64,000 bases of DNA from Psychroserpens ponticola (GTDB lineage: Bacteria; Bacteroidota; Bacteroidia; Flavobacteriales; Flavobacteriaceae): NCBI RefSeq assembly GCF_023556315.2, contig NZ_CP116221.1, positions 3,238,001 through 3,302,000 of the forward strand, written 5' to 3'. The notes below the pieces were generated by a model. The model did no database searches, had not been told where the DNA came from, and saw only the letters and a program-made list of their open reading frames with translations. A program made the position numbers and the translations under genes. Each line of letters starts with the position of its first letter. Position 1 is the stretch's first letter. Shown here piece after piece: positions 1 through 64,000 of the stretch.

Positions 1-21
1 ACAACTACAAACTACATAACC

Positions 22-1611
22 ATGAGTAATAAAATTAATCATAGTATGTCTTTAGCAAAACCAGATGCTTTAGATATTACTACTAAACAAAAAATCGCTT
101 TAGCTATCGGAATTGTAGGTTTGTTAATTTTTGTCTTAGCACTGTTTAACACAAATTTTCCTAATCAAGGCGTGTTTTTAACATTAGCATTAGGAATGAT
201 ATCTCTAGGGATAATAGTTTATTCGAGAGAAGCGTATTTAACTAAATTAGAAGGCATTAAAAATGATGGCGTTTGGTTCAAATCCATTTCATCTCGCGGA
301 ATTTGGGGTTGGCTTGTTGGCATTATCCTCACCTCCTTTTATATTGTGCTTTATTTTTTTCCACAATATTTAGGCTTAGGAGCTGATGGAGCGGTCAATA
401 CTGGACTAATAAGTTTATTTGATCCACTAAGTCAACTTTTAAGCGGACGAAATGCGAGTCAGTGGTTTGTATACGGAACGCTTTACACCATTGCTATTTT
501 GGCATTTGGTTATAAATTCATTCTTAAATACAGACACAATCGATACCAACAAATTCGAACCGTTTCAGTGATGTTTTTTCAATTGGGTTTTGCCTTTTTA
601 ATTCCTGAATTTATGTATGTCATGAATAATGATTTACCGTACTACGATTTAAAAAGTGTTTGGCCTCTTAACTATTATATTTTTGATGAATGGTCGGTAA
701 AAGGATTCTTATCTAATGGAAATATTGGATTAGCACTAATCTTATTTGGTATTATTTCAATCTTTGTCATTACTCCTATTTTAACTTATAAATATGGAAA
801 ACGGTGGTATTGCTCTTGGGTTTGTGGTTGTGGTGGATTAGCAGAAACTGCAGGAGATTCTTTCAGACAATTATCATCAAAAAAAATGTCAGCATGGAAA
901 TTAGAACGTTGGTTAATTCATCTCGTTTTAGTCTTCTCTGTAGTTATGACGACAGCAATGATTTATACCTATTTGGGCTATGACAGTAATAATTTTTGGT
1001 TAACAAAAGGCGTGTTCATTAGTTTGGTCATTGGATTCCTGATAATTGTATTTACTGGAGTCATGATTTTTAAAAGACATGAATTAGGAAAAGATGCAAA
1101 ATATGGAGCTATTGGCTTATTTGTCGTCATTGCATTATTAGTTATCATGCATTTTACTGGTACTACAGATCATGTTTTCTATGCAAAAGCTGGAACCTTA
1201 CGTTCTGCTTACGGAATTTATATAGGCTCAATATTTTCAGGAGTTATTGGAACCGGTTTTTATCCAATTCTCGGTAGTCGATCTTGGTGTCGTTTTGGTT
1301 GTCCAATGGCAGCAATTTTAGGCTTTCAACAGCGTTTATTTTCAAAATTTAGAATTACTACAAATGGTGGGCAATGTATTTCTTGCGGAAACTGCTCAAA
1401 CAGTTGTGAAATGGGAATTGATGTACGTCACTATGCTCAAAAAGGCGAAAATATTGTCCGCTCAAGTTGTGTTGGCTGTGGAATTTGTTCAGCAGTTTGC
1501 CCAAGAGGAGTATTGAAATTAGAAAATGATAGCATGAATGGACGAATTAATCCAACTGAAATCTTATTAGGAAATGATGTGGATTTAATGGATTTAGTCA
1601 ATCAGAAATAA
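22..1611 (+). CDS. Membrane-bound 4Fe-4S polyferredoxin (NapH/NosR/CcoG-like)
   Basis: 529 aa integral membrane iron-sulfur protein, probably passing electrons across or along the inner membrane. Hydrophobic helices occupy about residues 25-70, 95-115, 150-170, 235-260, 300-350 and 360-380. A cysteine-rich loop CSWVCGCGG lies near residue 263 and a second, CRFGCPM, near 423; paired membrane Cys motifs of this kind are typical of NapH/NosR/YccM proteins. Two classical ferredoxin motifs (CxxCxxCxxxC) follow at about 452 and 483, ending in CPRG, so two [4Fe-4S] clusters are expected on the C-terminal side. The electron donor and acceptor cannot be told from this window; upstream neighbours are cut off. 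The ATG at 22 sits in an A-rich context usual for this phylum. Confidence 0.8.
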   Translation: MSNKINHSMSLAKPDALDITTKQKIALAIGIVGLLIFVLALFNTNFPNQGVFLTLALGMISLGIIVYSREAYLTKLEGIKNDGVWFKSISSRGIWGWLVGIILTSFYIVLYFFPQYLGLGADGAVNTGLISLFDPLSQLLSGRNASQWFVYGTLYTIAILAFGYKFILKYRHNRYQQIRTVSVMFFQLGFAFLIPEFMYVMNNDLPYYDLKSVWPLNYYIFDEWSVKGFLSNGNIGLALILFGIISIFVITPILTYKYGKRWYCSWVCGCGGLAETAGDSFRQLSSKKMSAWKLERWLIHLVLVFSVVMTTAMIYTYLGYDSNNFWLTKGVFISLVIGFLIIVFTGVMIFKRHELGKDAKYGAIGLFVVIALLVIMHFTGTTDHVFYAKAGTLRSAYGIYIGSIFSGVIGTGFYPILGSRSWCRFGCPMAAILGFQQRLFSKFRITTNGGQCISCGNCSNSCEMGIDVRHYAQKGENIVRSSCVGCGICSAVCPRGVLKLENDSMNGRINPTEILLGNDVDLMDLVNQK

Positions 1612-1618
1612 GATATTG

Positions 1619-1626
1619 TATTTTTG
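1619..1626 (+). promoter_or_regulatory. Candidate -7 box of a Bacteroidota promoter before the glycosyltransferase cluster
   Basis: TATTTTTG matches TAnnTTTG and lies 19 bases before the ATG at 1645. No clean TTG is present at the right distance upstream (only TTAG), so this is a half match. Confidence 0.35.
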
Positions 1627-1644
1627 CACTTTCAAACCAACTAA

Positions 1645-2334
1645 ATGTCCATAATAAAAGTTATCATTCCTGCATATAACGAAGCAGATTCTATAGCACA
1701 TGTCATAAAAGACATTCCAGATATTGTAAATGAAATTATTGTAGTGAGCAATAACTCAAATGATGATACAGTTATAAATGCTCAAAATGCTGGAGCAACT
1801 GTTCTTACTGAAACTAATAAAGGTTATGGTTATGCATGTTTAAAAGGAATGGAATACATTTCAAAACAAGATATAAAACCAGAGATAGTTGTTTTTTTAG
1901 ATGGTGATTATAGTGATTACCCTGAAGAGTTGTCAAAAATCGTAGCTCCAATTTTAAATGACAATATCGATTTTGTAATTGGTGCTAGAGTCAATCGATT
2001 AAGAGAAAACGGATCGATGACAATGCCTCAGATATTTGGAAATTGGCTTGCTACCTCGTTAATGTCTCTATTTTTTAAAGCAAAATTTACAGATTTAGGA
2101 CCATTTAGAGCTATAAAATATGAACAGCTTCTCAACTTAAAAATGGAAGATAAAACGTATGGTTGGACAGTTGAAATGCAGTTAAAAGTTTTAAAACAAA
2201 AACTAAGTTATGTTGAAATCCCTGTAAACTATAGAAATAGAATAGGCATCTCAAAAGTTTCAGGTACCGTAAAAGGTGCTATATTTGCAGGCGTTAAAAT
2301 CTTAGCATGGATTTTTAAATATAGCTTTAAGTGA
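1645..2334 (+). CDS. Family 2 glycosyltransferase (DPM1/DPG-synthase-like)
   Basis: 229 aa GT-A fold glycosyltransferase. It opens with IIKVIIPAYNEADSI, the nucleotide-sugar binding start of GT2 enzymes, and has a FLDGDYSDYPEE segment near residue 91 that supplies the DxD metal/nucleotide site. The size and the single catalytic domain match dolichyl/polyprenyl-phosphate mannose or glucose synthases, which load a sugar from a nucleotide donor onto a lipid phosphate on the cytoplasmic side. The last 20 residues are hydrophobic and could associate with the membrane. The stop codon overlaps the GTG start of the next gene, so the two are translationally coupled. Donor and acceptor sugars are not readable. 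Confidence 0.8.
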   Translation: MSIIKVIIPAYNEADSIAHVIKDIPDIVNEIIVVSNNSNDDTVINAQNAGATVLTETNKGYGYACLKGMEYISKQDIKPEIVVFLDGDYSDYPEELSKIVAPILNDNIDFVIGARVNRLRENGSMTMPQIFGNWLATSLMSLFFKAKFTDLGPFRAIKYEQLLNLKMEDKTYGWTVEMQLKVLKQKLSYVEIPVNYRNRIGISKVSGTVKGAIFAGVKILAWIFKYSFK

Positions 2335-3824
2335 TCTACCTTCAATATATCATAATTGTAATTTATACTATAGCCATAGTACTTATTTTCATGTATTCTT
2401 TGGCTCAACTCAACCTGCTATTCAACTATCTATCTTCAAAAAAAGCTAATAAATATTGTGATACTTTTGATTTATCAAAATTGGAAGAAGTGCCTTTTGT
2501 GACTATACAACTACCTGTCTATAATGAAATGTATGTTATGGATCGTTTGTTAGATAACATTGCACTTATTGATTATCCAAAAGATAAATTAGAAATTCAA
2601 GTATTAGATGATTCGACAGATGAGACCATTGAAACAACTAAACAACATATTGAAGAAATTAAAGCGACAGGTCTTGACATAAAACACATCATCAGAACTG
2701 ATAGGTCTGGTTTTAAAGCAGGCGCATTAAAAGAAGGCTTAAAAATTGCCAAAGGTGAATTTATTGCCATTTTTGATGCCGATTTTCTGCCGAAACCCAA
2801 TTGGTTAAAACGAACCATTCCTTATTTTAAAGATGATCAAATTGGTGTTGTACAAACACGTTGGAGCCATATTAATCGCAATTATTCTATACTTACAAAA
2901 ATTCAAGCTTTTGCTTTAGACGCACATTTTACACTAGAGCAAGTTGGACGAAATAGCAAAGGGCATTTCATCAATTTTAATGGTACTGCTGGTGTTTGGA
3001 GAAAAGATTGCATCATTGATTCTGGAAACTGGGAAGGAGACACCTTAACTGAAGATTTAGATTTAAGCTATAGAGCACAACTAAAAAATTGGAAATTTAA
3101 ATATCTAGAAGACGTAGAAACTCCTGCAGAATTACCTGTAGTGATTAGTGCAGCACGTTCGCAACAATTTCGTTGGAATAAAGGTGGAGCAGAAAATTTT
3201 AGAAAAATGTTTAAACGTGTTGTAAATTCTAAAAACATTTCTGTTAAAACTAAAACTCATGGGCTGTTACATTTATTAAACAGTACAATGTTTTTAAACA
3301 TATTTATTGTTGCGGTGTTAAGCATACCAATGCTGTATATCAAAAATGAATACTCACACTTACGTTTTTACTTTTACTTTATGAGTTTCTTCGTGATGAG
3401 TACTGTAATTTTCTTTATTTGTTATTGGTTCATGTATAAACAAATTTATGGTAGTGGTTTTAAAAAATTCTTTAGCTATGTAGGAATGTTTTTTACATTT
3501 TTCTCAATAGCTATGGGCTTTTCTCTACATAACTCCATTGCTGTTATAGAAGGACACATCGGAAAACGTAGTGAATTTGTTCGTACACCAAAGTTTAATA
3601 TTAGCACTATAAAAGATTCTTGGAAAGGCAACAAATATCTCAGAAAAAAATTATCTCCTCATGTCATTTTAGAAGGCATCCTCATGCTCTATTTTGCATT
3701 TGGATTATACAGCGCTTTTGTTGTTGGAGATCAAGGTGGTGATTTCGGTTTATTTCCTTTTCATTTGATGCTATTTTTAGGTTTTGGTTATGTTTTCTTC
3801 AAATCAATATCCTCTAAGATGTAA
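2331..3824 (+). CDS. Processive-type family 2 glycosyltransferase, cellulose-synthase-like
   Basis: 497 aa membrane glycosyltransferase. One N-terminal helix (about 3-25) precedes a catalytic domain with VLDDSTDET near 88, DADF near 149, the EDLDLSYRA segment near 242 (TED-like base) and QQFRWNKGG near 282, the QxxRW motif of processive GT2 enzymes. Four or more helices fill the C-terminal third (about 320-420 and 445-495). It uses a GTG start that overlaps the upstream TGA, and its own TAA overlaps the next ATG. Similar proteins make beta-linked polysaccharides or glycosylate lipids; the exact product is unknown. No BcsB/BcsZ-type partner is present, which argues against cellulose. Confidence 0.82.
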   Translation: MIYLQYIIIVIYTIAIVLIFMYSLAQLNLLFNYLSSKKANKYCDTFDLSKLEEVPFVTIQLPVYNEMYVMDRLLDNIALIDYPKDKLEIQVLDDSTDETIETTKQHIEEIKATGLDIKHIIRTDRSGFKAGALKEGLKIAKGEFIAIFDADFLPKPNWLKRTIPYFKDDQIGVVQTRWSHINRNYSILTKIQAFALDAHFTLEQVGRNSKGHFINFNGTAGVWRKDCIIDSGNWEGDTLTEDLDLSYRAQLKNWKFKYLEDVETPAELPVVISAARSQQFRWNKGGAENFRKMFKRVVNSKNISVKTKTHGLLHLLNSTMFLNIFIVAVLSIPMLYIKNEYSHLRFYFYFMSFFVMSTVIFFICYWFMYKQIYGSGFKKFFSYVGMFFTFFSIAMGFSLHNSIAVIEGHIGKRSEFVRTPKFNISTIKDSWKGNKYLRKKLSPHVILEGILMLYFAFGLYSAFVVGDQGGDFGLFPFHLMLFLGFGYVFFKSISSKM

Positions 3825-5302
3825 TGCAGTTCTGGAAATTTAATAAAATTCCTTTGCTGCTCACCTGTGTTAGCTTATTTTTCTATTGGCTTTTTGCTTA
3901 TGATTTAATTCGTACAGATTATACAAAACTTATTGTGTTGTATAGTTTACTTTGGTTGGTGTTCATTTTACTTTTAAAATACACTAAAGACAATATTCGA
4001 TTTTTAACAGCCATTGCATTTATATGTAGAGCTGTATTTATTCTAGCAATTCCGAATTTATCACAAGACTTTTATCGCTTTATTTGGGACGGACGAATGC
4101 TTCTAGAAGGTTTCAATCCATATTTATACACACCAGAATCATTTATACAAACCCAAGAATTTCCAGTTGCTCAAGCTGAAGAATTATATACAGGAATGGG
4201 ACAATTAAATGGTAGTCATTTTACAAATTATCCTCCAATAAATCAATTGAGTTTTTTAATTACTGGATTATTTTCCGGACACAGCATTTTAGGTTCAGCA
4301 ATAGTATTACGACTATTAATTATCGCTGCAGATTTAGGAACACTAGTCTTCGGAAAGCGACTGCTTAAAAAATTAAATATTCCTACAAAAAATATCTTTT
4401 GGTATATTCTAAACCCGTTTATTATTATTGAATTGACTGGAAATTTACATTTTGAAGGTGTAATGATTTTCTTTTTGGTTTGGAGTTTGTACCTCTTACA
4501 TTCTGGGAAATGGAAATGGGCAGCCGTTGTTTTTGCTTTATCTATTTCTGTAAAATTAATTCCATTATTGTTTTTGCCTTTGCTTATTTTGTGGTTTAAA
4601 AAACCTTCAGTCATTTCGAGCGAAGTCGAGAAATCTTTTGATAACAAAAACGAACTAGATAATAGACCTCTCGACTGCGCTCGAGGTGACAAATCGATGT
4701 CAGGTCGAGCGCAGTCAAGACCTTTTGAAACATTAAAACTATTGATTTTTAATGCTATTATTGGCATTACAACTTTAATCTTATTTGCTCCTTTTTACAA
4801 TTCAGAATTTTTAAATAACTATGCGCAAACTGTTGCGCTTTGGTTTCAGAATTTCGAATTTAATGCAAGCATTTATTATGTCGTACGTGAAATTGGATAT
4901 TGGATTACAGGCTATAACGAAATTGCAATTATTGGAAAAACACTTCCTGTTCTAGTTTTTCTATTTGTTTTAGGCTTGTCATTTTACACCAGGCGAATCT
5001 GTACCAAAACACTGATTACAAATATGCTTCTTGCGTTTTCCTTTTATTTGTTTTTAAGCACAACAATTCATCCTTGGTATATTGCAACACTATTAATTTT
5101 AAGTGTATTTACTAATTACAAATTTCCGTTGGTTTGGAGTTTTGTAATTATACTCAGTTATTTGGCATATATCAACCTCAACAAAGCCGATAAATCTGAA
5201 AACCTTTGGATTATAGCTATTGAATATTTCGTTGTGTATTCGGTTCTAATTTGGGACATAATAAAAAACAGATCAAATAAAAAAGTCAACCCAGAGAGTT
5301 GA
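3824..5302 (+). CDS. Multi-spanning glycosyltransferase (GT87/mannosyltransferase-like) carrying an in-frame palindromic repeat
   Basis: 492 aa polytopic protein with about ten hydrophobic helices. The early loop contains SQDFYRFIWDGRMLLEGFNPY, with the acidic residues expected of GT-C enzymes that use polyprenyl-phosphate sugars, and a late HPWY motif (about residue 413) is shared with bacterial mannosyltransferases. The upstream DPM1-like gene could supply the lipid-linked sugar. Residues about 262-301 are a hydrophilic stretch translated from a dispersed DNA repeat (4609-4727) that has landed between two membrane helices without breaking the frame. Start codon overlaps the previous stop (TAATG). 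The 3' end lies inside a hairpin that serves as the terminator of the opposite-strand operon. Confidence 0.72.
   Translation: MQFWKFNKIPLLLTCVSLFFYWLFAYDLIRTDYTKLIVLYSLLWLVFILLLKYTKDNIRFLTAIAFICRAVFILAIPNLSQDFYRFIWDGRMLLEGFNPYLYTPESFIQTQEFPVAQAEELYTGMGQLNGSHFTNYPPINQLSFLITGLFSGHSILGSAIVLRLLIIAADLGTLVFGKRLLKKLNIPTKNIFWYILNPFIIIELTGNLHFEGVMIFFLVWSLYLLHSGKWKWAAVVFALSISVKLIPLLFLPLLILWFKKPSVISSEVEKSFDNKNELDNRPLDCARGDKSMSGRAQSRPFETLKLLIFNAIIGITTLILFAPFYNSEFLNNYAQTVALWFQNFEFNASIYYVVREIGYWITGYNEIAIIGKTLPVLVFLFVLGLSFYTRRICTKTLITNMLLAFSFYLFLSTTIHPWYIATLLILSVFTNYKFPLVWSFVIILSYLAYINLNKADKSENLWIIAIEYFVVYSVLIWDIIKNRSNKKVNPES
4609..4727. repeat. Composite palindromic repeat inserted in frame in a glycosyltransferase gene
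   Basis: Three short imperfect palindromes in about 119 bases: one around 4611-4635 (TTTCGAGCGAAGTCGAGAAA), one around 4666-4687 (CCTCTCGACTGCGCTCGAGG) and one around 4701-4722 (AGGTCGAGCGCAGTCAAGACCT). The second and third are inverted copies of each other, giving a larger inverted repeat with an AAATCGAT centre. The stretch is GC-richer than its surroundings and matches in core sequence the copies at 15374, 17075 and 18851. Its translation on either strand is open, which explains a spurious 174-codon antisense frame here. Confidence 0.85.
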
Positions 5303-5310
5303 CCTAATTT
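5281..5310 (-). terminator. Rho-independent terminator of the polyamine operon
   Basis: Inverted repeat GTCAAC / GTTGAC (5285-5290 and 5298-5303) with a 7-base loop. Read on the minus strand it is followed by TTTTTTATTT, the expected U tract. It overlaps the last codons of the plus-strand glycosyltransferase. Confidence 0.7.
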
Positions 5311-5322
5311 TATGTATTGACA

Positions 5323-5643
5323 CTAATCTTCATCGTCATCATCAGCAACTAAATCTGGGTCTTGAACTGCATCTGGATCATCGTCTTCAAAATCTTCATA
5401 ATCCTCTTCATCATAATTCTCCATTGTAGCTTCTAACTTTGTACTTACCTTGACTAAATACTTAGTATCTTCAGTAGTTACTTCAACGGCCTCTATCGTG
5501 TCATTATTAGCATTTTTAAATGATATGACATGATCATCATCATAACCATGAGGATATTTCTCTACTAATAAAGCTAGTATTTCAGGAGTTAATTTCTTAA
5601 AATCAACGATAACTCGTTTTAAATTTGCGTCTTTGTGTTTCAT
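5323..5643 (-). CDS. Small acidic protein of unknown function
   Basis: 106 aa soluble protein. The first 75 residues look folded, with alternating hydrophobic positions (LKRVIVDFKKLTPEILALL near 8-26). The last 30 are almost entirely Asp/Glu (DEEDYEDFEDDDPDA and on), resembling the disordered acidic tails of RNA polymerase delta-type or nucleic-acid-mimicking proteins, though no homology is claimed. It is last in the polyamine operon, 45 bases after the GNAT-nitrilase stop and just before the terminator. A TATCTTTA box on the minus strand at 5677-5684 could give it its own promoter. Function not recognised. Confidence 0.65.
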   Translation of the reverse strand: MKHKDANLKRVIVDFKKLTPEILALLVEKYPHGYDDDHVISFKNANNDTIEAVEVTTEDTKYLVKVSTKLEATMENYDEEDYEDFEDDDPDAVQDPDLVADDDDED

Positions 5644-5688
5644 TTTTTTAATATAATAATTGGAGCTAATTTAGTCTAAAGATAGTAT

Positions 5689-7218
5689 TTATTTTTCTAC
5701 ACGTATAACGTTATACACATCTTTTCTTCTATCTTTTAAATTTTTCACTGCACCAAAAGAATGTAATTCTCTCAGCAAACTCAAATCAACATCTGCAACC
5801 AATATCATTTCTGTATTTGTAGTCGCTTCTGCTTTAATACCATTACTTGGGAATGAAAAATCGCAAGGTGTAAATACCGCAGACTGTGCATATTGAATAT
5901 CCATATTATTCACATTAGGTAAATTACCCACACTTCCTGCAATAGCAACATAACATTCATTTTCAATAGCTCTCGCTTGAGCACACAAGCGTACTCGAGA
6001 GTAGCCATTTTGTGTATCTGTTAAAAATGGAACAAATAAAATATCCATGCCTTCATCAGATAATAATCTAGAAAGTTCTGGGAATTCAGAATCATAACAA
6101 ATTAGGATTCCTATTTTACCAGCATCTGTTTCAAAAGTTTGTAATTTATGACCTCTTTGCATTCCCCAAACTTTAGCTTCATCAGGAGTAACATGGATTT
6201 TTTCATAACGTTCTAAACTTCCATCTCTACGACATAAATAGCCAATATTAAATAACTTATCTTCAATTAACTCTGGCATGCTTCCAGTGATAATATTAAT
6301 ATTATATGAAATAGATAATTGCTGCATTTTTTCAACAATAATAGTCGTATATTTTGCCAATTCCCTAATTGCATCTGGCTCGTGCATATGATTATACTTA
6401 GCCATTAGAGGTGCATTGAAAAACTCAGGAAACAGTGCGAAATCTGAACGATAAGCAGCAACACTATCAACAAAATATTCAACTTGCTGCATCAATTCAT
6501 CCAAACCATTATAAGTTCGCATTTGCCACTGAATTAAGCCCAATCGAACCACAGTTTTTACAGTACTCGCCTTTTTACTTTTTTTAGTGTAATAAATATT
6601 ATCCCATTCCATCAAAACTGCATATTCATTGGATGCCGTATCACCTTCTAAGTAGCCTTTTAAAACGCGAACTGGATGAAAATCATTTGAAATCTGAAAG
6701 TTTAAAACGGGATCATGAATTTCCTTTCGTTTTACTTTTTCAATATATTCTTTTGGTGTTAATTCTTTATTTTTATGATAGTTAGGCATTCTTCCGCCAA
6801 AGACAATTCCTTTCAAATTCAAGTTTTCACAAACCTCTTTTCTATAATCATATAAACGCCTTCCTAAACGTAAACCTCTATATTCAGGTTTAATAAAGAC
6901 GTCTATTCCGTAGAGTACATCACCAGCAGGATCATGATTTTTAAACGAATCACCTGTAATAATATCTGCATAGGTATGATTATCGTCAATATTATCATAA
7001 TCAACAATCAGTGATAAAGCACAGCCTGCAATATTACCATCAATTTTGATGACGACTTGCCCTTCAGGAAACATCGTAGTCAACTTTTCTATGTGGTGTT
7101 TTTTCCAATAAGAATCTAAAACACCTCCATAAGATTCTAGGGTTGCTGATTTTAATTCCTCAAAATCATCAACCGTTAGATACTTTAATTCTATATTTTC
7201 AATTTTATGATCTTCCAT
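5689..7218 (-). CDS. GNAT acetyltransferase-nitrilase fusion protein
   Basis: 509 aa bifunctional protein. Residues 1-210 are a GNAT (RimI-like) domain with the acetyl-CoA loop RGLRLGRRLY at 114-123. Residues about 222-505 are a carbon-nitrogen hydrolase with the full triad: Glu265 (FPEFF), Lys340 (YEKIHV) and Cys374 (ILICYDSEFPE). This arrangement defines the Rim1-like nitrilase subgroup, whose substrates are not settled. Its place as fourth gene of an operon with arginine decarboxylase, agmatinase and a deoxyhypusine-synthase relative suggests acetylation and/or amide hydrolysis of polyamine-related compounds (inference). The start abuts the stop of the preceding gene (both at 7218). Confidence 0.88.
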   Translation of the reverse strand: MEDHKIENIELKYLTVDDFEELKSATLESYGGVLDSYWKKHHIEKLTTMFPEGQVVIKIDGNIAGCALSLIVDYDNIDDNHTYADIITGDSFKNHDPAGDVLYGIDVFIKPEYRGLRLGRRLYDYRKEVCENLNLKGIVFGGRMPNYHKNKELTPKEYIEKVKRKEIHDPVLNFQISNDFHPVRVLKGYLEGDTASNEYAVLMEWDNIYYTKKSKKASTVKTVVRLGLIQWQMRTYNGLDELMQQVEYFVDSVAAYRSDFALFPEFFNAPLMAKYNHMHEPDAIRELAKYTTIIVEKMQQLSISYNINIITGSMPELIEDKLFNIGYLCRRDGSLERYEKIHVTPDEAKVWGMQRGHKLQTFETDAGKIGILICYDSEFPELSRLLSDEGMDILFVPFLTDTQNGYSRVRLCAQARAIENECYVAIAGSVGNLPNVNNMDIQYAQSAVFTPCDFSFPSNGIKAEATTNTEMILVADVDLSLLRELHSFGAVKNLKDRRKDVYNVIRVEK

Positions 7219-8195
7219 TACATATCAAGGAGATAAGCAAAAATTAAAGGCGCAACTATTGTTGCATCACTTTCTATTATGAATTTTGGTGTATTAATAT
7301 CTAATTTTCCCCAAGTAATTTTTTCGTTTGGTACAGCTCCAGAATACGATCCGTAACTTGTTGTCGAATCACTTATCTGACAAAAATAACTCCAAAATGG
7401 TGTTTCTGGACGTTCCATGTCTTGATACAACATTGGCACAACACAAATTGGAAAATCACCTGCAATTCCTCCACCAATTTGAAAAAAACCAATACCTTTT
7501 TGCGAATTATCTGTGTACCAATCAGCTAAAAAGGTCATATATTCAATTCCAGATTTCATGGTACTCGCTTTCAATTCGCCTTTAAGCACATAGCTCGCAA
7601 AAATATTCCCCATTGTACTATCTTCCCAACCTGGACAAACGATTGGCAGATTTTTTTTAGCTGCTGCATACATCCAAGAATCTTTTAAATCAATTTCATA
7701 GTGTTCTTCTAATACACCAGATAATAATAATTTGTACATATACTCATGAGGTAAATAGCGCTCGTCTTTTGCTTCAGCATCCTTCCATATTTTTACAATA
7801 TGTTCTTGTATTCTTCTAAAAGCTTCTTCTTCTGGAATACAAGTATCTGTAACTCGATTCAACCCTTTTTCTAACAAATCCCATTCATCTTGAGGCGTTA
7901 AATCACGATAATTAGGCACGCGCTTATAATGCGTATGCGCAACTAAATTCATGATATCTTCTTCAAGGTTTGCTCCTGTACAAGACACGATATGTACTTT
8001 ATCTTGACGAATCATTTCAGCAAAAATCTTCCCTAATTCTGCAGTACTCATAGCTCCTGCTAATGACACTAACATTTTTGCTCCAGAATTTAACTGACCT
8101 TCATACCCTTTTGCTGCATCAACCAAAGCAGCTGCATTAAAGTGTAAATAATACTTTTCAATAAACTGTGAAATTGCTCCTTTAGTTATTTTCAT
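7218..8195 (-). CDS. Deoxyhypusine synthase-like protein
   Basis: About 325 aa NAD-dependent aminobutyl-transferase family member. The C-terminal signature SGAVPNEKITWGKLDIN holds the lysine (about residue 297) equivalent to the DHS lysine that forms the enzyme-butylimine intermediate. The glycine-rich QIGGGIAGDFPI stretch and the TGANLEEDIMN segment are also family features. Bacteria have no hypusine, so bacterial members probably act on small amines; some relatives make homospermidine. The start is set at the ATG at 8195 (Met-Lys-Ile-Thr-Lys-Gly) because an upstream extension to 8264 would run over 80 bases into the agmatinase gene; the chosen start still overlaps its end by about 14 bases, implying coupling. 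Confidence 0.85.
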   Translation of the reverse strand: MKITKGAISQFIEKYYLHFNAAALVDAAKGYEGQLNSGAKMLVSLAGAMSTAELGKIFAEMIRQDKVHIVSCTGANLEEDIMNLVAHTHYKRVPNYRDLTPQDEWDLLEKGLNRVTDTCIPEEEAFRRIQEHIVKIWKDAEAKDERYLPHEYMYKLLLSGVLEEHYEIDLKDSWMYAAAKKNLPIVCPGWEDSTMGNIFASYVLKGELKASTMKSGIEYMTFLADWYTDNSQKGIGFFQIGGGIAGDFPICVVPMLYQDMERPETPFWSYFCQISDSTTSYGSYSGAVPNEKITWGKLDINTPKFIIESDATIVAPLIFAYLLDM

Positions 8196-9123
8196 CATCA
8201 TTAAATTTAGAAACCTTGTTAGATTTATCGTTATATTCATTAAAATTACTATCGAAATCGTCATCTACATCTTCGTTCAAAAACTTATAACTAAGCATTT
8301 TGTAATACAGTTTTGCTGCAAGAAAGTCTGAAGATTTCTCATCCGGATTTGGACATAATTCAACAATATCAAATCCAATAACATTTTTTTCCTCAAACAC
8401 TTGGCGCAAAAAGTCTAATGTTTCGTACCATAACAATCCACCAGGTTCTGGCGTTCCAGTTGAAGGCATAATAGAAGGATCGAAAGCATCTAAATCTATA
8501 GTGATATAAACGTTTTCTGTCATTTGATCTATAGCAGAATCCATCCAACTGTCATCTTCTGCCATCTCGTGAGCAAAATAGGTTTTATCTTGATCCATCA
8601 CAGTGGTTTCAATAACATCCATGCTACGAATACCAACTTGAATTAGATTTGTCGTTTGACTTGCTTCATATAAAGCACAAGCGTGATTACACTTACTACC
8701 TTGATATGTTTGACGTAAATCGGCATGTGCATCTAATTGTAAAACAGTTATGTTATCAAAACATTCGTTAAACGCTCTAATGGTTCCAATAGAAACGGAA
8801 TGTTCGCCTCCAAAAGTGGTCACAAACTTATTCTTTTTGATATATGATTTTACGGTTTGATGAACAGCATCAACCATAAGCTCTGGCGATATATTTTCTG
8901 TAACAGGATCTGCTAAAAAAACACCTTGCTTATACACTTCGGTTTTTGTTTCAATATCATAAAGCTCCATGTTTTCAGAGGCATTTAAAAATGCTTCTGG
9001 CCCATTATCTGCTCCCTTTTGCCAAGTACTTGTGCCATCATAAGGCACTGGAATTAAAACAATTTTAGAACTTTCTAATTTAGAATATTGGTCTTCTATT
9101 CCTGCGTAAGTTTTAGTATTCAT
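8182..9123 (-). CDS. speB: Agmatinase (ureohydrolase family)
   Basis: 313 aa manganese ureohydrolase that would hydrolyse agmatine to putrescine and urea. Metal-binding motifs are complete: GGEHS at 105-109, DAHADLR at 131-137, HAC at 148-150 and IDLDAFDPS at 209-217. An arginase or guanidinobutyrase is possible from motifs alone, but the adjacent arginine decarboxylase makes agmatine the natural substrate. A tail of about 25 residues rich in Asp and Asn (DVDDDFDSNFNEYNDKSN) follows the catalytic fold and is probably disordered. Only 4 bases separate it from the decarboxylase gene upstream, and its end overlaps the next gene. Confidence 0.92.
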   Translation of the reverse strand: MNTKTYAGIEDQYSKLESSKIVLIPVPYDGTSTWQKGADNGPEAFLNASENMELYDIETKTEVYKQGVFLADPVTENISPELMVDAVHQTVKSYIKKNKFVTTFGGEHSVSIGTIRAFNECFDNITVLQLDAHADLRQTYQGSKCNHACALYEASQTTNLIQVGIRSMDVIETTVMDQDKTYFAHEMAEDDSWMDSAIDQMTENVYITIDLDAFDPSIMPSTGTPEPGGLLWYETLDFLRQVFEEKNVIGFDIVELCPNPDEKSSDFLAAKLYYKMLSYKFLNEDVDDDFDSNFNEYNDKSNKVSKFNDDENN

Positions 9124-9127
9124 TAAT

Positions 9128-10588
9128 TTAGTTATTGAGTATTTCAGTTAATTCTGACGCTTCTTTTGTGCTATCAGAATTAGGTTGTGTTGCTTGGTTG
9201 TACCCTAAAATTTTAAGTAAGTCTTCACTTTTTTGTTGCTCACTAAATAGTGTTGTAGTGATATTTCCTTCAGCATTTTTATCAATTAAAATATGCTTTG
9301 GCGAAGGAATTAAACAGTGTTGCAAACCACCGAATCCTCCAATAGTTTCTTGGTAAGCTCCTGTATTAAAAAAGCCTATGTACAATGGTTTTTCTTTATT
9401 ATACTTAGGAAGATAAATGGCATTTATATGTTGTTCACTATTATAATAATCGTCACTATCACAAGTTAATCCACCTAAAAGCACACGTTCATAACTATCA
9501 TTCCAACGGTTAATTGGCAACATAATGAAACGTTTATTAATTGCCCAAGTATCTGGTAATGTTGTGATAAATGAGGAATTAATCATGTTCCATTTTTCAC
9601 GATCGTTTTGTTGCTTTTGGTATAATATTTCATAGATTGCTCCTCCACTTTCACCTACAGTAAAACTTCCAAACTCGGTAAATATATTTGGCACATCTAC
9701 GTCTTCTTCTTCACAAACCAATTTAATTTGGTTCACAATTTCATCTACCATATAAGTGTAATCAAAATCGAAAACCAGTGAATTCTTAATTGGAAATCCA
9801 CCTCCAATATTTAAACTATCTAATGATGGACAAATTTTCTTCAAGCTAGTGTAAACTTTCAAACATTTAGCTAATTCGTTCCAGTAATAGGCATTATCAC
9901 GAATACCCGTATTTATAAAAAAGTGAAGCATTTTAAGCTCTACCTTTTCATTGTTTTGAATTTGATTCTTATAAAACGGAACAATATTCTTGTATCCAAT
10001 TCCTAATCGAGATGTATAGAATTCAAATTTTGGGTCTTCTTCGGAAGCAATACGAATTCCAACATTAAATTTCCCTTTAACTTCGGCAGAAAGCAAGTCA
10101 ATTTCCTCATAGTTATCTATTATAGGAATCGCATTTTTATGTCCATTATTAATTAATCTCGCAATATTAGTCACATACTGAGCACGTTTAAATCCGTTAC
10201 TAATTACAAACGTTTGGTCAGTGATTTTACCTTCAGCTTTTAAACGTTCTACAATATCTATATCAAATGCCGAAGACGTTTCAATATGAATATCATTTTT
10301 TAAAGCCTCATCTAAAACATGCTTAAAATGAGAGCTTTTTGTACAATAGCAATAATTATATTTTCCTTTATAATTATTCTTTTTTATAGCATCTGCAAAC
10401 CATTGCTTAGCACGATTGATATTGTTTGAAATCTGAGGTAAATAAGTGAATTTTAGAGGTGCTCCATATTGTTCAACCAATTGCATTAGATTGACATCAT
10501 GAAATTCTAAAGTTTTATTCTCAAGTTTAAATTCTGGTTGTGGAAAATCAAAAGTTTGATTCACCAAGTCTATATATTTTGTATTCAT
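9128..10588 (-). CDS. speA: Biosynthetic arginine decarboxylase-like PLP enzyme (alanine-racemase fold)
   Basis: 486 aa class III (alanine-racemase-fold) decarboxylase, first gene of the operon. PLP lysine is Lys84 in NYCYCTKSSHF. A glycine-rich phosphate site LNIGGGFPIKNS lies near 260, and the GLTCDSDDYY motif (about 370) supplies the catalytic Cys/Asp of the opposite subunit. It is much shorter than E. coli SpeA (about 630-660 aa), lacking the inserted domains, but matches the compact form in flavobacteria. Product agmatine goes to the agmatinase encoded next. Annotation as arginine rather than another diamine decarboxylase rests mainly on that neighbour. The last 30 residues are low-complexity. 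Confidence 0.85.
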   Translation of the reverse strand: MNTKYIDLVNQTFDFPQPEFKLENKTLEFHDVNLMQLVEQYGAPLKFTYLPQISNNINRAKQWFADAIKKNNYKGKYNYCYCTKSSHFKHVLDEALKNDIHIETSSAFDIDIVERLKAEGKITDQTFVISNGFKRAQYVTNIARLINNGHKNAIPIIDNYEEIDLLSAEVKGKFNVGIRIASEEDPKFEFYTSRLGIGYKNIVPFYKNQIQNNEKVELKMLHFFINTGIRDNAYYWNELAKCLKVYTSLKKICPSLDSLNIGGGFPIKNSLVFDFDYTYMVDEIVNQIKLVCEEEDVDVPNIFTEFGSFTVGESGGAIYEILYQKQQNDREKWNMINSSFITTLPDTWAINKRFIMLPINRWNDSYERVLLGGLTCDSDDYYNSEQHINAIYLPKYNKEKPLYIGFFNTGAYQETIGGFGGLQHCLIPSPKHILIDKNAEGNITTTLFSEQQKSEDLLKILGYNQATQPNSDSTKEASELTEILNN

Positions 10589-10712
10589 TATAATTTTAAA
10601 AAAAGTTAAATGTAAATTGTGATGGCTAACTTGATGTTAAGCCAACAATAATTGAATATCAAATAATGTTGCATAAACATTTTGACATCAAAACTTTAAA
10701 TAGAATTATAAA

Positions 10713-10853
10713 TCAAACCTGAATTTGAGGATGAGTCGTAGGAATAAATCCAAACAAATGTTGGCTCATTAAAATGTAGTATGCGGAAGTTAGCTCTAAA
10801 ATTCGGTTACTTAATCTATAAGCAGCTTTTGAATATGACTTCCTAATGTTCAA
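10713..10853 (-). CDS. Possible leader peptide upstream of speA
   Basis: An open frame in the speA leader ends at TGA (10713-10715). With an ATG at 10769, in an AT-rich context typical of this phylum, it encodes 18 residues, MSQHLFGFIPTTHPQIQV. With upstream TTG codons (10853 or 10880) it becomes 46 or 55 residues with a natural-looking composition (for example KAAYRLSNRILELTSAYY). It lies wholly between the predicted transcription start (near 10896) and speA, 124 bases before the speA ATG. Leader peptides control polyamine genes in some other bacteria, but nothing here proves translation. Could be chance. Confidence 0.3.
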   Translation of the reverse strand: MNIRKSYSKAAYRLSNRILELTSAYYILMSQHLFGFIPTTHPQIQV

Positions 10854-10902
10854 AAACCCGAACGTAAAAACACGTCTCAAATTGTTCAGCTAAAATGCGA
10901 AG

Positions 10903-10930
10903 CAAATGTAATTTATTTTTTGACACGCAA
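10903..10930 (-). promoter_or_regulatory. Promoter of the polyamine operon (Bacteroidota type)
   Basis: On the minus strand TTG (10930-10928), a 17-base spacer, then TACATTTG (10910-10903), a perfect TAnnTTTG. Predicted start near 10896, which leaves a leader of about 308 nt before speA. Confidence 0.7.
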
Positions 10931-11052
10931 AACATTTTTATATTTTTTTTGAAAAAAAGTTAAAAATCTTATTTTATTACAATTTCAATGTATCTTAGAC
11001 TCATTGAAAAGAGGGTTTCACTAAGTGGAGCAATTAGTTAACTAAAAGTCTG

Positions 11053-11083
11053 TTGATATCAATTAACACATAATGTAGATTTG
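11053..11083 (+). promoter_or_regulatory. Promoter of the exported-protein pair (Bacteroidota type)
   Basis: TTG at 11053-11055, 20-base spacer, TAGATTTG at 11076-11083 (perfect TAnnTTTG). Predicted start near 11090, about 15 bases before the ATG at 11106. Confidence 0.6.
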
Positions 11084-11105
11084 ATTCAAACAAAATTATG
11101 AAAAG

Positions 11106-11537
11106 ATGAAAACACACGTAATTCTTACACAAAAACGAGAAAACATAATAAGTTATAGAATGATTCAGCACCTATTAGTTGGAATCTTTATGATTGCATC
11201 TGTAGCTTTCAGTTCAATATATGCACAAGCAACATCAAATGCAGAAATTAGTGTAAAAGGAATGGTTAGCGATGAATATGGACCATTAACAGGTGTAAAT
11301 ATTGCTCTTCTTGGAAGCAATGATGGAGCTATTACAGATACTGATGGTACTTTTATTTTCCCAAAATCGCTTCAACCAAATGACATTTTAGTCTTTAGCT
11401 ACCTAGGTTATGAAACACGTAGAATTAAAATTAAAGCAGATACTAACTTTTTAAACATTAAAATGGTCTCTGAAGCCATTGATATTGTTGGTGCCTTAGC
11501 TGTTGACAAACCATATAAATCAAAACGGTTGTTTTAA
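11106..11537 (+). CDS. Exported protein with a CarboxypepD_reg-like domain
   Basis: 143 aa. An N-terminal hydrophobic helix (about 20-38, ending FSSIYAQA) is a signal peptide or anchor preceded by a long charged n-region. Residues about 47-125 form the beta-sandwich seen at the N-terminus of SusC-type receptors: VKGMVSDEYGPLTGVNI, then GAITDTDGTFIF and LVFSYLGYETRRI. Here the domain stands alone with no plug or barrel, so it is not a TonB receptor. Stand-alone versions are common in this phylum and of unknown role. The downstream transglutaminase-like gene is 20 bases away and likely co-transcribed. Confidence 0.75.
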   Translation: MKTHVILTQKRENIISYRMIQHLLVGIFMIASVAFSSIYAQATSNAEISVKGMVSDEYGPLTGVNIALLGSNDGAITDTDGTFIFPKSLQPNDILVFSYLGYETRRIKIKADTNFLNIKMVSEAIDIVGALAVDKPYKSKRLF

Positions 11538-11557
11538 AATAATACAGTCTTGATTTG

Positions 11558-12571
11558 ATGAAAACATTAGGACTTTTATTTAGTATCTTTATTGCTTTAC
11601 AAGCTAATGCTCAATTGTCTGATTTTGATCATATCGATTTCAAAAAAGCTGATAGCATTGCCTTGGTATACAAAGGCGATGATCTCAAAAATCTACCAGA
11701 ATTATCACATAATCTAACGTCTAATTTAGATTCAGATGTTGAACGTTTTAGAGCAATTTACATTTGGGTTTGTACAAATGTAGCTAATGATTACGGATTG
11801 TATTTAAAGAATAAAAAAAAGCGTGAAAAGTTTGAAGACGATAGTCTTAAACTTGAAGCTTGGAATGAAAGTTTCAAAAAGAAATTATTTAGCAAACTTA
11901 GAAAGCGAAAAAAAACGATTTGCTCTGGCTATGCCTATTTAGTTAGCGAACTTTCAAGATTAGCAAATATTAATTGTAGAATGGTTAATGGTTTTGGAAG
12001 AACAAGTACAACTTCGATTGATAACTTTAATGCCCCAAACCACTCTTGGAATGCTGTAAAACTAGATAATAAATGGTATTTGAGCGATCCAACTTGGGCA
12101 AGTGGAATTGTACATCCTTTTAATTATGGATTTAAATTTAATTATAACAACGGACTCTTTCTTACAAGTCCAGAATTTTTTGCGCTTACACACTATCCTA
12201 TTGAATCAAAATGGATGTTTTTAGATAATGAAATACCTACGTTTCAATCCTTTTTAGAAAACCCTATTTTGTATGGAAAAGCTTATAAACATTTATCAGC
12301 GCATCTAACACCAAATACATTAAACAATACGATTCAAAAAAACGAAACGATAACGTTTAAGTATGAACTCATAGAACCTATTGACAAAGAACAGATTTCG
12401 TTTATTATTGATAATGGATATAATACAATTACTACGAAACCAAAATCTGTAGTTATCGATGATTTATCTTTGACTTTAGAATACCAATTTAACAAAACTG
12501 GCTATTATGATACCCATTTTTTAATAGGAGAAAATTTGATAGTAACTTACACTTTTAAAGTTGAAGATTAA
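11558..12571 (+). CDS. Exported transglutaminase-like protein
   Basis: 337 aa with signal peptide (about 1-19, ending LQANAQ). A papain-like transglutaminase core contains the triad Cys in KTICSGYAYLVSELS (about 127), His in APNHSWNAVKL (about 167) and Asp in YLSDPTWASG (about 180). Such proteins may be peptidases or cross-linking enzymes acting outside the cytoplasm. The C-terminal 120 residues are a separate beta-rich domain. The ATG at 11558 is preferred to an in-frame TTG three bases earlier. It shares an operon with the upstream CarboxypepD_reg-like protein and meets the next gene tail to tail. Confidence 0.75.
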   Translation: MKTLGLLFSIFIALQANAQLSDFDHIDFKKADSIALVYKGDDLKNLPELSHNLTSNLDSDVERFRAIYIWVCTNVANDYGLYLKNKKKREKFEDDSLKLEAWNESFKKKLFSKLRKRKKTICSGYAYLVSELSRLANINCRMVNGFGRTSTTSIDNFNAPNHSWNAVKLDNKWYLSDPTWASGIVHPFNYGFKFNYNNGLFLTSPEFFALTHYPIESKWMFLDNEIPTFQSFLENPILYGKAYKHLSAHLTPNTLNNTIQKNETITFKYELIEPIDKEQISFIIDNGYNTITTKPKSVVIDDLSLTLEYQFNKTGYYDTHFLIGENLIVTYTFKVED

Positions 12572-12580
12572 AATCAAGAT

Positions 12581-13465
12581 TTATAACATCTTCAACGTAT
12601 TCAACTCTTGTTCTGTTAAATGTTTCCAATGACCACGTGGTAAATCTTTTTTGGTAAGATGACCAATTGAAACGCAATCTACTCGAACAATATCATATTT
12701 CAAATAATCAAAAATAGTATGTAGAATAGTATTTCCTGTATTTTTAATCTTAAGTCCAACTTTTGATTTTGGTGCATCTTCGATATAACTAATTTCTTCA
12801 ACTGGGACTAGTTTACCTTCAATTTTAATACCTTCTTGAATCTTTTTTAGATCCTCAAATTTTAAATTCTTATCTAATTCTATTTCGAATAAGCGTTCCA
12901 CACCATTTTTAGAATTCGTGAATTTTTTAACAATCACATCATCATTTGTAAACAATAATAATCCTGTAGAATTTCGTCCTAAACGACCAATTGGTTTTAT
13001 ACGTGCAGACGTAGCATTAGCAACCAAATCCATAACCGTTTTCCCTTTACTTTCACTTGTAGTTGTTGCAAATCCTTTAGGCTTATTCAACAATACGTAG
13101 GTTTTCTTTTCAGGATTGATACGAGCACCATCAAATTTCACTTCATCATCCAATTTAACCTTATAACCCATTTCGGTTATAACTTTACCATTAACAGTGA
13201 CACTTCCGACTGAAATATGCATATCTGCATCACGTCTTGAGCAAATTCCTGAATTGGAAATGTATTTATTTAAACGCATCTCATCAGGGTTTGACGACTT
13301 AGAAGATTTTGAAGGCAACTGATTTTTCTTAATTGGAGCATTCCCTCTAGAAAAGCTATTACTTTTAGCATTATCGCGTCCTCTACTCGATTTTTTATTG
13401 GTAGGTTTACTTGGTCCTCTTCCTGAAGGTTTCCCTTTTCCGCTTGTGCCTTGGTTTCTGCTCAT
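12581..13465 (-). CDS. RsuA/RluB-family pseudouridine synthase homologue lacking the catalytic Asp
   Basis: 294 aa. Residues 1-60 are a basic Ser/Gly/Lys-rich disordered arm. Residues 63-110 form an S4 RNA-binding domain (MRLNKYISNSGICSRRDA). The synthase domain follows, but the signature that should read GRLDxxTxG is GRLGRNSTG, with Gly at position 163 where the catalytic Asp belongs; the codon is clearly GGA. The next segment (LLLFTNDDVIVKKF) is otherwise family-like. The protein is full length with no frameshift, so it may be an RNA-binding protein with no synthase activity. Own promoter likely (13482-13489). Confidence 0.82.
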   Translation of the reverse strand: MSRNQGTSGKGKPSGRGPSKPTNKKSSRGRDNAKSNSFSRGNAPIKKNQLPSKSSKSSNPDEMRLNKYISNSGICSRRDADMHISVGSVTVNGKVITEMGYKVKLDDEVKFDGARINPEKKTYVLLNKPKGFATTTSESKGKTVMDLVANATSARIKPIGRLGRNSTGLLLFTNDDVIVKKFTNSKNGVERLFEIELDKNLKFEDLKKIQEGIKIEGKLVPVEEISYIEDAPKSKVGLKIKNTGNTILHTIFDYLKYDIVRVDCVSIGHLTKKDLPRGHWKHLTEQELNTLKML

Positions 13466-13481
13466 GGTTACTAATTTTGCG

Positions 13482-13489
13482 CAAAGGTA
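13482..13489 (-). promoter_or_regulatory. Candidate -7 box for the RsuA-like gene
   Basis: Minus-strand TACCTTTG, a perfect TAnnTTTG, 17 bases before the ATG at 13465. No clear TTG at the usual distance upstream. Confidence 0.45.
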
Positions 13490-13501
13490 ATATATTACTC
13501 T

Positions 13502-14455
13502 TTACGAATCGAAATATTCTGTTGTAGATTGACGTTCACGATTTACTGATAGTTTTGTAACGTCTGGTCGTGAATAATGACCAACAGGATCAAAGTTTTG
13601 TCGTTCCTGCAATACACGATTAAAATCTAAGTTTGCGTAAATCAAACCTTCTTTGTGCAAAACAGGTTCAATAATCCATTCACCATCTGGTCCTGCAACA
13701 CAGCTTCCTCCATTTGCAAGTATTTCAGGCGATTTATCTAAAATGCTTTCAATATGTGGTGTAGTCTTCGGAAAGGTTTCTTTTGCCATTAAGCTAGAAA
13801 CAGAAATTACATATGAACGTGATTCTCTAGCTATAAATCGTGTAATATCTTTAGTATTATGATCACTACCAGGCCAAACTGCAATATGTAAATTTTCACC
13901 TAAACCATACAATGCTGCACGAGGTAATGGCATCCAATTTTCCCAGCAGTTTAATCCACCAACAGTAAATTCTTTAAGCGAATGCACTCTTAGTCCGTTT
14001 CCATCTCCTGATGCCCAAGTTAAGCGTTCGTCATATGTTGGTTGAAGTTTTCTATGCACAGATTGAATAACACCTTCATTGTTAATATAAACTAAAGAGG
14101 CATAAACACTATGACCTCCACGATCTAATGGTCGTTCAATAATGCCTAAATAGATAGCAATTTCATGTTTTTTGGCTAACTCACAAACAGCATCTAAATC
14201 TCCTTTTTCAATAGTAATAGAATTCTTAACATAATGTGCATGAAGCTCTTTATTTATAGTTTTATTCCATTCAGCTCCTCCTGTCAAAGACAACCAAAAT
14301 GGATAACCTGGAACTAAACCTTCACCAAACACGATAAGCTCAGCATTTTCTTTTGATGCTTCAATTATTGAATTTTCAACCTTTTGAAGCGTCTCAATTT
14401 TATTCAACCAAACTGGTGAAATTTGTGCAAGTGCCACTTTAAGAATATGCTTCAT
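13502..14455 (-). CDS. Nitrilase-type carbon-nitrogen hydrolase
   Basis: 317 aa true-nitrilase-like enzyme. Catalytic triad: Glu45 (VFGEGLVPGYPFW), Lys136 (HRKLQPTYDER) and Cys170 (GLNCWENWMPL). The GYPFW and CWENWMP motifs are those of branch-1 nitrilases that convert R-C≡N to the acid plus ammonia, although amides are also possible. The start overlaps the stop of the UbiA-type gene by one base (TAATG), so the pair is translationally coupled. What a nitrile hydrolase does beside isoprenoid genes is not evident. Confidence 0.85.
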   Translation of the reverse strand: MKHILKVALAQISPVWLNKIETLQKVENSIIEASKENAELIVFGEGLVPGYPFWLSLTGGAEWNKTINKELHAHYVKNSITIEKGDLDAVCELAKKHEIAIYLGIIERPLDRGGHSVYASLVYINNEGVIQSVHRKLQPTYDERLTWASGDGNGLRVHSLKEFTVGGLNCWENWMPLPRAALYGLGENLHIAVWPGSDHNTKDITRFIARESRSYVISVSSLMAKETFPKTTPHIESILDKSPEILANGGSCVAGPDGEWIIEPVLHKEGLIYANLDFNRVLQERQNFDPVGHYSRPDVTKLSVNRERQSTTEYFDS

Positions 14456-15357
14456 TAGATTTGGTTTAAAACAACATTTATATTAATAAGAACGATACAA
14501 AACACACCTGCTAAAATGATGAATTTCAAAATATTGTGTAGTATTAAATAGTGAGTTTTGGTATTTGATTTCCAAAGCAATAGTAAGAAAATAAGCAATA
14601 AAATTACAGAGAAGTAAAAAAACAAATACATATGTCCTACATCATACCGATTTAAAAGTAGATAAATTGGAACGCTTGTCAATAACACTAAAATAGTCAG
14701 CATTAATTTAGAAGTTTTTTCTCCATAAACTACTGGAATCGTTTTGTAACCTAATAAAAGATCACCTTTCATATTTTCTAAATCTTTTGTAAGTTCTCGC
14801 ATTGAAATTATTAAAAACAAGAAAATAGCATGCACAAAAATAACAGTTTCAAAATTTTTGTAATACAAGAAAATAGCAAAGAATGGTGTAATGGTTAATA
14901 TCGCAGACGTCAAGTTTCCAACAAATGGAAGTTTCTTAAGCTTATGTGAGTAAAACCAAATTCCAAAGATATATACCGAGAAAAACAAAACGGCATTAAA
15001 CGACACATAACTTGCCATGACAACAGCAGTGAAATTCAGTACAAAATAAAAAGACAGTTTTGTGTTCTGACTCACTAATCGATCTAATTTAGATTTATTA
15101 GGACGATTTATTAAATCTTTTTCAGAATCATAAAAATTATTAATGATATAACCTGCTGCAATGGTTGCTGCTGAAGCTAACACCAACATCAATAAATTTA
15201 AATCAAGTAAAACCCTTTTTAAAGGTTTATCGTGCGCAAGAATGTACACAGATGCTAAGTATTGCGCAATAACTATGACAAGAATATTATAACCTCGAAC
15301 CACAGAAAACATACTAAAAAACTTCAGTAGGATATGTTTTTGTTTTCTAGTCAGCAT
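14455..15357 (-). CDS. UbiA-family prenyltransferase
   Basis: 300 aa polytopic membrane protein with eight or nine helices. The first Asp-rich site is NNFYDSEKDLINRP (about 78-91) and the second DLENMKGDLLLGYKT (about 190-204), both needed for Mg-prenyl diphosphate binding. Its closest naming in this phylum is geranylgeranylglycerol-phosphate geranylgeranyltransferase-like, but substrates cannot be told from sequence. Location beside mevalonate kinase and diphosphomevalonate decarboxylase fits a consumer of prenyl diphosphates. A palindromic repeat lies in the 54-base gap to the upstream mevalonate kinase gene. Confidence 0.82.
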   Translation of the reverse strand: MLTRKQKHILLKFFSMFSVVRGYNILVIVIAQYLASVYILAHDKPLKRVLLDLNLLMLVLASAATIAAGYIINNFYDSEKDLINRPNKSKLDRLVSQNTKLSFYFVLNFTAVVMASYVSFNAVLFFSVYIFGIWFYSHKLKKLPFVGNLTSAILTITPFFAIFLYYKNFETVIFVHAIFLFLIISMRELTKDLENMKGDLLLGYKTIPVVYGEKTSKLMLTILVLLTSVPIYLLLNRYDVGHMYLFFYFSVILLLIFLLLLWKSNTKTHYLILHNILKFIILAGVFCIVLININVVLNQI

Positions 15358-15373
15358 ATTCTTATGATAAAAT

Positions 15374-15402
15374 GAGGCTCTTCGACTGCGCTCAGAGTTA
15401 CA
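15374..15402. repeat. Dispersed palindromic repeat, intergenic copy
   Basis: GAGGCTCTTCGACTGCGCTCAGAGTTACA shares the TTCGACTGCGCTC core with the copies inside genes at 4666, 17075 and 18851. It lies between the mevalonate kinase and UbiA genes, where RNA from it could form a weak hairpin. Confidence 0.75.
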
Positions 15403-15411
15403 AAGAGAAGA

Positions 15412-16341
15412 TTAGAAGTTGTAAACCACTTCTAATTTGTAGTCTTTAAGTGATTTTTGAGCAACAGTAATATCTTCAGTGAATCCTAGGATATAACCTC
15501 CACCTCCTGAACCACATAATTTCAGGTAGTACTCATTGGTTTCAATTCCTTTTTTCCAAAGTTCATGAAACTGTTGTGGAATCATAGGTTTAAAATGATT
15601 CAACACTACTTTAGACAATTGCTTTGTGTTTTTGAAAAGCGACTTCACATCACCTTTTAAAAAATCATCAACACAAGCATCTGTATGTTTGATAAACTGA
15701 TCCTTAAGCATGCTTCTAAATCCTTCCTGTTTCATATTTTCCATAAAAATATGAACCATAGGAGCTGTTTCTCCAGTGATGCCTGAATCTAATAAAAACA
15801 CAGCACCTTTTCCTTCACTTTGTTGTGCAGGAATTCCAGTTGCTTCAATATTATCTTTAGAATTTATTAAAATAGGAATGCTTAAATAGCTATTTAATGG
15901 ATCGAGACCTGAAGATTTTCCGTGGAAAAACGATTCCATTTCAGAAAAAATCACTTTTAGTTTTAATAACTTTTCTCTTGTTAAATTTTCTAAAACTGTG
16001 ATTTTATCATGCGCATATTTATCATAAATTGCAGCGACTAAAGCACCACTACTTCCAACACCATAACCTTGAGGAATGGACGAATCGAAATACATTCCAG
16101 CCTTAACATCTTGAGCTAAAACCTCGATATCGAAAGTCACTAATTCTTCATTTATCTCTTTTAGATAAGACACAAATTTCTTTAAACTTTCATTAGAATT
16201 TATAGCCTCTTGAGACGGATTTTCATCTGTCTTCAAAGCGCCATTATAAAAGTTATAAGGAATAGATAACCCTTTAGAATCTTTGATGATTCCATATTCT
16301 CCGAAGAGTAAGATTTTTGAGTAAAAAAGAGGTCCTTTCAT
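15412..16341 (-). CDS. mvk: Mevalonate kinase (GHMP kinase)
   Basis: 309 aa. Phosphorylates mevalonate with ATP, first kinase of the mevalonate pathway. GHMP motif 1 is at the N-terminus (KILLFGEYGII), motif 2 is PQGYGVGSSGALVAA (90-104) for ATP phosphate binding, and motif 3 is LCGSGGGGYILGF (275-287). Assignment as mevalonate kinase rather than another GHMP kinase rests on these together with the neighbouring decarboxylase. No phosphomevalonate kinase is in the window; it may lie elsewhere. The gap of 90 bases to the decarboxylase gene has no obvious terminator. Confidence 0.85.
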   Translation of the reverse strand: MKGPLFYSKILLFGEYGIIKDSKGLSIPYNFYNGALKTDENPSQEAINSNESLKKFVSYLKEINEELVTFDIEVLAQDVKAGMYFDSSIPQGYGVGSSGALVAAIYDKYAHDKITVLENLTREKLLKLKVIFSEMESFFHGKSSGLDPLNSYLSIPILINSKDNIEATGIPAQQSEGKGAVFLLDSGITGETAPMVHIFMENMKQEGFRSMLKDQFIKHTDACVDDFLKGDVKSLFKNTKQLSKVVLNHFKPMIPQQFHELWKKGIETNEYYLKLCGSGGGGYILGFTEDITVAQKSLKDYKLEVVYNF

Positions 16342-16431
16342 ATATGTCTAGCCATTTGCTTTAACAAATATACGTATTATTCTGCTATTTGGTTTACAAT
16401 CAACAGCTAAGTCGATTATAAATTTTTGATT

Positions 16432-17523
16432 TTATTCACCAATCTGTTGAGCACCAAAACCAATTTGATCGTTAATATAATGTCCGTTTTGACAATATTC
16501 AACTAATTGGTTTTTAACAAACTCAAGCACAGTTTCCTTTTCATTTTCAGGATATAGTACATGAACATTAGCTCCTGCATCTAAAGTAAAACACACTTTT
16601 GAATTCGTTTTGTTTCGATATGCCCAAATTTTATTGATAATTTCCAAGGTATTTGGTTTCATTAATATAAAATAAGGCATGCTTGTCATCATCATTGCGT
16701 GTAGTGTTAAGGCTTCACTTTCAACAATTTTCACAAAGGCATCTACATCTCCATTTTTGAAAATATTGATTAATTTAGACATGTTTTCATGTGCTTGCTC
16801 AAAACGTCGAATTGCAAATGGATGATTGTGCATTAAATCATGTCCAACTGTACTACTGACTTGCTTTTTTCCTTTATCGACCAATAAAATCGTGTCTTGA
16901 TAATTTTTAAAATTTTGATGGACTCCATGAGGATATTTTACACCAAATAAGTCTGAACTTCCATCAATCTCTTTATGTGCTCCCCAAACAATTAAATCAC
17001 CTTCAATGCTTCTGCAAGCACTTCCTGAGCCTAATCTGGCTAAAAATGATGCTTTTTGATTAAAGTATTTGTCTGTCTCCTCGAGCGCAGACGAGAGGTT
17101 TCTCTCAATACTCATCAAACACAATGCTAAAGCACTCATTCCCGAAGCCGAAGAAGCAATACCTGAACTGTGAGGAAATGTATTAGAGGTTTCTATTTTG
17201 AAATGATAATCTCTTAAAAATGGCAAATAGCATTCTATTCGTTTAAAAAATGTTTCAATTTTGGATTTAAAACTGTCTTTTTGTTCGCCATCTAAAAACA
17301 CATCGAATGAAAACGAATCACTAGTCTCTTTTTTAGAAAAACTAAGTGTTGTTGTTGTTTTACAATGATCTAGCGTAAAACTTATCGATGGATTCTCAGG
17401 GATTTGATGCTCCTTTTTTCCCCAATATTTAACTAATGCGATATTGCTTGGTGATGACCAGTTTACACTTCCGTTTTCTAAAGTTTTAGAATAGGGTTTT
17501 GGAATAAAATCTTGTTCTGTCAT
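16432..17523 (-). CDS. mvaD: Diphosphomevalonate decarboxylase
   Basis: 363 aa GHMP-superfamily enzyme converting diphosphomevalonate to isopentenyl diphosphate, CO2 and phosphate. Signatures: NIALVKYWGKKEHQIPENPS (27-46), FPHSSGIASSASGMSALA (116-133) and RLGSGSACRSIEG (about 162-174). The acidic catalytic residue is expected in the AGANVH region (about 318). Residues about 141-150 (RNLSSALEET) are encoded by a copy of the palindromic repeat found elsewhere in the window, sitting in a loop before the conserved FNQKASFLARLGSGS helix. Upstream gene DUF1697 ends 3 bases before the start. Confidence 0.9.
   Translation of the reverse strand: MTEQDFIPKPYSKTLENGSVNWSSPSNIALVKYWGKKEHQIPENPSISFTLDHCKTTTTLSFSKKETSDSFSFDVFLDGEQKDSFKSKIETFFKRIECYLPFLRDYHFKIETSNTFPHSSGIASSASGMSALALCLMSIERNLSSALEETDKYFNQKASFLARLGSGSACRSIEGDLIVWGAHKEIDGSSDLFGVKYPHGVHQNFKNYQDTILLVDKGKKQVSSTVGHDLMHNHPFAIRRFEQAHENMSKLINIFKNGDVDAFVKIVESEALTLHAMMMTSMPYFILMKPNTLEIINKIWAYRNKTNSKVCFTLDAGANVHVLYPENEKETVLEFVKNQLVEYCQNGHYINDQIGFGAQQIGE
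17075..17100. repeat. Dispersed palindromic repeat inside mvaD
   Basis: Read on the minus strand, ACCTCTCGTCTGCGCTCGAG and the following GAGAC match the unit at 4665-4690 at all but about two positions. It lies in frame in the decarboxylase gene. Confidence 0.7.
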
Positions 17524-17526
17524 GAA

Positions 17527-18063
17527 TCAATTTTCAGACGACAAAGATAATAACTTTAGCATTGTTTTATAATTTCTAGATGTGGCTTTTACGTTCAATT
17601 TTTTTTCAAATGAATTCATATTGAATTTAGAATTCCCATAACCTATTGAAGAATGAAAGTAAAGACAATTTTTAATGATTACAAATTCTTCATTTTTGAA
17701 GCTTATATCATTTACCATACTAACTAATTCAGGTTTAGGAATGTCATGCAACAACACAAAATAACTGTTTTCTTTTTTTTCATCTGAAAATGGACAAACA
17801 TCAAATATGACTTGTAATTCTTTTCTTGTTTTGGCAATTACAGGAACTTCAAAACCGAAATGGTCAATAATTGACTTTTGAACTCTAATTTCTATTTCTT
17901 TTATATCAGAAAATGAAGATTTGAAAATAATATTTCCACTCTGAATATAGGTTCTTACATTTTCAAAACCAGATTTGGCAAGTAATTCACGTAATTCAGC
18001 CATTGGGACTTTTTTATGTCCACCAACATTAATTCCTCTTAAAAGTACGATATATGTGTTCAT
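17527..18063 (-). CDS. DUF1697 family protein
   Basis: 178 aa soluble protein. The N-terminus reads YIVLLRGINVGGHKKVPMAELRELL, followed by VRTYIQSGNIIF, the hallmarks of DUF1697, a family with no firmly assigned function. It overlaps the HI0933-type flavoprotein by 4 bases and lies 3 bases before mvaD, so it is within the same transcript. Context gives no clear role. Confidence 0.85.
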   Translation of the reverse strand: MNTYIVLLRGINVGGHKKVPMAELRELLAKSGFENVRTYIQSGNIIFKSSFSDIKEIEIRVQKSIIDHFGFEVPVIAKTRKELQVIFDVCPFSDEKKENSYFVLLHDIPKPELVSMVNDISFKNEEFVIIKNCLYFHSSIGYGNSKFNMNSFEKKLNVKATSRNYKTMLKLLSLSSEN

Positions 18064-19319
18064 GATTTTGAAATAGCTTTAGCAGCAATATAAGCTCCTG
18101 ACCAAGCATTTTGAAAATTAAAACCTCCAGTTACAGCATCAATATTTAAAATCTCTCCTGCAAAATAAAGATTTTCATAAAGTTTACTTTCAAAAGTTTT
18201 AAAATTCACCTCTTTAAGATTGATGCCTCCAGCTGTTACAAATTCGTCTTTGAACGTACTTTTTCCTGTGACTTTGAATATGGCTTTTGTCAATTGTGCT
18301 GTAAACTGTTCTAATTGTGACTTATTCAAATCTGCCCATCGTGTTTCATTGGTCATTTCTGAAGCCACTACTAATTTTTGCCATAAGCGTTTTGGCAAAT
18401 CAAATTGAGCAGATTTATATACTGTTTTCTTGGCTAGATCTTGTTTTAAAACTTTTAATTGTTCTATACAATCTTCAAAATCTTGTTTGATGAAATTAAT
18501 TTCAATGTCAAATTTATAATCTCGTTTTGCTAGTTCTATAGCACCAAAAGCAGACAGTTTTAAAATGGATGGTGCACTCATTCCTACGTGAGTAATCAAC
18601 AATGGGCCTTCGCTAAATAAATCAGAATCAACAACAGCAACGTCGACATCTAAAGCAACAACACCAGGAATATCTTTAATGCGTTCATCTTTAATATCAA
18701 AAGTAAATAATGACGGAACAGGCTGAGAAATCGTGTGATTTAGTTCCTCTAAAAGATTCCAAATCTTAGGATTACTTCCAGTCGCAATTAGCAGTTTTTC
18801 TGAAGAAAAATCGCCTTGATTGGTTTCTATATGAAACATTTTTCGTGTTTGAGATGTTTCGACTCCGCTCAGCATGACATCTGCAGTATTAATTTGATGA
18901 ATAGATTTTACGGAATGATTATATAAAACGTCAACTTGATGTTTTTCAGCTTCGTTTAAAAAGCAATCTATAATGGTTTGAGATGAATTTGAAACAGGAA
19001 ACATTCTGCCATCCTCTTCAATTTTTAAATCGACACCTCTTTTTTCAAACCACTCGATGGTATCACCTGTCATGAACTGATGAAATGGTCCTAACAATTC
19101 TTTTTCACCTCTTGGATAATTAAGCACCAATTCTGAAGGAATAAACTCAGCGTGAGTGACATTACATCGTCCACCACCAGAAATTTTGACTTTTTGAAGT
19201 CCTTCCTTTCCACGTTCTAGAATGGCAATTTTTAGATCTGAATTTTGCTCAGCAATATTAATCGCAGCAAAAAAACCTGCTGCTCCTCCTCCAACTATAA
19301 TAACATCGTACACATTCAT
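18060..19319 (-). CDS. HI0933/YhiN-family FAD-dependent oxidoreductase
   Basis: 419 aa flavoprotein. The N-terminal Rossmann motif is DVIIVGGGAAGFFAAI (5-20), followed by ISGGGRCNVTH (46-56), the family hallmark, and a C-terminal FAD site FAGEILNIDAVTGGFNFQNAW. Substrate unknown. Residues about 146-160 (ADVMLSGVETSQTRK) come from a dispersed palindromic repeat at 18851-18880 placed in frame. The gene overlaps both neighbours by 4 bases, so it sits firmly in the thioesterase-GDPD-DUF1697-mvaD operon. Confidence 0.88.
   Translation of the reverse strand: MNVYDVIIVGGGAAGFFAAINIAEQNSDLKIAILERGKEGLQKVKISGGGRCNVTHAEFIPSELVLNYPRGEKELLGPFHQFMTGDTIEWFEKRGVDLKIEEDGRMFPVSNSSQTIIDCFLNEAEKHQVDVLYNHSVKSIHQINTADVMLSGVETSQTRKMFHIETNQGDFSSEKLLIATGSNPKIWNLLEELNHTISQPVPSLFTFDIKDERIKDIPGVVALDVDVAVVDSDLFSEGPLLITHVGMSAPSILKLSAFGAIELAKRDYKFDIEINFIKQDFEDCIEQLKVLKQDLAKKTVYKSAQFDLPKRLWQKLVVASEMTNETRWADLNKSQLEQFTAQLTKAIFKVTGKSTFKDEFVTAGGINLKEVNFKTFESKLYENLYFAGEILNIDAVTGGFNFQNAWSGAYIAAKAISKS
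18851..18880. repeat. Dispersed palindromic repeat inside the HI0933-type gene
   Basis: Plus strand TTTCGACTCCGCTCAGCATG flanked by GAGATG and ACAT. It shares the TCGACTnCGCTC core of the other copies and keeps the reading frame open. Confidence 0.75.
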
Positions 19320-20005
19320 ATTAAATCAGGATTATCAGAAATAATACCATCTACTCCATACGCTTTCATACGTTTAATAGTTGGTTGGTCATTAACTGTC
19401 CAAGTTAAGACTTTATAGCCTTTATTTTGAGCCAAACTTACATTATCTTTTGTAACTAATGCCACATTTGGATGTATTGAAAAAGCATTAATTGTTTTAG
19501 CAAATTCAATAGCATCTGAAACACTGGCTTTGGTTAACACACCTAAACGCAACTGATTATTATAATTGTAAACAGCTTCTAATTCTTGATGTTGAAAGCT
19601 TGAAATCAAAAAGTGATTTAAATCCCATTGTTTCGTTTTGATATACTCTGAAACTATTTTACAAGTTGTAAAAGCTGTATCTCTTCCTTTAAGTTCAATA
19701 TTGAGCATACATTTTTTATCGATAATATTTAGAACATCTTCTAAAGTAGGAATCTCATATTGGTCGTTTACCTTAAGGTTTTTTAGTTGTTTTAAAGTAT
19801 GTTTTGAAACTTCACCTGAGCCGTTTGTCATTCTATCTAAAGTAAAATCATGAAAGACAACCAATTCACCAGAAGCACATTTATGAACATCAATTTCTAT
19901 AGCGTCAACTTTAAATTCTAAAGCTTTTTCGATGGAAGCTAATGTGTTTTCAGCAACATGATTTTTTGCTCCTCTATGACCTATTTTCAATGCTTTTTTT
20001 GACAT
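19316..20005 (-). CDS. Glycerophosphodiester phosphodiesterase
   Basis: 229 aa GDPD of TIM-barrel fold, hydrolysing glycerophosphodiesters to glycerol-3-phosphate and an alcohol. Signature KIGHRGAKNHVAENTLAS (about 6-23) includes the catalytic HRG and EN; VDAIEIDVHKCASGELVVFHD (about 36-56) supplies ExD and the second catalytic His. No signal peptide, so cytoplasmic. The start is at the ATG at 20005, whose first base is the last base of the thioesterase stop; an open extension further upstream lies inside the thioesterase gene and was rejected. Confidence 0.88.
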   Translation of the reverse strand: MSKKALKIGHRGAKNHVAENTLASIEKALEFKVDAIEIDVHKCASGELVVFHDFTLDRMTNGSGEVSKHTLKQLKNLKVNDQYEIPTLEDVLNIIDKKCMLNIELKGRDTAFTTCKIVSEYIKTKQWDLNHFLISSFQHQELEAVYNYNNQLRLGVLTKASVSDAIEFAKTINAFSIHPNVALVTKDNVSLAQNKGYKVLTWTVNDQPTIKRMKAYGVDGIISDNPDLI

Positions 20006-20865
20006 TATTTCGGGCGCATTAAACCTTCTTGAGCCACAGAAGCTATTAGAACACCATCTCTTGTAAATAAATTCCCTTTTGCAAAACCTCTTGCATTTGA
20101 CGTGTTTGGAGATTCGATAGAATAGAGCAACCAATCGTCATAATCAAAATCTCTAAAAAACCACATGGAATGATCTAAACTTGCTGTTTGCGTATTATTC
20201 CAATTTGCTTTACTAGCATGTCTATTCATTGCTGCTGTGAGAATATTATAATCTGAAATATAGGTTAAGATTTGTTGTTTATCACTTCTGCTTAAATTTG
20301 AAACATCGCCTTTAAGTTTTATCCAAACATCTGTAAATGGTGGTAAATCTTTTTCATCAAATGGATTTACTATTTGAGTTGGCTTGAATTCAATTGGGCG
20401 TTCAATTTCGAAAAACCCTTTTATTCTACTTGGAAGCACATCACGATACGTTTCAAGTAAATCTGTCCAACTCATTAGTTCATCAGGTGATTTAATGTTA
20501 CTTTTCATTTCAATTTGATGCTCATAACCTTCTTCTTCTCTTTGAAATGAGGCTGATAAAATAAATATAATTTTCTTATGTTGCTGAGCAGTGACACGTC
20601 GTACTGAAAAACTTCCTCCATCTCTAACAACGCTTACATCATAAACAATTGGAATTTCCAAATGGCCAGGTTCTAAAAAATAGGAATGTAATGAATGTAA
20701 TATCCGACCATTTGTAATGGTTCGAGTTGCAGCATTTATAGCCTGAGCTAGTACTTGACCTCCAAAAACATTCGGACTTCCAACCGATTTACTAAAACCC
20801 TGAAATTTATTGTCTTCAGTTTGTTTAAGTTGAATTAGTTGTAATAGATCTTGAGCTGAATTCAT
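20005..20865 (-). CDS. tesB: Acyl-CoA thioesterase II
   Basis: 286 aa double-hotdog thioesterase hydrolysing acyl-CoA to fatty acid and CoA. The FGGQVLAQAI motif near residue 35 and the C-terminal LDHSMWFF and DDWLLYSIESP segments are TesB hallmarks, and AMNRHASKANW provides part of the active site region. The start is taken at ATG 20865 (Met-Asn-Ser-Ala); a TTG at 20886 lies within the predicted -7 box and an ATG at 20874 is the alternative. First gene of the leftward operon that runs at least to mvaD. Confidence 0.88.
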   Translation of the reverse strand: MNSAQDLLQLIQLKQTEDNKFQGFSKSVGSPNVFGGQVLAQAINAATRTITNGRILHSLHSYFLEPGHLEIPIVYDVSVVRDGGSFSVRRVTAQQHKKIIFILSASFQREEEGYEHQIEMKSNIKSPDELMSWTDLLETYRDVLPSRIKGFFEIERPIEFKPTQIVNPFDEKDLPPFTDVWIKLKGDVSNLSRSDKQQILTYISDYNILTAAMNRHASKANWNNTQTASLDHSMWFFRDFDYDDWLLYSIESPNTSNARGFAKGNLFTRDGVLIASVAQEGLMRPK

Positions 20866-20883
20866 AATATACATTAGTTTTTT

Positions 20884-20891
20884 CAAAGCTA
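20884..20891 (-). promoter_or_regulatory. Candidate -7 box for the tesB operon
   Basis: Minus-strand TAGCTTTG, a perfect TAnnTTTG, about 18 bases before the ATG at 20865. The upstream TTG element is not clear. It argues against the TTG start at 20886. Confidence 0.45.
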
Positions 20892-20988
20892 AAAAAATGC
20901 TTACTCTAATTGAATAATAAAGTAAATTTTATAATTAGTTTAAGATTAAAAATTTCTGATTCATCACAACTCTTTTATATTGCATAAT

Positions 20989-21795
20989 ATGAAAACATTT
21001 ATCAAACTTATTTTGATTGGTCTCTTTTTTATTTCTTGCAGCACAGGTAAATTAAAGGTTTTGGCTGATATACCATCAAGTTTAAAAGAAACTTCTGCTA
21101 TTGAAAAAACTAACGATTCTAATACGATATGGGTAATTCAGGACGCAGGAAACAACAATCATTTATATGGACTAAGTCTAAAAGGAGCTATTATAAAAGA
21201 CATTTCAATTAAAAATGGTGAAAATAATGACTGGGAAGATTTGACGTCTGACTCAGAAGGCAATATGTATATAGGTGATTTCGGAAATAATAATGAAAAC
21301 AGGACAAATTTCACTATTTATAAAATTTCAAATCCTGAAAACATAACATCTTCAGCAAATGCAAGCTTAATTAATTTTACACTTCCAAAAGGCATGAATT
21401 CTGTAGATTTTGAATCGTTTTTTTTACATAATGGTTTCTTTTATATTTTTAGTAAAGACAATAAAACATGTAAACTCATTAAAGTACCTAATAAGGAAGG
21501 TAATCATATAGCTAGTTACATTTCAAAAGTTAAACTAAAAGGCAAACACACCAAAGTTACTTCAGCAGACATTAGTAATGATGGTAAAATTGTAGTTTTA
21601 CTAAATCATGATAAGCTCTGGAAATTAACAAATTATTCAAATGATGATTTTTTCAATGGAACTATCGAAGCTTTAAGATTTGAGCATGATTCTCAAAAAG
21701 AAGGTGTTAATTTCACAAATAACAACCAAGTACTTATTACTGATGAAAGAACTAAAAATGAAGGTGGAAACATATATCGATTTAATCTAAATTAA
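20989..21795 (+). CDS. Lipoprotein of unknown function, probably a beta-propeller
   Basis: 268 aa. The signal peptide ends in a lipobox (FFISCS, Cys near 17). The rest has repeated strand-turn patterns such as NTIWVIQDAGNNNHLYGLSL, GNMYIGDFGNNNENR and NNQVLITDERTKNEGGNIYRF, suggesting a six-bladed propeller. The NWEDLTSDSEGNMYIGDFGNN stretch resembles metal-binding loops of SdiA-regulated/SMP-30-like proteins, but I would not assign an activity. ATG at 20989 preferred over the in-frame TTG at 20980. Its stop abuts that of the convergent gene. Confidence 0.65.
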   Translation: MKTFIKLILIGLFFISCSTGKLKVLADIPSSLKETSAIEKTNDSNTIWVIQDAGNNNHLYGLSLKGAIIKDISIKNGENNDWEDLTSDSEGNMYIGDFGNNNENRTNFTIYKISNPENITSSANASLINFTLPKGMNSVDFESFFLHNGFFYIFSKDNKTCKLIKVPNKEGNHIASYISKVKLKGKHTKVTSADISNDGKIVVLLNHDKLWKLTNYSNDDFFNGTIEALRFEHDSQKEGVNFTNNNQVLITDERTKNEGGNIYRFNLN

Positions 21796-24700
21796 TTAAA
21801 ATCCGAAACCTATTTTAAAAGCTAAGCGTAGACCATCATTACTATTAAAAGCAGAAATATTTCCAGTTAGCATATTAGCTACATTAAGAAAAACACCACC
21901 TCCCATTGAGTTGTTCCATTTTTCAGAATTGTCATCTTTTAACCATACTCGTCCGTAGTCAAAACCTCCATAAACGCCAACATATAATGGAAACCAACCT
22001 GTTTTAACTTGCGATAAATTTAATCTTAAATCTGTACTTTGAACAAACGCATTTCTACCCGTAAAACGTTGATTACGATAGCCTCTTAAACCGTTACTAG
22101 CACCTAAATTAGCAGCTTGATAAAATTGAAATTCATTTCCTAAATTAAGATGTCCTTTAAAATTAGTAGCTAATACTAAATTACCACTAGGAATTAATTT
22201 ATAATCAAAACCAAGTTCTGGGATGACATATGAAAATCCTTTTTCGGTAGATACATTATTTTTGTAACCCGCTTGTAAACTAAATTGGAAGCCTAAAGTA
22301 GGGAATGCTTCATTGTCTTTATTTTCAATACTATATTTAGCATCAACTCCCCAAAAATCTTGTTTATCGAACAAATCGTTTCCTTTTGGAAAAGTTTCAA
22401 TAAACCTGTTTTTTGTACGTTGTACTTCGTTAGATTCATAACTTAATCCAACTTTAACTTCAGAACCAGAATACCCTCTCCATACCAAAGATGGCATTAC
22501 TTTTAATGTTCTTATCTTAACTCGATTATAATCTAAATCAACATCTAAGCCATCATCTTCTTCAGCCTCTGGGTTAGCAGTTTCATTTCCATAACCAAAA
22601 AAATTAGTTGCGTAATTTGGGCTATTAAATTGTACGTCTATTGCTAAATTTACATTTTGAAAAAACACATTTGCAAACTCTCCATTATATCCAAAATCAA
22701 AACCACTAGTTGCAAAATAATAGGCTGCTTTTAAACTATGTCTTGATGTAAATGGATTACGTTCAAAATTATAGTTTGTTTGTGTAATTGCCGTTCCAAT
22801 TTTAAATCCGTCATCGGGATTTGCACCAAGGCTAGGCAATATTTGAGTTGTTCCCGTTTTTAGTTTTTTATAGTTAAAAACATTCGTATGATAATTATCC
22901 GTTAACTTACGCGTTACTTTATTATTTTTAAAGGTATTAGGCTTCGATTTATAATCGTAATATTTTAATTTACTACCATTTTCAATATCATAGGTGTCAT
23001 TATTTTGACCACCAAGCAGTAGTACTTTAATATAATTGTCTCCATTTCCATAGACATGAAAAACATCGTCATCATCTAGAGCATAAATCCATATTTCTTT
23101 AGTTTCTGATTTATTGTATGTACGATTAATAAAGACATCTGCCTTTTCACCATCTTTAATTCGGTATCCAGTAATTTTAGTTTGTCCGTTTGGCATGCGT
23201 TCAACATCAAACCAGTCGTCTTTATTGGTTCCTTTCACAACAGCTAATTCATTTGTAAGTTTAAAATAGCGGTCTGAAATTTTCTGAAGATTACCACGTC
23301 TAGCTCTTAACTTTCTTTTAATTTCATCAACCGTTTCATCACGAACTTCCTCTGGCATATTTAAAAATGCATTATCAATGACTTCATCAGTAATTCCATC
23401 TTGAATAATTTTCACTTGCGCATCCCAAACCTCCTTAGTAGCATGTTGAATAAGTTCCATATCTAAAGGGTAAGGCTCAACATTAACGCCTTTTACATCT
23501 TTAAGATCATCACTATATTCTCTTAACAAACGTGCCGTTGGAATTAATTTAATTGCAGTTCTAAGCAAAGCACCATCACCCATAATTGAAAACGCTTGAT
23601 CTCGATCACGTGGCAAAGGTCTATATATTTTTTTACCATCTTCTTTAAACTCAATCCAACGCCATTGATCTTGATGTCTATCCCAATCACCAATTAGCAT
23701 ATCAAACAAACGTGCACGAATATAAGCCGCTTCATCAATAACAATATCTTCATCTTCGTGAATCGTCTTAATCATATCATCTGTACTCTCAATAGTATCT
23801 TGAAACCCAAAGCTTGCCAAGTTACTATGACCTTCTGATGTATGTTCTTCAATCATATATAATTCACCTCCAAAATCATCATTAAAATCGCCAAGTGCTT
23901 TCTGTTTTGGCACAAAATATAATACTGGATTAGTATGGTAAACACCAATTGCATCAGATAAGTCACCAATAACAAAAGGTGCATAAGGATGTGATCCTGT
24001 AAAAACATCCATTAATAATTCTTCGACTGCTGTGTCTTCAAATTGACCTTCTATATATTGATCTTTAAATATTGTGGCCTGTAGATATTGTACTGCTTGT
24101 TTTCGCAATGCACGCATCACATATTGTGCACCATTCTTATCTTCAAGTCGAAGAGATTTAGATTGATTTCCTCCACCTTTCCGAACAGGTTTTAAACCAC
24201 CAAAAAGAGTGTCAAGATTTACCGTAGATGCATTTACTTTAGTGCTAAAATATTTACGATAACGATCTCCCCAAAAATACTTTTGTGTTTTAGAAGCATT
24301 GGTTTCTTCTTCTGAATACACTGAAGCCATAACAGAATCAGGATAACTATCATTGTAAGTTTCATGTTTGTTTACATCTGGTTGAAACACTTGACTTTCA
24401 TAAACAATTTCATCATCTGTAACAGAATAAAATCGCACATATGAAGAACCATCTTTAAACACATCTAGTCTTGCAAATCCTGGAGATCCATAAGAAAACA
24501 AACCAGCTCCAACATTTCGTGTTCTCGTTATTTTAGAACCAGAGCCACTAACAATTTGTTTTAAATTATCTTTCTCTAAATATTGTAAATTATGTTCATG
24601 ACCAGAAACGAAAACAACCTTTTTATTGGCCTGAGCTAAAGTAACCAAACGCTGTTTTAGTTCATTATAATGCTTGCTTTGCAAATCTACATCAAGTAAT

Positions 24701-25476
24701 CCATTCGTTTTTCTGTATACATTAATTAAGCTTCCAACAACAGGAAGAGGAGTCATATGGCTTACAAAACCAAATTGCCCACCATGTGGACCGTTGGAAA
24801 ACATAGGATGATGAATCGCAACAATTGTAGTTTTGCTTCTAGCCTTTTTAATAAGACTGCTAAACTCATTTAAAAATGCGTCTCTAGTTTTTATGTCGCA
24901 ATCATCATTTATCGTTGGTTTATTGTTCCAATTTGTCAAATACCATTGGCTATCTACTAAAATAACATCTATATCTTCGGTTACATGGATCTTCTCAATA
25001 GGGCAACCATTTTCTGGTAAAAATGTATTTTTACCTAAGGCTTTTTCAACAAATTCTTCCTGACGCTTTAACCCTTTAATTCCAGAATACCAATCATGAT
25101 TTCCTGGAATAAAAACAGTTTGTCCTAAAAATTCTTTAACAAGGTCTGTTTGCGCTTCTATACGTTTCTCTGCAACCTCTCTATATTTATGGTTCTTACC
25201 TGGAATTCCGATAGGATACACATTATCACCTAAAAAAATTGCTGTACTGTTTTTAGTTGCCTTTTTTAATTCGGTTTTAAAAGCTTTTAAAACTTCAGAA
25301 GATGCTCCTAGTTCATAATTCCCAGCGTCACCAATTAAGTAAAATGAATGTTCTATTTCTTTATCAGGAAAAACCGACTCTACATAATTATTTTGGTATT
25401 GTGGTTTTAAAGTTGCACAAGCGTTAAGAAGTAAAGTAAGAGAAAATAAGGCTATTACTTTTAGTTGGTTTTTCAT
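21796..25476 (-). CDS. Metallophosphoesterase fused to an Omp85-like outer membrane barrel
   Basis: 1226 aa. The N-terminus is a lipoprotein-like signal (LLLNACATL, Cys near 19). Residues about 45-350 are a calcineurin-like phosphoesterase with all metal motifs: LIGDAG, FLGDNVYP, IPGNHDWY, AIHHPMFSNGPHGG and SGHEHNLQY. A long middle section (about 400-880) contains LIGDWDRHQDQWRW and PRDRDQAF. The last 300 residues are strand-rich, carry GLRGYRNQRFTGRNAF (the surface-antigen/Omp85 signature) and end in a Phe. The protein therefore seems to carry an enzyme on an outer-membrane barrel. Substrate unknown. Lipid attachment together with a barrel is unusual and should be treated as a prediction. 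Confidence 0.8.
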   Translation of the reverse strand: MKNQLKVIALFSLTLLLNACATLKPQYQNNYVESVFPDKEIEHSFYLIGDAGNYELGASSEVLKAFKTELKKATKNSTAIFLGDNVYPIGIPGKNHKYREVAEKRIEAQTDLVKEFLGQTVFIPGNHDWYSGIKGLKRQEEFVEKALGKNTFLPENGCPIEKIHVTEDIDVILVDSQWYLTNWNNKPTINDDCDIKTRDAFLNEFSSLIKKARSKTTIVAIHHPMFSNGPHGGQFGFVSHMTPLPVVGSLINVYRKTNGLLDVDLQSKHYNELKQRLVTLAQANKKVVFVSGHEHNLQYLEKDNLKQIVSGSGSKITRTRNVGAGLFSYGSPGFARLDVFKDGSSYVRFYSVTDDEIVYESQVFQPDVNKHETYNDSYPDSVMASVYSEEETNASKTQKYFWGDRYRKYFSTKVNASTVNLDTLFGGLKPVRKGGGNQSKSLRLEDKNGAQYVMRALRKQAVQYLQATIFKDQYIEGQFEDTAVEELLMDVFTGSHPYAPFVIGDLSDAIGVYHTNPVLYFVPKQKALGDFNDDFGGELYMIEEHTSEGHSNLASFGFQDTIESTDDMIKTIHEDEDIVIDEAAYIRARLFDMLIGDWDRHQDQWRWIEFKEDGKKIYRPLPRDRDQAFSIMGDGALLRTAIKLIPTARLLREYSDDLKDVKGVNVEPYPLDMELIQHATKEVWDAQVKIIQDGITDEVIDNAFLNMPEEVRDETVDEIKRKLRARRGNLQKISDRYFKLTNELAVVKGTNKDDWFDVERMPNGQTKITGYRIKDGEKADVFINRTYNKSETKEIWIYALDDDDVFHVYGNGDNYIKVLLLGGQNNDTYDIENGSKLKYYDYKSKPNTFKNNKVTRKLTDNYHTNVFNYKKLKTGTTQILPSLGANPDDGFKIGTAITQTNYNFERNPFTSRHSLKAAYYFATSGFDFGYNGEFANVFFQNVNLAIDVQFNSPNYATNFFGYGNETANPEAEEDDGLDVDLDYNRVKIRTLKVMPSLVWRGYSGSEVKVGLSYESNEVQRTKNRFIETFPKGNDLFDKQDFWGVDAKYSIENKDNEAFPTLGFQFSLQAGYKNNVSTEKGFSYVIPELGFDYKLIPSGNLVLATNFKGHLNLGNEFQFYQAANLGASNGLRGYRNQRFTGRNAFVQSTDLRLNLSQVKTGWFPLYVGVYGGFDYGRVWLKDDNSEKWNNSMGGGVFLNVANMLTGNISAFNSNDGLRLAFKIGFGF

Positions 25477-25544
25477 TATTGTTGGTGTTGGTGTTGGTCG
25501 ATTTAAAGATAAACAAAATCCTAATTTTTATAAAAACCAATTCA

Positions 25545-26762
25545 TTACAAAATTGAAGTTTCAAAAATAACTTCGCTTGCAATTGTTTTATGAACTGGGC
25601 ATCTTGAAGCAATTTCTTTTAATCTCTCTTTTTGAGTATTGTTTAAATCGCCTATAAATTTTAACTTTTTGCTTATATGATCTAAATACGTTGGTCTATC
25701 AATTTCAATTCCTAAATCATCACTATGCTTTCTTGAATGTGTAACATAAACAAATACTTCTTTTAAATCCCATTGTTTACGCTGTGCATATAATTTTAAA
25801 GTCATTGCTGTACAAGCTATTAATCCTGCGTTGAGATATTCATATGGCGAAGGCCCAAAATCGTCACCTCCAAAAGAACTTGGTTCATCTGCTAACATTG
25901 AATGGTTTTTAGTTTGAATTGATGTTGTAAAGTTATCTTCGATTAGATTTAAGTGGCCAACTAATTGTTCTCCATTGGTCTCTAGCATTATGTTTTCCTT
26001 TGCTTTAAAATAACGTTCCACCCAAGTTGCAATGATATTACCTACATATTTGCTATCCTCTGACTTTGATAATAAATGATCTGCATTATCTAATGACACA
26101 AAACTCTTTGGGTGATGTGCATTATGATACAATTGCTCTGCATTTTTAATTCCAACAATGGTATCAATTGGGGAATGTAAAATGAGTAATGGTTTTCTTA
26201 AGGTTTTTACGATGTCTAGTAAGTCTGTTTTATCGAAGTCTGAAACAAATTCTTCATCAATTTTAAAAGGTCGTCCGCCAATATTCACCTCAACTTTACC
26301 TTTATTTTTTATCTGATCAATCCCATGAGAAAACAAATGTTTTACATGATCGACAGCTGCTGGAGCTCCAACAGTTGCAACAGCTTTGATGTTGTCTAAC
26401 TTAGAAGCTGCAACTAAAACAGCTGCTCCACCTAATGAATGACCAACTAGTAATGATGGTGCTTTATAATTCTCTTTTAAAAAATCATTTACAGCAATGA
26501 GGTCATCAACATTTGCTGAAAAATGACTATCAGCAAACTCCCCTTCGCTTCTTCCTAAACCTGTAAAATCAAAACGCAATACACCAAAACCATGATTTGT
26601 AAGAGATCTACTAATATTCTTTACTGCACTTAATGTACTACTACAGGTGAAGCAATGAGCGAAAATGACAAAATAGTTTGGTTTTTGATTGGCAGGTAAT
26701 TCTAAATACGCCTGAAGCTTGATTCCTTTTTTATTTACTATTTGTAGTTTTTCGTTTTTCAT
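25545..26762 (-). CDS. Alpha/beta hydrolase-OsmC fusion protein
   Basis: 405 aa bifunctional protein. Residues 1-250 are an alpha/beta hydrolase with nucleophile motif GHSLGG (about 107-112) and the late His in DNADHLL (about 228). Residues about 260-405 are an OsmC/Ohr-type domain with [21 protein letters not shown], where the Cys is one redox residue, and SRCPVHKTI supplying the second Cys. This fusion recurs in bacteria and probably links ester hydrolysis and peroxide reduction. Cytoplasmic; lies 62 bases after the aldo/keto reductase gene start-side neighbour and 68 bases before the phosphoesterase gene. Confidence 0.87.
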
Positions 26763-26824
26763 AATTAGTGGTTTATCTTGATCTAAAACGACCTTAAAAT
26801 TCTAGAGAAATAAATTTTGATTTA

Positions 26825-27787
26825 TTAATTCCAATTTAATTGTTTTCGTTCATTCCAGTAGTTTGTCGGTTTTATTTTGAAATCCTTAAGTTCTTCAATG
26901 TCTGTATTTGATAATTTAAATGACTCTATTTTTAAGTTTGCTTTTAAATGTTCAATAGTTGAAGCTCCACTTAACACCAAACTATTATTAATGGTCTGCT
27001 CACAAAACTTTAAAGCTATGGCATCAATTCCTACTCGATATTTATAAGATAATTCTTCTAATACCTTATATAAATCAGCATAATGTGAGAAATTGTGATT
27101 TTTAAGAAGTCGACCATTAGCCAAAGCTTCTTTGAGAATTATTGTTTTATTTTGAGAATTTAAATCCGTTTTTATGGTGTTTAAACTTTGATCTAAAATA
27201 TTGTAGGTCACCTGAAAGGCATCAAATAACTGTTTATCATCAATAGTAACATCTAATGCTTTTTTGATGACTTCTGTTTGGTTTAGTCCAGTAGTTGTGA
27301 TACCTATTTGAATATTGAATTCATTTTTTAAATATGCTAATCGATTTAATACGGCTTCATTTTTTAATACACCTGTTTCTAATGTTGCAGAATGAATCTG
27401 ATACACTTTTAAATTTGGAAGGAAGTCTTTTGAGATACTCCATTGTTCATTTAGTTTAGTTACACTATGTTCTTTAATTTCATGAACTAACGCGTCTGGA
27501 TTAAAATTTGCCACATAAGTGTAGCCCCATTTTGTAGCAATTTGAATCGTACTATCATCTTTAGTTTTTAGCCAATCGAAAAGTAACTGTTCAGCTAATC
27601 CATAGCCAGGAGCTGTATCAAAATAGCGCACACCAAGTTGGTAAGCCTTTTCTAAAACCTCTAACCCTTGAGCTTTAAAAGAAGCTAAATCGATATTTTT
27701 ATTAGATTCTTGACGAACATTTATATACTGAGGTCTTCCTAAAGCTGCAGTACCTAAACCATATTTTTGATTCTGAATGGATTCCAT
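26825..27787 (-). CDS. Aldo/keto reductase
   Basis: 320 aa NADPH-dependent oxidoreductase of TIM-barrel fold. FDTAPGYGLAEQLL (about 58-71) holds the catalytic Asp and Tyr, IATKWGY supplies the Lys, and VYQIHSATLETG the His position of the tetrad. The C-terminal SGASTIEHLKANL is the coenzyme loop. Substrate not predictable; similar proteins in this order are called L-fucose-dehydrogenase-like or simply AKR. It follows selO by 17 bases, in the methionine/thiol repair operon. Confidence 0.85.
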   Translation of the reverse strand: MESIQNQKYGLGTAALGRPQYINVRQESNKNIDLASFKAQGLEVLEKAYQLGVRYFDTAPGYGLAEQLLFDWLKTKDDSTIQIATKWGYTYVANFNPDALVHEIKEHSVTKLNEQWSISKDFLPNLKVYQIHSATLETGVLKNEAVLNRLAYLKNEFNIQIGITTTGLNQTEVIKKALDVTIDDKQLFDAFQVTYNILDQSLNTIKTDLNSQNKTIILKEALANGRLLKNHNFSHYADLYKVLEELSYKYRVGIDAIALKFCEQTINNSLVLSGASTIEHLKANLKIESFKLSNTDIEELKDFKIKPTNYWNERKQLNWN

Positions 27788-27804
27788 AAAATAGTCATAC
27801 GTTT

Positions 27805-29367
27805 TTAAGAACTACAAGATAACATTGAACAACCTACTTTATGCCTAGCCCAATCTGGACGTTTAGCAAACCACTTTTCATGATTTGGTTGTTCTTCATA
27901 AGGTTGTTTTAGTAGTTGAAATAATTCATCAATTAATTTGTAATCTCCTTTATTTGCATCATCGATGGCTAATTGTGACATATAATTACGAAGTACATAT
28001 TTTGGATTTACAGCATTCATTTTTAATTGCCGTTCAGTATCAGATAATGCTTCTTTTTCTAATCTGAAATCATAGCGTTCAAACCAATCTTTCCAATGTT
28101 GTGCAATCTTATCTGAAACTTCATTTGGCACATAAAAAGCGTCTTTTACAATCTCTAAACCTTTTTTACCATCTCTTTTTTTTAAGTTGCTTAAATTTCT
28201 GAAAAAGATAGTCATATCAGTTTCAGTTAGAAGTAAAGCATCTTCTAACGCTTCAATTAGCGTCTTATCCTTATCGTCACTAGCTTCTAATCCTAATTTT
28301 GATTTCATCATTTGTAAGGACTTTGCTTCAAAATCCGTTTTATACAATTCTAAAATAGTTTCTATAGGTTCTGTTTCTTCAATTAGAGGATACAGCGCAT
28401 TGGCGAGTTGGTATAAATTCCATAGTCCGATATTCGGTTGATTTCCATATCTGTATCTTTTATGTTGATTATCGGTTGTGTTTGGCGTCCATCCAAAATC
28501 GAAACCTTCTAGCCAACCGTAAGGACCATAATCGATTGTTAAGCCTAGAATTGACATATTATCTGTATTCATCACACCATGAACAAAACCAACACGTTGC
28601 CAATGAATAATCATTTGCAAGGTACGTTCGGAAACTTCAGCAAAAAATTGAATGTATGCCTCTTTTGAAGGTGCTCCTAAATGCGAAAAATGATGTTTAA
28701 TAGTAAAATCAACTAATGTTTTTAATGTTTTATGATCTTGTCTAGCTGCAAAAATCTCATAACTCCCAAACCGTAAAAACGAAGGTGAAACACGAGACAC
28801 AATTGCTCCTTTTTCATGAGCAGGATTACCATCGTAAAGCATATCTCTTAAAACCTCATCACCAGTTAATGCTAAAGACAAAGCTCTAGTTGTTGGTACT
28901 CCAAGATGAAACATGGCCTCACTGCACAGGTATTCTCTAATAGAAGAACGCAAAACTGCCAAACCATCTGCAGTTCTTGAATAAGGCGTTTCTCCTGAGC
29001 CTTTAAGCTGAACTGCCCATTGCTTATTGTTGTGTTCAACTTCAAACAAATTAATAGCTCTACCATCTCCTAATTGTCCTGCCCAATGTCCAAACTGATG
29101 ACCACCATAACACATAGCGTAAGGTTTTGTGTTTGGTAAAACTTCATTGCCAGTGACTATTTTAGTAAACAATTCATTTGACAAATCGTTTTCTGAAACA
29201 CCCAAAACTGAGGCCATTTCCTTTGAAACATGAATCACTTCTGGAGCTTTGGTTTGTTTTGGATTTGTATAAGAAAAGCAGGCGTCTTTAACTTGTCGTC
29301 TAGAATTCTCTAAAATAGAATCTGCTGGTAATTCTTTTGTGAATGTATGTTTTAAATTTAGGTTCAT
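27805..29367 (-). CDS. selO: SelO family protein adenylyltransferase (YdiU)
   Basis: 520 aa pseudokinase-fold enzyme that, in characterised relatives, transfers AMP from ATP to hydroxyl side chains of proteins. Motifs: GGHQFGHWAGQLGDGRA (88-104), LKGSGETPYSR near 121 with the conserved Lys, HGVMNTDN (263-270) and the metal Asp in IDYGP (279). It ends in a Cys-rich tail (VGCSMLSCSS) at the place where eukaryotic SelO has selenocysteine; here ordinary Cys. The ATG overlaps the stop of the upstream glutaredoxin-like gene (ATGA), so the two proteins are made together. SelO of E. coli is reported to AMPylate a glutaredoxin, so this pairing is suggestive. Confidence 0.93.
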   Translation of the reverse strand: MNLNLKHTFTKELPADSILENSRRQVKDACFSYTNPKQTKAPEVIHVSKEMASVLGVSENDLSNELFTKIVTGNEVLPNTKPYAMCYGGHQFGHWAGQLGDGRAINLFEVEHNNKQWAVQLKGSGETPYSRTADGLAVLRSSIREYLCSEAMFHLGVPTTRALSLALTGDEVLRDMLYDGNPAHEKGAIVSRVSPSFLRFGSYEIFAARQDHKTLKTLVDFTIKHHFSHLGAPSKEAYIQFFAEVSERTLQMIIHWQRVGFVHGVMNTDNMSILGLTIDYGPYGWLEGFDFGWTPNTTDNQHKRYRYGNQPNIGLWNLYQLANALYPLIEETEPIETILELYKTDFEAKSLQMMKSKLGLEASDDKDKTLIEALEDALLLTETDMTIFFRNLSNLKKRDGKKGLEIVKDAFYVPNEVSDKIAQHWKDWFERYDFRLEKEALSDTERQLKMNAVNPKYVLRNYMSQLAIDDANKGDYKLIDELFQLLKQPYEEQPNHEKWFAKRPDWARHKVGCSMLSCSS

Positions 29368-29612
29368 AGGTATTTATCGAGCCATTTTAAGAGTTCTTTT
29401 TCTGATGGATTTCTTAATCGTTTTGTAGTTATAGTTATGGTAGGAAAATTGAGCTTCTTATTGCTGTATAAGTTACATAATTCTTCAGCAAAATCTAAGT
29501 TTTTTTCTACATCAAGAAACCTATAATCAAGATTTCGATGCTCAAAAAACGTTTTATAATACTGAGTTTTATGGCACCTTTCGGTGCCATAAAGTTTAAT
29601 TATGTTTTTCAT
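29364..29612 (-). CDS. Glutaredoxin-like protein with a single active-site cysteine
   Basis: 82 aa thioredoxin-fold protein. It starts IIKLYGTERCHKTQYY, where the CxxC of dithiol glutaredoxins is CHKT, leaving only the N-terminal Cys. LNFPTITI (about 56-63) provides the cis-proline loop, and a C-terminal helix follows. Such a protein could still resolve glutathionylated thiols in a monothiol way. Short compared with standard glutaredoxins (about 85-110). It overlaps selO by 4 bases and follows msrA by 13 bases. The family is not certain; NrdH-like or Spx-like are alternatives. Confidence 0.7.
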   Translation of the reverse strand: MKNIIKLYGTERCHKTQYYKTFFEHRNLDYRFLDVEKNLDFAEELCNLYSNKKLNFPTITITTKRLRNPSEKELLKWLDKYL

Positions 29613-29625
29613 TTAGGAACATAAA

Positions 29626-30165
29626 TTAATTGAGTTTATCAGCATGAAACTGCCTCAGCTTTGTTAATTTAGGAGTAATCACAAAACTACAATACCCATT
29701 ACCTTGATTGTTTTTATAATACTCTTGATGTTCTTTTGTAGCTTCATAAAACTCATCTAAAGGTGAAATCTCAGTGACAATGGGGTTTTCAAAATAAGGT
29801 TGAAGTTCTTTAATAACAACTTCAGAAATCTCCTTTTGAGTTTCATCATGATAAAAAATCACTGAACGATATTGCGTACCACGATCTGCACCTTGACGAT
29901 TCAAAGTTGTAGGATCATGCGTGGTCATAAAAATGATAACAATATCTTCAAATGAAATGATATTAGCATCAAAGGTGATTTGAATAACTTCAGCATGACC
30001 TGTTAATCCAGAACAAATCTCACGATATGTTGGATGACCAGGAACAGTTCCGCCAGAATAGCCAGAAACCACTTCTTCAACACCTTTTACTTCTTGAAAT
30101 ACTGCTTCTGTACACCAAAAACATCCACCTCCTAAAGTTGCGGTTTGTAATTTTTTAGTTGTCAT
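29626..30165 (-). CDS. msrA: Peptide methionine-S-sulfoxide reductase
   Basis: 179 aa. Reduces the S-epimer of methionine sulfoxide in proteins. The active-site motif GGCFWCTEAVF (13-23) contains catalytic Cys15 and a neighbouring Cys18. GYSGG, GHAEV and the GADRGTQYRS segment complete the family pattern. No signal peptide. The start overlaps the msrB end by 11 bases, so they are translationally coupled. Confidence 0.95.
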   Translation of the reverse strand: MTTKKLQTATLGGGCFWCTEAVFQEVKGVEEVVSGYSGGTVPGHPTYREICSGLTGHAEVIQITFDANIISFEDIVIIFMTTHDPTTLNRQGADRGTQYRSVIFYHDETQKEISEVVIKELQPYFENPIVTEISPLDEFYEATKEHQEYYKNNQGNGYCSFVITPKLTKLRQFHADKLN

Positions 30166-30616
30166 TAGTCATCTCCTTTTCGAGCTGCATAGATTCAGAA
30201 TTAATACAATAACGCAATCCACTAGGTTCTGGACCATCAGGAAAAATATGTCCTAAATGTGCGTCACAAGTATTACACATCACTTCTACTCTAACCATTC
30301 CGAATGAAGCATCTCTTTCATACTTAATGGCATTTTCTTTAATTGGTTGTGTAAAACTCGGCCAACCAGATCCAGAACTAAACTTAATCGTAGAATCGAA
30401 CAAAGGTGTGTTGCAACAAATACAGTTGTATTGTCCTTCATCATAAATACTACACAAGTCTCCACTATGAGCACGCTCAGTTCCTTTTTGTCTAGTAATT
30501 CTAAATTGCTCTGGAGTTAATTGAGCTTGCCATATGGCTTCTGATTTTTCTACTCGTTTGTCTGGAGTAGGATTTCCTTTTACGGAAAAGCTAATAACGT
30601 CTTTCCAAGTAAGCAT
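30155..30616 (-). CDS. msrB: Peptide methionine-R-sulfoxide reductase
   Basis: 153 aa. Reduces the R-epimer of methionine sulfoxide. Zinc ligands come in two pairs: CICC (65-68) and CNTC (114-117). The catalytic Cys is in RYCINSESM (137), and the GSGWPSF and HLGHIFPDGP motifs match the family. First gene of the msrB-msrA-glutaredoxin-selO run. No clear promoter was found in the 187 bases upstream, which holds a 9-base inverted repeat (ATGCTTTCA at about 30651 and TGAAAGCAT at about 30718) of unknown significance. Confidence 0.95.
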   Translation of the reverse strand: MLTWKDVISFSVKGNPTPDKRVEKSEAIWQAQLTPEQFRITRQKGTERAHSGDLCSIYDEGQYNCICCNTPLFDSTIKFSSGSGWPSFTQPIKENAIKYERDASFGMVRVEVMCNTCDAHLGHIFPDGPEPSGLRYCINSESMQLEKEMTNDN

Positions 30617-30803
30617 AAAATGGGTCCTTTCTTTTATTAGTTAATACTATATGCTTTCAACTAAATAATAGTCGAAAAAAAGTTTAATTTCTTACAATCA
30701 AATCTGTTCCAACTCATATGAAAGCATTTTATAAATTTACGACAAATAAAAGCGTGTATTTTACATTAACTAAAGTTTAGTATTTTTACTAAAAATCATT
30801 TCT

Positions 30804-32018
30804 ATGAGTCCTCTTATTATTAAAACAGAGCAATTTGTCACTAAGTATTTAAATGATAATTTAGATTCAACATATGTGTATCATAATATTGCTCATACCC
30901 AAAGAGTTGTCGCTAAAGCACATGAACTTGCAGAAGAGTTAAAATTAAGTGATACTGAAAAGGAGCAATTGTTATTGGCTGCATGGTTTCATGATACTGG
31001 ATTCACAAAAACCATTGATGGTCATGAAAAAGAAAGTGTGAAAATTGCTTCAGATTTTTTAAAAGATGAAAACGTTTCAGAAGAAACTATTAAAAGTGTT
31101 TCAGAAATTATAATGGCAACCCAAATGAACTATGAGCCAAAAAACAATTTGGAAGGACTTATTAAAGATGCCGATTGCGCTCATGTGTCTAGTAAAAATT
31201 ATGAAGACTATGCCTCACTTTTACGAAAAGAGTGGGAATTAACATTAGGCAAAAAAGTGACTAAATCTGAATGGTTACAAGAAAACATTAAGTTTATTAC
31301 CAATCATACATTTCATTCTGCGCTAGCATCAGCAAAATGGGAAAAACGAAAAGGAAAAAACTTAGCAAATCTTTTAAAAGGTCAAAATAAAATTAAAGAA
31401 AGTACAAACAAGTTAAAGCAAAAAAAAGCAGAATTACAGTTTAAAAAAGAAAAATTAGAATTACCAGAACGCGGTATTGAAACCATGTTTAGAGTTGCGC
31501 TTCGGAATCATATTACTTTGAGTGATATTGCAGATACAAAAGCTAATATTTTATTATCTGTGAATGCAATTATCATCTCTTTAGTACTTTCAAATCTGGT
31601 ATCAAAATTAGACAATCCTTCAAATCACTATCTAATTTGGCCGACTGTTATTTTTGCATTATTTACTGTTGCATCCATAGTTTTATCTGTACTCGCAACA
31701 CGACCAAATGTAACTCAAGGAAAATTTACAAAAGACGATGTTGCTAATAAAAAAGTAAACCTTTTATTCTTTGGGAATTTTCATAAAATGAAGCTAGATG
31801 AATTTGAATGGGCAATGCATGAAATGATGCAGGATAGAGACTACCTTTATAGCTCGCTTACTAAAGATTTGTACTTTTTAGGTTTGGTTTTAAATAGAAA
31901 ATATAATTTACTTCGTTTAACCTATACCGTATTTATGATAGGAATTGTTATCAGTGTTATTTGTTTTGGAGTTGCTTTTCATTTAGCTGAAACTGGATCA
32001 ACAAGTCCTTTAATTTAG
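30804..32018 (+). CDS. HD-domain protein with Pycsar-effector-type membrane domain
   Basis: 404 aa. The N-terminal half is an HD metal-dependent phosphohydrolase domain with His31 (IAHTQRV), His63-Asp64 (AAWFHDTGF), a further His74 and Asp122 (IKDADCAHV). A Lys/Glu-rich coiled linker (about 190-222) leads to a membrane domain with helices at about 250-270, 277-297 and 374-396. The segment RNHITLSDIADTKANILLSVNA is typical of DUF5706, the domain used as membrane effector in Pycsar antiphage systems. No pyrimidine cyclase is next door, so defence function is unproven. HD fusions of this type are widespread in flavobacteria. Confidence 0.8.
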   Translation: MSPLIIKTEQFVTKYLNDNLDSTYVYHNIAHTQRVVAKAHELAEELKLSDTEKEQLLLAAWFHDTGFTKTIDGHEKESVKIASDFLKDENVSEETIKSVSEIIMATQMNYEPKNNLEGLIKDADCAHVSSKNYEDYASLLRKEWELTLGKKVTKSEWLQENIKFITNHTFHSALASAKWEKRKGKNLANLLKGQNKIKESTNKLKQKKAELQFKKEKLELPERGIETMFRVALRNHITLSDIADTKANILLSVNAIIISLVLSNLVSKLDNPSNHYLIWPTVIFALFTVASIVLSVLATRPNVTQGKFTKDDVANKKVNLLFFGNFHKMKLDEFEWAMHEMMQDRDYLYSSLTKDLYFLGLVLNRKYNLLRLTYTVFMIGIVISVICFGVAFHLAETGSTSPLI

Positions 32019-32024
32019 AAATTC

Positions 32025-34400
32025 TTAAACTTTAATCTCTTTCATTAAATCATCATAAGTATAAAAGTCTTTATCATTATTTTCTTTATGATATAGAACA
32101 CTTACTCTAATTGCTTTTAAGCCTGTCACTGCTTGTAAATCTTGTAGTTCTACAATTTCCATATCATCATCTAAATACTTCTTAGATTGTAAGAATTTGA
32201 TATATCGTAAGTATTCAATTTCATCTTGTTTTTGAGAATATACAATACTAATTTTTCCTTTTTGAGTAACTCTTTCTGTAGTTCCTTTAATGTAAGCTTT
32301 ATCTACTCGCTTTTTAACAATTTCATATCGAGCATTATAAGTTCCATCAACATCAAATTGTTTTTCATCCATTCTAAAACTAATAGATAATGGTTGATTA
32401 AATACCAAAATCATTGAAGCTACATCTAGTGAAACCGGAAAGCTCTTTTGCATTAAATAAAATGCATTTTCCATTTCAACCATGACTTGTAATTGCCACA
32501 ATCTTAAGTTGTACAAGTAAATAGGATTAAAGCTATCTTCTTTAGTAATAGATTCACCTATATACATGTTATGCTCGACTCCATCAGTTTTAAAACGTTC
32601 AAAATAATGTGGATACATCTCTTGAGCATCAACTTGTTTTTTATCTAAAAGCGCAGCCATTTCTTTATTGATTAAAGCAATAGTATCATCGTAGTTTTTT
32701 CTATGAAGATATAAACCTTCAACTTTATTATCTATACTATTAAAATAATTTTGAACTTTATCTTTTAAAGCACCTATAACTCTTAAATGGTTCAAAACTG
32801 GATCAATATCATGCTTAATAAAAGCTGATATTTGTTGCTCACTATCCACTTGAAAATTGGATTCTAAACCTTCTAAATATGTACTAATTTGATACAAGAA
32901 TTGCTCATAAATTGGCAAGTTTTCAATTTGTAATGCGTTAGTTACAATAGATTTTATAGCGGTTAACTGAATTGATAAATCTTTTCTTGTCGCTGAGTTT
33001 CTTGCTTCTGAAGAGCCTTTAATATCTATTTGACCAAATAATGGATAAATATTTTCGAAGGCTATTTTATTAAAATTAGGTTCGTTGCCTTTAAGTTGTT
33101 CCTTGATAAAATTTTTAGCTTCTTTTTTAAAACGCCAATGCACACTTGGATGTATCGATGTACATTCGGTTTGAATGATGGCTTCAATTAAGTTTTCCTC
33201 TTCATTTTTAGAGCGTTCAACAGCTGTGACAATAAACGACATCACATCATTCAACTTATTAGCATTAATGCTATTAAGAACTTTAGGTTCTTCTGAAACA
33301 ATTTCAAGAATTCCCAATAATTCTTTTTCATTAGCTATAGGCGCAAAAATTGCACTTTTTATATGTTGTTCTTTCAGTGTTTTATATTGAGGAGCTTTTC
33401 CTTTTGATAACTCATAATATTTGTCAACATCTGAGACTGAATAAAACTTCTTATCTTTAAGCAAGGTTCGATAAGACATACTACATAAAGTACCCGAACA
33501 CGAATTAGATTCTAAATCATTAAGCAAAAAGCTATTCATTTCAGCTCCATATACACGTTCGAATCGATCTTCTTCTTCATTATAAATTGAGAATCCAACT
33601 TTAATATTTTTTAAGCCTAAAAGCGATTGAAATATTTTATGAAAATCATTCATAAAACCTTCATTTTGTCTCTTTTCTTCACCAATTAAAGCTGTTTTAA
33701 TATTTGAAATCGATTGATCATCTGTAACATTAAAAACATTAGAAATTACAAACCCTTTAAATGTGTAGCTATCTTTAGGGAATTTTTCTTTCCATAACTC
33801 AATATTGTCAAAATTATCTAACAGTTCATCGACATCGTTTTGAGTGATTTTTGGAGCATTTTTAGTAGGAATAATTTCAGTAAAATCTGCATTATACAAT
33901 ATTTTATAATATTGCATGATCCCTTTAGCATTTGGAATTTCGTAATAAAAAGGACGTTTAAAATTTATATCAAATCCATAACAAAATGCCAAAACAATAG
34001 TACAGGCAATAATGTACTTATCGTCTTCAGGCATGTTTTTTATCTTTAATTGAAAATCGTCACCTGCCTCTTTTATGATGTTCTTAAATCGTTCAGAAGA
34101 ATTAAAAATAAGATTATGAATAGGTACAGATGCGGTCTTAATTTCATTCTTAGTTAAGACTGGGCTAAAAGAATCTTGAAGAATAATACCAATTTCCTTT
34201 TCTCGCTCTTTCAAAATAGAAACATCACTAAATCCATCACGCAAAATTGGAAAAGCATCCGCAGTTTTTAAAACACGCCTTGCTTTAGCAACAATAAATT
34301 CATCATCACTTTCGGCTAAAGCCTCGTAATGCTTCAAAAGTTTATTAAAACTAACTAAAAGTTTAAAAGGCGATTCTAAATTATCGTTGAGATCTTTCAT
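32025..34400 (-). CDS. GAF-domain-containing protein of unknown function
   Basis: About 791 aa soluble protein. A mid region (about 235-400) has a GAF-like sensor fold (SLLGLKNIKVGFSIYNEEEDRF and SAIFAPIANEKELLGILEIVS). The N-terminal 200 residues are helical and end near a hydrophobic patch (YIIACTIVLAFCYGFDINF). The C-terminal 380 residues are mostly helical with no catalytic motif I recognise. The start is put at ATG 34400, just after a predicted -7 box, not at a GTG at 34418. It converges on the HD-Pycsar-effector gene with 6 bases between stops. Perhaps a signalling protein, but no output domain is evident. Confidence 0.65.
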   Translation of the reverse strand: MKDLNDNLESPFKLLVSFNKLLKHYEALAESDDEFIVAKARRVLKTADAFPILRDGFSDVSILKEREKEIGIILQDSFSPVLTKNEIKTASVPIHNLIFNSSERFKNIIKEAGDDFQLKIKNMPEDDKYIIACTIVLAFCYGFDINFKRPFYYEIPNAKGIMQYYKILYNADFTEIIPTKNAPKITQNDVDELLDNFDNIELWKEKFPKDSYTFKGFVISNVFNVTDDQSISNIKTALIGEEKRQNEGFMNDFHKIFQSLLGLKNIKVGFSIYNEEEDRFERVYGAEMNSFLLNDLESNSCSGTLCSMSYRTLLKDKKFYSVSDVDKYYELSKGKAPQYKTLKEQHIKSAIFAPIANEKELLGILEIVSEEPKVLNSINANKLNDVMSFIVTAVERSKNEEENLIEAIIQTECTSIHPSVHWRFKKEAKNFIKEQLKGNEPNFNKIAFENIYPLFGQIDIKGSSEARNSATRKDLSIQLTAIKSIVTNALQIENLPIYEQFLYQISTYLEGLESNFQVDSEQQISAFIKHDIDPVLNHLRVIGALKDKVQNYFNSIDNKVEGLYLHRKNYDDTIALINKEMAALLDKKQVDAQEMYPHYFERFKTDGVEHNMYIGESITKEDSFNPIYLYNLRLWQLQVMVEMENAFYLMQKSFPVSLDVASMILVFNQPLSISFRMDEKQFDVDGTYNARYEIVKKRVDKAYIKGTTERVTQKGKISIVYSQKQDEIEYLRYIKFLQSKKYLDDDMEIVELQDLQAVTGLKAIRVSVLYHKENNDKDFYTYDDLMKEIKV

Positions 34401-34419
34401 AATGACATTTTGAAACACA

Positions 34420-34427
34420 CAAAGTTA
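34420..34427 (-). promoter_or_regulatory. Candidate -7 box for the GAF-domain gene
   Basis: Minus-strand TAACTTTG, a perfect TAnnTTTG, 19 bases before the ATG at 34400. No convincing TTG at the -33 place. Confidence 0.4.
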
Positions 34428-34516
34428 CAAATTAATAGCTTAGTCGCTATAAATAAGACTTTCTTACTGTCAAAATGTTACAAGAAAAAAAATATAAATT
34501 GATAAAATTAAAAGTA

Positions 34517-34978
34517 TTAAAATCCTAAGATTCCATAGGTCCAGTTTGAACCGTCACTAATAAATATGAGGGTCTTTGTTCTATTGTTTCCGCCTACTGT
34601 TGTATCCATATCTACAGGTCCTGCATAACCTGTACTGCTATCTCCTGCAAAGAATAAAACACCATCAGTAATGACTGCAGGATCTAAAGTTATATCTGCA
34701 TTATTAGTGTCATGCACATTTCTTATGATGTAGACTCTTCCTGGAATTGGTCTAGGATCTGGCAACTCAAAATCTTGATCATTTGCAGTTGGATTTAAAG
34801 AAATATAAACACCATCAGTATCAGAAATTAGTGTAGTTGTAGCTGCTCCTGTTAATGTGACATGTTTAACAGACAGAGTTCCGTTAATATCTAATGTGCT
34901 TAGAGGTGATGTTGTTCCTATACCTACTTGAGCAAATGAGTATAAACTACTCAACAAAGCTACTATAATACTCTTCAT
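34517..34978 (-). CDS. Small exported protein with a GIGTTSP-type N-terminus
   Basis: 153 aa. Signal peptide (about 1-17, ending YSFA), then QVGIGTTSPLSTLDINGTLSV, a pattern seen at the start of many flavobacterial exported fibre- or adhesin-like proteins. The remainder is beta-rich (GRVYIIRNVHDTNNADITLD) and ends TYGILGF. No enzyme motif. It is last in the alpha-glucan operon, 2 bases after the GH97 stop, so it is co-translated with it; a role in starch use is possible but unshown. ATG at 34978 preferred over TTG at 34984. Confidence 0.65.
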   Translation of the reverse strand: MKSIIVALLSSLYSFAQVGIGTTSPLSTLDINGTLSVKHVTLTGAATTTLISDTDGVYISLNPTANDQDFELPDPRPIPGRVYIIRNVHDTNNADITLDPAVITDGVLFFAGDSSTGYAGPVDMDTTVGGNNRTKTLIFISDGSNWTYGILGF

Positions 34979-34980
34979 AA

Positions 34981-37035
34981 TCAATCCTTTTTAATTATAC
35001 TTATTGCAGTACCACCACCTTCGGCGAGTTCTAAAGTCAATTTGGAGCGACTATTAACGGTTATCGTTTCTATTTTTATATCTAAAGGGTTAGTGTCCCA
35101 ATGTGCATGTTTTCCATCTTTATAAACTGTAGCAATATAATCCTGATTGTCATCTAAAAAGTCGAGACTAATTTCAAATGTTCTGGCATTTTCATCAGTA
35201 ATACTTCCTAAAAACCAGTCATCAGTTAGGCGTTCTTTTCTTGCTATAGTCACATAATCACCAACTTCTCCATTGAGCACTTTTGTTTCACTCCAATCAA
35301 CTCCAACATCTTTTATAAATTTAAGTGGTTCTAGATTGGCTTCATAGTGTTCTATTAAATCTGCAGCCATTTGAATCGGACTATAAATCACAACATATAA
35401 TGCCAATTGTTGCGCTAAAGTGGTATTGACTTGGTTTTCTTTTTTAAACTCATCGAATTTAATATTGAAAATTCCAGGCGTATAATCTATTGGTCCAGCT
35501 AACATTCTGGTAAAAGCTACAATAGGCAAATGTTCTGGTGGATTTCCACCTTTTAAACCCCAAATACTAAATTCTTGACCTCTTAAGCCTTCACGGGAAA
35601 TTGTATTTGGATAGGTACGTCTTAAACCTGTAGGTTTTATAGGTTCGTGTGCATTTATTGCAATCTGATATTTAGCAGCTTTTTCAACTGTATTGTTATA
35701 ATGGTTCACCATAAATTGTCCGTGATGGTATTCTCCATTAGGTTTGAGATTCCCGACATAACCTGTTTTCACTGAATGAATCCCAAGGTTTTGCATCAAA
35801 GCATAAGCTGTATCTTGCTGTTTGATATAACGTTCAACATCTCCATAGGTTTCATGATGCATGATTAAATTGACTCCTTTTTCTTTACCATAGGTTAGAA
35901 CTTCCTTTAAATCATAATCTGAATAAGGTGTCACAAAATCAAATCCATCTTCTTCTGAGGCCCAACCTGTATTCCAGCCTTCAACAAGCACACCTTTAAT
36001 ATTATTTTTTGCAGAAAAATCGATATACTTTCTTACGTTTTCTGTTGTTGCACCATGTTTTCCTGATGCCATATCCCAAGATGACTTCCCTAAATGCATT
36101 TCCCACCAAACACCAGTATACTTCATAGGTTTAAACCAAGACACATCGCCAATTTTGTTAGGTTCATTTAGATTAACAATTAAATTCGATTCAATTAAAT
36201 CTGTTGCATTATCTGTAATTTGAATGGTTCTCCAAGGTGTATTAAATGGCAAGTTTCGTTTAACTTTATAGTTGGTGTTTTTTGAACCAACGAGATGACT
36301 TTCAAGGCTTAAATTTTTGGTATCTACTTTTAAAGTCATACCTGAATAATTAATTAAAGCTGCTTCATGAAAACTCAAATGAATTCCATCATTCCCAACC
36401 ATAGTTACTGGTGTATTTACAGCATTATTTGCTATATAAGTTTGTGCAACTGGCTGATTTAAATATTTAAGTGCATCAATTTCTGAAAGTTTTGTTGTAC
36501 TGTATAAATGTTCGTAAATATCCCAATCTCCAGGAGTCCAAAAGGTTTTATAATCTTCAGTTAAATTGAATTGCGTACGCTCTTCTGTAATAAGGACTTC
36601 ATCCCAATTTTCTTGTTCTGGAAACTCATATCTAAATCCGATACCATCGTCGTAAACTTTGAATACTATGTTTAGTTTTCGGTTTAATTCTGAAGTTTCC
36701 TCAAGCTCTATTTTTAATTCATTGTAGTTGTTTACAACATCTAATTGTTCTCCCCAAGGCATTTGCCAAGTTTCATTAAATGCAACATTATTAGACTTTT
36801 TTATGATGAAATTCTTATCGAGAGCAGGTTTATTTTTTAACTCAAACCCTAAATACGACGCATCAATAATCACCTTATCATCTTTGACAACTCGATAAAA
36901 AGGCTGGCCATTTTCTGAAAGGTTAAAACTAACTTTAAGAATATTATTAGGCGAACTCACCTTCAAAGCATGTACTTCGGAAGCGTTGCATGACAACACT
37001 AAAAAGGCAGATATGACTATTAATATAGCTTTCAT
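34981..37035 (-). CDS. susB: GH97 alpha-glucosidase lipoprotein, SusB-like
   Basis: 684 aa. Releases glucose from alpha-glucans in the periplasm. Signal peptide with lipobox (FLVLSCNA, Cys16). The N-terminal beta-sandwich (about 25-280) precedes a TIM barrel (MKYTGVWWEMHLGKSSW, VEGWNTGWASEEDGFDF) and a C-terminal sheet domain. INAHEPIKPTGLRRTYPN and EGLRGQEFSIWG hold the glutamates expected for the inverting branch that includes Bacteroides SusB, rather than the Asp of retaining GH97 galactosidases. Ninth gene side of the leftward operon; 9 bases after the preceding GH13. Confidence 0.9.
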   Translation of the reverse strand: MKAILIVISAFLVLSCNASEVHALKVSSPNNILKVSFNLSENGQPFYRVVKDDKVIIDASYLGFELKNKPALDKNFIIKKSNNVAFNETWQMPWGEQLDVVNNYNELKIELEETSELNRKLNIVFKVYDDGIGFRYEFPEQENWDEVLITEERTQFNLTEDYKTFWTPGDWDIYEHLYSTTKLSEIDALKYLNQPVAQTYIANNAVNTPVTMVGNDGIHLSFHEAALINYSGMTLKVDTKNLSLESHLVGSKNTNYKVKRNLPFNTPWRTIQITDNATDLIESNLIVNLNEPNKIGDVSWFKPMKYTGVWWEMHLGKSSWDMASGKHGATTENVRKYIDFSAKNNIKGVLVEGWNTGWASEEDGFDFVTPYSDYDLKEVLTYGKEKGVNLIMHHETYGDVERYIKQQDTAYALMQNLGIHSVKTGYVGNLKPNGEYHHGQFMVNHYNNTVEKAAKYQIAINAHEPIKPTGLRRTYPNTISREGLRGQEFSIWGLKGGNPPEHLPIVAFTRMLAGPIDYTPGIFNIKFDEFKKENQVNTTLAQQLALYVVIYSPIQMAADLIEHYEANLEPLKFIKDVGVDWSETKVLNGEVGDYVTIARKERLTDDWFLGSITDENARTFEISLDFLDDNQDYIATVYKDGKHAHWDTNPLDIKIETITVNSRSKLTLELAEGGGTAISIIKKD

Positions 37036-37044
37036 TGTTTAACT

Positions 37045-38727
37045 TTATTTCTTTTCTAATAAAACGATATCGAATTCTGTTTCTAACATGGCTTCTCCAT
37101 TATTTACAGTCACATCTTGATTAGAGTAGGCATCATGAAGTACCATTCCATCTTTAAAAACCTTTGAAACGTTTAAAATCTTTTTTCCTTTACCTAAATC
37201 TAAACCAACTACAACAGAATCTGTATAATCATCTTTTGAATACCCTCTATAAAACACATAAGGTTTCTGTGAGATCATTAGATGTATTCCTGCTCCAATC
37301 GAAGGGTGTCTTTCTCTAAACTTACCTAACTTTTGCCAATGACTCAGTACTTTTTTTGTGTTTGAATCTTTAGAAATAGCATCCCAATTCATAAACGAAC
37401 GCAATGTGGCATCACCAACAGTGCCTTCAATTTTTAAAGAACGAGCAGATTCATCTCCATAATACACTTGTGAGGTTCCTGGTGACAACAATAACTTATT
37501 AGCTGTTTCGATTGGTTTTTCTCTATTGGGATCAAACGGGCTTCCATCATCGTGAGAACTTAAATAATTAAGGGTTCCAAATGCTTTTAAATCACCATTT
37601 AAAACCTTTGAATATTTATTAAATAAAGCTTCGTAACCCATTTCTTTTGAATTCCATTTAAACTCAAAGTTGATCAAACTTTGAAAACTTGCTGGATCAA
37701 AATAATTCACTTTTTTATCACCAAAATCGAATAATTGTCCACCACTTACACCATAATTATAAACTTCACCAACCATATAAAAATCGTTGTTATCAACTAC
37801 TTTTTCTGGATTATTCTTTTTGAATTTAGCAAATGTAAAATCGCATTCTGTTTTAAATTCTTGCCAAACATATTCTTCTGTATGCTTAACGGTATCTACT
37901 CTGTAGCCATCTATGCCAAATTCTGTGATGTAATCTGTAAGCCACTTCATAATATAAAAACGAGGTGCTCTTGGGTGACCTGTACGCTTAAAAAACGCAT
38001 CTAATTCGGCAACTTCTTGTTCGTAACGACCTTCAGATTTCCATTTTTCAACGAGTTGAGGAGGTAATTCGACATCTTCATTACTTTCAGTTCTAATATC
38101 AGGAAGGTTTGCTACAAGTGTACAACTAATAGTATTTTCATAGTTATCGTAAGTACATTGCTTATCAGTTCTCACCCATTCTTCTGGCCAAACTGGATCT
38201 TTTTCAGTAACAGGTCCTGTATGATTAATTACAGCATCTAAAACGATACGAATTCCTCGAGCATGCGCTTCTTTAACTAGTTCATGCAAGTCTTTTTTGG
38301 TTCCAAAATTTGGATCAATGTTTGTCCAATCTTTAGCCCAATAGCCATGAAAACCGTAAGACACACCAGTACCTTCATCTGTTCCTCCATGAATTTGTTC
38401 AACTATTGGAGTCATCCAAATGGCATTGATACCTAAATCTGAAAAATAACCTTCCTTTACTTTTTGAGTAATTCCTTTTATATCTCCACCTTCAAAACCT
38501 CTAAGCTTACCAGTTTCTTTAGTTCTATCAAAATTAACATCGTTAGATGTATCTCCATTATTAAACCGATCTGTTAATAAGAAATACAAATTAGCTCCTT
38601 CCCAAACAAAAGGGCGTTCAATATGTTCTGAATCTAAATCTTCAGCCTTAGATTGATTATCATTTACATTTGTGTCTTTACAACTCAATGTCAATAAGAT
38701 TAAAGTTAATACTATTAGCTTCTTCAT
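37045..38727 (-). CDS. GH13 alpha-amylase lipoprotein (MalS-like)
   Basis: 560 aa. Lipobox TLSCKD (Cys16) places it as a lipoprotein. GH13 conserved regions: DAVINHTG (I), GYRVDTVKH with nucleophile Asp (II), MVGEVYN with acid Glu (III), YLSSHDDG (IV). The loop with DKQCTYDNYENTISCTLV has two Cys that may form a disulfide, as in periplasmic amylases. Full-length with a C-terminal beta domain. It follows the next upstream GH13 by a single base, so co-translated. Confidence 0.9.
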   Translation of the reverse strand: MKKLIVLTLILLTLSCKDTNVNDNQSKAEDLDSEHIERPFVWEGANLYFLLTDRFNNGDTSNDVNFDRTKETGKLRGFEGGDIKGITQKVKEGYFSDLGINAIWMTPIVEQIHGGTDEGTGVSYGFHGYWAKDWTNIDPNFGTKKDLHELVKEAHARGIRIVLDAVINHTGPVTEKDPVWPEEWVRTDKQCTYDNYENTISCTLVANLPDIRTESNEDVELPPQLVEKWKSEGRYEQEVAELDAFFKRTGHPRAPRFYIMKWLTDYITEFGIDGYRVDTVKHTEEYVWQEFKTECDFTFAKFKKNNPEKVVDNNDFYMVGEVYNYGVSGGQLFDFGDKKVNYFDPASFQSLINFEFKWNSKEMGYEALFNKYSKVLNGDLKAFGTLNYLSSHDDGSPFDPNREKPIETANKLLLSPGTSQVYYGDESARSLKIEGTVGDATLRSFMNWDAISKDSNTKKVLSHWQKLGKFRERHPSIGAGIHLMISQKPYVFYRGYSKDDYTDSVVVGLDLGKGKKILNVSKVFKDGMVLHDAYSNQDVTVNNGEAMLETEFDIVLLEKK

Positions 38728-38728
38728 A

Positions 38729-40609
38729 TTACTTTATTTTTAATATGAATGACTCCAATGGTTTAATATCTACTCTTACTTTAGCTTTTCCATTTTCAAC
38801 TTTTAAAGTTGATTTATATTCATTAAATAATTGATCGGAAACGGAATACTCACCATCTTTCAATTGTAATTTTGACACAATATCTTCAGGTAATTGCAAC
38901 TCAAAACCATAAGTGTTTTCAGCATTAAAATTAGAAATCACAATTAATTTTTCATCAGCACTCCAACGCACAAAAGACAATACTTTATCATTATACCATT
39001 CTGTGTTTTGTCGATTGTATTGATGAATATCTTGATAGTTTCCAGCTAAGGCAGAACTATTAATCGTAAAGTTCAAGAGACGTTTATAAAAATCTCTGAG
39101 TGCTAATTCTTCTTTAGTTGATTGACCACCATCAAAGGCTTTTTCGTTTATCCAACGTACTAAACTTGGCACTGAACCATAATCAAAAATCGATGTTCGA
39201 GTAGGATCTCCAAAACCTAAATCTTCAGCTCCATCTTCTCCAAATTCCTGACCGAAATACACCATAGTTGGCGATGAACTAATTGTTGTTGAAACTACCA
39301 TTGCTGGTTTTCCTTTTTCTGCGCTTCCAGCAAAATCAGAACTTGCGATACGTTGTTCATCATGGTTCTCTAAAAAGTGAAGCATGTGGTGTTCAATATC
39401 TTTTAAATCCTCTTGTATAGGTGGAATATTATCCGTTTTCCCATGACCTTGCATCACATGTTTTAGTGTATCATAAAGTTGGACTTTATCATACAGATAA
39501 TCCATTTTTCCTTTTTTGACATAATCTCTATATAAACTAGGATTATAAACTTCCGCTAATAAAAAAGCATCAGGATTTTTCATTTTAATATGCGAATTCA
39601 TATAACTCCAAAATTCAACAGGAACCATTTCTGCCATATCATAACGGAAGCCATCAACACCTTTTTCTGTCCAGTACAATGTAATATCTTTGAATTTTTT
39701 CCACGAACTAGGAATGGTTTTACCTTTCCAAAATTCGAAATGAGATTTGTAATCTTCATTTTCAGAACCTTCTGGCAGCTCATCAAAGTCTTTTTTACCA
39801 TCAGGACTAACACCATAATTTACCTTTACCGTTTCGTACCAATCATACATATCTGGTTGTGATGCTCTAGAACCATTACCTGTCCATTTTGCTGGAATTT
39901 CTTCAAATTTTCCATCAGCCATTGGATGATTTTCTCCACCTAAAGGTTTGTAATCATTTTTCCAATTGGGCACTATAAAGTCTTCACCTGGATTGTAATA
40001 AAAGTTATTATTGACGTCGTAAACCACTGTTTTATCATCTTCTGCTCCAAAATCTGAAGCACCTTCAGGATTGGTTAAGCTTTGATAATTTCTTGCCACG
40101 TGATTTGGCACAATATCAATAATCACTTTTAATCCAGCTTTGTGAGAACGTTCTATTAAATCTTCAAATTCTTGCAAACGATTCTCTACATTATTGGCTA
40201 AATCTGGATTCACATTGTAATAATCTTTCACAGCATAAGGCGAACCTGCACGACCTTTAACGATATCTGGATCATCATTTGAAATTCCGTATTTTGTATA
40301 ATCTGTAATGACATCATGATGTGGAACACCAGTATACCAAATATGTGTCACACCTAAATCTTTAATTTCAGTTAGTGCAGTATCAGTAAAGTCGCTGAAT
40401 TTCCCTACACCATTTTCTTCAAGAGTTCCCCAAGGTTTATTGGTTGTATTTGTGTTTCCAAATAATCTGGTAAAGACTTGATAAATCACTTCTTTTTTCT
40501 TCATTTCAACGTTAGGTTTTGTAGGTTCAGGAATTGTTTTTTTTTCGTTTTTGCATCCAAAAAAACAAGTGATAATAAATAATGATATGATTAATTTTAT
40601 GCTATTCAT
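38729..40609 (-). CDS. GH13 alpha-amylase lipoprotein
   Basis: 626 aa. Lipobox FFGCKN (Cys near 18). Regions: DIVPNHVARN (I), GFRYDMAEMVP (II), LLAEVYN (III), LENHDEQR (IV), with catalytic Asp/Glu/Asp intact. It carries a long insert between regions I and II (about 150-290). The ATG at 40609 is chosen because it gives an immediate signal peptide; an 18-residue basic extension further upstream overlaps the GH31 gene end. Probably a periplasmic maltodextrin-cleaving enzyme; whether it is an amylase, trehalose-type or debranching enzyme is not settled. Confidence 0.87.
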   Translation of the reverse strand: MNSIKLIISLFIITCFFGCKNEKKTIPEPTKPNVEMKKKEVIYQVFTRLFGNTNTTNKPWGTLEENGVGKFSDFTDTALTEIKDLGVTHIWYTGVPHHDVITDYTKYGISNDDPDIVKGRAGSPYAVKDYYNVNPDLANNVENRLQEFEDLIERSHKAGLKVIIDIVPNHVARNYQSLTNPEGASDFGAEDDKTVVYDVNNNFYYNPGEDFIVPNWKNDYKPLGGENHPMADGKFEEIPAKWTGNGSRASQPDMYDWYETVKVNYGVSPDGKKDFDELPEGSENEDYKSHFEFWKGKTIPSSWKKFKDITLYWTEKGVDGFRYDMAEMVPVEFWSYMNSHIKMKNPDAFLLAEVYNPSLYRDYVKKGKMDYLYDKVQLYDTLKHVMQGHGKTDNIPPIQEDLKDIEHHMLHFLENHDEQRIASSDFAGSAEKGKPAMVVSTTISSSPTMVYFGQEFGEDGAEDLGFGDPTRTSIFDYGSVPSLVRWINEKAFDGGQSTKEELALRDFYKRLLNFTINSSALAGNYQDIHQYNRQNTEWYNDKVLSFVRWSADEKLIVISNFNAENTYGFELQLPEDIVSKLQLKDGEYSVSDQLFNEYKSTLKVENGKAKVRVDIKPLESFILKIK

Positions 40610-40614
40610 TTGGA

Positions 40615-43600
40615 TTATTTTTTTAGTTTTATTTTTATTTCTTTTTCTTCGGAAGTATTCCATTTTATAGGAATAGTTAGTGTATTCGCTTCTGATTTCC
40701 AGATACTTTTAACTTTTATGTTATTCACTTTTATATGTTTAGGCTTCTCTAAAACATTATGAATCACTAGTTCTATTTCTTTGTCAGATATTGAATAATT
40801 AGAACCGGTTTCAGCTTCAAAATTTATATTTAACCAATCCTTTTCAATTGCTGCTTTAAACTCAAGAATTTCATATTGATCTTTTTGAATCGCATCAACA
40901 GTTTTACCGTTATCATTATAAAACTCTTGTTTACTTTCAGTAACACTTTTATCAAAATAATAATGTAATTCTAAAGTGTTTCCATCATATTCTCGAGTTG
41001 ATTGAATAGATTTAGTCATTGGAATAAATGCACCTCCACGAACAAATGTTGGAATGCTATTTTCTTTTAAATCATAAATAGTTACACTTCCAGCCTTATA
41101 CTTTTTATCCGAATAAAAATCAAACCAATTTGAAGTCTTAGGAAAATAAACCGTCTTCTTTTCTACTTTAGAAATAGTTACTGGAGCGACTAAAAAGTCA
41201 TTTCCCCAAAGATAAGTTGTGGCATCATCTTTAAGGATCTCTGAATTATCTTCAAAAAATAATGGTCGCATCAAAGGTTTTCCTTCAATATGATTTGTAG
41301 CCATTAAATTATAATTGTAAGGCAATAAACTGTAACGTAATTCAATAGCTTGCTTTGCTAAAGCTTTTGCTTTATCGCTTCTAAAAACTGGCTCACTAGC
41401 GACTTCTTCTTGAGCGTGAGGTCTAAAAATGGGTTGAAAAACACCATACTGTAACCATCTTACATACAATTCATCATCAAGATTTGCACCTGCAAAACCA
41501 CCTAAATCACTATGCATATATGCTAAACCTTGCATTCCCATTTGAAGTGCGATTTCGGGTTGCGATTGTAATCCTCCCCAAGTTCTATTGACATCACCAG
41601 ACCAAGGCACCATTCCAAAGCGTTGAGAACCTGAATAACCAGCTCTCATTAAAATAAACGGACGCCTATTTGGATTAGCTTCTAAACTTGCTTCATACAC
41701 TAATCTTGCCCAATCATGACCATAAATATTATGCACTTCATCTGCAGTTCCAGTAGCATGAATTAGATCTGAAGGATGCACTTCTGGCTCTCCTAAATCT
41801 CCCCAAAACCCGTTAACTCCAAGTTGAGATAAGTCTTTATAAATGTTCTTGAACCATTGTTCACCTTTAGGATTATAAATGTCTATCAAACCTGTATTTC
41901 CAAAATAGAAATCGTATTTAAACGGATTTCCAAGTGAATCTTTAGCAAGAATATCTTCATCGACAGCTTCTTGCCAACGGCTAGAAGTCGTTAATATAAA
42001 AGGTTCAGTAATTAAAATAGTCTCTACGTTTTTTGAATGCAAATCTTTAATCATTTGCTGTGGATTTGGAAACGAATCTCGATCGAAACTTAGATTTCCC
42101 ATCGTACCTTTTAACTTTTTCCCAAACCAATATAAATCTAGGATGATTGCATCGACAGGAATTTCTTCTTCTCTAAATTTGTCGATAGTTTCAATCGTTT
42201 CTTTTTGAGAATGGTATCCAAAACGACTTGAAAAATTACCTAAAGCCCAACGAGGAAGCATTGGTTGTTTCCCTGTTAAATCTGTATAATTATCAATCAT
42301 ATCATACCAAGATTCTCCAACAACAATCTGATACGTTTTTCGTCCAGAAATGGTTTCGTAAGTCAAAGTGTTATCGCCTTTACTATCTAAATCTAAAAAG
42401 CCAATTGGAGCATTATCAAAATGAACCATGTATTTATTTGAAGACATCACAATTGGCAAGGTAAAGTTCATCAATTTAGATTCTGTTTCATAACCATAAT
42501 GTGCTTTATTATAGAGTTCTAAACGATGTCCACGACGATTCATTCCTAGAGCTCTTGCACCTCCTCCATATAAAACTTCATCTTTGGTAAGATTGAATTG
42601 TAAGGTTTCGAACTTATCGTTTTTTTGATATCCATTTCGTTCTGAAATAATTTCTTTATCGTTATACCAATAGGTAATTTGAAATGGTTTTTTTTGAATT
42701 TTGACAGTTATACCAGATGTTTTAAATAGTGTCATCGCATCAGTATCCATAAATTCAGGTGAGACAGACATTGGTTTTAAAACAACTGCATGAGATTCTG
42801 GTTGTAATGTTTCGCCTTTCGGAATAAAAGTGGTTTCAACAATTTCTGTATTATAAAATTGAAGCAGATATGTTCCGTCAGAAACAAGAACTTCAAGTGT
42901 GTTCTCTTTTCGATTTACGCTAATAAATTCTCGTTTCTTAATTTTCTCTGGAAACAACCAAAGCATGGCTTCTTCAAAATTATTTCGCCATAATTCTTCG
43001 TTGTGTTTCCCTTCAGGAACAATTTTAGATTGCATGTTTTGAGATGAAAATCCTGTATCTTTTAATAGCGATATCATCGCATTCATATCAGTAACGGTCT
43101 GACTGATTTCTTCAAACTTCACATTACCTCCTTCTTTTCCGCCAGCTAAAAAATACATTTTAGTATCTTGAATACTTCCGTTGGCTTTTGTAAATGCGTT
43201 AACATCTTCTGAAGCAAACCAAAATGCTGAAGAAAACACACCAACTTTTCCAAAAACATTTGGATATTTTAATGCAGCATAATGAGAAATTAATCCTCCC
43301 ATGGAGCTACCAATAATTCCTGTATTTTCTTTATTTGTTAATGTTTTATAGTTTGAATCTATATAAGGTTTTAAAGTCTGAACAATAAACTCCATATACG
43401 CTTCACCTTCGCCTCCTCCATATTCTGGGTGTGTCCAAGGCGAATATTCGTCAAGTCGTTTGTCTTCACCATTATCTACACCAACAACAATAAAACTCAT
43501 GTTATTGTCTTTATATAATTTGTTTAAAGTTTCATCCACTGACCATTCTTCGCCATAACTTGAAGTACTTTTATCGAACAGATTTTGACCATCATGCATA

Positions 43601-44091
43601 TAAATTACAGGAAAGGATTGGTTTGCTGAATTGTAATTTGGTGGCAAATACATCCAAATTTTACGTTTTCGATTGAGTTGAGGAATTTCGAAATCTTCAG
43701 ATAAAATAAAGACATTATCAGCCATTGTAGATTGATCGGCTTCACTTTTATCCCAACTTAAAATTTTAATGTGGACGGTATCATTTTCCTTTTCAAAATT
43801 ATAAATTCGATTTTCAATTTGATTGCCTTTAGCATCTCGTTCTACGGAATCCCAAGATCCTTGTGTGAACTTGAAATTGATATTATCGTCTTGTTTAGGA
43901 AAAGTAATATAAAAAGCCTTCCCTTCTTTTTCTAACTTATATGACTCATTTCCTCCTGACCAATTTTCAAAATCTCCTGAGATATAAATTGATTCTTTAG
44001 TATTATCAGGAAATTCATCAACAACAAAAGTCACCTGCGAATAGGCTGTTTGAAACAGGAAAACAATAATTATGTATAGGTGTTTTTTCAT
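40615..44091 (-). CDS. Three-domain enzyme: starch-binding domain, esterase, GH31 alpha-glucosidase
   Basis: 1158 aa exported protein with signal peptide (about 1-19, LFQTAYSQ). Residues about 20-118 resemble a CBM20/48-type module (GDFENWSGG, INFKFTQGSWDSVERD). Residues about 120-385 are an esterase-D/Fes-like alpha/beta hydrolase with nucleophile in GIIGSSMGGLISH and His in PEGKHNEELW. Residues about 400-1158 are GH31: ILDLYWFGKK, nucleophile Asp in NGFWGDLGEPEVH and acid Asp in VPWSGDVNRTWGG. The start is the ATG at 44091; 12 codons upstream lack signal features. It would cut terminal alpha-glucose and perhaps deacylate substituted glucans. Confidence 0.88.
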   Translation of the reverse strand: MKKHLYIIIVFLFQTAYSQVTFVVDEFPDNTKESIYISGDFENWSGGNESYKLEKEGKAFYITFPKQDDNINFKFTQGSWDSVERDAKGNQIENRIYNFEKENDTVHIKILSWDKSEADQSTMADNVFILSEDFEIPQLNRKRKIWMYLPPNYNSANQSFPVIYMHDGQNLFDKSTSSYGEEWSVDETLNKLYKDNNMSFIVVGVDNGEDKRLDEYSPWTHPEYGGGEGEAYMEFIVQTLKPYIDSNYKTLTNKENTGIIGSSMGGLISHYAALKYPNVFGKVGVFSSAFWFASEDVNAFTKANGSIQDTKMYFLAGGKEGGNVKFEEISQTVTDMNAMISLLKDTGFSSQNMQSKIVPEGKHNEELWRNNFEEAMLWLFPEKIKKREFISVNRKENTLEVLVSDGTYLLQFYNTEIVETTFIPKGETLQPESHAVVLKPMSVSPEFMDTDAMTLFKTSGITVKIQKKPFQITYWYNDKEIISERNGYQKNDKFETLQFNLTKDEVLYGGGARALGMNRRGHRLELYNKAHYGYETESKLMNFTLPIVMSSNKYMVHFDNAPIGFLDLDSKGDNTLTYETISGRKTYQIVVGESWYDMIDNYTDLTGKQPMLPRWALGNFSSRFGYHSQKETIETIDKFREEEIPVDAIILDLYWFGKKLKGTMGNLSFDRDSFPNPQQMIKDLHSKNVETILITEPFILTTSSRWQEAVDEDILAKDSLGNPFKYDFYFGNTGLIDIYNPKGEQWFKNIYKDLSQLGVNGFWGDLGEPEVHPSDLIHATGTADEVHNIYGHDWARLVYEASLEANPNRRPFILMRAGYSGSQRFGMVPWSGDVNRTWGGLQSQPEIALQMGMQGLAYMHSDLGGFAGANLDDELYVRWLQYGVFQPIFRPHAQEEVASEPVFRSDKAKALAKQAIELRYSLLPYNYNLMATNHIEGKPLMRPLFFEDNSEILKDDATTYLWGNDFLVAPVTISKVEKKTVYFPKTSNWFDFYSDKKYKAGSVTIYDLKENSIPTFVRGGAFIPMTKSIQSTREYDGNTLELHYYFDKSVTESKQEFYNDNGKTVDAIQKDQYEILEFKAAIEKDWLNINFEAETGSNYSISDKEIELVIHNVLEKPKHIKVNNIKVKSIWKSEANTLTIPIKWNTSEEKEIKIKLKK

Positions 44092-44127
44092 TTTTACTTT
44101 TAATTTCTGGCTGTTCAGAACTGACAA

Positions 44128-46098
44128 TTATTTGTGTTTTGTAGTTAGAATTACACTTCCTTTTTCATTCAAGGTGATACTATCTTTCCAAATTAATGTG
44201 TCTTCTGTAATTATATTTTTTAATGTTTTCCCATTCAAACCAATTTCAGCATATCGCTCTAAATCAAGTGTGATTGGCTTTTCATTTTTATTTAAAATAA
44301 GAACAACAGTTTCTTCGTCTAAAGCTCTAGTTAGTATATAAGTGCCTTCAAAAGGTGCAAAATGAATTGTTTTACCTTCATGGATTGCCTTACTTCCTTT
44401 TCTGTAATTCAATAGTTTTCTAAGGAAAGACTGCATGTCCTTTTCATCATCTGACAAACCTTCACCTGTAAATGCATTTTTCGAATCACCTTCCCAACCG
44501 CCTGGATAATCTGTACGAATTAAACCATGATCACCAGGCTTTTCAAAATCGTTCATTAAGATTTCTGTTCCATAATACATTTGCAAAATTCGCGGCATAG
44601 TCGCATAAGTTGCTAAAGCCATTTTTGTGTTTGAAATGTTTCCGTTTAGCTGAGTAAAAATTCGACTCATATCATGATTATCTGGAAACACCATAATGTC
44701 TTTCGGACGCACATAATGGAAATCGTTTGCTAAGCCTTCATAGATTTTAACAAGACCTTTATCCCAAGATTCAGCTTCATTTAAGGCTTCAACAACTTTG
44801 ACTTGCATGGCAAAATCCATAGTTGATCTTAAGTTTGAATCGTATCCATCTTTATTCTTTGCACCATCAAGCCAATAGCCAATTAATAATGGATTATAAC
44901 TCCATTCTTCACCAACGATACTAAAATTAGGATATTCAGTCATAATTGCTCCAGCCCAATCGCTCATAAATGCTTTATCAGGATAAGGATAGGTATCTTG
45001 ACGGATTCCATTTAGCTGAGCAGTTTCAATCCACCAAATACTATTTTGAATAATATACTTAGCCATAAACGGATTGCGTTGATTCAAATCTGGCATTGAA
45101 GCCACAAACCAACCTTGCGAATTTCCGTCGCTATCATATGTTGACGCATAGACATCTTGATTCGTTGTTCGTCTGTGATTAGAATTTATGGTTGTTTCCC
45201 AATTCCAATTTTTAATATTTTTCTCATAATTATCTTGCAGGTTTACCCAGTTTTTAAATGGCAAATCTTTCATCCACCAATGTTCAAGTCCACAGTGATT
45301 AGCAACTTGATCCATCACTAATTTCATTCCTCTCTCCTTCAAGTTAGCTGATAAGTCTTGATACTCTTTAAGTGTTCCAAAACGTGGATCAATTTGGTAC
45401 AAATCTGTAATAGCATACCCATGATACGACCCTTTTTTCATATCGTTAGTTAGCATTGGTTGTGGCCAAACAGCTGTAAACCCTAAATCTTGAATATAAT
45501 CTAGATGCTGAGTAATGCCTTGAATATCGCCTCCATGTCTAGCATAATCATTTGTTCTGTCAATGGTACGATCAAGCAATTCTGGTTGACCTTCCATAGC
45601 TAAAGGAGAATCATTTCCAGTATTTCCGTTAACAAAACGATCAGGAGTAATCAGATATAATGCATCTGTACTGTCAAATCCTATAAAATCTTCAGTTGAT
45701 TTTTGACGTCTTTGCAATTCGTAAATAGCAATGAGTTGTTCTTCACTATCATTTTTAAAAGTAATATTGAATTGACCTGCTGAAGTGCTTTCGGATATTT
45801 TTAAATCTATAAATAAGTAATTGTTACTATTATCACCTTTAGAAACGTTTTCAATTGAAACACCTTTGTAAGAGATGCTTGGTGTAAAATCTCCAATATT
45901 AGTATGCTTTACTAAAAGCTGAAGTTGCTCATTTTGAAAGCCAATCCACCAATTTGGAGGCTCTATTCGCTCAATATCATTTTGACTTATGAGTTGTGAT
46001 TTTAATTTTTCAGTATTAACATCTTCTGATATATTGCCTTTACAAGACATCGTTAAAACAATTGCAAAAACTGAAAGGTAACTAAAAATGTGTTTCAT
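44128..46098 (-). CDS. GH13 neopullulanase/cyclomaltodextrinase-like lipoprotein, SusA-like
   Basis: 656 aa. Lipobox TMSCKG (Cys19). An N-terminal beta domain (about 40-130, IEPPNWWIGFQNEQLQLLV) is typical of cyclomaltodextrinase/neopullulanase enzymes. The GH13 barrel has DQVANHCG (I), GIRQDTYPY (II), IVGEEWS (III) and FPDNHDMSR (IV) with all three catalytic acids. Region II GIRQDT differs from the usual GxRxDxxxH in keeping no His at the end, as in several neopullulanase-type enzymes. Expected to open cyclic or branched maltodextrins in the periplasm. A hairpin in the 80 bases before the gene may modulate transcription. Confidence 0.88.
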   Translation of the reverse strand: MKHIFSYLSVFAIVLTMSCKGNISEDVNTEKLKSQLISQNDIERIEPPNWWIGFQNEQLQLLVKHTNIGDFTPSISYKGVSIENVSKGDNSNNYLFIDLKISESTSAGQFNITFKNDSEEQLIAIYELQRRQKSTEDFIGFDSTDALYLITPDRFVNGNTGNDSPLAMEGQPELLDRTIDRTNDYARHGGDIQGITQHLDYIQDLGFTAVWPQPMLTNDMKKGSYHGYAITDLYQIDPRFGTLKEYQDLSANLKERGMKLVMDQVANHCGLEHWWMKDLPFKNWVNLQDNYEKNIKNWNWETTINSNHRRTTNQDVYASTYDSDGNSQGWFVASMPDLNQRNPFMAKYIIQNSIWWIETAQLNGIRQDTYPYPDKAFMSDWAGAIMTEYPNFSIVGEEWSYNPLLIGYWLDGAKNKDGYDSNLRSTMDFAMQVKVVEALNEAESWDKGLVKIYEGLANDFHYVRPKDIMVFPDNHDMSRIFTQLNGNISNTKMALATYATMPRILQMYYGTEILMNDFEKPGDHGLIRTDYPGGWEGDSKNAFTGEGLSDDEKDMQSFLRKLLNYRKGSKAIHEGKTIHFAPFEGTYILTRALDEETVVLILNKNEKPITLDLERYAEIGLNGKTLKNIITEDTLIWKDSITLNEKGSVILTTKHK

Positions 46099-46132
46099 GA
46101 TTTTTGCTGTTTTAAACTTTTAATTTTTTATA

Positions 46133-46164
46133 AAACCTACAAGATTTTTGAAACCTTGCAGGTT
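46133..46164 (-). repeat. Inverted repeat between GH65 and GH13 genes, possible attenuator
   Basis: AAACCTACAAG (46133-46143) and CCTTGCAGGTT (46154-46164) form a hairpin with one G·U pair. On the minus strand it is followed by TTTTAT and then A/T-rich sequence, so it may be a partial terminator inside the operon or a member of a flavobacterial hairpin-repeat family. Confidence 0.6.
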
Positions 46165-46178
46165 AAATAGATTGATAT

Positions 46179-48485
46179 TTATACTGTAACCAAATTATTA
46201 GGGCTTATAGAAATAGATTTTCCTTTAACTAAAATTTCTATGTCCTGGTTTCCTTCGAGTTCAAATGCTGTTTCATTTTTAGCAACATCGACTTTTAAAA
46301 TCTGGTTTCTAAAGTTGACTTTAAATGAATATGCTTCCCATTGTTCAGGGATTTTAGGTTCAAAAGACAGTTTATCATTTACGATTCGCATGCCTCCAAA
46401 ACCTTCAACAATACTCATCCAAGTTCCTGCCATTGATGTAATATGTAAACCTTCTTCTACTTCATGATTATAATCATCCAAATCTAGACGAGACGTTCGT
46501 AAATAAAAGGCATATGCCTGTTCCATACGATCTAATTTTGCTGCTTGAATACTATGCACACAAGGAGATAAAGAGCTTTCATGTACTGTATAAGGCTCGT
46601 AAAAATCAAAATGGCGTTCTAATTCTTCAGAAGAAAAATGATCTTCAAAAAGGTAGAATCCTTGTAAGATGTCAGCTTGTTTTATATATGGTGAACGTAA
46701 GATGCGATCCCAAGACCATTTTTGATTGATTGGTCGTTGAGACTTTGGAAGGTCTGAAACTGTAATTAATTCTTTATCCAAGAAACCATCTTGTTGTAAA
46801 TAAACATTTTTTTCATCATCAAAAGGGAAATACATCTGATCTGCAACGTCTTTCCATTGTGACAATTCAGATTTAGACAATTTTGCTTTATGCATAATTC
46901 GTGTATAATCAGAGTTATACTCCTTTTCAATTTTTTCAATATTACTTAAAGCATAATCAATACACCATTTTGCGATATAATTTGTATACCAGTTATTATT
47001 GACATTATTTTCATATTCATTTGGACCTGTAACTCCAAGAATAACATATTTCTTTTTTGCTTCTGAAAAGTTTGCACGTTGATGCCAAAATCTAGCAATT
47101 CCGATTAAAACTTCTAAACCTTTTTCTGGTATATAACTGTAATCTCCTGTATAACGATGGTAATTATAAATAGCAAATGCTATGGCACCATTTCGATGAA
47201 TTTCTTCAAAAGTAATTTCCCATTCGTTATGACACTCTTCACCATTCATAGTCACCATTGGATATAAAGCTGCGCCATTTGAAAATCCTAATTTTTCAGC
47301 ATTTTCAATTGCTTTTTCTAAATGATGATACCGATATTCTAAAAGGCTTTTAGCAACACTTTGATCTTTGGTAGCCATATAAAACGGAATGCAATAAGCT
47401 TCTGTATCCCAATACGTACTACCTCCATATTTCTCACCTGTAAATCCTTTTGGACCAATATTTAATCTAGCATCAGTACCAAGATACGTTTGGTTTAGGT
47501 GAAAGATGTTAAATCGAATCCCTTGTTGAGCAGCAACATCTCCTTCAATTGTGATATCTGCCATATCCCAAATTTTTGCCCAAGCTTGTTTCTGTTTCTC
47601 TAATAGAGCATCGAAACCTAATTCTGACACTTTATTTAACGTTTTTTTAGCTTCTGAAACCAATTCATTTTTGTCATGATTTCTATCAGAAATATAACCT
47701 CCAAATTTTGTAAGCGTTATTGTTTCACCTTTTGACACTTGGTTTTGATAGGTGAATGCAATTTTATCGATAGCGTCATTAACTGTTTTGTCTTGTCTTA
47801 AAACAAGTCCATTTAATGACACTTGAGTTTGCATGGATGTACAGACATAAAAGTGTGTTTTCATAGTTTTAGAAACTATAAAGGCTTGTTCATTTTCGTG
47901 ATTAACACTAAGCACATCCCAAAACTTATCATCCCAGTTAGAATCTTCATTGGTAATTCCATTATCTAAATAAGGAGAAAAATCAATTTGAGTATCATTA
48001 TTCAAAGGAGTGACGTTATATTCTATTGCACCAATTTCATCGATATTTAAACTTAAGAATCGTTTTGTTTCTACTTTAACTTCAATAAAATTCTGAAGCG
48101 TAGCAATAAAACTTCTAGATAGCCAACCTTCTTTCATGTTGAGCTCTCTTCTAAAATTTTCAATTTTATTGCATTTGGCTAAGTCTAATTGCTCGCCATT
48201 AATTGAAACATTAATTCCAATCCAATTTGGAGCATTTAAAACTTTAGCAAAATATTCTGGGTAACCATTTTTCCACCAACCAACTCTGGTTTTATCTGGA
48301 TAGTAAACACCAGCAACATAGCTTCCTTGAAATGTATCACCTGAATAGTGTTCTTCAAAATTAGCACGTTGTCCCATGGCTCCATTACCTAGGCTCATTA
48401 AACTTTCTGAAGACTTAACTTGCTTGGCATCAAAGCCTTCTTCTATAATTGACCAGTTATCTGGTTGTATATAATTGTTATTCAT
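46179..48485 (-). CDS. mapA: GH65 maltose phosphorylase
   Basis: 768 aa cytoplasmic enzyme, no signal peptide. Splits maltose with phosphate to beta-glucose-1-phosphate and glucose. It shows the GH65 N-terminal beta-sandwich (SLMSLGNGAMGQRANFEE), the barrel signature TYWDTEAYCIPFY (about 355-367) and the general acid Glu in VTGPNEYENNVNN (about 483). The phosphate-binding HESSLSPCVHSI segment follows near 636. Kojibiose or trehalose phosphorylase are other GH65 options, but beta-phosphoglucomutase and the importer next door and the surrounding amylases support maltose. Confidence 0.9.
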   Translation of the reverse strand: MNNNYIQPDNWSIIEEGFDAKQVKSSESLMSLGNGAMGQRANFEEHYSGDTFQGSYVAGVYYPDKTRVGWWKNGYPEYFAKVLNAPNWIGINVSINGEQLDLAKCNKIENFRRELNMKEGWLSRSFIATLQNFIEVKVETKRFLSLNIDEIGAIEYNVTPLNNDTQIDFSPYLDNGITNEDSNWDDKFWDVLSVNHENEQAFIVSKTMKTHFYVCTSMQTQVSLNGLVLRQDKTVNDAIDKIAFTYQNQVSKGETITLTKFGGYISDRNHDKNELVSEAKKTLNKVSELGFDALLEKQKQAWAKIWDMADITIEGDVAAQQGIRFNIFHLNQTYLGTDARLNIGPKGFTGEKYGGSTYWDTEAYCIPFYMATKDQSVAKSLLEYRYHHLEKAIENAEKLGFSNGAALYPMVTMNGEECHNEWEITFEEIHRNGAIAFAIYNYHRYTGDYSYIPEKGLEVLIGIARFWHQRANFSEAKKKYVILGVTGPNEYENNVNNNWYTNYIAKWCIDYALSNIEKIEKEYNSDYTRIMHKAKLSKSELSQWKDVADQMYFPFDDEKNVYLQQDGFLDKELITVSDLPKSQRPINQKWSWDRILRSPYIKQADILQGFYLFEDHFSSEELERHFDFYEPYTVHESSLSPCVHSIQAAKLDRMEQAYAFYLRTSRLDLDDYNHEVEEGLHITSMAGTWMSIVEGFGGMRIVNDKLSFEPKIPEQWEAYSFKVNFRNQILKVDVAKNETAFELEGNQDIEILVKGKSISISPNNLVTV

Positions 48486-48527
48486 TATACTTTATAAATC
48501 AGTTATTGATTGATAAATCGTTTTTTA

Positions 48528-49196
48528 TTATTTGTTTATTTCTCCTGAAATAATTTGCTTGATAAATTCTTGTGACATTTCGGTAAAATCTTTAAAAATA
48601 TAATCAGCTTCGTGTAGCACTGATTTTTCACCAATACCTATAGATATCATATTTGCCATATTTGCTGCTTGAACTCCAGCAACAGAATCTTCAAATACGA
48701 TACAATCTTCTGGATTTATTCCTAAAAGTTTTGCTCCAATTAAAAACACTTCAGGATCTGGTTTTGCTTTAGACACATCATTACCATCAACAATGGCTTC
48801 AAACTTTTCTAAAAGGTGAACCTTTTTTAAAATTGGTGTCGCATTTTTACTTGCCGACCCTAAAGCAATAGCTTGTTTGTTTTGAATAAGAAAATCTAAT
48901 ACTTTAGATACATCTGGAAGTATTTCTGAATCATCCATGTTATCAATATAACTCAGATAATTTTCATTTTTAATAGCCATTAGGTTAGTAAAATCTTCAT
49001 CTGAAAGGGTTTTATTTCCCCATTCTAATATTTTTTCTAAAGAACGAACTCGGCTTACGCCTTTAAGTTGCTCATTTTGTACTTCGGAAAAATCTACACC
49101 TATACTACTCGCTAATTTTTTCCATGCTAAGAAGTGATATTTTGCGGTATCTACGATAACACCATCGAGGTCAAATATGAATCCTTTTTTATTCAT
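48528..49196 (-). CDS. pgmB: Beta-phosphoglucomutase
   Basis: 222 aa HAD hydrolase-fold mutase converting beta-glucose-1-phosphate to glucose-6-phosphate. GFIFDLDGVIVDTAKYH (5-21) has the phosphorylated Asp, the acid/base Asp two residues on and the family-specific TAxxH. GVSRVRSLEKIL in the cap, GSASKN (motif II) and KPDPEVF with the motif III Lys follow, then VFEDSVAGVQAA. Sits between the GH65 phosphorylase (42-base gap) and the sugar importer (9-base gap), giving a clear maltose pathway. Confidence 0.93.
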   Translation of the reverse strand: MNKKGFIFDLDGVIVDTAKYHFLAWKKLASSIGVDFSEVQNEQLKGVSRVRSLEKILEWGNKTLSDEDFTNLMAIKNENYLSYIDNMDDSEILPDVSKVLDFLIQNKQAIALGSASKNATPILKKVHLLEKFEAIVDGNDVSKAKPDPEVFLIGAKLLGINPEDCIVFEDSVAGVQAANMANMISIGIGEKSVLHEADYIFKDFTEMSQEFIKQIISGEINK

Positions 49197-49205
49197 TAAG
49201 TTCTA

Positions 49206-50573
49206 TTATTCTGATTGATAAGAAATTGCATTTTTATTTGTAATCAGTAAATTACAAAGTCCTGCAATTATTAAACTAATTCCTGCAACAGTCATAGCAT
49301 TAATGGATTCTTCGCCCAATAAGCCAGACACAAAATTAATACCTCCAAGTGCTGCAATAATTTGAGGTATTACAATAAACATATTGAAGATTCCCATAAA
49401 CATTCCCATCTTGTTAGGATCTACTGAACTGGACAACATTGCATAAGGCATTGATAAGATACTTCCCCAAGCAAAGCCAATTAAAACAAAGCACCATTTA
49501 AGATTTTCTGGTGTCGTAAAATACATTAGAATAAAACCAAGGCCACCAACCATTAATGAAAACATATGTACATACTTTCTATTAATGTTTCTTTTTGAAG
49601 TGTACAACACCAACAAAAGAGCAAAAACCATTGATGATAAGCCATAAACTCCCATTGCAGATCCTACTAAATTTGATGATTTTTGAAATGCTGTATTTGC
49701 AACATCAAATGCCTGAGCTTGAATAGTATTCGTCATATCAAAAGCTGACTGAACAGGAGCAGGAGTATTAAACACATGCTCAGTTAATGCTGGGTTAGCT
49801 AAACTCCACATTGTGAAAAATGCAAACCATGAAAAAAACTGAATGACACCTAATTTTTTCATCGTTAAAGGCATATTACCAATATTATTTAATATGTCTG
49901 GAATGAATTGATTTTTCTTGGCTTTCTCACGTTTGAACTCTTCCATATCTTCTGGAGGATATTCTGTAGTGGTAAAAATGGTATATAAAATACTGATTAA
50001 AAAGACGAATGCACCTATAGCAAATGCTACTTTTACTGAATCTGGAATAATTCCAGAAGCTGCAGAATCACTAACACCAATTTGAGACACCATCCAAGGT
50101 AAATTACTCGCAATCCATGTACCAATACCTATAATTAAAGTTTGAACAACAAAGCCATACGTTCTTTGAGATTCGGTAAGTTTATCAGCAACTAAAGCTC
50201 TAAACGGTTCCATAGAGATATTAATTGATGCATCTAAAATCCAAAGAAATCCAGCTGCTATCCATAATGCAGAAGAAAAAGGTACAAAAAACAGAGCTAG
50301 TGAACTCAAAATTGCTCCTATTAAAAAATAAGGCCGACGACGTCCTAATCTAGAATGCCAAGTTCGATCACTCATATAACCAATAATTGGCTGAACAAGT
50401 AAACCCGTTAAAGGTGCAGCAATCCATAATAATGGAATAGAATGCTCATCAGCTCCTAGCGTTTGAAATATTCGAGACATAAAGCCTCCTTGTAATGCAA
50501 AACCGAATTGTATTCCTAGGAAACCGAAACTCATGTTCCAGATTTCCCAAAAACTAAGGGTGCGCTTTTTCAT
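49206..50573 (-). CDS. MFS sugar transporter, SLC45/GPH-like, probably maltose/proton symporter
   Basis: 455 aa with twelve predicted membrane helices. N-terminal FWEIWNMSFGFLGIQFGFALQ and the loop GYMSDRTWHSRLGRRRPYF (about 64-82) match the SLC45/maltose-permease-type MFS family. First gene of the leftward starch operon, feeding the cytoplasmic GH65 and beta-phosphoglucomutase encoded right after it, so maltose import from the periplasm is the best guess. The 127-base region before it, up to the lacI stop, has an 11-base inverted repeat and a motif shared with the susC leader. Confidence 0.87.
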   Translation of the reverse strand: MKKRTLSFWEIWNMSFGFLGIQFGFALQGGFMSRIFQTLGADEHSIPLLWIAAPLTGLLVQPIIGYMSDRTWHSRLGRRRPYFLIGAILSSLALFFVPFSSALWIAAGFLWILDASINISMEPFRALVADKLTESQRTYGFVVQTLIIGIGTWIASNLPWMVSQIGVSDSAASGIIPDSVKVAFAIGAFVFLISILYTIFTTTEYPPEDMEEFKREKAKKNQFIPDILNNIGNMPLTMKKLGVIQFFSWFAFFTMWSLANPALTEHVFNTPAPVQSAFDMTNTIQAQAFDVANTAFQKSSNLVGSAMGVYGLSSMVFALLLVLYTSKRNINRKYVHMFSLMVGGLGFILMYFTTPENLKWCFVLIGFAWGSILSMPYAMLSSSVDPNKMGMFMGIFNMFIVIPQIIAALGGINFVSGLLGEESINAMTVAGISLIIAGLCNLLITNKNAISYQSE

Positions 50574-50616
50574 AATAGTATGTTTATATTAATACTATTG
50601 ACAAGCGATAAAACTT

Positions 50617-50656
50617 ATCAAAACTTAAATGTAGAAGTGAAAATATAAGTTTTGAT
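50617..50656. repeat. Inverted repeat upstream of the sugar importer operon
   Basis: ATCAAAACTTA (50617-50627) and TAAGTTTTGAT (50646-50656) are a perfect 11-base inverted repeat with an 18-base gap. It ends 44 bases from the transporter ATG. Could be an operator, or a hairpin ending lacI transcription. Confidence 0.6.
50632..50648. promoter_or_regulatory. 17-base motif shared with the susC upstream region
   Basis: TAGAAGTGAAAATATAA occurs here and at 51986-52002, identical at all 17 positions. Here it is upstream of the minus-strand importer operon, so it is antisense to that gene, whereas before susC it is in the sense direction. Confidence 0.5.
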
Positions 50657-50700
50657 TATGGCGTAAATATAGTAAAGTTTTTATTTAATTCATTTAAAAT

Positions 50701-51765
50701 CTATTTTTTGGTAGATTCTCTTTCAATCAACTCAGTCTCAATAATAACAGTTTCATAGATTTCTTCTTCCTCTTCTTCACCCTCTTCACCTTCATCCATT
50801 TCTAATCTATTGATTAACAAATCGGCAGCTTTCTCACCAATACTTTGTCCATGTTGACTCACCGTTGTTAAACTTGGTGTAGAGTGTTTTGAGAGCACTC
50901 CATCAGTAAAACTAACCACTTGTAGCGATTCTGGAATTTTTAACCCAAGTTTTCTTGCAACTTTCATCGCAGTAACAGCATATAATTCATTTACTGCAAA
51001 AACTCCATCAATATTTTTATTCAATTTAAAAAGTTCTTCAATTTCTTTTTCAAGTGCCTCTAGTTGATTTTCAGATAATAACTTATCATCTACTTTTAAA
51101 ATCAAAGAAGACTTGGGATGCATTTTATTATCTTCAAGAGCTTCAATATATCCTTGAGTTCTTAATTTACCTACACTTACATAATCTTTAGTTGTAATAA
51201 TAGCGATGTTTTCACAACCACATGAGATTAGTTTTTCAATGGCCAGTTTTGCGCCTTTAACATCATCAACAATGACTTTATCACAAGGAATTTCATTGAC
51301 TACGCGATCAAACATTACGATAGGCATCCCTTGATTAATCGTTTCTATAAAATGGTGGTAATCTTGATGTTGCAATGTCTCTTTAGCAATGGAAAGTATA
51401 AAACCATCTATACTACCATTTGCAAGCATTTGCATATTAATTACTTCCTTATCAAAAGACTCATTAGAAAGACCAACAATTACATTATAACCACGTTTGT
51501 TTGCCACCAACTCAATACCAGTAATGACTTTCGAAAAAAAGTGATGAACAATTTCAGGTATTATAATTCCGATAGTTTTTGTTTTCCTATTTTTCAGACT
51601 CAATGCAATGTTATTAGGTCTATAGTTATACAGTTTTGCAAATGCTTGAACTTTTTGTCTTGTATCTTCACTTATTTCTATACTATTTCTAAGCGCTTTA
51701 GAGACTGTAGATATGGAAACATCTAATTCTTTAGCAATTTGTTTTAGTGTTACTTTTCTTTTCAT
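50701..51765 (-). CDS. LacI-family transcriptional regulator of the alpha-glucan locus
   Basis: 354 aa. N-terminal helix-turn-helix and hinge: TLKQIAKELDVSISTVSKALRNS (6-28) then YNYRPNNIALSLK. A periplasmic-binding-protein-like effector domain follows (TIGIIIPEIVHHFFSKVI). The C-terminal part holds an unusual Glu-rich run (EMDEGEEGEEEEEEIYE, about 322-338) before the standard ETELIERES ending. It lies between the two arms of the starch locus; its likely operator CGAAAACGTTTTCG is 150 bases upstream. The inducer is probably maltose or a maltodextrin (inference). Confidence 0.9.
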   Translation of the reverse strand: MKRKVTLKQIAKELDVSISTVSKALRNSIEISEDTRQKVQAFAKLYNYRPNNIALSLKNRKTKTIGIIIPEIVHHFFSKVITGIELVANKRGYNVIVGLSNESFDKEVINMQMLANGSIDGFILSIAKETLQHQDYHHFIETINQGMPIVMFDRVVNEIPCDKVIVDDVKGAKLAIEKLISCGCENIAIITTKDYVSVGKLRTQGYIEALEDNKMHPKSSLILKVDDKLLSENQLEALEKEIEELFKLNKNIDGVFAVNELYAVTAMKVARKLGLKIPESLQVVSFTDGVLSKHSTPSLTTVSQHGQSIGEKAADLLINRLEMDEGEEGEEEEEEIYETVIIETELIERESTKK

Positions 51766-51830
51766 GAAAGAGGAATATAATTTTGAATGTTAAAAAAATA
51801 GGCTGCGGCGTACTTTTCTTAATATGGCAA

Positions 51831-51858
51831 TAAAGATATTATTTAATTATAAATTCAA
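51831..51858 (-). promoter_or_regulatory. Promoter of the lacI-type regulator
   Basis: On the minus strand TTG (51858-51856), 17-base spacer, TATCTTTA (51838-51831), one mismatch to TAnnTTTG. Predicted leader of about 60 bases. Confidence 0.55.
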
Positions 51859-51913
51859 TAATAATAAGCTATAATTTATTGATTTCTGTTAATTTAAAAA
51901 AAGTTCTTAACAC

Positions 51914-51927
51914 GAAAACGTTTTCGC
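51914..51927. promoter_or_regulatory. LacI-type operator
   Basis: CGAAAACGTTTTCG is a perfect 14-base palindrome with the central CG typical of LacI-family binding sites. It lies between the divergent lacI-type gene and susC, 111 bases before the susC ATG, and is the only such intergenic palindrome I found in the window. Confidence 0.75.
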
Positions 51928-51985
51928 TAAGTAAATACAATCTGATAATTCAAAATTTGACCAAATTTTACATAGTTTTAACGCT

Positions 51986-52002
51986 AGAAGTGAAAATATA
52001 AA
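51986..52002 (+). promoter_or_regulatory. 17-base motif shared with the importer upstream region
   Basis: TAGAAGTGAAAATATAA, identical to 50632-50648, 36 bases before the susC start. May be part of the susC leader or a second regulatory site. Confidence 0.5.
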
Positions 52003-52037
52003 CAATAAATTAACTAAAATTAACTTAAAAATAGTGT

Positions 52038-55000
52038 ATGAAAACATTTTTAAATAGCTTGCTGCTATTAGTTTTTTTGTTACCTGCAACTTTATTTGCA
52101 CAAACTTTGGTAACTGGAACCGTAACAGACCAAGCTGATACATCTCCCTTACCAGGTGTCAATATCCTTGTCAAAGGGACTACAACTGGAGCTGCAACTG
52201 ACTTTGATGGTCATTATAGCATTACAGTTAATCAAGGCGATATTCTAGTATTCTCTTATTTAGGATATATAACTCAGGAAATTACCTTCTCAGGCCAATC
52301 TCCTTTAGACGTTATATTGGTTGAAGACGCGTCACAACTTGATGAAATTGTCATTATTGGATATGGATCTGTAAAAAAAGAAGATCTTACTGGATCTGTT
52401 GATGTAATTTCTTCAAAAGACTTTAATCAAGGCCCTATTGTGTCTACCGATCAATTATTAAGTGGTAAAGCTGCAGGTGTTCGTATTACAAACTCTGGAG
52501 GTTCTCCAGATTCTGCACCAAACATTAGAATTCGTGGTGGTGCTTCATTATCTGCAAATAGTAGTCCATTAATTGTTATTGATGGTGTACCAATTGGAAA
52601 TGACAGTCCTGCTGGAGTAAGCAATCCTTTGTCATTAGTCAACCCAAATGATGTCGAAAGCTTCTCTATATTAAAAGATGCTTCGGCAACAGCAATTTAT
52701 GGCTCTCGAGCTTCTAATGGTGTAATCATTATTACAACTAAAAAAGGAACCTCTGGAGATGAAATAATTTACAACTTCTCTTCTGATATTTCTGTTAGTA
52801 AAGCTGGAAGTGGTTTAGATATGATGACAAGTAGTGAATATGTTAAGTTCATTCAAGAATACCACCCAACTTTCGTAAGCTCTTTAGGAGTACCTGTAGG
52901 TTCGGTAAGTACAAATGAATCTGTATCTCAAATTATAGATGGTCGTGCTATATATGACACTGATTGGAGAGATAATGTATTTAGAACTGCAATAACATCA
53001 AATACAAATTTTAGTGCTAGAGCAAATTTATTCAAAAAAATACCTTTCAGAGCATCTGTAGGATATACCAATGCCAAAGGTGTTGTAATGTCGGATGATT
53101 ATGAACGTGTAAGTGCTTCTTTTAAATTAACTCCTAAATTATTGGATGATAATTTAAAATTAGATATTAATGCTAAAGCGACGTATGCAGACAAAAATTC
53201 TATTGACACAGGTGGAGCTCTTGGAGGCGCAATTAATTTCGATCCAACAAAACCTGTATATGATAACAATAGCATTTTCGGAGGTTATTATGTAAACATG
53301 AATGGAAACTTAATAGATGGTCAATGGAATCCAGTTGCATTACTAAATCAACGTGAGCGCCCAGAACGTGTATTTAGATTTTTAGGAAACGTAGAATTAG
53401 ATTACAAATTGCCTTTCGTACCAGGTTTAAAAGCTGTTGTTAATTTAGGGTTAGATGCATCTAGAGCAAAAATTGAAGAGCGTTTTTCTGATAACTCTTT
53501 AGCGACATATCGTGTCACTGGCAATGATACTTCACCTTATGTGTTTAATCCAGGTGTTAATTTTGCAGAAAGACAACACATAACTAATACTACATTAGAT
53601 GCTTATGTTCAATATAATAAAGATTTGGAAGGAAGTTTTATTAACAAGTTTGATGTACAAGCAGGTTATTCGTACCAAAATTTTAAAAACGACGGAAACA
53701 AAGACGAGTATGATTATATAACTACTGAACAACAGGAGTTAGACTATAATCTTACTATTGGTGACCGATTTGAAACTTTTGATGCCAACAATCCTAATAA
53801 CAGGTATTACAACCTTTTAAATCTACAATCATTCTTTGGTCGTTCAAATATAGATTTCGCAGGAAAATATCTTTTAACTTTATCATTTAGAGCAGATGCG
53901 TCTTCATTATTCCAAGAAGATAACCGTTGGGGATTTTTCCCATCAGCAGCATTCGCTTGGAAAATTAATAAGGAATCTTTCTTACAAAACAGCAACTTTA
54001 TTAATGATTTAAAATTAAGATTAGGTTGGGGACAAACAGGACAACAAGACATTACAAATGTTGTAGGATATTACCCATCAAGGGCATTATTCCAACCTGG
54101 TAGTAATAATAGTCAATATTTACCGACGTCAGGATTATATTCTGCAATACCTTTTAATTCTGAATTAACATGGGAAAAAACAACCACTTATAATGCTGGT
54201 CTTGATTTTGATATTTTAAGCAATAATCTGATTACAGGTGCTTTTGATGTTTATTTTAGAAAAACCACAGACTTACTAGCAGATGTTCCACTTCCTCCAG
54301 GGCAATCATTCTCTAGTAGTTTTGCTGATAACGTTGGTGAAACTGAAAGCAAAGGATTTGAATTAAATTTAAATATTAACCCTATTCAAACAGAGGATTT
54401 CAGATTTAGCATTGTTTCAAATATTGCTTACAACAATACAGAAATCACAGACTTAGAAGGACTAGCAAGTATTCCAACTGGTGGTACTGTAACAGGTACA
54501 GGTACATTCTTACAACGTCATGCTGTAGGACAACAGGCTGGAAGCGCATATGTATTTAAACAATTATACGATGCTAATGGCACGCCTATTCCAGGTGCAT
54601 TTGCAGATACAAATGGAGATAACGTCATTAATGATGATGACCGTTATTATCAATCAATCGCGCCAAACTGGACGTATGGATTTGGATTAAACTTTGCTTA
54701 TAAAAATTGGGATTTAAGTTCTAGTTTTAGAGGGCAAATTGGTGGAAACGTTTTTAACTTAAATAAACTTAGTTACGGAAACGTAGAAAATGCATTACCA
54801 GATAACAATACCAGTTTATCAAATGTACTAAACTTTTATGATGGAGCTGCTGATCCTGCTTTCTATGAAGCAATTGGAAATACAATTTATTCTGATTACT
54901 ACCTAGAAGATGCATCATTCCTTAGATGTGATAACATTGCATTAGGTCATAGATTTGATAATATAATTAAGGATGTTACTGTACGTTTTTATGGAAGTGT

Positions 55001-55121
55001 TACTAATCCTTTCATTGTTACTGATTATTCTGGGCAAGATCCAGAAAATTTTGGAGGAATAGATGGTAATTTCTACCCTAGACCTACCGTATATACAGTT
55101 GGAATTAATTTAGACTTTTAA
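52038..55121 (+). CDS. susC: SusC/RagA-family TonB-dependent outer membrane transporter
   Basis: 1027 aa outer-membrane receptor importing maltodextrins with the SusD partner. Signal peptide about 1-22 (PATLFAQ). CarboxypepD_reg domain about 24-100 (VTGTVTDQADTSPLPGVNILVKG). The TonB-box region and plug follow: LDEIVIIGYGSVKKEDLTGSV, then ILKDASATAIYGSRASNGVIIITTKKG, the SusC hallmark. The remainder is a 22-strand barrel ending TVYTVGINLDF with a C-terminal Phe. Substrate assignment rests on the surrounding amylases and on the two starch-binding lipoproteins that follow. First gene of the rightward operon. Confidence 0.95.
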   Translation: MKTFLNSLLLLVFLLPATLFAQTLVTGTVTDQADTSPLPGVNILVKGTTTGAATDFDGHYSITVNQGDILVFSYLGYITQEITFSGQSPLDVILVEDASQLDEIVIIGYGSVKKEDLTGSVDVISSKDFNQGPIVSTDQLLSGKAAGVRITNSGGSPDSAPNIRIRGGASLSANSSPLIVIDGVPIGNDSPAGVSNPLSLVNPNDVESFSILKDASATAIYGSRASNGVIIITTKKGTSGDEIIYNFSSDISVSKAGSGLDMMTSSEYVKFIQEYHPTFVSSLGVPVGSVSTNESVSQIIDGRAIYDTDWRDNVFRTAITSNTNFSARANLFKKIPFRASVGYTNAKGVVMSDDYERVSASFKLTPKLLDDNLKLDINAKATYADKNSIDTGGALGGAINFDPTKPVYDNNSIFGGYYVNMNGNLIDGQWNPVALLNQRERPERVFRFLGNVELDYKLPFVPGLKAVVNLGLDASRAKIEERFSDNSLATYRVTGNDTSPYVFNPGVNFAERQHITNTTLDAYVQYNKDLEGSFINKFDVQAGYSYQNFKNDGNKDEYDYITTEQQELDYNLTIGDRFETFDANNPNNRYYNLLNLQSFFGRSNIDFAGKYLLTLSFRADASSLFQEDNRWGFFPSAAFAWKINKESFLQNSNFINDLKLRLGWGQTGQQDITNVVGYYPSRALFQPGSNNSQYLPTSGLYSAIPFNSELTWEKTTTYNAGLDFDILSNNLITGAFDVYFRKTTDLLADVPLPPGQSFSSSFADNVGETESKGFELNLNINPIQTEDFRFSIVSNIAYNNTEITDLEGLASIPTGGTVTGTGTFLQRHAVGQQAGSAYVFKQLYDANGTPIPGAFADTNGDNVINDDDRYYQSIAPNWTYGFGLNFAYKNWDLSSSFRGQIGGNVFNLNKLSYGNVENALPDNNTSLSNVLNFYDGAADPAFYEAIGNTIYSDYYLEDASFLRCDNIALGHRFDNIIKDVTVRFYGSVTNPFIVTDYSGQDPENFGGIDGNFYPRPTVYTVGINLDF

Positions 55122-55131
55122 ACAAAAAAAT

Positions 55132-56694
55132 ATGAAAAAAGCTATAAAAACAATAGTTGTACTATTAAGTTTCTCTTTTCTAGGAATTTATTCATGTACA
55201 GACGATCTTAATGTTGAACCCAAAGTTGAATTAACATTAGAAGAGTTATTGGCTCAAGATCCTAACGCAATCGAAGGTATTGTATCTCGGTTATATGCAT
55301 CATTTGCACTCTCAGGACCAGATGGCTCAGGAAGTTCAGATATCGATGATGATGCTGGTGAATCTCCTTTTTTAAGAGGAATTGTAAACCTACAAGATTT
55401 TACTGCTGATGGCATGAAGAATCGTTGGGGAGATGATGGATTAGACCAATTAACAACAACATCTAACTGGGATGGAAATAATAAATTTTTCAGATACTTA
55501 TACAATCGAATTTATTATACCATACCTCAATGTAATAATCTTATTGATGTACTAAGCTCAGTTTCATTAGAAGGAACAGACTTGGCAAAAAATGAAGCTC
55601 GTTTTTTACGATCTTTAGCTTACTTTTACCTAATTGATTCTTTTGGTAAAGGTGTTCTCGTTACAGAAGATGATTTAGGAACGAGTGATCCACTTCCAGA
55701 GTCTACTCGTTTAGAACTGTTTACTTATGTAGAAACTGAATTGTTAGAGATTGAACCATTAATGCCACCATCAAATGGTTATGGTAGAGCAAATACTTTT
55801 GTAGTAGATATGTTACTTGCCAAACTATATATGAATGCTGAAGTTTATATTGGACAACCAAAATATGATCAAGCATCAATTTATGTTAATAAAATCATAA
55901 ACGAAGGTGGATATCAATTAGCAACGAATTTTGTTCAAAATTTCTCAGGAGACAACGATAATTCTCCTGAAATTATTTTTCCTTTAATTGCTGACGCTGT
56001 AAGTAGTCAAAGTTTTGGTAACACAACGTATATCGTAAATGGTAGTTTAAGTTCTGACACTATGCCTATTGAAGATTTTGGCGCATTAGAAGGCTGGCAA
56101 GGACATCGTGCTTCATCAGCATGGTACGGATTATTTGGATCAAGTGCTTCTGAATTAGCTGCTTCTAATGATGTTAGAGCAAGTTTATTTTGGACAAATG
56201 GTCATAATTATGAGATGACAGATTATAGAGAATGGACAGATGGTTATCCATCAATTAAATTTAGAAATACAGATTATGATGTGGCAACTTCTGCAACAAG
56301 TTTCTCTGGTACAGATTTCCCATTATATAGATTAGCTGATGTATATTTAATGTATGCTGAATTAGCGGTAGTACATAATGCAATTGGAACGGATAACAAT
56401 ACGGCTTTAGATTTAGTAAATCAAGTTAGAACACGTTCTAATGCTAACTCAATAAGTTCATTTGAATTAACTGAAGATTTTATTTTAGATGAAAGAGGTA
56501 GAGAATTAAACTTAGAAGGACATAGACGTACAGATTTAATACGTTTCAATAAGTTCACAGGAGGAAACTATATTTGGCCTTGGAAAGGAAATACAGCTGC
56601 AGGAACATCTATTCCTGATCATTACAAGTTATTCCCTATTCCTGAACAAGCTAGAGGAGCAAATCCTAATTTAACACAAAACACAGGATATTAA
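55132..56694 (+). CDS. susD: SusD/RagB-family glycan-binding lipoprotein
   Basis: 520 aa surface lipoprotein forming the lid of the SusC channel. Lipobox GIYSCTDD (Cys22). TPR-like helices (ARFLRSLAYFYLIDSFGKG near 160) and C-terminal features RLADVYLMYAELAV, ALDLVNQVRTRSN and DERGRELNLEGHRRTDLIRFNKF are standard for SusD. It ends FPIPEQARGANPNLTQNTGY, the usual SusD terminus. Ten bases after susC. Confidence 0.95.
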   Translation: MKKAIKTIVVLLSFSFLGIYSCTDDLNVEPKVELTLEELLAQDPNAIEGIVSRLYASFALSGPDGSGSSDIDDDAGESPFLRGIVNLQDFTADGMKNRWGDDGLDQLTTTSNWDGNNKFFRYLYNRIYYTIPQCNNLIDVLSSVSLEGTDLAKNEARFLRSLAYFYLIDSFGKGVLVTEDDLGTSDPLPESTRLELFTYVETELLEIEPLMPPSNGYGRANTFVVDMLLAKLYMNAEVYIGQPKYDQASIYVNKIINEGGYQLATNFVQNFSGDNDNSPEIIFPLIADAVSSQSFGNTTYIVNGSLSSDTMPIEDFGALEGWQGHRASSAWYGLFGSSASELAASNDVRASLFWTNGHNYEMTDYREWTDGYPSIKFRNTDYDVATSATSFSGTDFPLYRLADVYLMYAELAVVHNAIGTDNNTALDLVNQVRTRSNANSISSFELTEDFILDERGRELNLEGHRRTDLIRFNKFTGGNYIWPWKGNTAAGTSIPDHYKLFPIPEQARGANPNLTQNTGY

Positions 56695-56698
56695 AACT

Positions 56699-57769
56699 AT
56701 GAAAATGAAATATTTATTTAAGTTTTGTCTCATAACATTTACATTATTCATTTCATGTAGTGATGACGACAATTTACAAATTTCCGAAGGGAGTTTCGGA
56801 AATATCCTAACACCAGATGAAGGACAAGTTATAATTCTTAATCCTTTTGAGGATCAAACAAATATTGCAATTACTGTAAGTTGGGAAGATGCTACTTACG
56901 ATGTTCCAACTAGTATCAATTATACTGCTGAAATAGCTGTATCTGGAACAAATTTTGAAAACCCAATTGCAATTGGAAATACTAACACTAATTCGTTATC
57001 AACTAACATTTCTAATTTTAATGGTTTTGTAACCCAAGCTGGTTTATTTCCATTTGTTGAAGGCGCTTTAGATATTAGAATTAAATCTGATATAGGTGAC
57101 GAAAATGTATTGCCACAATACTCAAGTATGGTAACAATTACTGTAACACCATTCACTACAGACTTACCAAGGTTAGCTGTTCCTGGAAATCATCAAGGTT
57201 GGGATCCTCCAACAGCACCTAATTTAGCTGCTTCAGCATTTGGAGAAACTGACTACGAAGGTTATGTATGGCTAGATGGTGAGTATAAATTTTTAGCACC
57301 AGATCAAACAGGAGCATTCGATTGGGGGAATACAGATTGGGGAGATGATGGTACTAGCACAGGTGTATTAGTAGACATGGATGGTGAAGCTAATTGTAAT
57401 GCAACAGTTGCTGGATATTATTTAGTAAAGGCAAATACTTCTGATTTGACATATTCTACTGAAGCTCAAAGCTGGGGAATTATAGGTAATGCAACACCAA
57501 CAGGTTGGGATAGTGATACAGATATGATTTACGATCCTGCAACACGCATGCTTAGCTTAACTTTAGATTTAACAGCTCAAGAAGCTCCAGATAATGGAAT
57601 TAAATTTAGAGCTAATGACGGTTGGGACATCAACTTAGGAGATTCTGGTGCAGATGGCACTATGGAATTTGGTGGTGATAATATTGGAATAGCTGAATCT
57701 GGGAACTATACAATTACACTAGACTTAAGCAATCCTAGAGAGTATACTTATTCTTTAACTTTAAACTAA
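56699..57769 (+). CDS. SusE-like starch-binding lipoprotein
   Basis: 356 aa. Lipobox FISCSDDD (Cys19) followed by acids, as in surface-exposed lipoproteins. Residues about 25-155 form an SusE-type Ig-like domain (DEGQVIILNPFEDQTNIAITVSW). Two beta-sandwich starch-binding modules follow: LAVPGNHQGWDPPTAPN (about 161-255) and WGIIGNATPTGWDSDTDM (about 262-356). Aromatic residues in these modules probably hold alpha-glucan. Four bases after susD, therefore in the same operon. Confidence 0.88.
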   Translation: MKMKYLFKFCLITFTLFISCSDDDNLQISEGSFGNILTPDEGQVIILNPFEDQTNIAITVSWEDATYDVPTSINYTAEIAVSGTNFENPIAIGNTNTNSLSTNISNFNGFVTQAGLFPFVEGALDIRIKSDIGDENVLPQYSSMVTITVTPFTTDLPRLAVPGNHQGWDPPTAPNLAASAFGETDYEGYVWLDGEYKFLAPDQTGAFDWGNTDWGDDGTSTGVLVDMDGEANCNATVAGYYLVKANTSDLTYSTEAQSWGIIGNATPTGWDSDTDMIYDPATRMLSLTLDLTAQEAPDNGIKFRANDGWDINLGDSGADGTMEFGGDNIGIAESGNYTITLDLSNPREYTYSLTLN

Positions 57770-57775
57770 AAAACA

Positions 57776-59599
57776 ATGAAAAAGATATTAAAACTAGTAT
57801 CCTTATTTACTATACTAATATTTGCTGTAAATTGTGATGATACTGAAGATTTTGAGTTTACTACTCCTGTAGAGAGCTTTAGCATTATTACTCCAGGTGA
57901 TGGAGTTAGCATAATATTAGATGGTTCTAACGACCAAAACCCAGCTCTTACAATAGTATGGAATGACAATATTACTGGAGCAGAAACTTATGCTATTGAA
58001 ATGTCAATAGATGAAGAGTTTACAAATCCTTTGACTATTGGTAATTCAAATTCAAATACTTTTACAATGTCTGTTGAAGGCTTAAATTCATTATTATTAG
58101 ATAATGATATTTCTGCTCTAGAAGAAACTTCAATATATTTAAGAGTTATAGGTAATGACTCACAAACTAGCGCGATTAGATTAACTGTAAGTTCTTATCC
58201 TGAAGAAAATCCAATTATTACTAGTCCTGATAGTACATTTGAAATTGTATTATCAGACATTACAGAAGATGAAACTGCATTAACTGTTGATTGGACAGAT
58301 CCTAACTTCTCTCCTGACAGCCCAGTAGTTATAAATTACAATATTGAAATAGCTGTAGCAGGAACAGATTTTGCAACTGTAGAATCTTTAGGTGATACAC
58401 AAGATAGAACCTTATCTTTTACTCATAGCGAATTGAATGCTGCTGCACTTAATTTAGGACTTCAAGCAGAAACTGTATCTATGTTAGACCTTAGAGTTCG
58501 TTCTGTGTTAGAAACAACATCTGGAGATCTTGAAAGAAATTCAGATCTTATTACAATTACAGTAACACCGCATGAAGCAGGCTTCCCTTCAGTACTTTAC
58601 GCAGTTGGAGCAGGTCTTCCAGATGCTGGTTGGGGTTGGGGTTCTCCAGAAGAATTTATATCACAAGGCTCTATTTATTCAGCTAATGTTAATTTAAGCC
58701 CAGATAATGGTGGTAATTTTAGGTTTTTTGCTCAACAAGATTGGGGACCAATTGGTTATAATTACCCTTGGTTTGAAGCTAGAGGTTATACTATTGATGC
58801 CGATTTAATAAATGCAAATGATGGTGATAGTAATTTCCAATTTATAGGCACAGCTGGAGAATATTCTCTTGAAATTGATACAGAAAATAAAACCCTTACT
58901 TTAGGTAATCCTACAGTAGGTTCAAACTGTGAATACGACCAACTATGGCTAGTTGGAGCTGGTGTACCTGACGCAGGTTGGGGTTGGGCATCTCCTGTAC
59001 AATTACCATGTACTGGATCTGGAGTATATGCAGGTAACGTAAACCTAGCAAATGATTCTTTTAGATTCTTTACTGATAGTGCATTAGAATGGGCTTCTCC
59101 AAGTTTCAATTATCCTTATTATACAAATGAAGGGTATACTATAGATTCAAATTTCGCAGATGCAATGGATGGTGACAATAACTTCTCATTTACAGGAACT
59201 CCAGGAGAATATTTCTTAACAGTTGATACAATTAATCAAACAATTACTTTAGGCTCTCCTCAAACAAATTGTGAATATGATCAACTTTGGTTAGTTGGAG
59301 CTGGTGTACCTGACGCAGGTTGGGCATGGACAACTCCTGTACAATTACCATGTACTGGTGACGGTGTCTATTCTGGTTCTGTTACTTTTGCAAATGACTC
59401 CTTTAGATTTTTTACTGATAGCGCATTAGAATGGGATTCTCCAAGTTTTAATTATCCTTACTATGTAAGTGAAGGTTTTACTATCGATCCAAATTTTGAG
59501 GATGCATTGGATGGTGATAATAACTTCTCATTTACAGGTGCTCCTGGAACATATACCCTAACTGTGGATACTGTTAACATGAGCATTACACTAAATTAA
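57776..59599 (+). CDS. SusE/F-like lipoprotein with triplicated starch-binding modules
   Basis: 607 aa. Signal peptide with atypical lipobox FAVNCDD (Cys20). Two SusE-type domains (about 35-140 and 143-268) precede three tandem C-terminal modules of about 114 residues starting near 270, 384 and 498. Each module contains VGAGxPDAGWxW and FRFF, then a FNYPYY or similar aromatic patch and TLTVDT-like strands. The last two modules are nearly identical in sequence. They likely bind starch at the cell surface. Repeats suggest recent duplication. A strong terminator follows the stop. Confidence 0.87.
   Translation: MKKILKLVSLFTILIFAVNCDDTEDFEFTTPVESFSIITPGDGVSIILDGSNDQNPALTIVWNDNITGAETYAIEMSIDEEFTNPLTIGNSNSNTFTMSVEGLNSLLLDNDISALEETSIYLRVIGNDSQTSAIRLTVSSYPEENPIITSPDSTFEIVLSDITEDETALTVDWTDPNFSPDSPVVINYNIEIAVAGTDFATVESLGDTQDRTLSFTHSELNAAALNLGLQAETVSMLDLRVRSVLETTSGDLERNSDLITITVTPHEAGFPSVLYAVGAGLPDAGWGWGSPEEFISQGSIYSANVNLSPDNGGNFRFFAQQDWGPIGYNYPWFEARGYTIDADLINANDGDSNFQFIGTAGEYSLEIDTENKTLTLGNPTVGSNCEYDQLWLVGAGVPDAGWGWASPVQLPCTGSGVYAGNVNLANDSFRFFTDSALEWASPSFNYPYYTNEGYTIDSNFADAMDGDNNFSFTGTPGEYFLTVDTINQTITLGSPQTNCEYDQLWLVGAGVPDAGWAWTTPVQLPCTGDGVYSGSVTFANDSFRFFTDSALEWDSPSFNYPYYVSEGFTIDPNFEDALDGDNNFSFTGAPGTYTLTVDTVNMSITLN
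58583..59597 (+). repeat. Tandem 342-base coding repeat (three units)
   Basis: Units begin about 58583, 58925 and 59267 with an exact 342-base (114 codon) step between the second and third. These two share long identical blocks such as GGAGCTGGTGTACCTGACGC. The first unit is more divergent. Confidence 0.8.
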
Positions 59600-59607
59600 T
59601 AATAAAC

Positions 59608-59647
59608 TTAAAAGGCTATGATGTAAATACAACATAGCCTTTTTTTT
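59608..59647 (+). terminator. Rho-independent terminator after the SusE/F-like gene
   Basis: AAAAGGCTATG / CATAGCCTTTT hairpin with a 12-base loop and an eight-T run. It ends just 12 bases before the next ATG, so it probably works as an attenuator between the binding-protein genes and the secreted amylase. Confidence 0.85.
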
Positions 59648-59658
59648 AAATACATGCT

Positions 59659-62532
59659 ATGAAAAAAATTTTACTCCTATTATTATTAATATCATTCTAT
59701 TCTAAAGCTCAAGTTTCTCTTAGTGTAGGAGCTATTGAAGTAGATCAACCTGTTACTATTACCCTTGACATAAACAATACTGTTGATACAGACTGTAATG
59801 GAATTACTAATCCAACTAGTGTTTACATGCACTCAGGAATTGGTGATAATTCAGATGCTTTTGGATTTAATGTTATTGGTAATTGGGGACTAGATGATGG
59901 TGTTGGGCAAATGACAAATCAAGGTGGCGGAATATATACTATTACGATAACTCCACAAACTTATTACGGATTAACACAACCTCAAGCTGATGCAGCAACT
60001 CAAATAGGAATGGTCTTTAGAAATGAAGATGGAACTCAAGAGTTAAAAGAGGATGGTTGTAATGATTATATATTTTCAGTTGGTACTGTGAGTATTGTTA
60101 TAACAGAACCTTCAGCTTCTGAAGTTGTAATAAATTCAGGTGACGACTTAACTGTTAAATCTATAATATATTTTCAAGGATCATCAACAGTGCAAGGAAG
60201 TTATGAAATTTTCTACAATAACGTGTCTGTTGGAACTGGAACTTGTGGGTTTCCTAATTGCACATATACAATACCAAATATAACTGAAAGTGGCACTGTT
60301 CGTGTTGTTGGTTCTCCTCCTGCTCCTAATTCAAGTGAATCAGGTGAAACAAGTTTTGAGGTCTTTGTCGTAACTGCTGTAACTGAAGAAGTACTTCCTA
60401 CTGGTGTTGAAGATGGAATTAACTACAGCTCTAATCAAACAAAAGCAACCTTAGTATTAACAGCACCTGGAAAAGAATTCATTCAAATAGCTGGAAGTTT
60501 CAACAATTATACACCTACAAATTCAGACGTAATGAAACGTGATCCTAGTACAGGAAAATATTGGTTAGAACTTACTGGTTTAACACCTGGTCAAATTGAA
60601 ACTTACCAATATTGGGTTTTTGATACTAATCCTATCGCTGATTCTCCAGGACTTGTTAAGACTGCAGATCCATTTTCAACTTTAGTATTATCACCTTTTG
60701 ATGATCCGTACATTCCAAGTAATAGTTATCCAAACTTACCAACGTATCCAGCTGGACAAGAACGAGAGGTTACTGTTTTACAAACAGGACAAACACCATA
60801 TAATTGGCAAGTTGCAAACTTCAATAAACCAAAAAAAGAAGACTTAGTAGTTTATGAAGTCTTAATCAGAGATTTTGATGCTGATAGAAATTATCAAAAC
60901 TTAATTGACCGTATTGATTACTTTAAAAATCTTAATGTCAATGCTATTCAGTTAATGCCAATTATGGAATATGAAGGGAATGAAAGTTGGGGATACAACA
61001 CATCTTTTCATATGGCTTTAGATAAGTATTATGGTACAGAAGATAAATTTAAAGAATTTGTAGATCTATGTCACCAAAATGATATTGCAGTTATTCTAGA
61101 TGTTGCATTAAATCATGCATTCGGAAGAAATCCAATGAACAGAATGTGGATGAATGATCCTGATGGTGATGGTTGGGGTGAACCAAATAGTGAAAACCCT
61201 TATTTTAATGAAGTTCCAAAACACAGTTATAATGTTGGTTCTGATTTTAATCACCAAAGTACTTTAACTCAAGAATACACAAGACGTGTTGTTAAACATT
61301 GGATTGAAGAATTCAAGATAGATGGATTCCGTTGGGATTTAACAAAAGGGTTTACTCAAATGTGCGAAAATAATGAAGGATGTACTAATAGTTACCAACA
61401 AGACCGTGTAGATATATTAAAAACCTATGCAGATTATTCTTGGTCATTAGATGATACGCATTATGTTATTTTTGAACATTTAGGATCAGAGAATGAAGAG
61501 AAAGAATGGGCAAATCATCGTTATAATGAAGGTAAAGGTGTAATGATGTGGGCTAAAATGACAGACCCTTATAGTCAACTTACAATGGGTTATAACTCTA
61601 ACAATAACATCAACGGTATTGGTCACAAATCGCGTTCACAATTTCAAGGCCCAAGAGTTATGGGTTATACTGAAAGTCATGATGAAGAACGTTTAATGTA
61701 CAAAAATGTAACTTTTGGGAATCAATCTAATGGTTCACATAATGTTACAGATTTAAACACTGCGCTTTCAAGAATGTCAGCTTTAGGTGCTGTTTCAATA
61801 ACGGTTCCTGGTCCAAAAATGTTATGGCATTTTGCACCTTTAGGAATGGATAATTCAATATTTACTTGCCCAGATGGAAGTGTTGATGACGATGGTTGTA
61901 AATTAGACACAAAACCACAACCTCAATGGACAGAAAACTGGTTAGGTGATTCTAATAGAAGACAAATCTATGACGATTGGGCAAGATTAATTACTTTAAA
62001 AATTAATGAGCCAGTATTTGAAGGAGATTACACAATTACTTCAGGAAATTTAACTCCACGAATTGATATTTTCGATACTAGTCTTCCAGGTACTGAAATT
62101 AAAAATGTTGTCATATTAGCCAATTTTGATGTAGTTTCTAAAACTATGAATACTAACTTTCCTACTGGTGGAAATTGGTATGACTTAATGGATAACACTG
62201 GTAATACGACATACAGTGCTGCAACAATTACGATTCCAGCTGGTCAGTTTCGAATATTTGGGAATTTACCTTCAACCTTAAGTAATGAGACATTTACTGC
62301 TACTGAATCTTTTAGTATTTATCCTAATCCAGTAAACACATCATTTAAAACAAATAAAGCATTTGAAAACTTACAAATATTTGATATTACTGGAAAATTA
62401 GTAAAATCATTTAATGGTGAATTCACTAAAAATGACGCTTATGATATTTCAGATTTATCACCAAGTCTTTATTTAGTTAAGATTGAAAATAAAAATGGTC
62501 AAACTTTGACTTCAAAAATATTAAAACTTTAA
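59659..62532 (+). CDS. Secreted GH13 alpha-amylase with T9SS sorting domain
   Basis: 957 aa. Signal peptide about 1-18 (SFYSKAQ). N-terminal beta domains (about 19-255), one with a CBM48-type fold near 265-355 (IQIAGSFNNYTPTNSDVMKRD). The GH13 barrel follows with DVALNHAFG (I), GFRWDLTKGF with nucleophile Asp (II), FEHLGSE with acid Glu (III) and YTESHDEERL (IV). The last 75 residues are a type IX secretion C-terminal domain (SIYPNPVNTSFKT, then LYLVKIENKNGQTLTSKILKL). It therefore acts at the surface or outside, starting starch breakdown. It is probably transcribed by read-through of the terminator upstream. Confidence 0.93.
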   Translation: MKKILLLLLLISFYSKAQVSLSVGAIEVDQPVTITLDINNTVDTDCNGITNPTSVYMHSGIGDNSDAFGFNVIGNWGLDDGVGQMTNQGGGIYTITITPQTYYGLTQPQADAATQIGMVFRNEDGTQELKEDGCNDYIFSVGTVSIVITEPSASEVVINSGDDLTVKSIIYFQGSSTVQGSYEIFYNNVSVGTGTCGFPNCTYTIPNITESGTVRVVGSPPAPNSSESGETSFEVFVVTAVTEEVLPTGVEDGINYSSNQTKATLVLTAPGKEFIQIAGSFNNYTPTNSDVMKRDPSTGKYWLELTGLTPGQIETYQYWVFDTNPIADSPGLVKTADPFSTLVLSPFDDPYIPSNSYPNLPTYPAGQEREVTVLQTGQTPYNWQVANFNKPKKEDLVVYEVLIRDFDADRNYQNLIDRIDYFKNLNVNAIQLMPIMEYEGNESWGYNTSFHMALDKYYGTEDKFKEFVDLCHQNDIAVILDVALNHAFGRNPMNRMWMNDPDGDGWGEPNSENPYFNEVPKHSYNVGSDFNHQSTLTQEYTRRVVKHWIEEFKIDGFRWDLTKGFTQMCENNEGCTNSYQQDRVDILKTYADYSWSLDDTHYVIFEHLGSENEEKEWANHRYNEGKGVMMWAKMTDPYSQLTMGYNSNNNINGIGHKSRSQFQGPRVMGYTESHDEERLMYKNVTFGNQSNGSHNVTDLNTALSRMSALGAVSITVPGPKMLWHFAPLGMDNSIFTCPDGSVDDDGCKLDTKPQPQWTENWLGDSNRRQIYDDWARLITLKINEPVFEGDYTITSGNLTPRIDIFDTSLPGTEIKNVVILANFDVVSKTMNTNFPTGGNWYDLMDNTGNTTYSAATITIPAGQFRIFGNLPSTLSNETFTATESFSIYPNPVNTSFKTNKAFENLQIFDITGKLVKSFNGEFTKNDAYDISDLSPSLYLVKIENKNGQTLTSKILKL

Positions 62533-62562
62533 ATTGATTTTATAGCAATTTGAATTAGCCTG

Positions 62563-62597
62563 AAAAAGCTTTCCATTAACTTGGGAAGCTTTTTTTA
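62563..62597 (+). terminator. Terminator of the secreted amylase gene
   Basis: AGCTTTCC / GGGAAGCT hairpin (one G·U pair), preceded by A's and followed by seven T's, 30 bases after the stop codon. Confidence 0.85.
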
Positions 62598-62612
62598 TTT
62601 AAAATACTCCAC

Positions 62613-62645
62613 AAAAAAAAGCCAACTCGTTAAAGTTAGCTTTCA
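62613..62645 (-). terminator. Minus-strand terminator
   Basis: On the minus strand GCTAACT and AGTTGGC pair (one G·U) and are followed by eight T's. The pairing has a C·A mismatch in plus-strand RNA, so it works leftward. No gene ends near it; the closest on this strand stops at 63227. Confidence 0.7.
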
Positions 62646-63226
62646 TATTGTACACTACATTGACCTATTCTCGAACCAATCGGTTAATCTATTTGAAAAC
62701 TTATTAAAAACCTAAGACTTTAAACAGTAATATTTAGAATAAATTAGACCGCTAACATTCGATTTTCAATCCAACATATCATCATATTCCAATACAGAAA
62801 GTGACTCACTAGTATTCATGAACCCTCATTTGTAAACAGTACAAATTTGGAACAAATATTTTCAAAACATTTAAAAGTAAATCAAAATACTACATCTAAT
62901 GTGAATTTATAAAAAACTAGTGTATAACTAAAAAAACTACTCTTATTTTTTAAAGCTTACAGAGAAAATGTCGAACTATTTAATGCTAGAATTATAGAAA
63001 TTTGTTATTATAAATCTTTAAAACAAATTAGCTTCTTGCAGTATTTAATTTAAACATTGCAAAGTAAGTGGTAATTTTTTTATATCAAGTTCATTTTCAC
63101 AATATATGCATATTGAATACTTTGTTTTATATTAAAGAGGAGAGTAGTATTAAAAATATATCGATAATGCGCAGAATAGGCTAAGTTAGTATATCCTTAC
63201 GGAATATATAATATAGCTTATTATAC

Positions 63227-64000
63227 TTAATGATTTGGCTTCTGTTTAAAACACTCACCTAACATTTTATATAGTTCAGGATGCTTCTTTTTAAACAAAT
63301 CTGGACGCTCGAAGAAATATTCTGAGGCTACTGCAAAGAATTCTGCCTGATTTGTGCCTCCATATTTTCGGATATCAGAATGGTTATCATTTATCGCTTC
63401 CATTTCTTTATGGATTAAATTTAACCAAGGTATTGCATATTGATGCTCTAATAGTCGCTCTGGCACACCATCTGTTCTATCATCTAACTTATCTATAAGA
63501 TGTACAAATTCGTGTATACCTGTATTGCTTTTATCACTTGTATTATTAAAACCATGATACAATGCTTTTTTTGATAAAATCATTTGTTTCTCAAAACGTC
63601 CATTTCCGACTAATCCGCCGATATTTCGTGAGTTATCTTTACTGCTAAATCCCATATCCTCATTAAAATTATCTGGATATAAGAGGATGCCACTTAAATT
63701 GGTGTAGTGCCATTCTTTAAAGCCAAAAACAGGAATTACCGCACTAGCTGCAATTAAAATTTTGTCTAATTCTTCTAATTCACACTGCACACCATCTATA
63801 TAAACTTCACTTAAAAATTGCATCATTCGTTGCTGAAAAACAAGTTGCTTGTCTTCTGAAAGATTCTGGTAATAGAGAACATTCTCCATTAATAATTTGT
63901 TCCAATGCTCTGGAAATGACTTTACGCTATGCCGTTTCGCTTTTCGATAAAAATGAATAGTAAACAGAAGAATCACCACAAAAATTAAAATATAGACCAT
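63227..64000 (-). CDS. mtfA: MtfA-type zinc-dependent peptidase
   Basis: 257 aa. An N-terminal membrane helix (about 2-19) is followed by a cytoplasmic domain. The zinc motif is HEFVHLIDKLD (about 167-177), in which the first and second His bind zinc and the Glu is catalytic, and QAEFFAVASEYFFE (about 218-231) provides the third ligand Glu. In E. coli MtfA acts in the control of the glucose PTS regulator Mlc; that partner is not expected here, so the role is unknown. The ATG is at the very edge of the window, so a start further upstream cannot be excluded. Confidence 0.85.
   Translation of the reverse strand: MVYILIFVVILLFTIHFYRKAKRHSVKSFPEHWNKLLMENVLYYQNLSEDKQLVFQQRMMQFLSEVYIDGVQCELEELDKILIAASAVIPVFGFKEWHYTNLSGILLYPDNFNEDMGFSSKDNSRNIGGLVGNGRFEKQMILSKKALYHGFNNTSDKSNTGIHEFVHLIDKLDDRTDGVPERLLEHQYAIPWLNLIHKEMEAINDNHSDIRKYGGTNQAEFFAVASEYFFERPDLFKKKHPELYKMLGECFKQKPNH

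Follow-up and report, generated by a model that had tools for sequence, protein, structure and literature searches.

SelO (YdiU) proteins have been connected with glutaredoxins on the one hand and with methionine sulfoxide reductases on the other. According to the excerpted text of a review, SelO AMPylates an Escherichia coli glutaredoxin in vitro on the active-site Tyr13, the screen having used human SelO (PMC8097203); a sequence-only reading made earlier of the locus described below started from such AMPylation. In the consulted part of a second report, the deglutathionylation of the glutaredoxin GrxA is proposed to be under the reversible control of SelO and RNase Z (PMC12663964). The linkage of SelO to msrB is likewise already published: msrB was significantly found near SELO genes, with only an uncorrected trend for msrA (PMC3281104). 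The available portion of that survey describes neither a redoxin partner nor the operon order presented here, and no description of this operon was found among the open-licence PMC papers listed for SelO/YdiU, glutaredoxin, msr operons, and flavobacteria. Redoxins are also known to serve Msr enzymes. In the available parts of the respective sources, the MsrA of Clostridium oremlandii is reduced in a Grx-dependent manner (PMC4479559), that of Corynebacterium diphtheriae is recycled by mycothiol with mycoredoxin (PMC10950700), and atypical Msr proteins with a single cysteine depend for their regeneration on glutaredoxins, unusual thioredoxins, or other thiols (PMC6162775).

The DNA analyzed here is a 64,000-nucleotide stretch of the Psychroserpens ponticola genome, referred to as the window. 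What is new in it is a subfamily and an arrangement of known parts. We propose that a monothiol CHKT redoxin, so far encountered in Flavobacteriaceae, serves a methionine-sulfoxide-repair operon, most likely by recycling Msr enzymes, and that SelO is an optional guest of this operon; we give this proposal as a whole an even chance of being right.

The gene cluster and its CHKT redoxin

The cluster occupies the minus strand, and its features are listed in the table below.

Table. Features of the minus-strand gene cluster in the window.
Feature	Positions	Strand	Remarks
msrB, methionine-R-sulfoxide reductase, 153 aa	30155-30616	-	SelR Pfam 165.2 bits; first gene of probable operon
msrA, methionine-S-sulfoxide reductase, 179 aa	29626-30165	-	PMSR Pfam 205.9 bits
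One-cysteine glutaredoxin-like CHKT redoxin, 82 aa	29364-29612	-	Active site C13-H14-K15-T16
ATGA overlap of redoxin stop (TGA) and selO start (ATG)	29364-29367	-	Four bases common to both ORFs
selO, protein adenylyltransferase family, 520 aa	27805-29367	-	Pfam 411.8 bits; DYGP Asp; tail GCSMLSCSS
Aldo/keto reductase, optional operon member	26825-27787	-	Pfam 78.2 bits; 17 nt after selO; in 34/80 named loci
Alpha/beta hydrolase-OsmC domain fusion, frequent operon member	25545-26762	-	Hydrolase_4 64.8 bits, OsmC 53.2 bits

From msrB to the hydrolase-OsmC gene, the successive intergenic gaps are -11, 13, -4, 17, and 62 nt. The gene order and the ATGA overlap given in the sequence-only reading are thus both confirmed, with msrB-msrA directly upstream of the redoxin and selO on the same strand. 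No convincing promoter was seen upstream of the window msrB when the sequence was inspected by eye. On this side of the cluster, a divergent gene (30804-32018, plus strand) encodes an HD domain and a Pycsar-effector transmembrane domain (PycTM, 133.5 bits), and it adjoins a 797-aa ORF (32025-34418, minus strand) with no Pfam match at E ≤ 0.001. Relatives of these two genes occur in 52 and 47, respectively, of 80 named loci (the best 80 of 159 hits), a conserved synteny that looks more like housekeeping than defence.

The product of selO matches PF02696 (411.8 against 22.8 bits) and the YdiU family NF000658 (560.7 against 431) and misses the narrower SelO equivalogs NF040880 (401.1 against 900) and NF045949 (428.8 against 850). 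By these profiles it is clearly a member of the SelO/YdiU family and a predicted adenylyltransferase. The Asp of its DYGP motif aligns to residue 256 of PDB 6k20, a position obtained by counting in the alignment; D256A is described in the consulted part of PMC12663964 as an inactive E. coli SelO mutant. The C-terminal tail (27805-27834) ends in C-x4-C-S-S-stop, a spacing wider than that of the Cxx[CU] tail given for SELO in the excerpted survey (PMC3281104).

The redoxin itself is less readily assigned. It scores 20.1 bits against the cut-off of 22.9 for the Pfam glutaredoxin family PF00462, which some of its orthologs pass, and it stays under the cut-offs of GRX_bact (13.5 against 90 bits), YruB (TIGR02196; 30.1 against a curated 88.55), and mycoredoxin (TIGR02200; 16.2 against a curated 89.5). 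The nearest profile is thus YruB-type glutaredoxin-like, followed more weakly by mycoredoxin, UXX-star, Spx/ArsC, and NrdH, with the window protein below all curated cut-offs. An AlphaFold2 model built from 44 rows (pLDDT 94.9, pTM 0.85) predicts a glutaredoxin/thioredoxin fold. Foldseek matched this model to small thioredoxins and glutaredoxins (3zij at E 1.6e-4), and VIA-align placed 7c10 in the top row (Z 12.9, rmsd 1.4 over 75 residues); rows less than Z 1 apart count as ties, so the comparison does not point to one structural relative. A PDB search with the window redoxin alone gave a best E of 0.057; with the profile of alignment A2, made of the matched stretches of 43 of the 80 named loci plus the window redoxin, it gave 3zit at E 4e-4, 5cax at 0.0012, and weaker matches. 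Within its own genome, the redoxin is the sole match to itself at E ≤ 0.001; no protein there passes the Pfam glutaredoxin cut-off, and the CHKT redoxin heads the five matches obtained at E ≤ 1.

The active site was compared across 96 distinct orthologs, which remained from 108 loci once sequences with stops, short pieces, and duplicates were dropped. Cys13, Lys15, and Pro57 are invariant, and 95 of the sequences have His14; position 16 holds Thr or Ser in 95, the remaining one having Cys. The family therefore carries CHKT or CHKS, and the CPYC or CGFS active site, which we take to be that of glutathione-dependent glutaredoxins, is not present. The second active-site Cys is indeed absent, as the sequence-only reading had it, but its absence is a family trait and not a local loss, so we rejected the idea of a recent change. 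Judged by motif and modelled fold, the CHKT protein and its orthologs form a subfamily of monothiol redoxins.

The thiol background of the host bears on how such a protein would work. BshC and the bacilliredoxin-type YtxJ exceed their cut-offs in all 28 genomes that carry an ortholog of the redoxin. The GshA family PF04262 was detected in 0 of these 28 genomes and PF04107 in 5, neither being detected in the window genome. A GshB-like ATP-grasp match is present there, but was set aside as a sign of glutathione, as no GshA family match occurs in the genome and none was seen nearby by eye. YpdA, the known bacillithiol disulfide reductase family, was also set aside as a recycling partner, being over cut-off in only 5 of the 28 genomes, the window genome not among them. 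According to an excerpted report, N-methyl-bacillithiol is found in Polaribacter sp. MED152 (PMC6282198), and Polaribacter is one of the genera carrying the redoxin gene among the named loci. From its gene content, the window host appears to use bacillithiol and not glutathione. A glutathione-based reading of the redoxin is accordingly unlikely, as far as the missing GshA indicates, and the deglutathionylation account is not transferable to this genome.

Distribution of the redoxin and its linkage to msr genes and selO

Redoxin orthologs were found in 28 of the 299 genomes of the window's family (identity of at least 53%), including two with broken frames and one truncated. We take this set to be Flavobacteriaceae, since 8 of the 28 ortholog loci coincide with named records whose genera belong to that family. 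The named set comprises Polaribacter, Winogradskyella, Tenacibaculum, Psychroserpens, and others and, being the best 80 of 159 hits, is biased to close relatives; the same 8 loci are common to both sets. For a search across the phylum, alignment A1 was made from 26 of the 28 orthologs, the broken frames of G006 and G188 being left out. Matches were obtained in 55 of 395 genomes, but most fall on the GNAT part of three fused A1 rows, so that this count is hardly informative on the redoxin. Small ORFs strongly matching the redoxin part turned up in only two of the 395 genomes, G000 and G032, both of the same family. A weak match to this part, interrupted by stops, occurred in G125 (same family), and others lay inside ORFs of 482 to 852 aa in G444 (same family), G338, G541, and G625.

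Several loci show fused or decayed forms of the gene. Three of the 28 ortholog genomes (L049, L053, and L056) encode the redoxin as a fusion with a GNAT (Acetyltransf_CG) domain, and in L190, L197, and L212 a GNAT match lies between the redoxin and selO, apparently fused to the former. GNAT matches also lie upstream of selO in 9 of the 79 SelO loci lacking an adjacent ortholog (L101, L117, and others). At L111 (4413-4625), a degraded relic of the redoxin (34% identity, internal stops) persists beside a GNAT match and selO; along with the frame breaks in G006 and G188, this relic points to a dispensable redoxin gene.

Neighbors were counted by tblastn over the 28 ortholog loci and the 80 named loci, in counts that ignore kinship. 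An msrA or msrB gene lies upstream of the redoxin, on the same strand and within 3 kb, in 26 of the 28 and 77 of the 80 loci; for msrB alone, the figures are 26 and 75. The two exceptions among the 28 are L045, whose contig extends only about 1.35 kb upstream, and L059, where the redoxin frame is broken and msrA lies just downstream; those among the named loci are L152, L207, and L216. The nearest recognized gene within 300 nt upstream of the redoxin, in the 80 named loci, is msrA in 48, a redoxin in 22, msrB in 4, and none in 6. A CxxC redoxin precedes the CHKT redoxin within 1.2 kb in 19 of the 28 ortholog loci and likewise lies upstream in 22 of the 80 named ones. Downstream, within 6 kb, an msrA-type gene is found in 19 and a hydrolase-OsmC gene in 18 of the 28. 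Across loci, the order can be written msrB-msrA-[redoxin]-grx-[selO]-[second msrA]-hydrolase/OsmC, with optional members in brackets.

Some further members of these neighborhoods deserve mention. The second MsrA-like protein (L036 8246-8791 and relatives), whose gene often directly follows that of the redoxin, has GCHWC instead of GCFWC in 17 of 22 sequences of this type. A fusion of two Grx domains with a thioredoxin reductase lies inside the msr operon in L053, L054 (8260-9666, domains scanned), L185, and L143 and is a possible electron supply for the operon. An 83-aa family with no Pfam or NCBIfam match at E ≤ 0.001 (L053 8971-9222) occurs near selO, redoxin, and msrA-type genes. In L060 (6799-8240, scanned), L061, L062, and L063, a glutaredoxin-like gene (CMKS, CTKS, or CPKS) shares an overlap with the gene of a KefB/KefC-like antiporter, a second redoxin pair that may be of interest for gating.

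The association with selO is looser. SelO was found in 93 of the 299 genomes, and 76 of these 93 lack a redoxin ortholog; conversely, 17 of the 28 ortholog genomes carry SelO, with selO directly downstream of the redoxin in 13. The selO and redoxin starts are no more than 600 nt apart in 13 of the 28 ortholog loci and 39 of the 80 named loci, and selO lies within 6 kb in 14 and 47, respectively. The pair singled out in the sequence-only reading therefore recurs, but it is not a fixed unit, given the 11 ortholog genomes without SelO and the many SelO genomes without the redoxin. Co-presence over the 299 genomes is significant when kinship is ignored (17 of 93 genomes with SelO versus 11 of 206 others; Fisher p = 9e-4). 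A combined MsrA and MsrB tree (FastTree), built from the 127 of 187 loci that had both proteins after duplicates were dropped, requires at least 13 changes in selO presence among the 88 redoxin-carrying loci; 26 of its 124 inner branches are well and 47 poorly supported. The exact 4-nt overlap of redoxin and selO occurs in 25 of 52 close pairs (3 loci being counted twice). We rejected this overlap as the mark of a special pair, as the 28 loci contain 277 ORF pairs on the same strand, of which 25 have a 4-nt overlap, 6 being grx-selO.

Some genomes carry the redoxin without selO beside it. All 11 ortholog genomes without SelO keep the redoxin behind msr genes (one of them, G006, with a broken frame). 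In three genomes with the redoxin and SelO apart, the redoxin stays with msrB-msrA (L049, L051, and L054), and SelO lies elsewhere (L085, L140, and L096), in L085 with an msrB-msrA pair of its own; in one of the three, G253, some 30 kb of the same contig separate the two genes. Of the 79 SelO loci lacking an adjacent ortholog, 45 have msrA or msrB no more than 3 kb upstream, and 52 have an msr gene on either side. Both genes thus look like guests of the msr operon, the redoxin being the more faithful one. Since it follows the msr genes rather than SelO across genomes, the redoxin is more likely a helper of Msr repair than a target of SelO.

Candidate roles of the redoxin

In the proposed recycling, MsrA or MsrB would reduce methionine sulfoxide and be left with an oxidized catalytic Cys, either a sulfenic acid or a mixed disulfide with bacillithiol. 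Cys13 of the redoxin would attack this oxidized Cys, and the redoxin would in turn be regenerated by bacillithiol, by the CxxC redoxin of the operon where present, or by the thioredoxin system, with SelO as an optional guest of the same stress operon. The proposal starts from what was observed, namely, the gene linkage, the fold of the model, the one-Cys motif, the bacillithiol-system genes, and the lack of a detected GshA; from these we infer the chemistry, the source of electrons, and a preference for Msr enzymes over other proteins as clients. Precedents exist in the glutaredoxin-reduced MsrA of Clostridium and the mycothiol-dependent MsrA of C. diphtheriae. If the redoxin does recycle Msr enzymes, bacillithiol-type cells would have in it a one-Cys equivalent of mycoredoxin with a Grx fold.

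The cysteines of MsrB and MsrA bear on this proposal in both directions. The GxGWPSF position of MsrB, presumably the classical resolving-Cys site, is Ser or Thr and not Cys in 22 of 22 sequences that have the motif, 3 of 25 falling outside the pattern. The invariant MsrB Cys55 might act as a substitute resolving Cys, and in MsrA four Cys, including a resolver candidate, are invariant in 23 of 23 close relatives. With these residues kept, thioredoxin alone could suffice, which counts against a strict need for the redoxin. Other points also weigh against Msr recycling: a gene neighborhood indicates a common pathway and not a reaction; few genomes have the gene (28 of 299), and there are msr operons that lack it, as at 45 of the 79 SelO loci; the bacilliredoxin-type YtxJ is already present, and YpdA passes its cut-off in few of the ortholog genomes; and the SelO association is significant as well.

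These points leave room for a general bacillithiol- or thioredoxin-type redoxin without a special partner, in an operon whose genes would be regulated together under oxidative stress, with no need for their products to interact. The modular, shuffling composition of the operon, with hydrolase-OsmC, aldo/keto reductase, second msrA, and selO genes, and the many changes on the MsrA-MsrB tree fit such a protein. However, the steady place beside msr genes exceeds what a free-standing redoxin needs, and YtxJ, found in 28 of 28 ortholog genomes, may already cover a general role, so that we regard this explanation as possible but on the unlikely side.

Natural SelO substrates outside enterobacteria are, to our knowledge, little known, and the sequence-only reading had put the redoxin forward as one. 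In a more specific version, the CHKT redoxin would be AMPylated locally by SelO on T16, Y18, or Y19 beside the active Cys, blocking its thiol chemistry under stress in the way proposed for SelO and E. coli GrxA. The operon link of the two genes is real: the direct pair recurs, often with the ATGA overlap, and co-presence is significant; SelO retains the DYGP Asp (E. coli D256 by counting), and the window genome contains no better glutaredoxin-type match than the redoxin. Potential acceptors are also conserved, with T/S16 in 95 and Y19 in 94 of the 96 distinct orthologs, but the presence of SelO makes little difference to the conservation of T16 and Y19. Residue 18 is Tyr in 55 of 59 orthologs with SelO versus 27 of 37 others, in a count that ignores kinship and for named loci judges selO from the fetched locus only; this difference is a weak signal that kinship may explain. 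The known acceptor also speaks against the idea. GrxA Tyr13 is the third residue of CPYC, and its place, assigned through the CPYC position, is taken by Lys15 in 96 of 96 distinct orthologs. In addition, 76 of 93 SelO genomes have no ortholog, 11 of 28 ortholog genomes have no SelO, and GshA was not detected in the window genome. The comparison hence does not favor the redoxin as a natural substrate; the substrate inference is weak, and we consider it improbable. Should SelO nevertheless modify the redoxin, the acceptor must differ from that of GrxA, which would widen the view of substrate choice. Genomes with redoxin and SelO, with redoxin alone, and with SelO alone offer a comparative handle on SelO in any case.

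The relation could also run in reverse, the redoxin opening a disulfide in the SelO C-terminal tail (C513, C518) and thereby switching AMPylation on or off. In the excerpted review, a disulfide between Cys272 and Cys476 controls Pseudomonas syringae SelO (PMC8097203), and both tail Cys are kept in 15 of 15 SelO sequences of the ortholog set and 76 of 79 from SelO loci without an adjacent intact ortholog. Yet this last figure shows the tail to be independent of the redoxin. GCSMLSCSS is identical in 73 of these 79 loci and its CSS end in all 79. Moreover, an activation-loop Cys is absent from the 20 commonest loop motifs (58 of 79 loci), so that the P. syringae disulfide is not copyable there, and the redoxin is found without SelO; we think this relation very improbable. 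The least probable arrangement is a two-layer switch in which a bacillithiol-dependent redoxin recycles Msr and, in lineages that carry it, SelO stops the recycling under stress by AMPylating T16, Y18, or Y19. SelO would then act without detected glutathione synthesis and on a redoxin lacking the E. coli acceptor.

Comparison with known systems

By profile, the redoxin is closest to the YruB family (TIGR02196), the best NCBIfam match, hit by all 44 aligned redoxin members at E ≤ 0.01, and like that family it is a small single domain; it differs in scoring far under the family cut-off, in its single Cys (CHKT/S), and in its msr operon. Mycoredoxin (TIGR02200) is matched weakly by 35 of the 44 members, and the redoxin model superimposes on Mrx1 (PDB 2lqo) with Z 10.7 and rmsd 2.8 over 81 residues at 26% identity. 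According to the excerpted source, mycoredoxin also provides the precedent of MsrA recycling via a low-molecular-weight thiol (PMC10950700), whereas the window protein is well below the mycoredoxin cut-off, has no second motif Cys, and belongs to a bacillithiol-type host.

In structure, the top rows are those of cGrx1, which we take to be the Clostridium oremlandii glutaredoxin (PDB 7c10 and 7c12; Z 12.9 and 12.3, rmsd 1.4 and 1.3 over 75 and 73 residues). Identity is only 15%, however, cGrx1 is dithiol, and the next rows (7pwe, 3zij, and 3zit) are tied within Z 1. E. coli GrxA shares the glutaredoxin fold class and, in the consulted parts of two reports, is AMPylated by SelO (PMC8097203, PMC12663964), but the redoxin has Lys in place of Tyr13, a single Cys, and a host without detected GshA. 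Finally, the msrB gene, and by its trend msrA, near SELO in the available portion of the published survey (PMC3281104) is the same neighborhood in which the window places selO.
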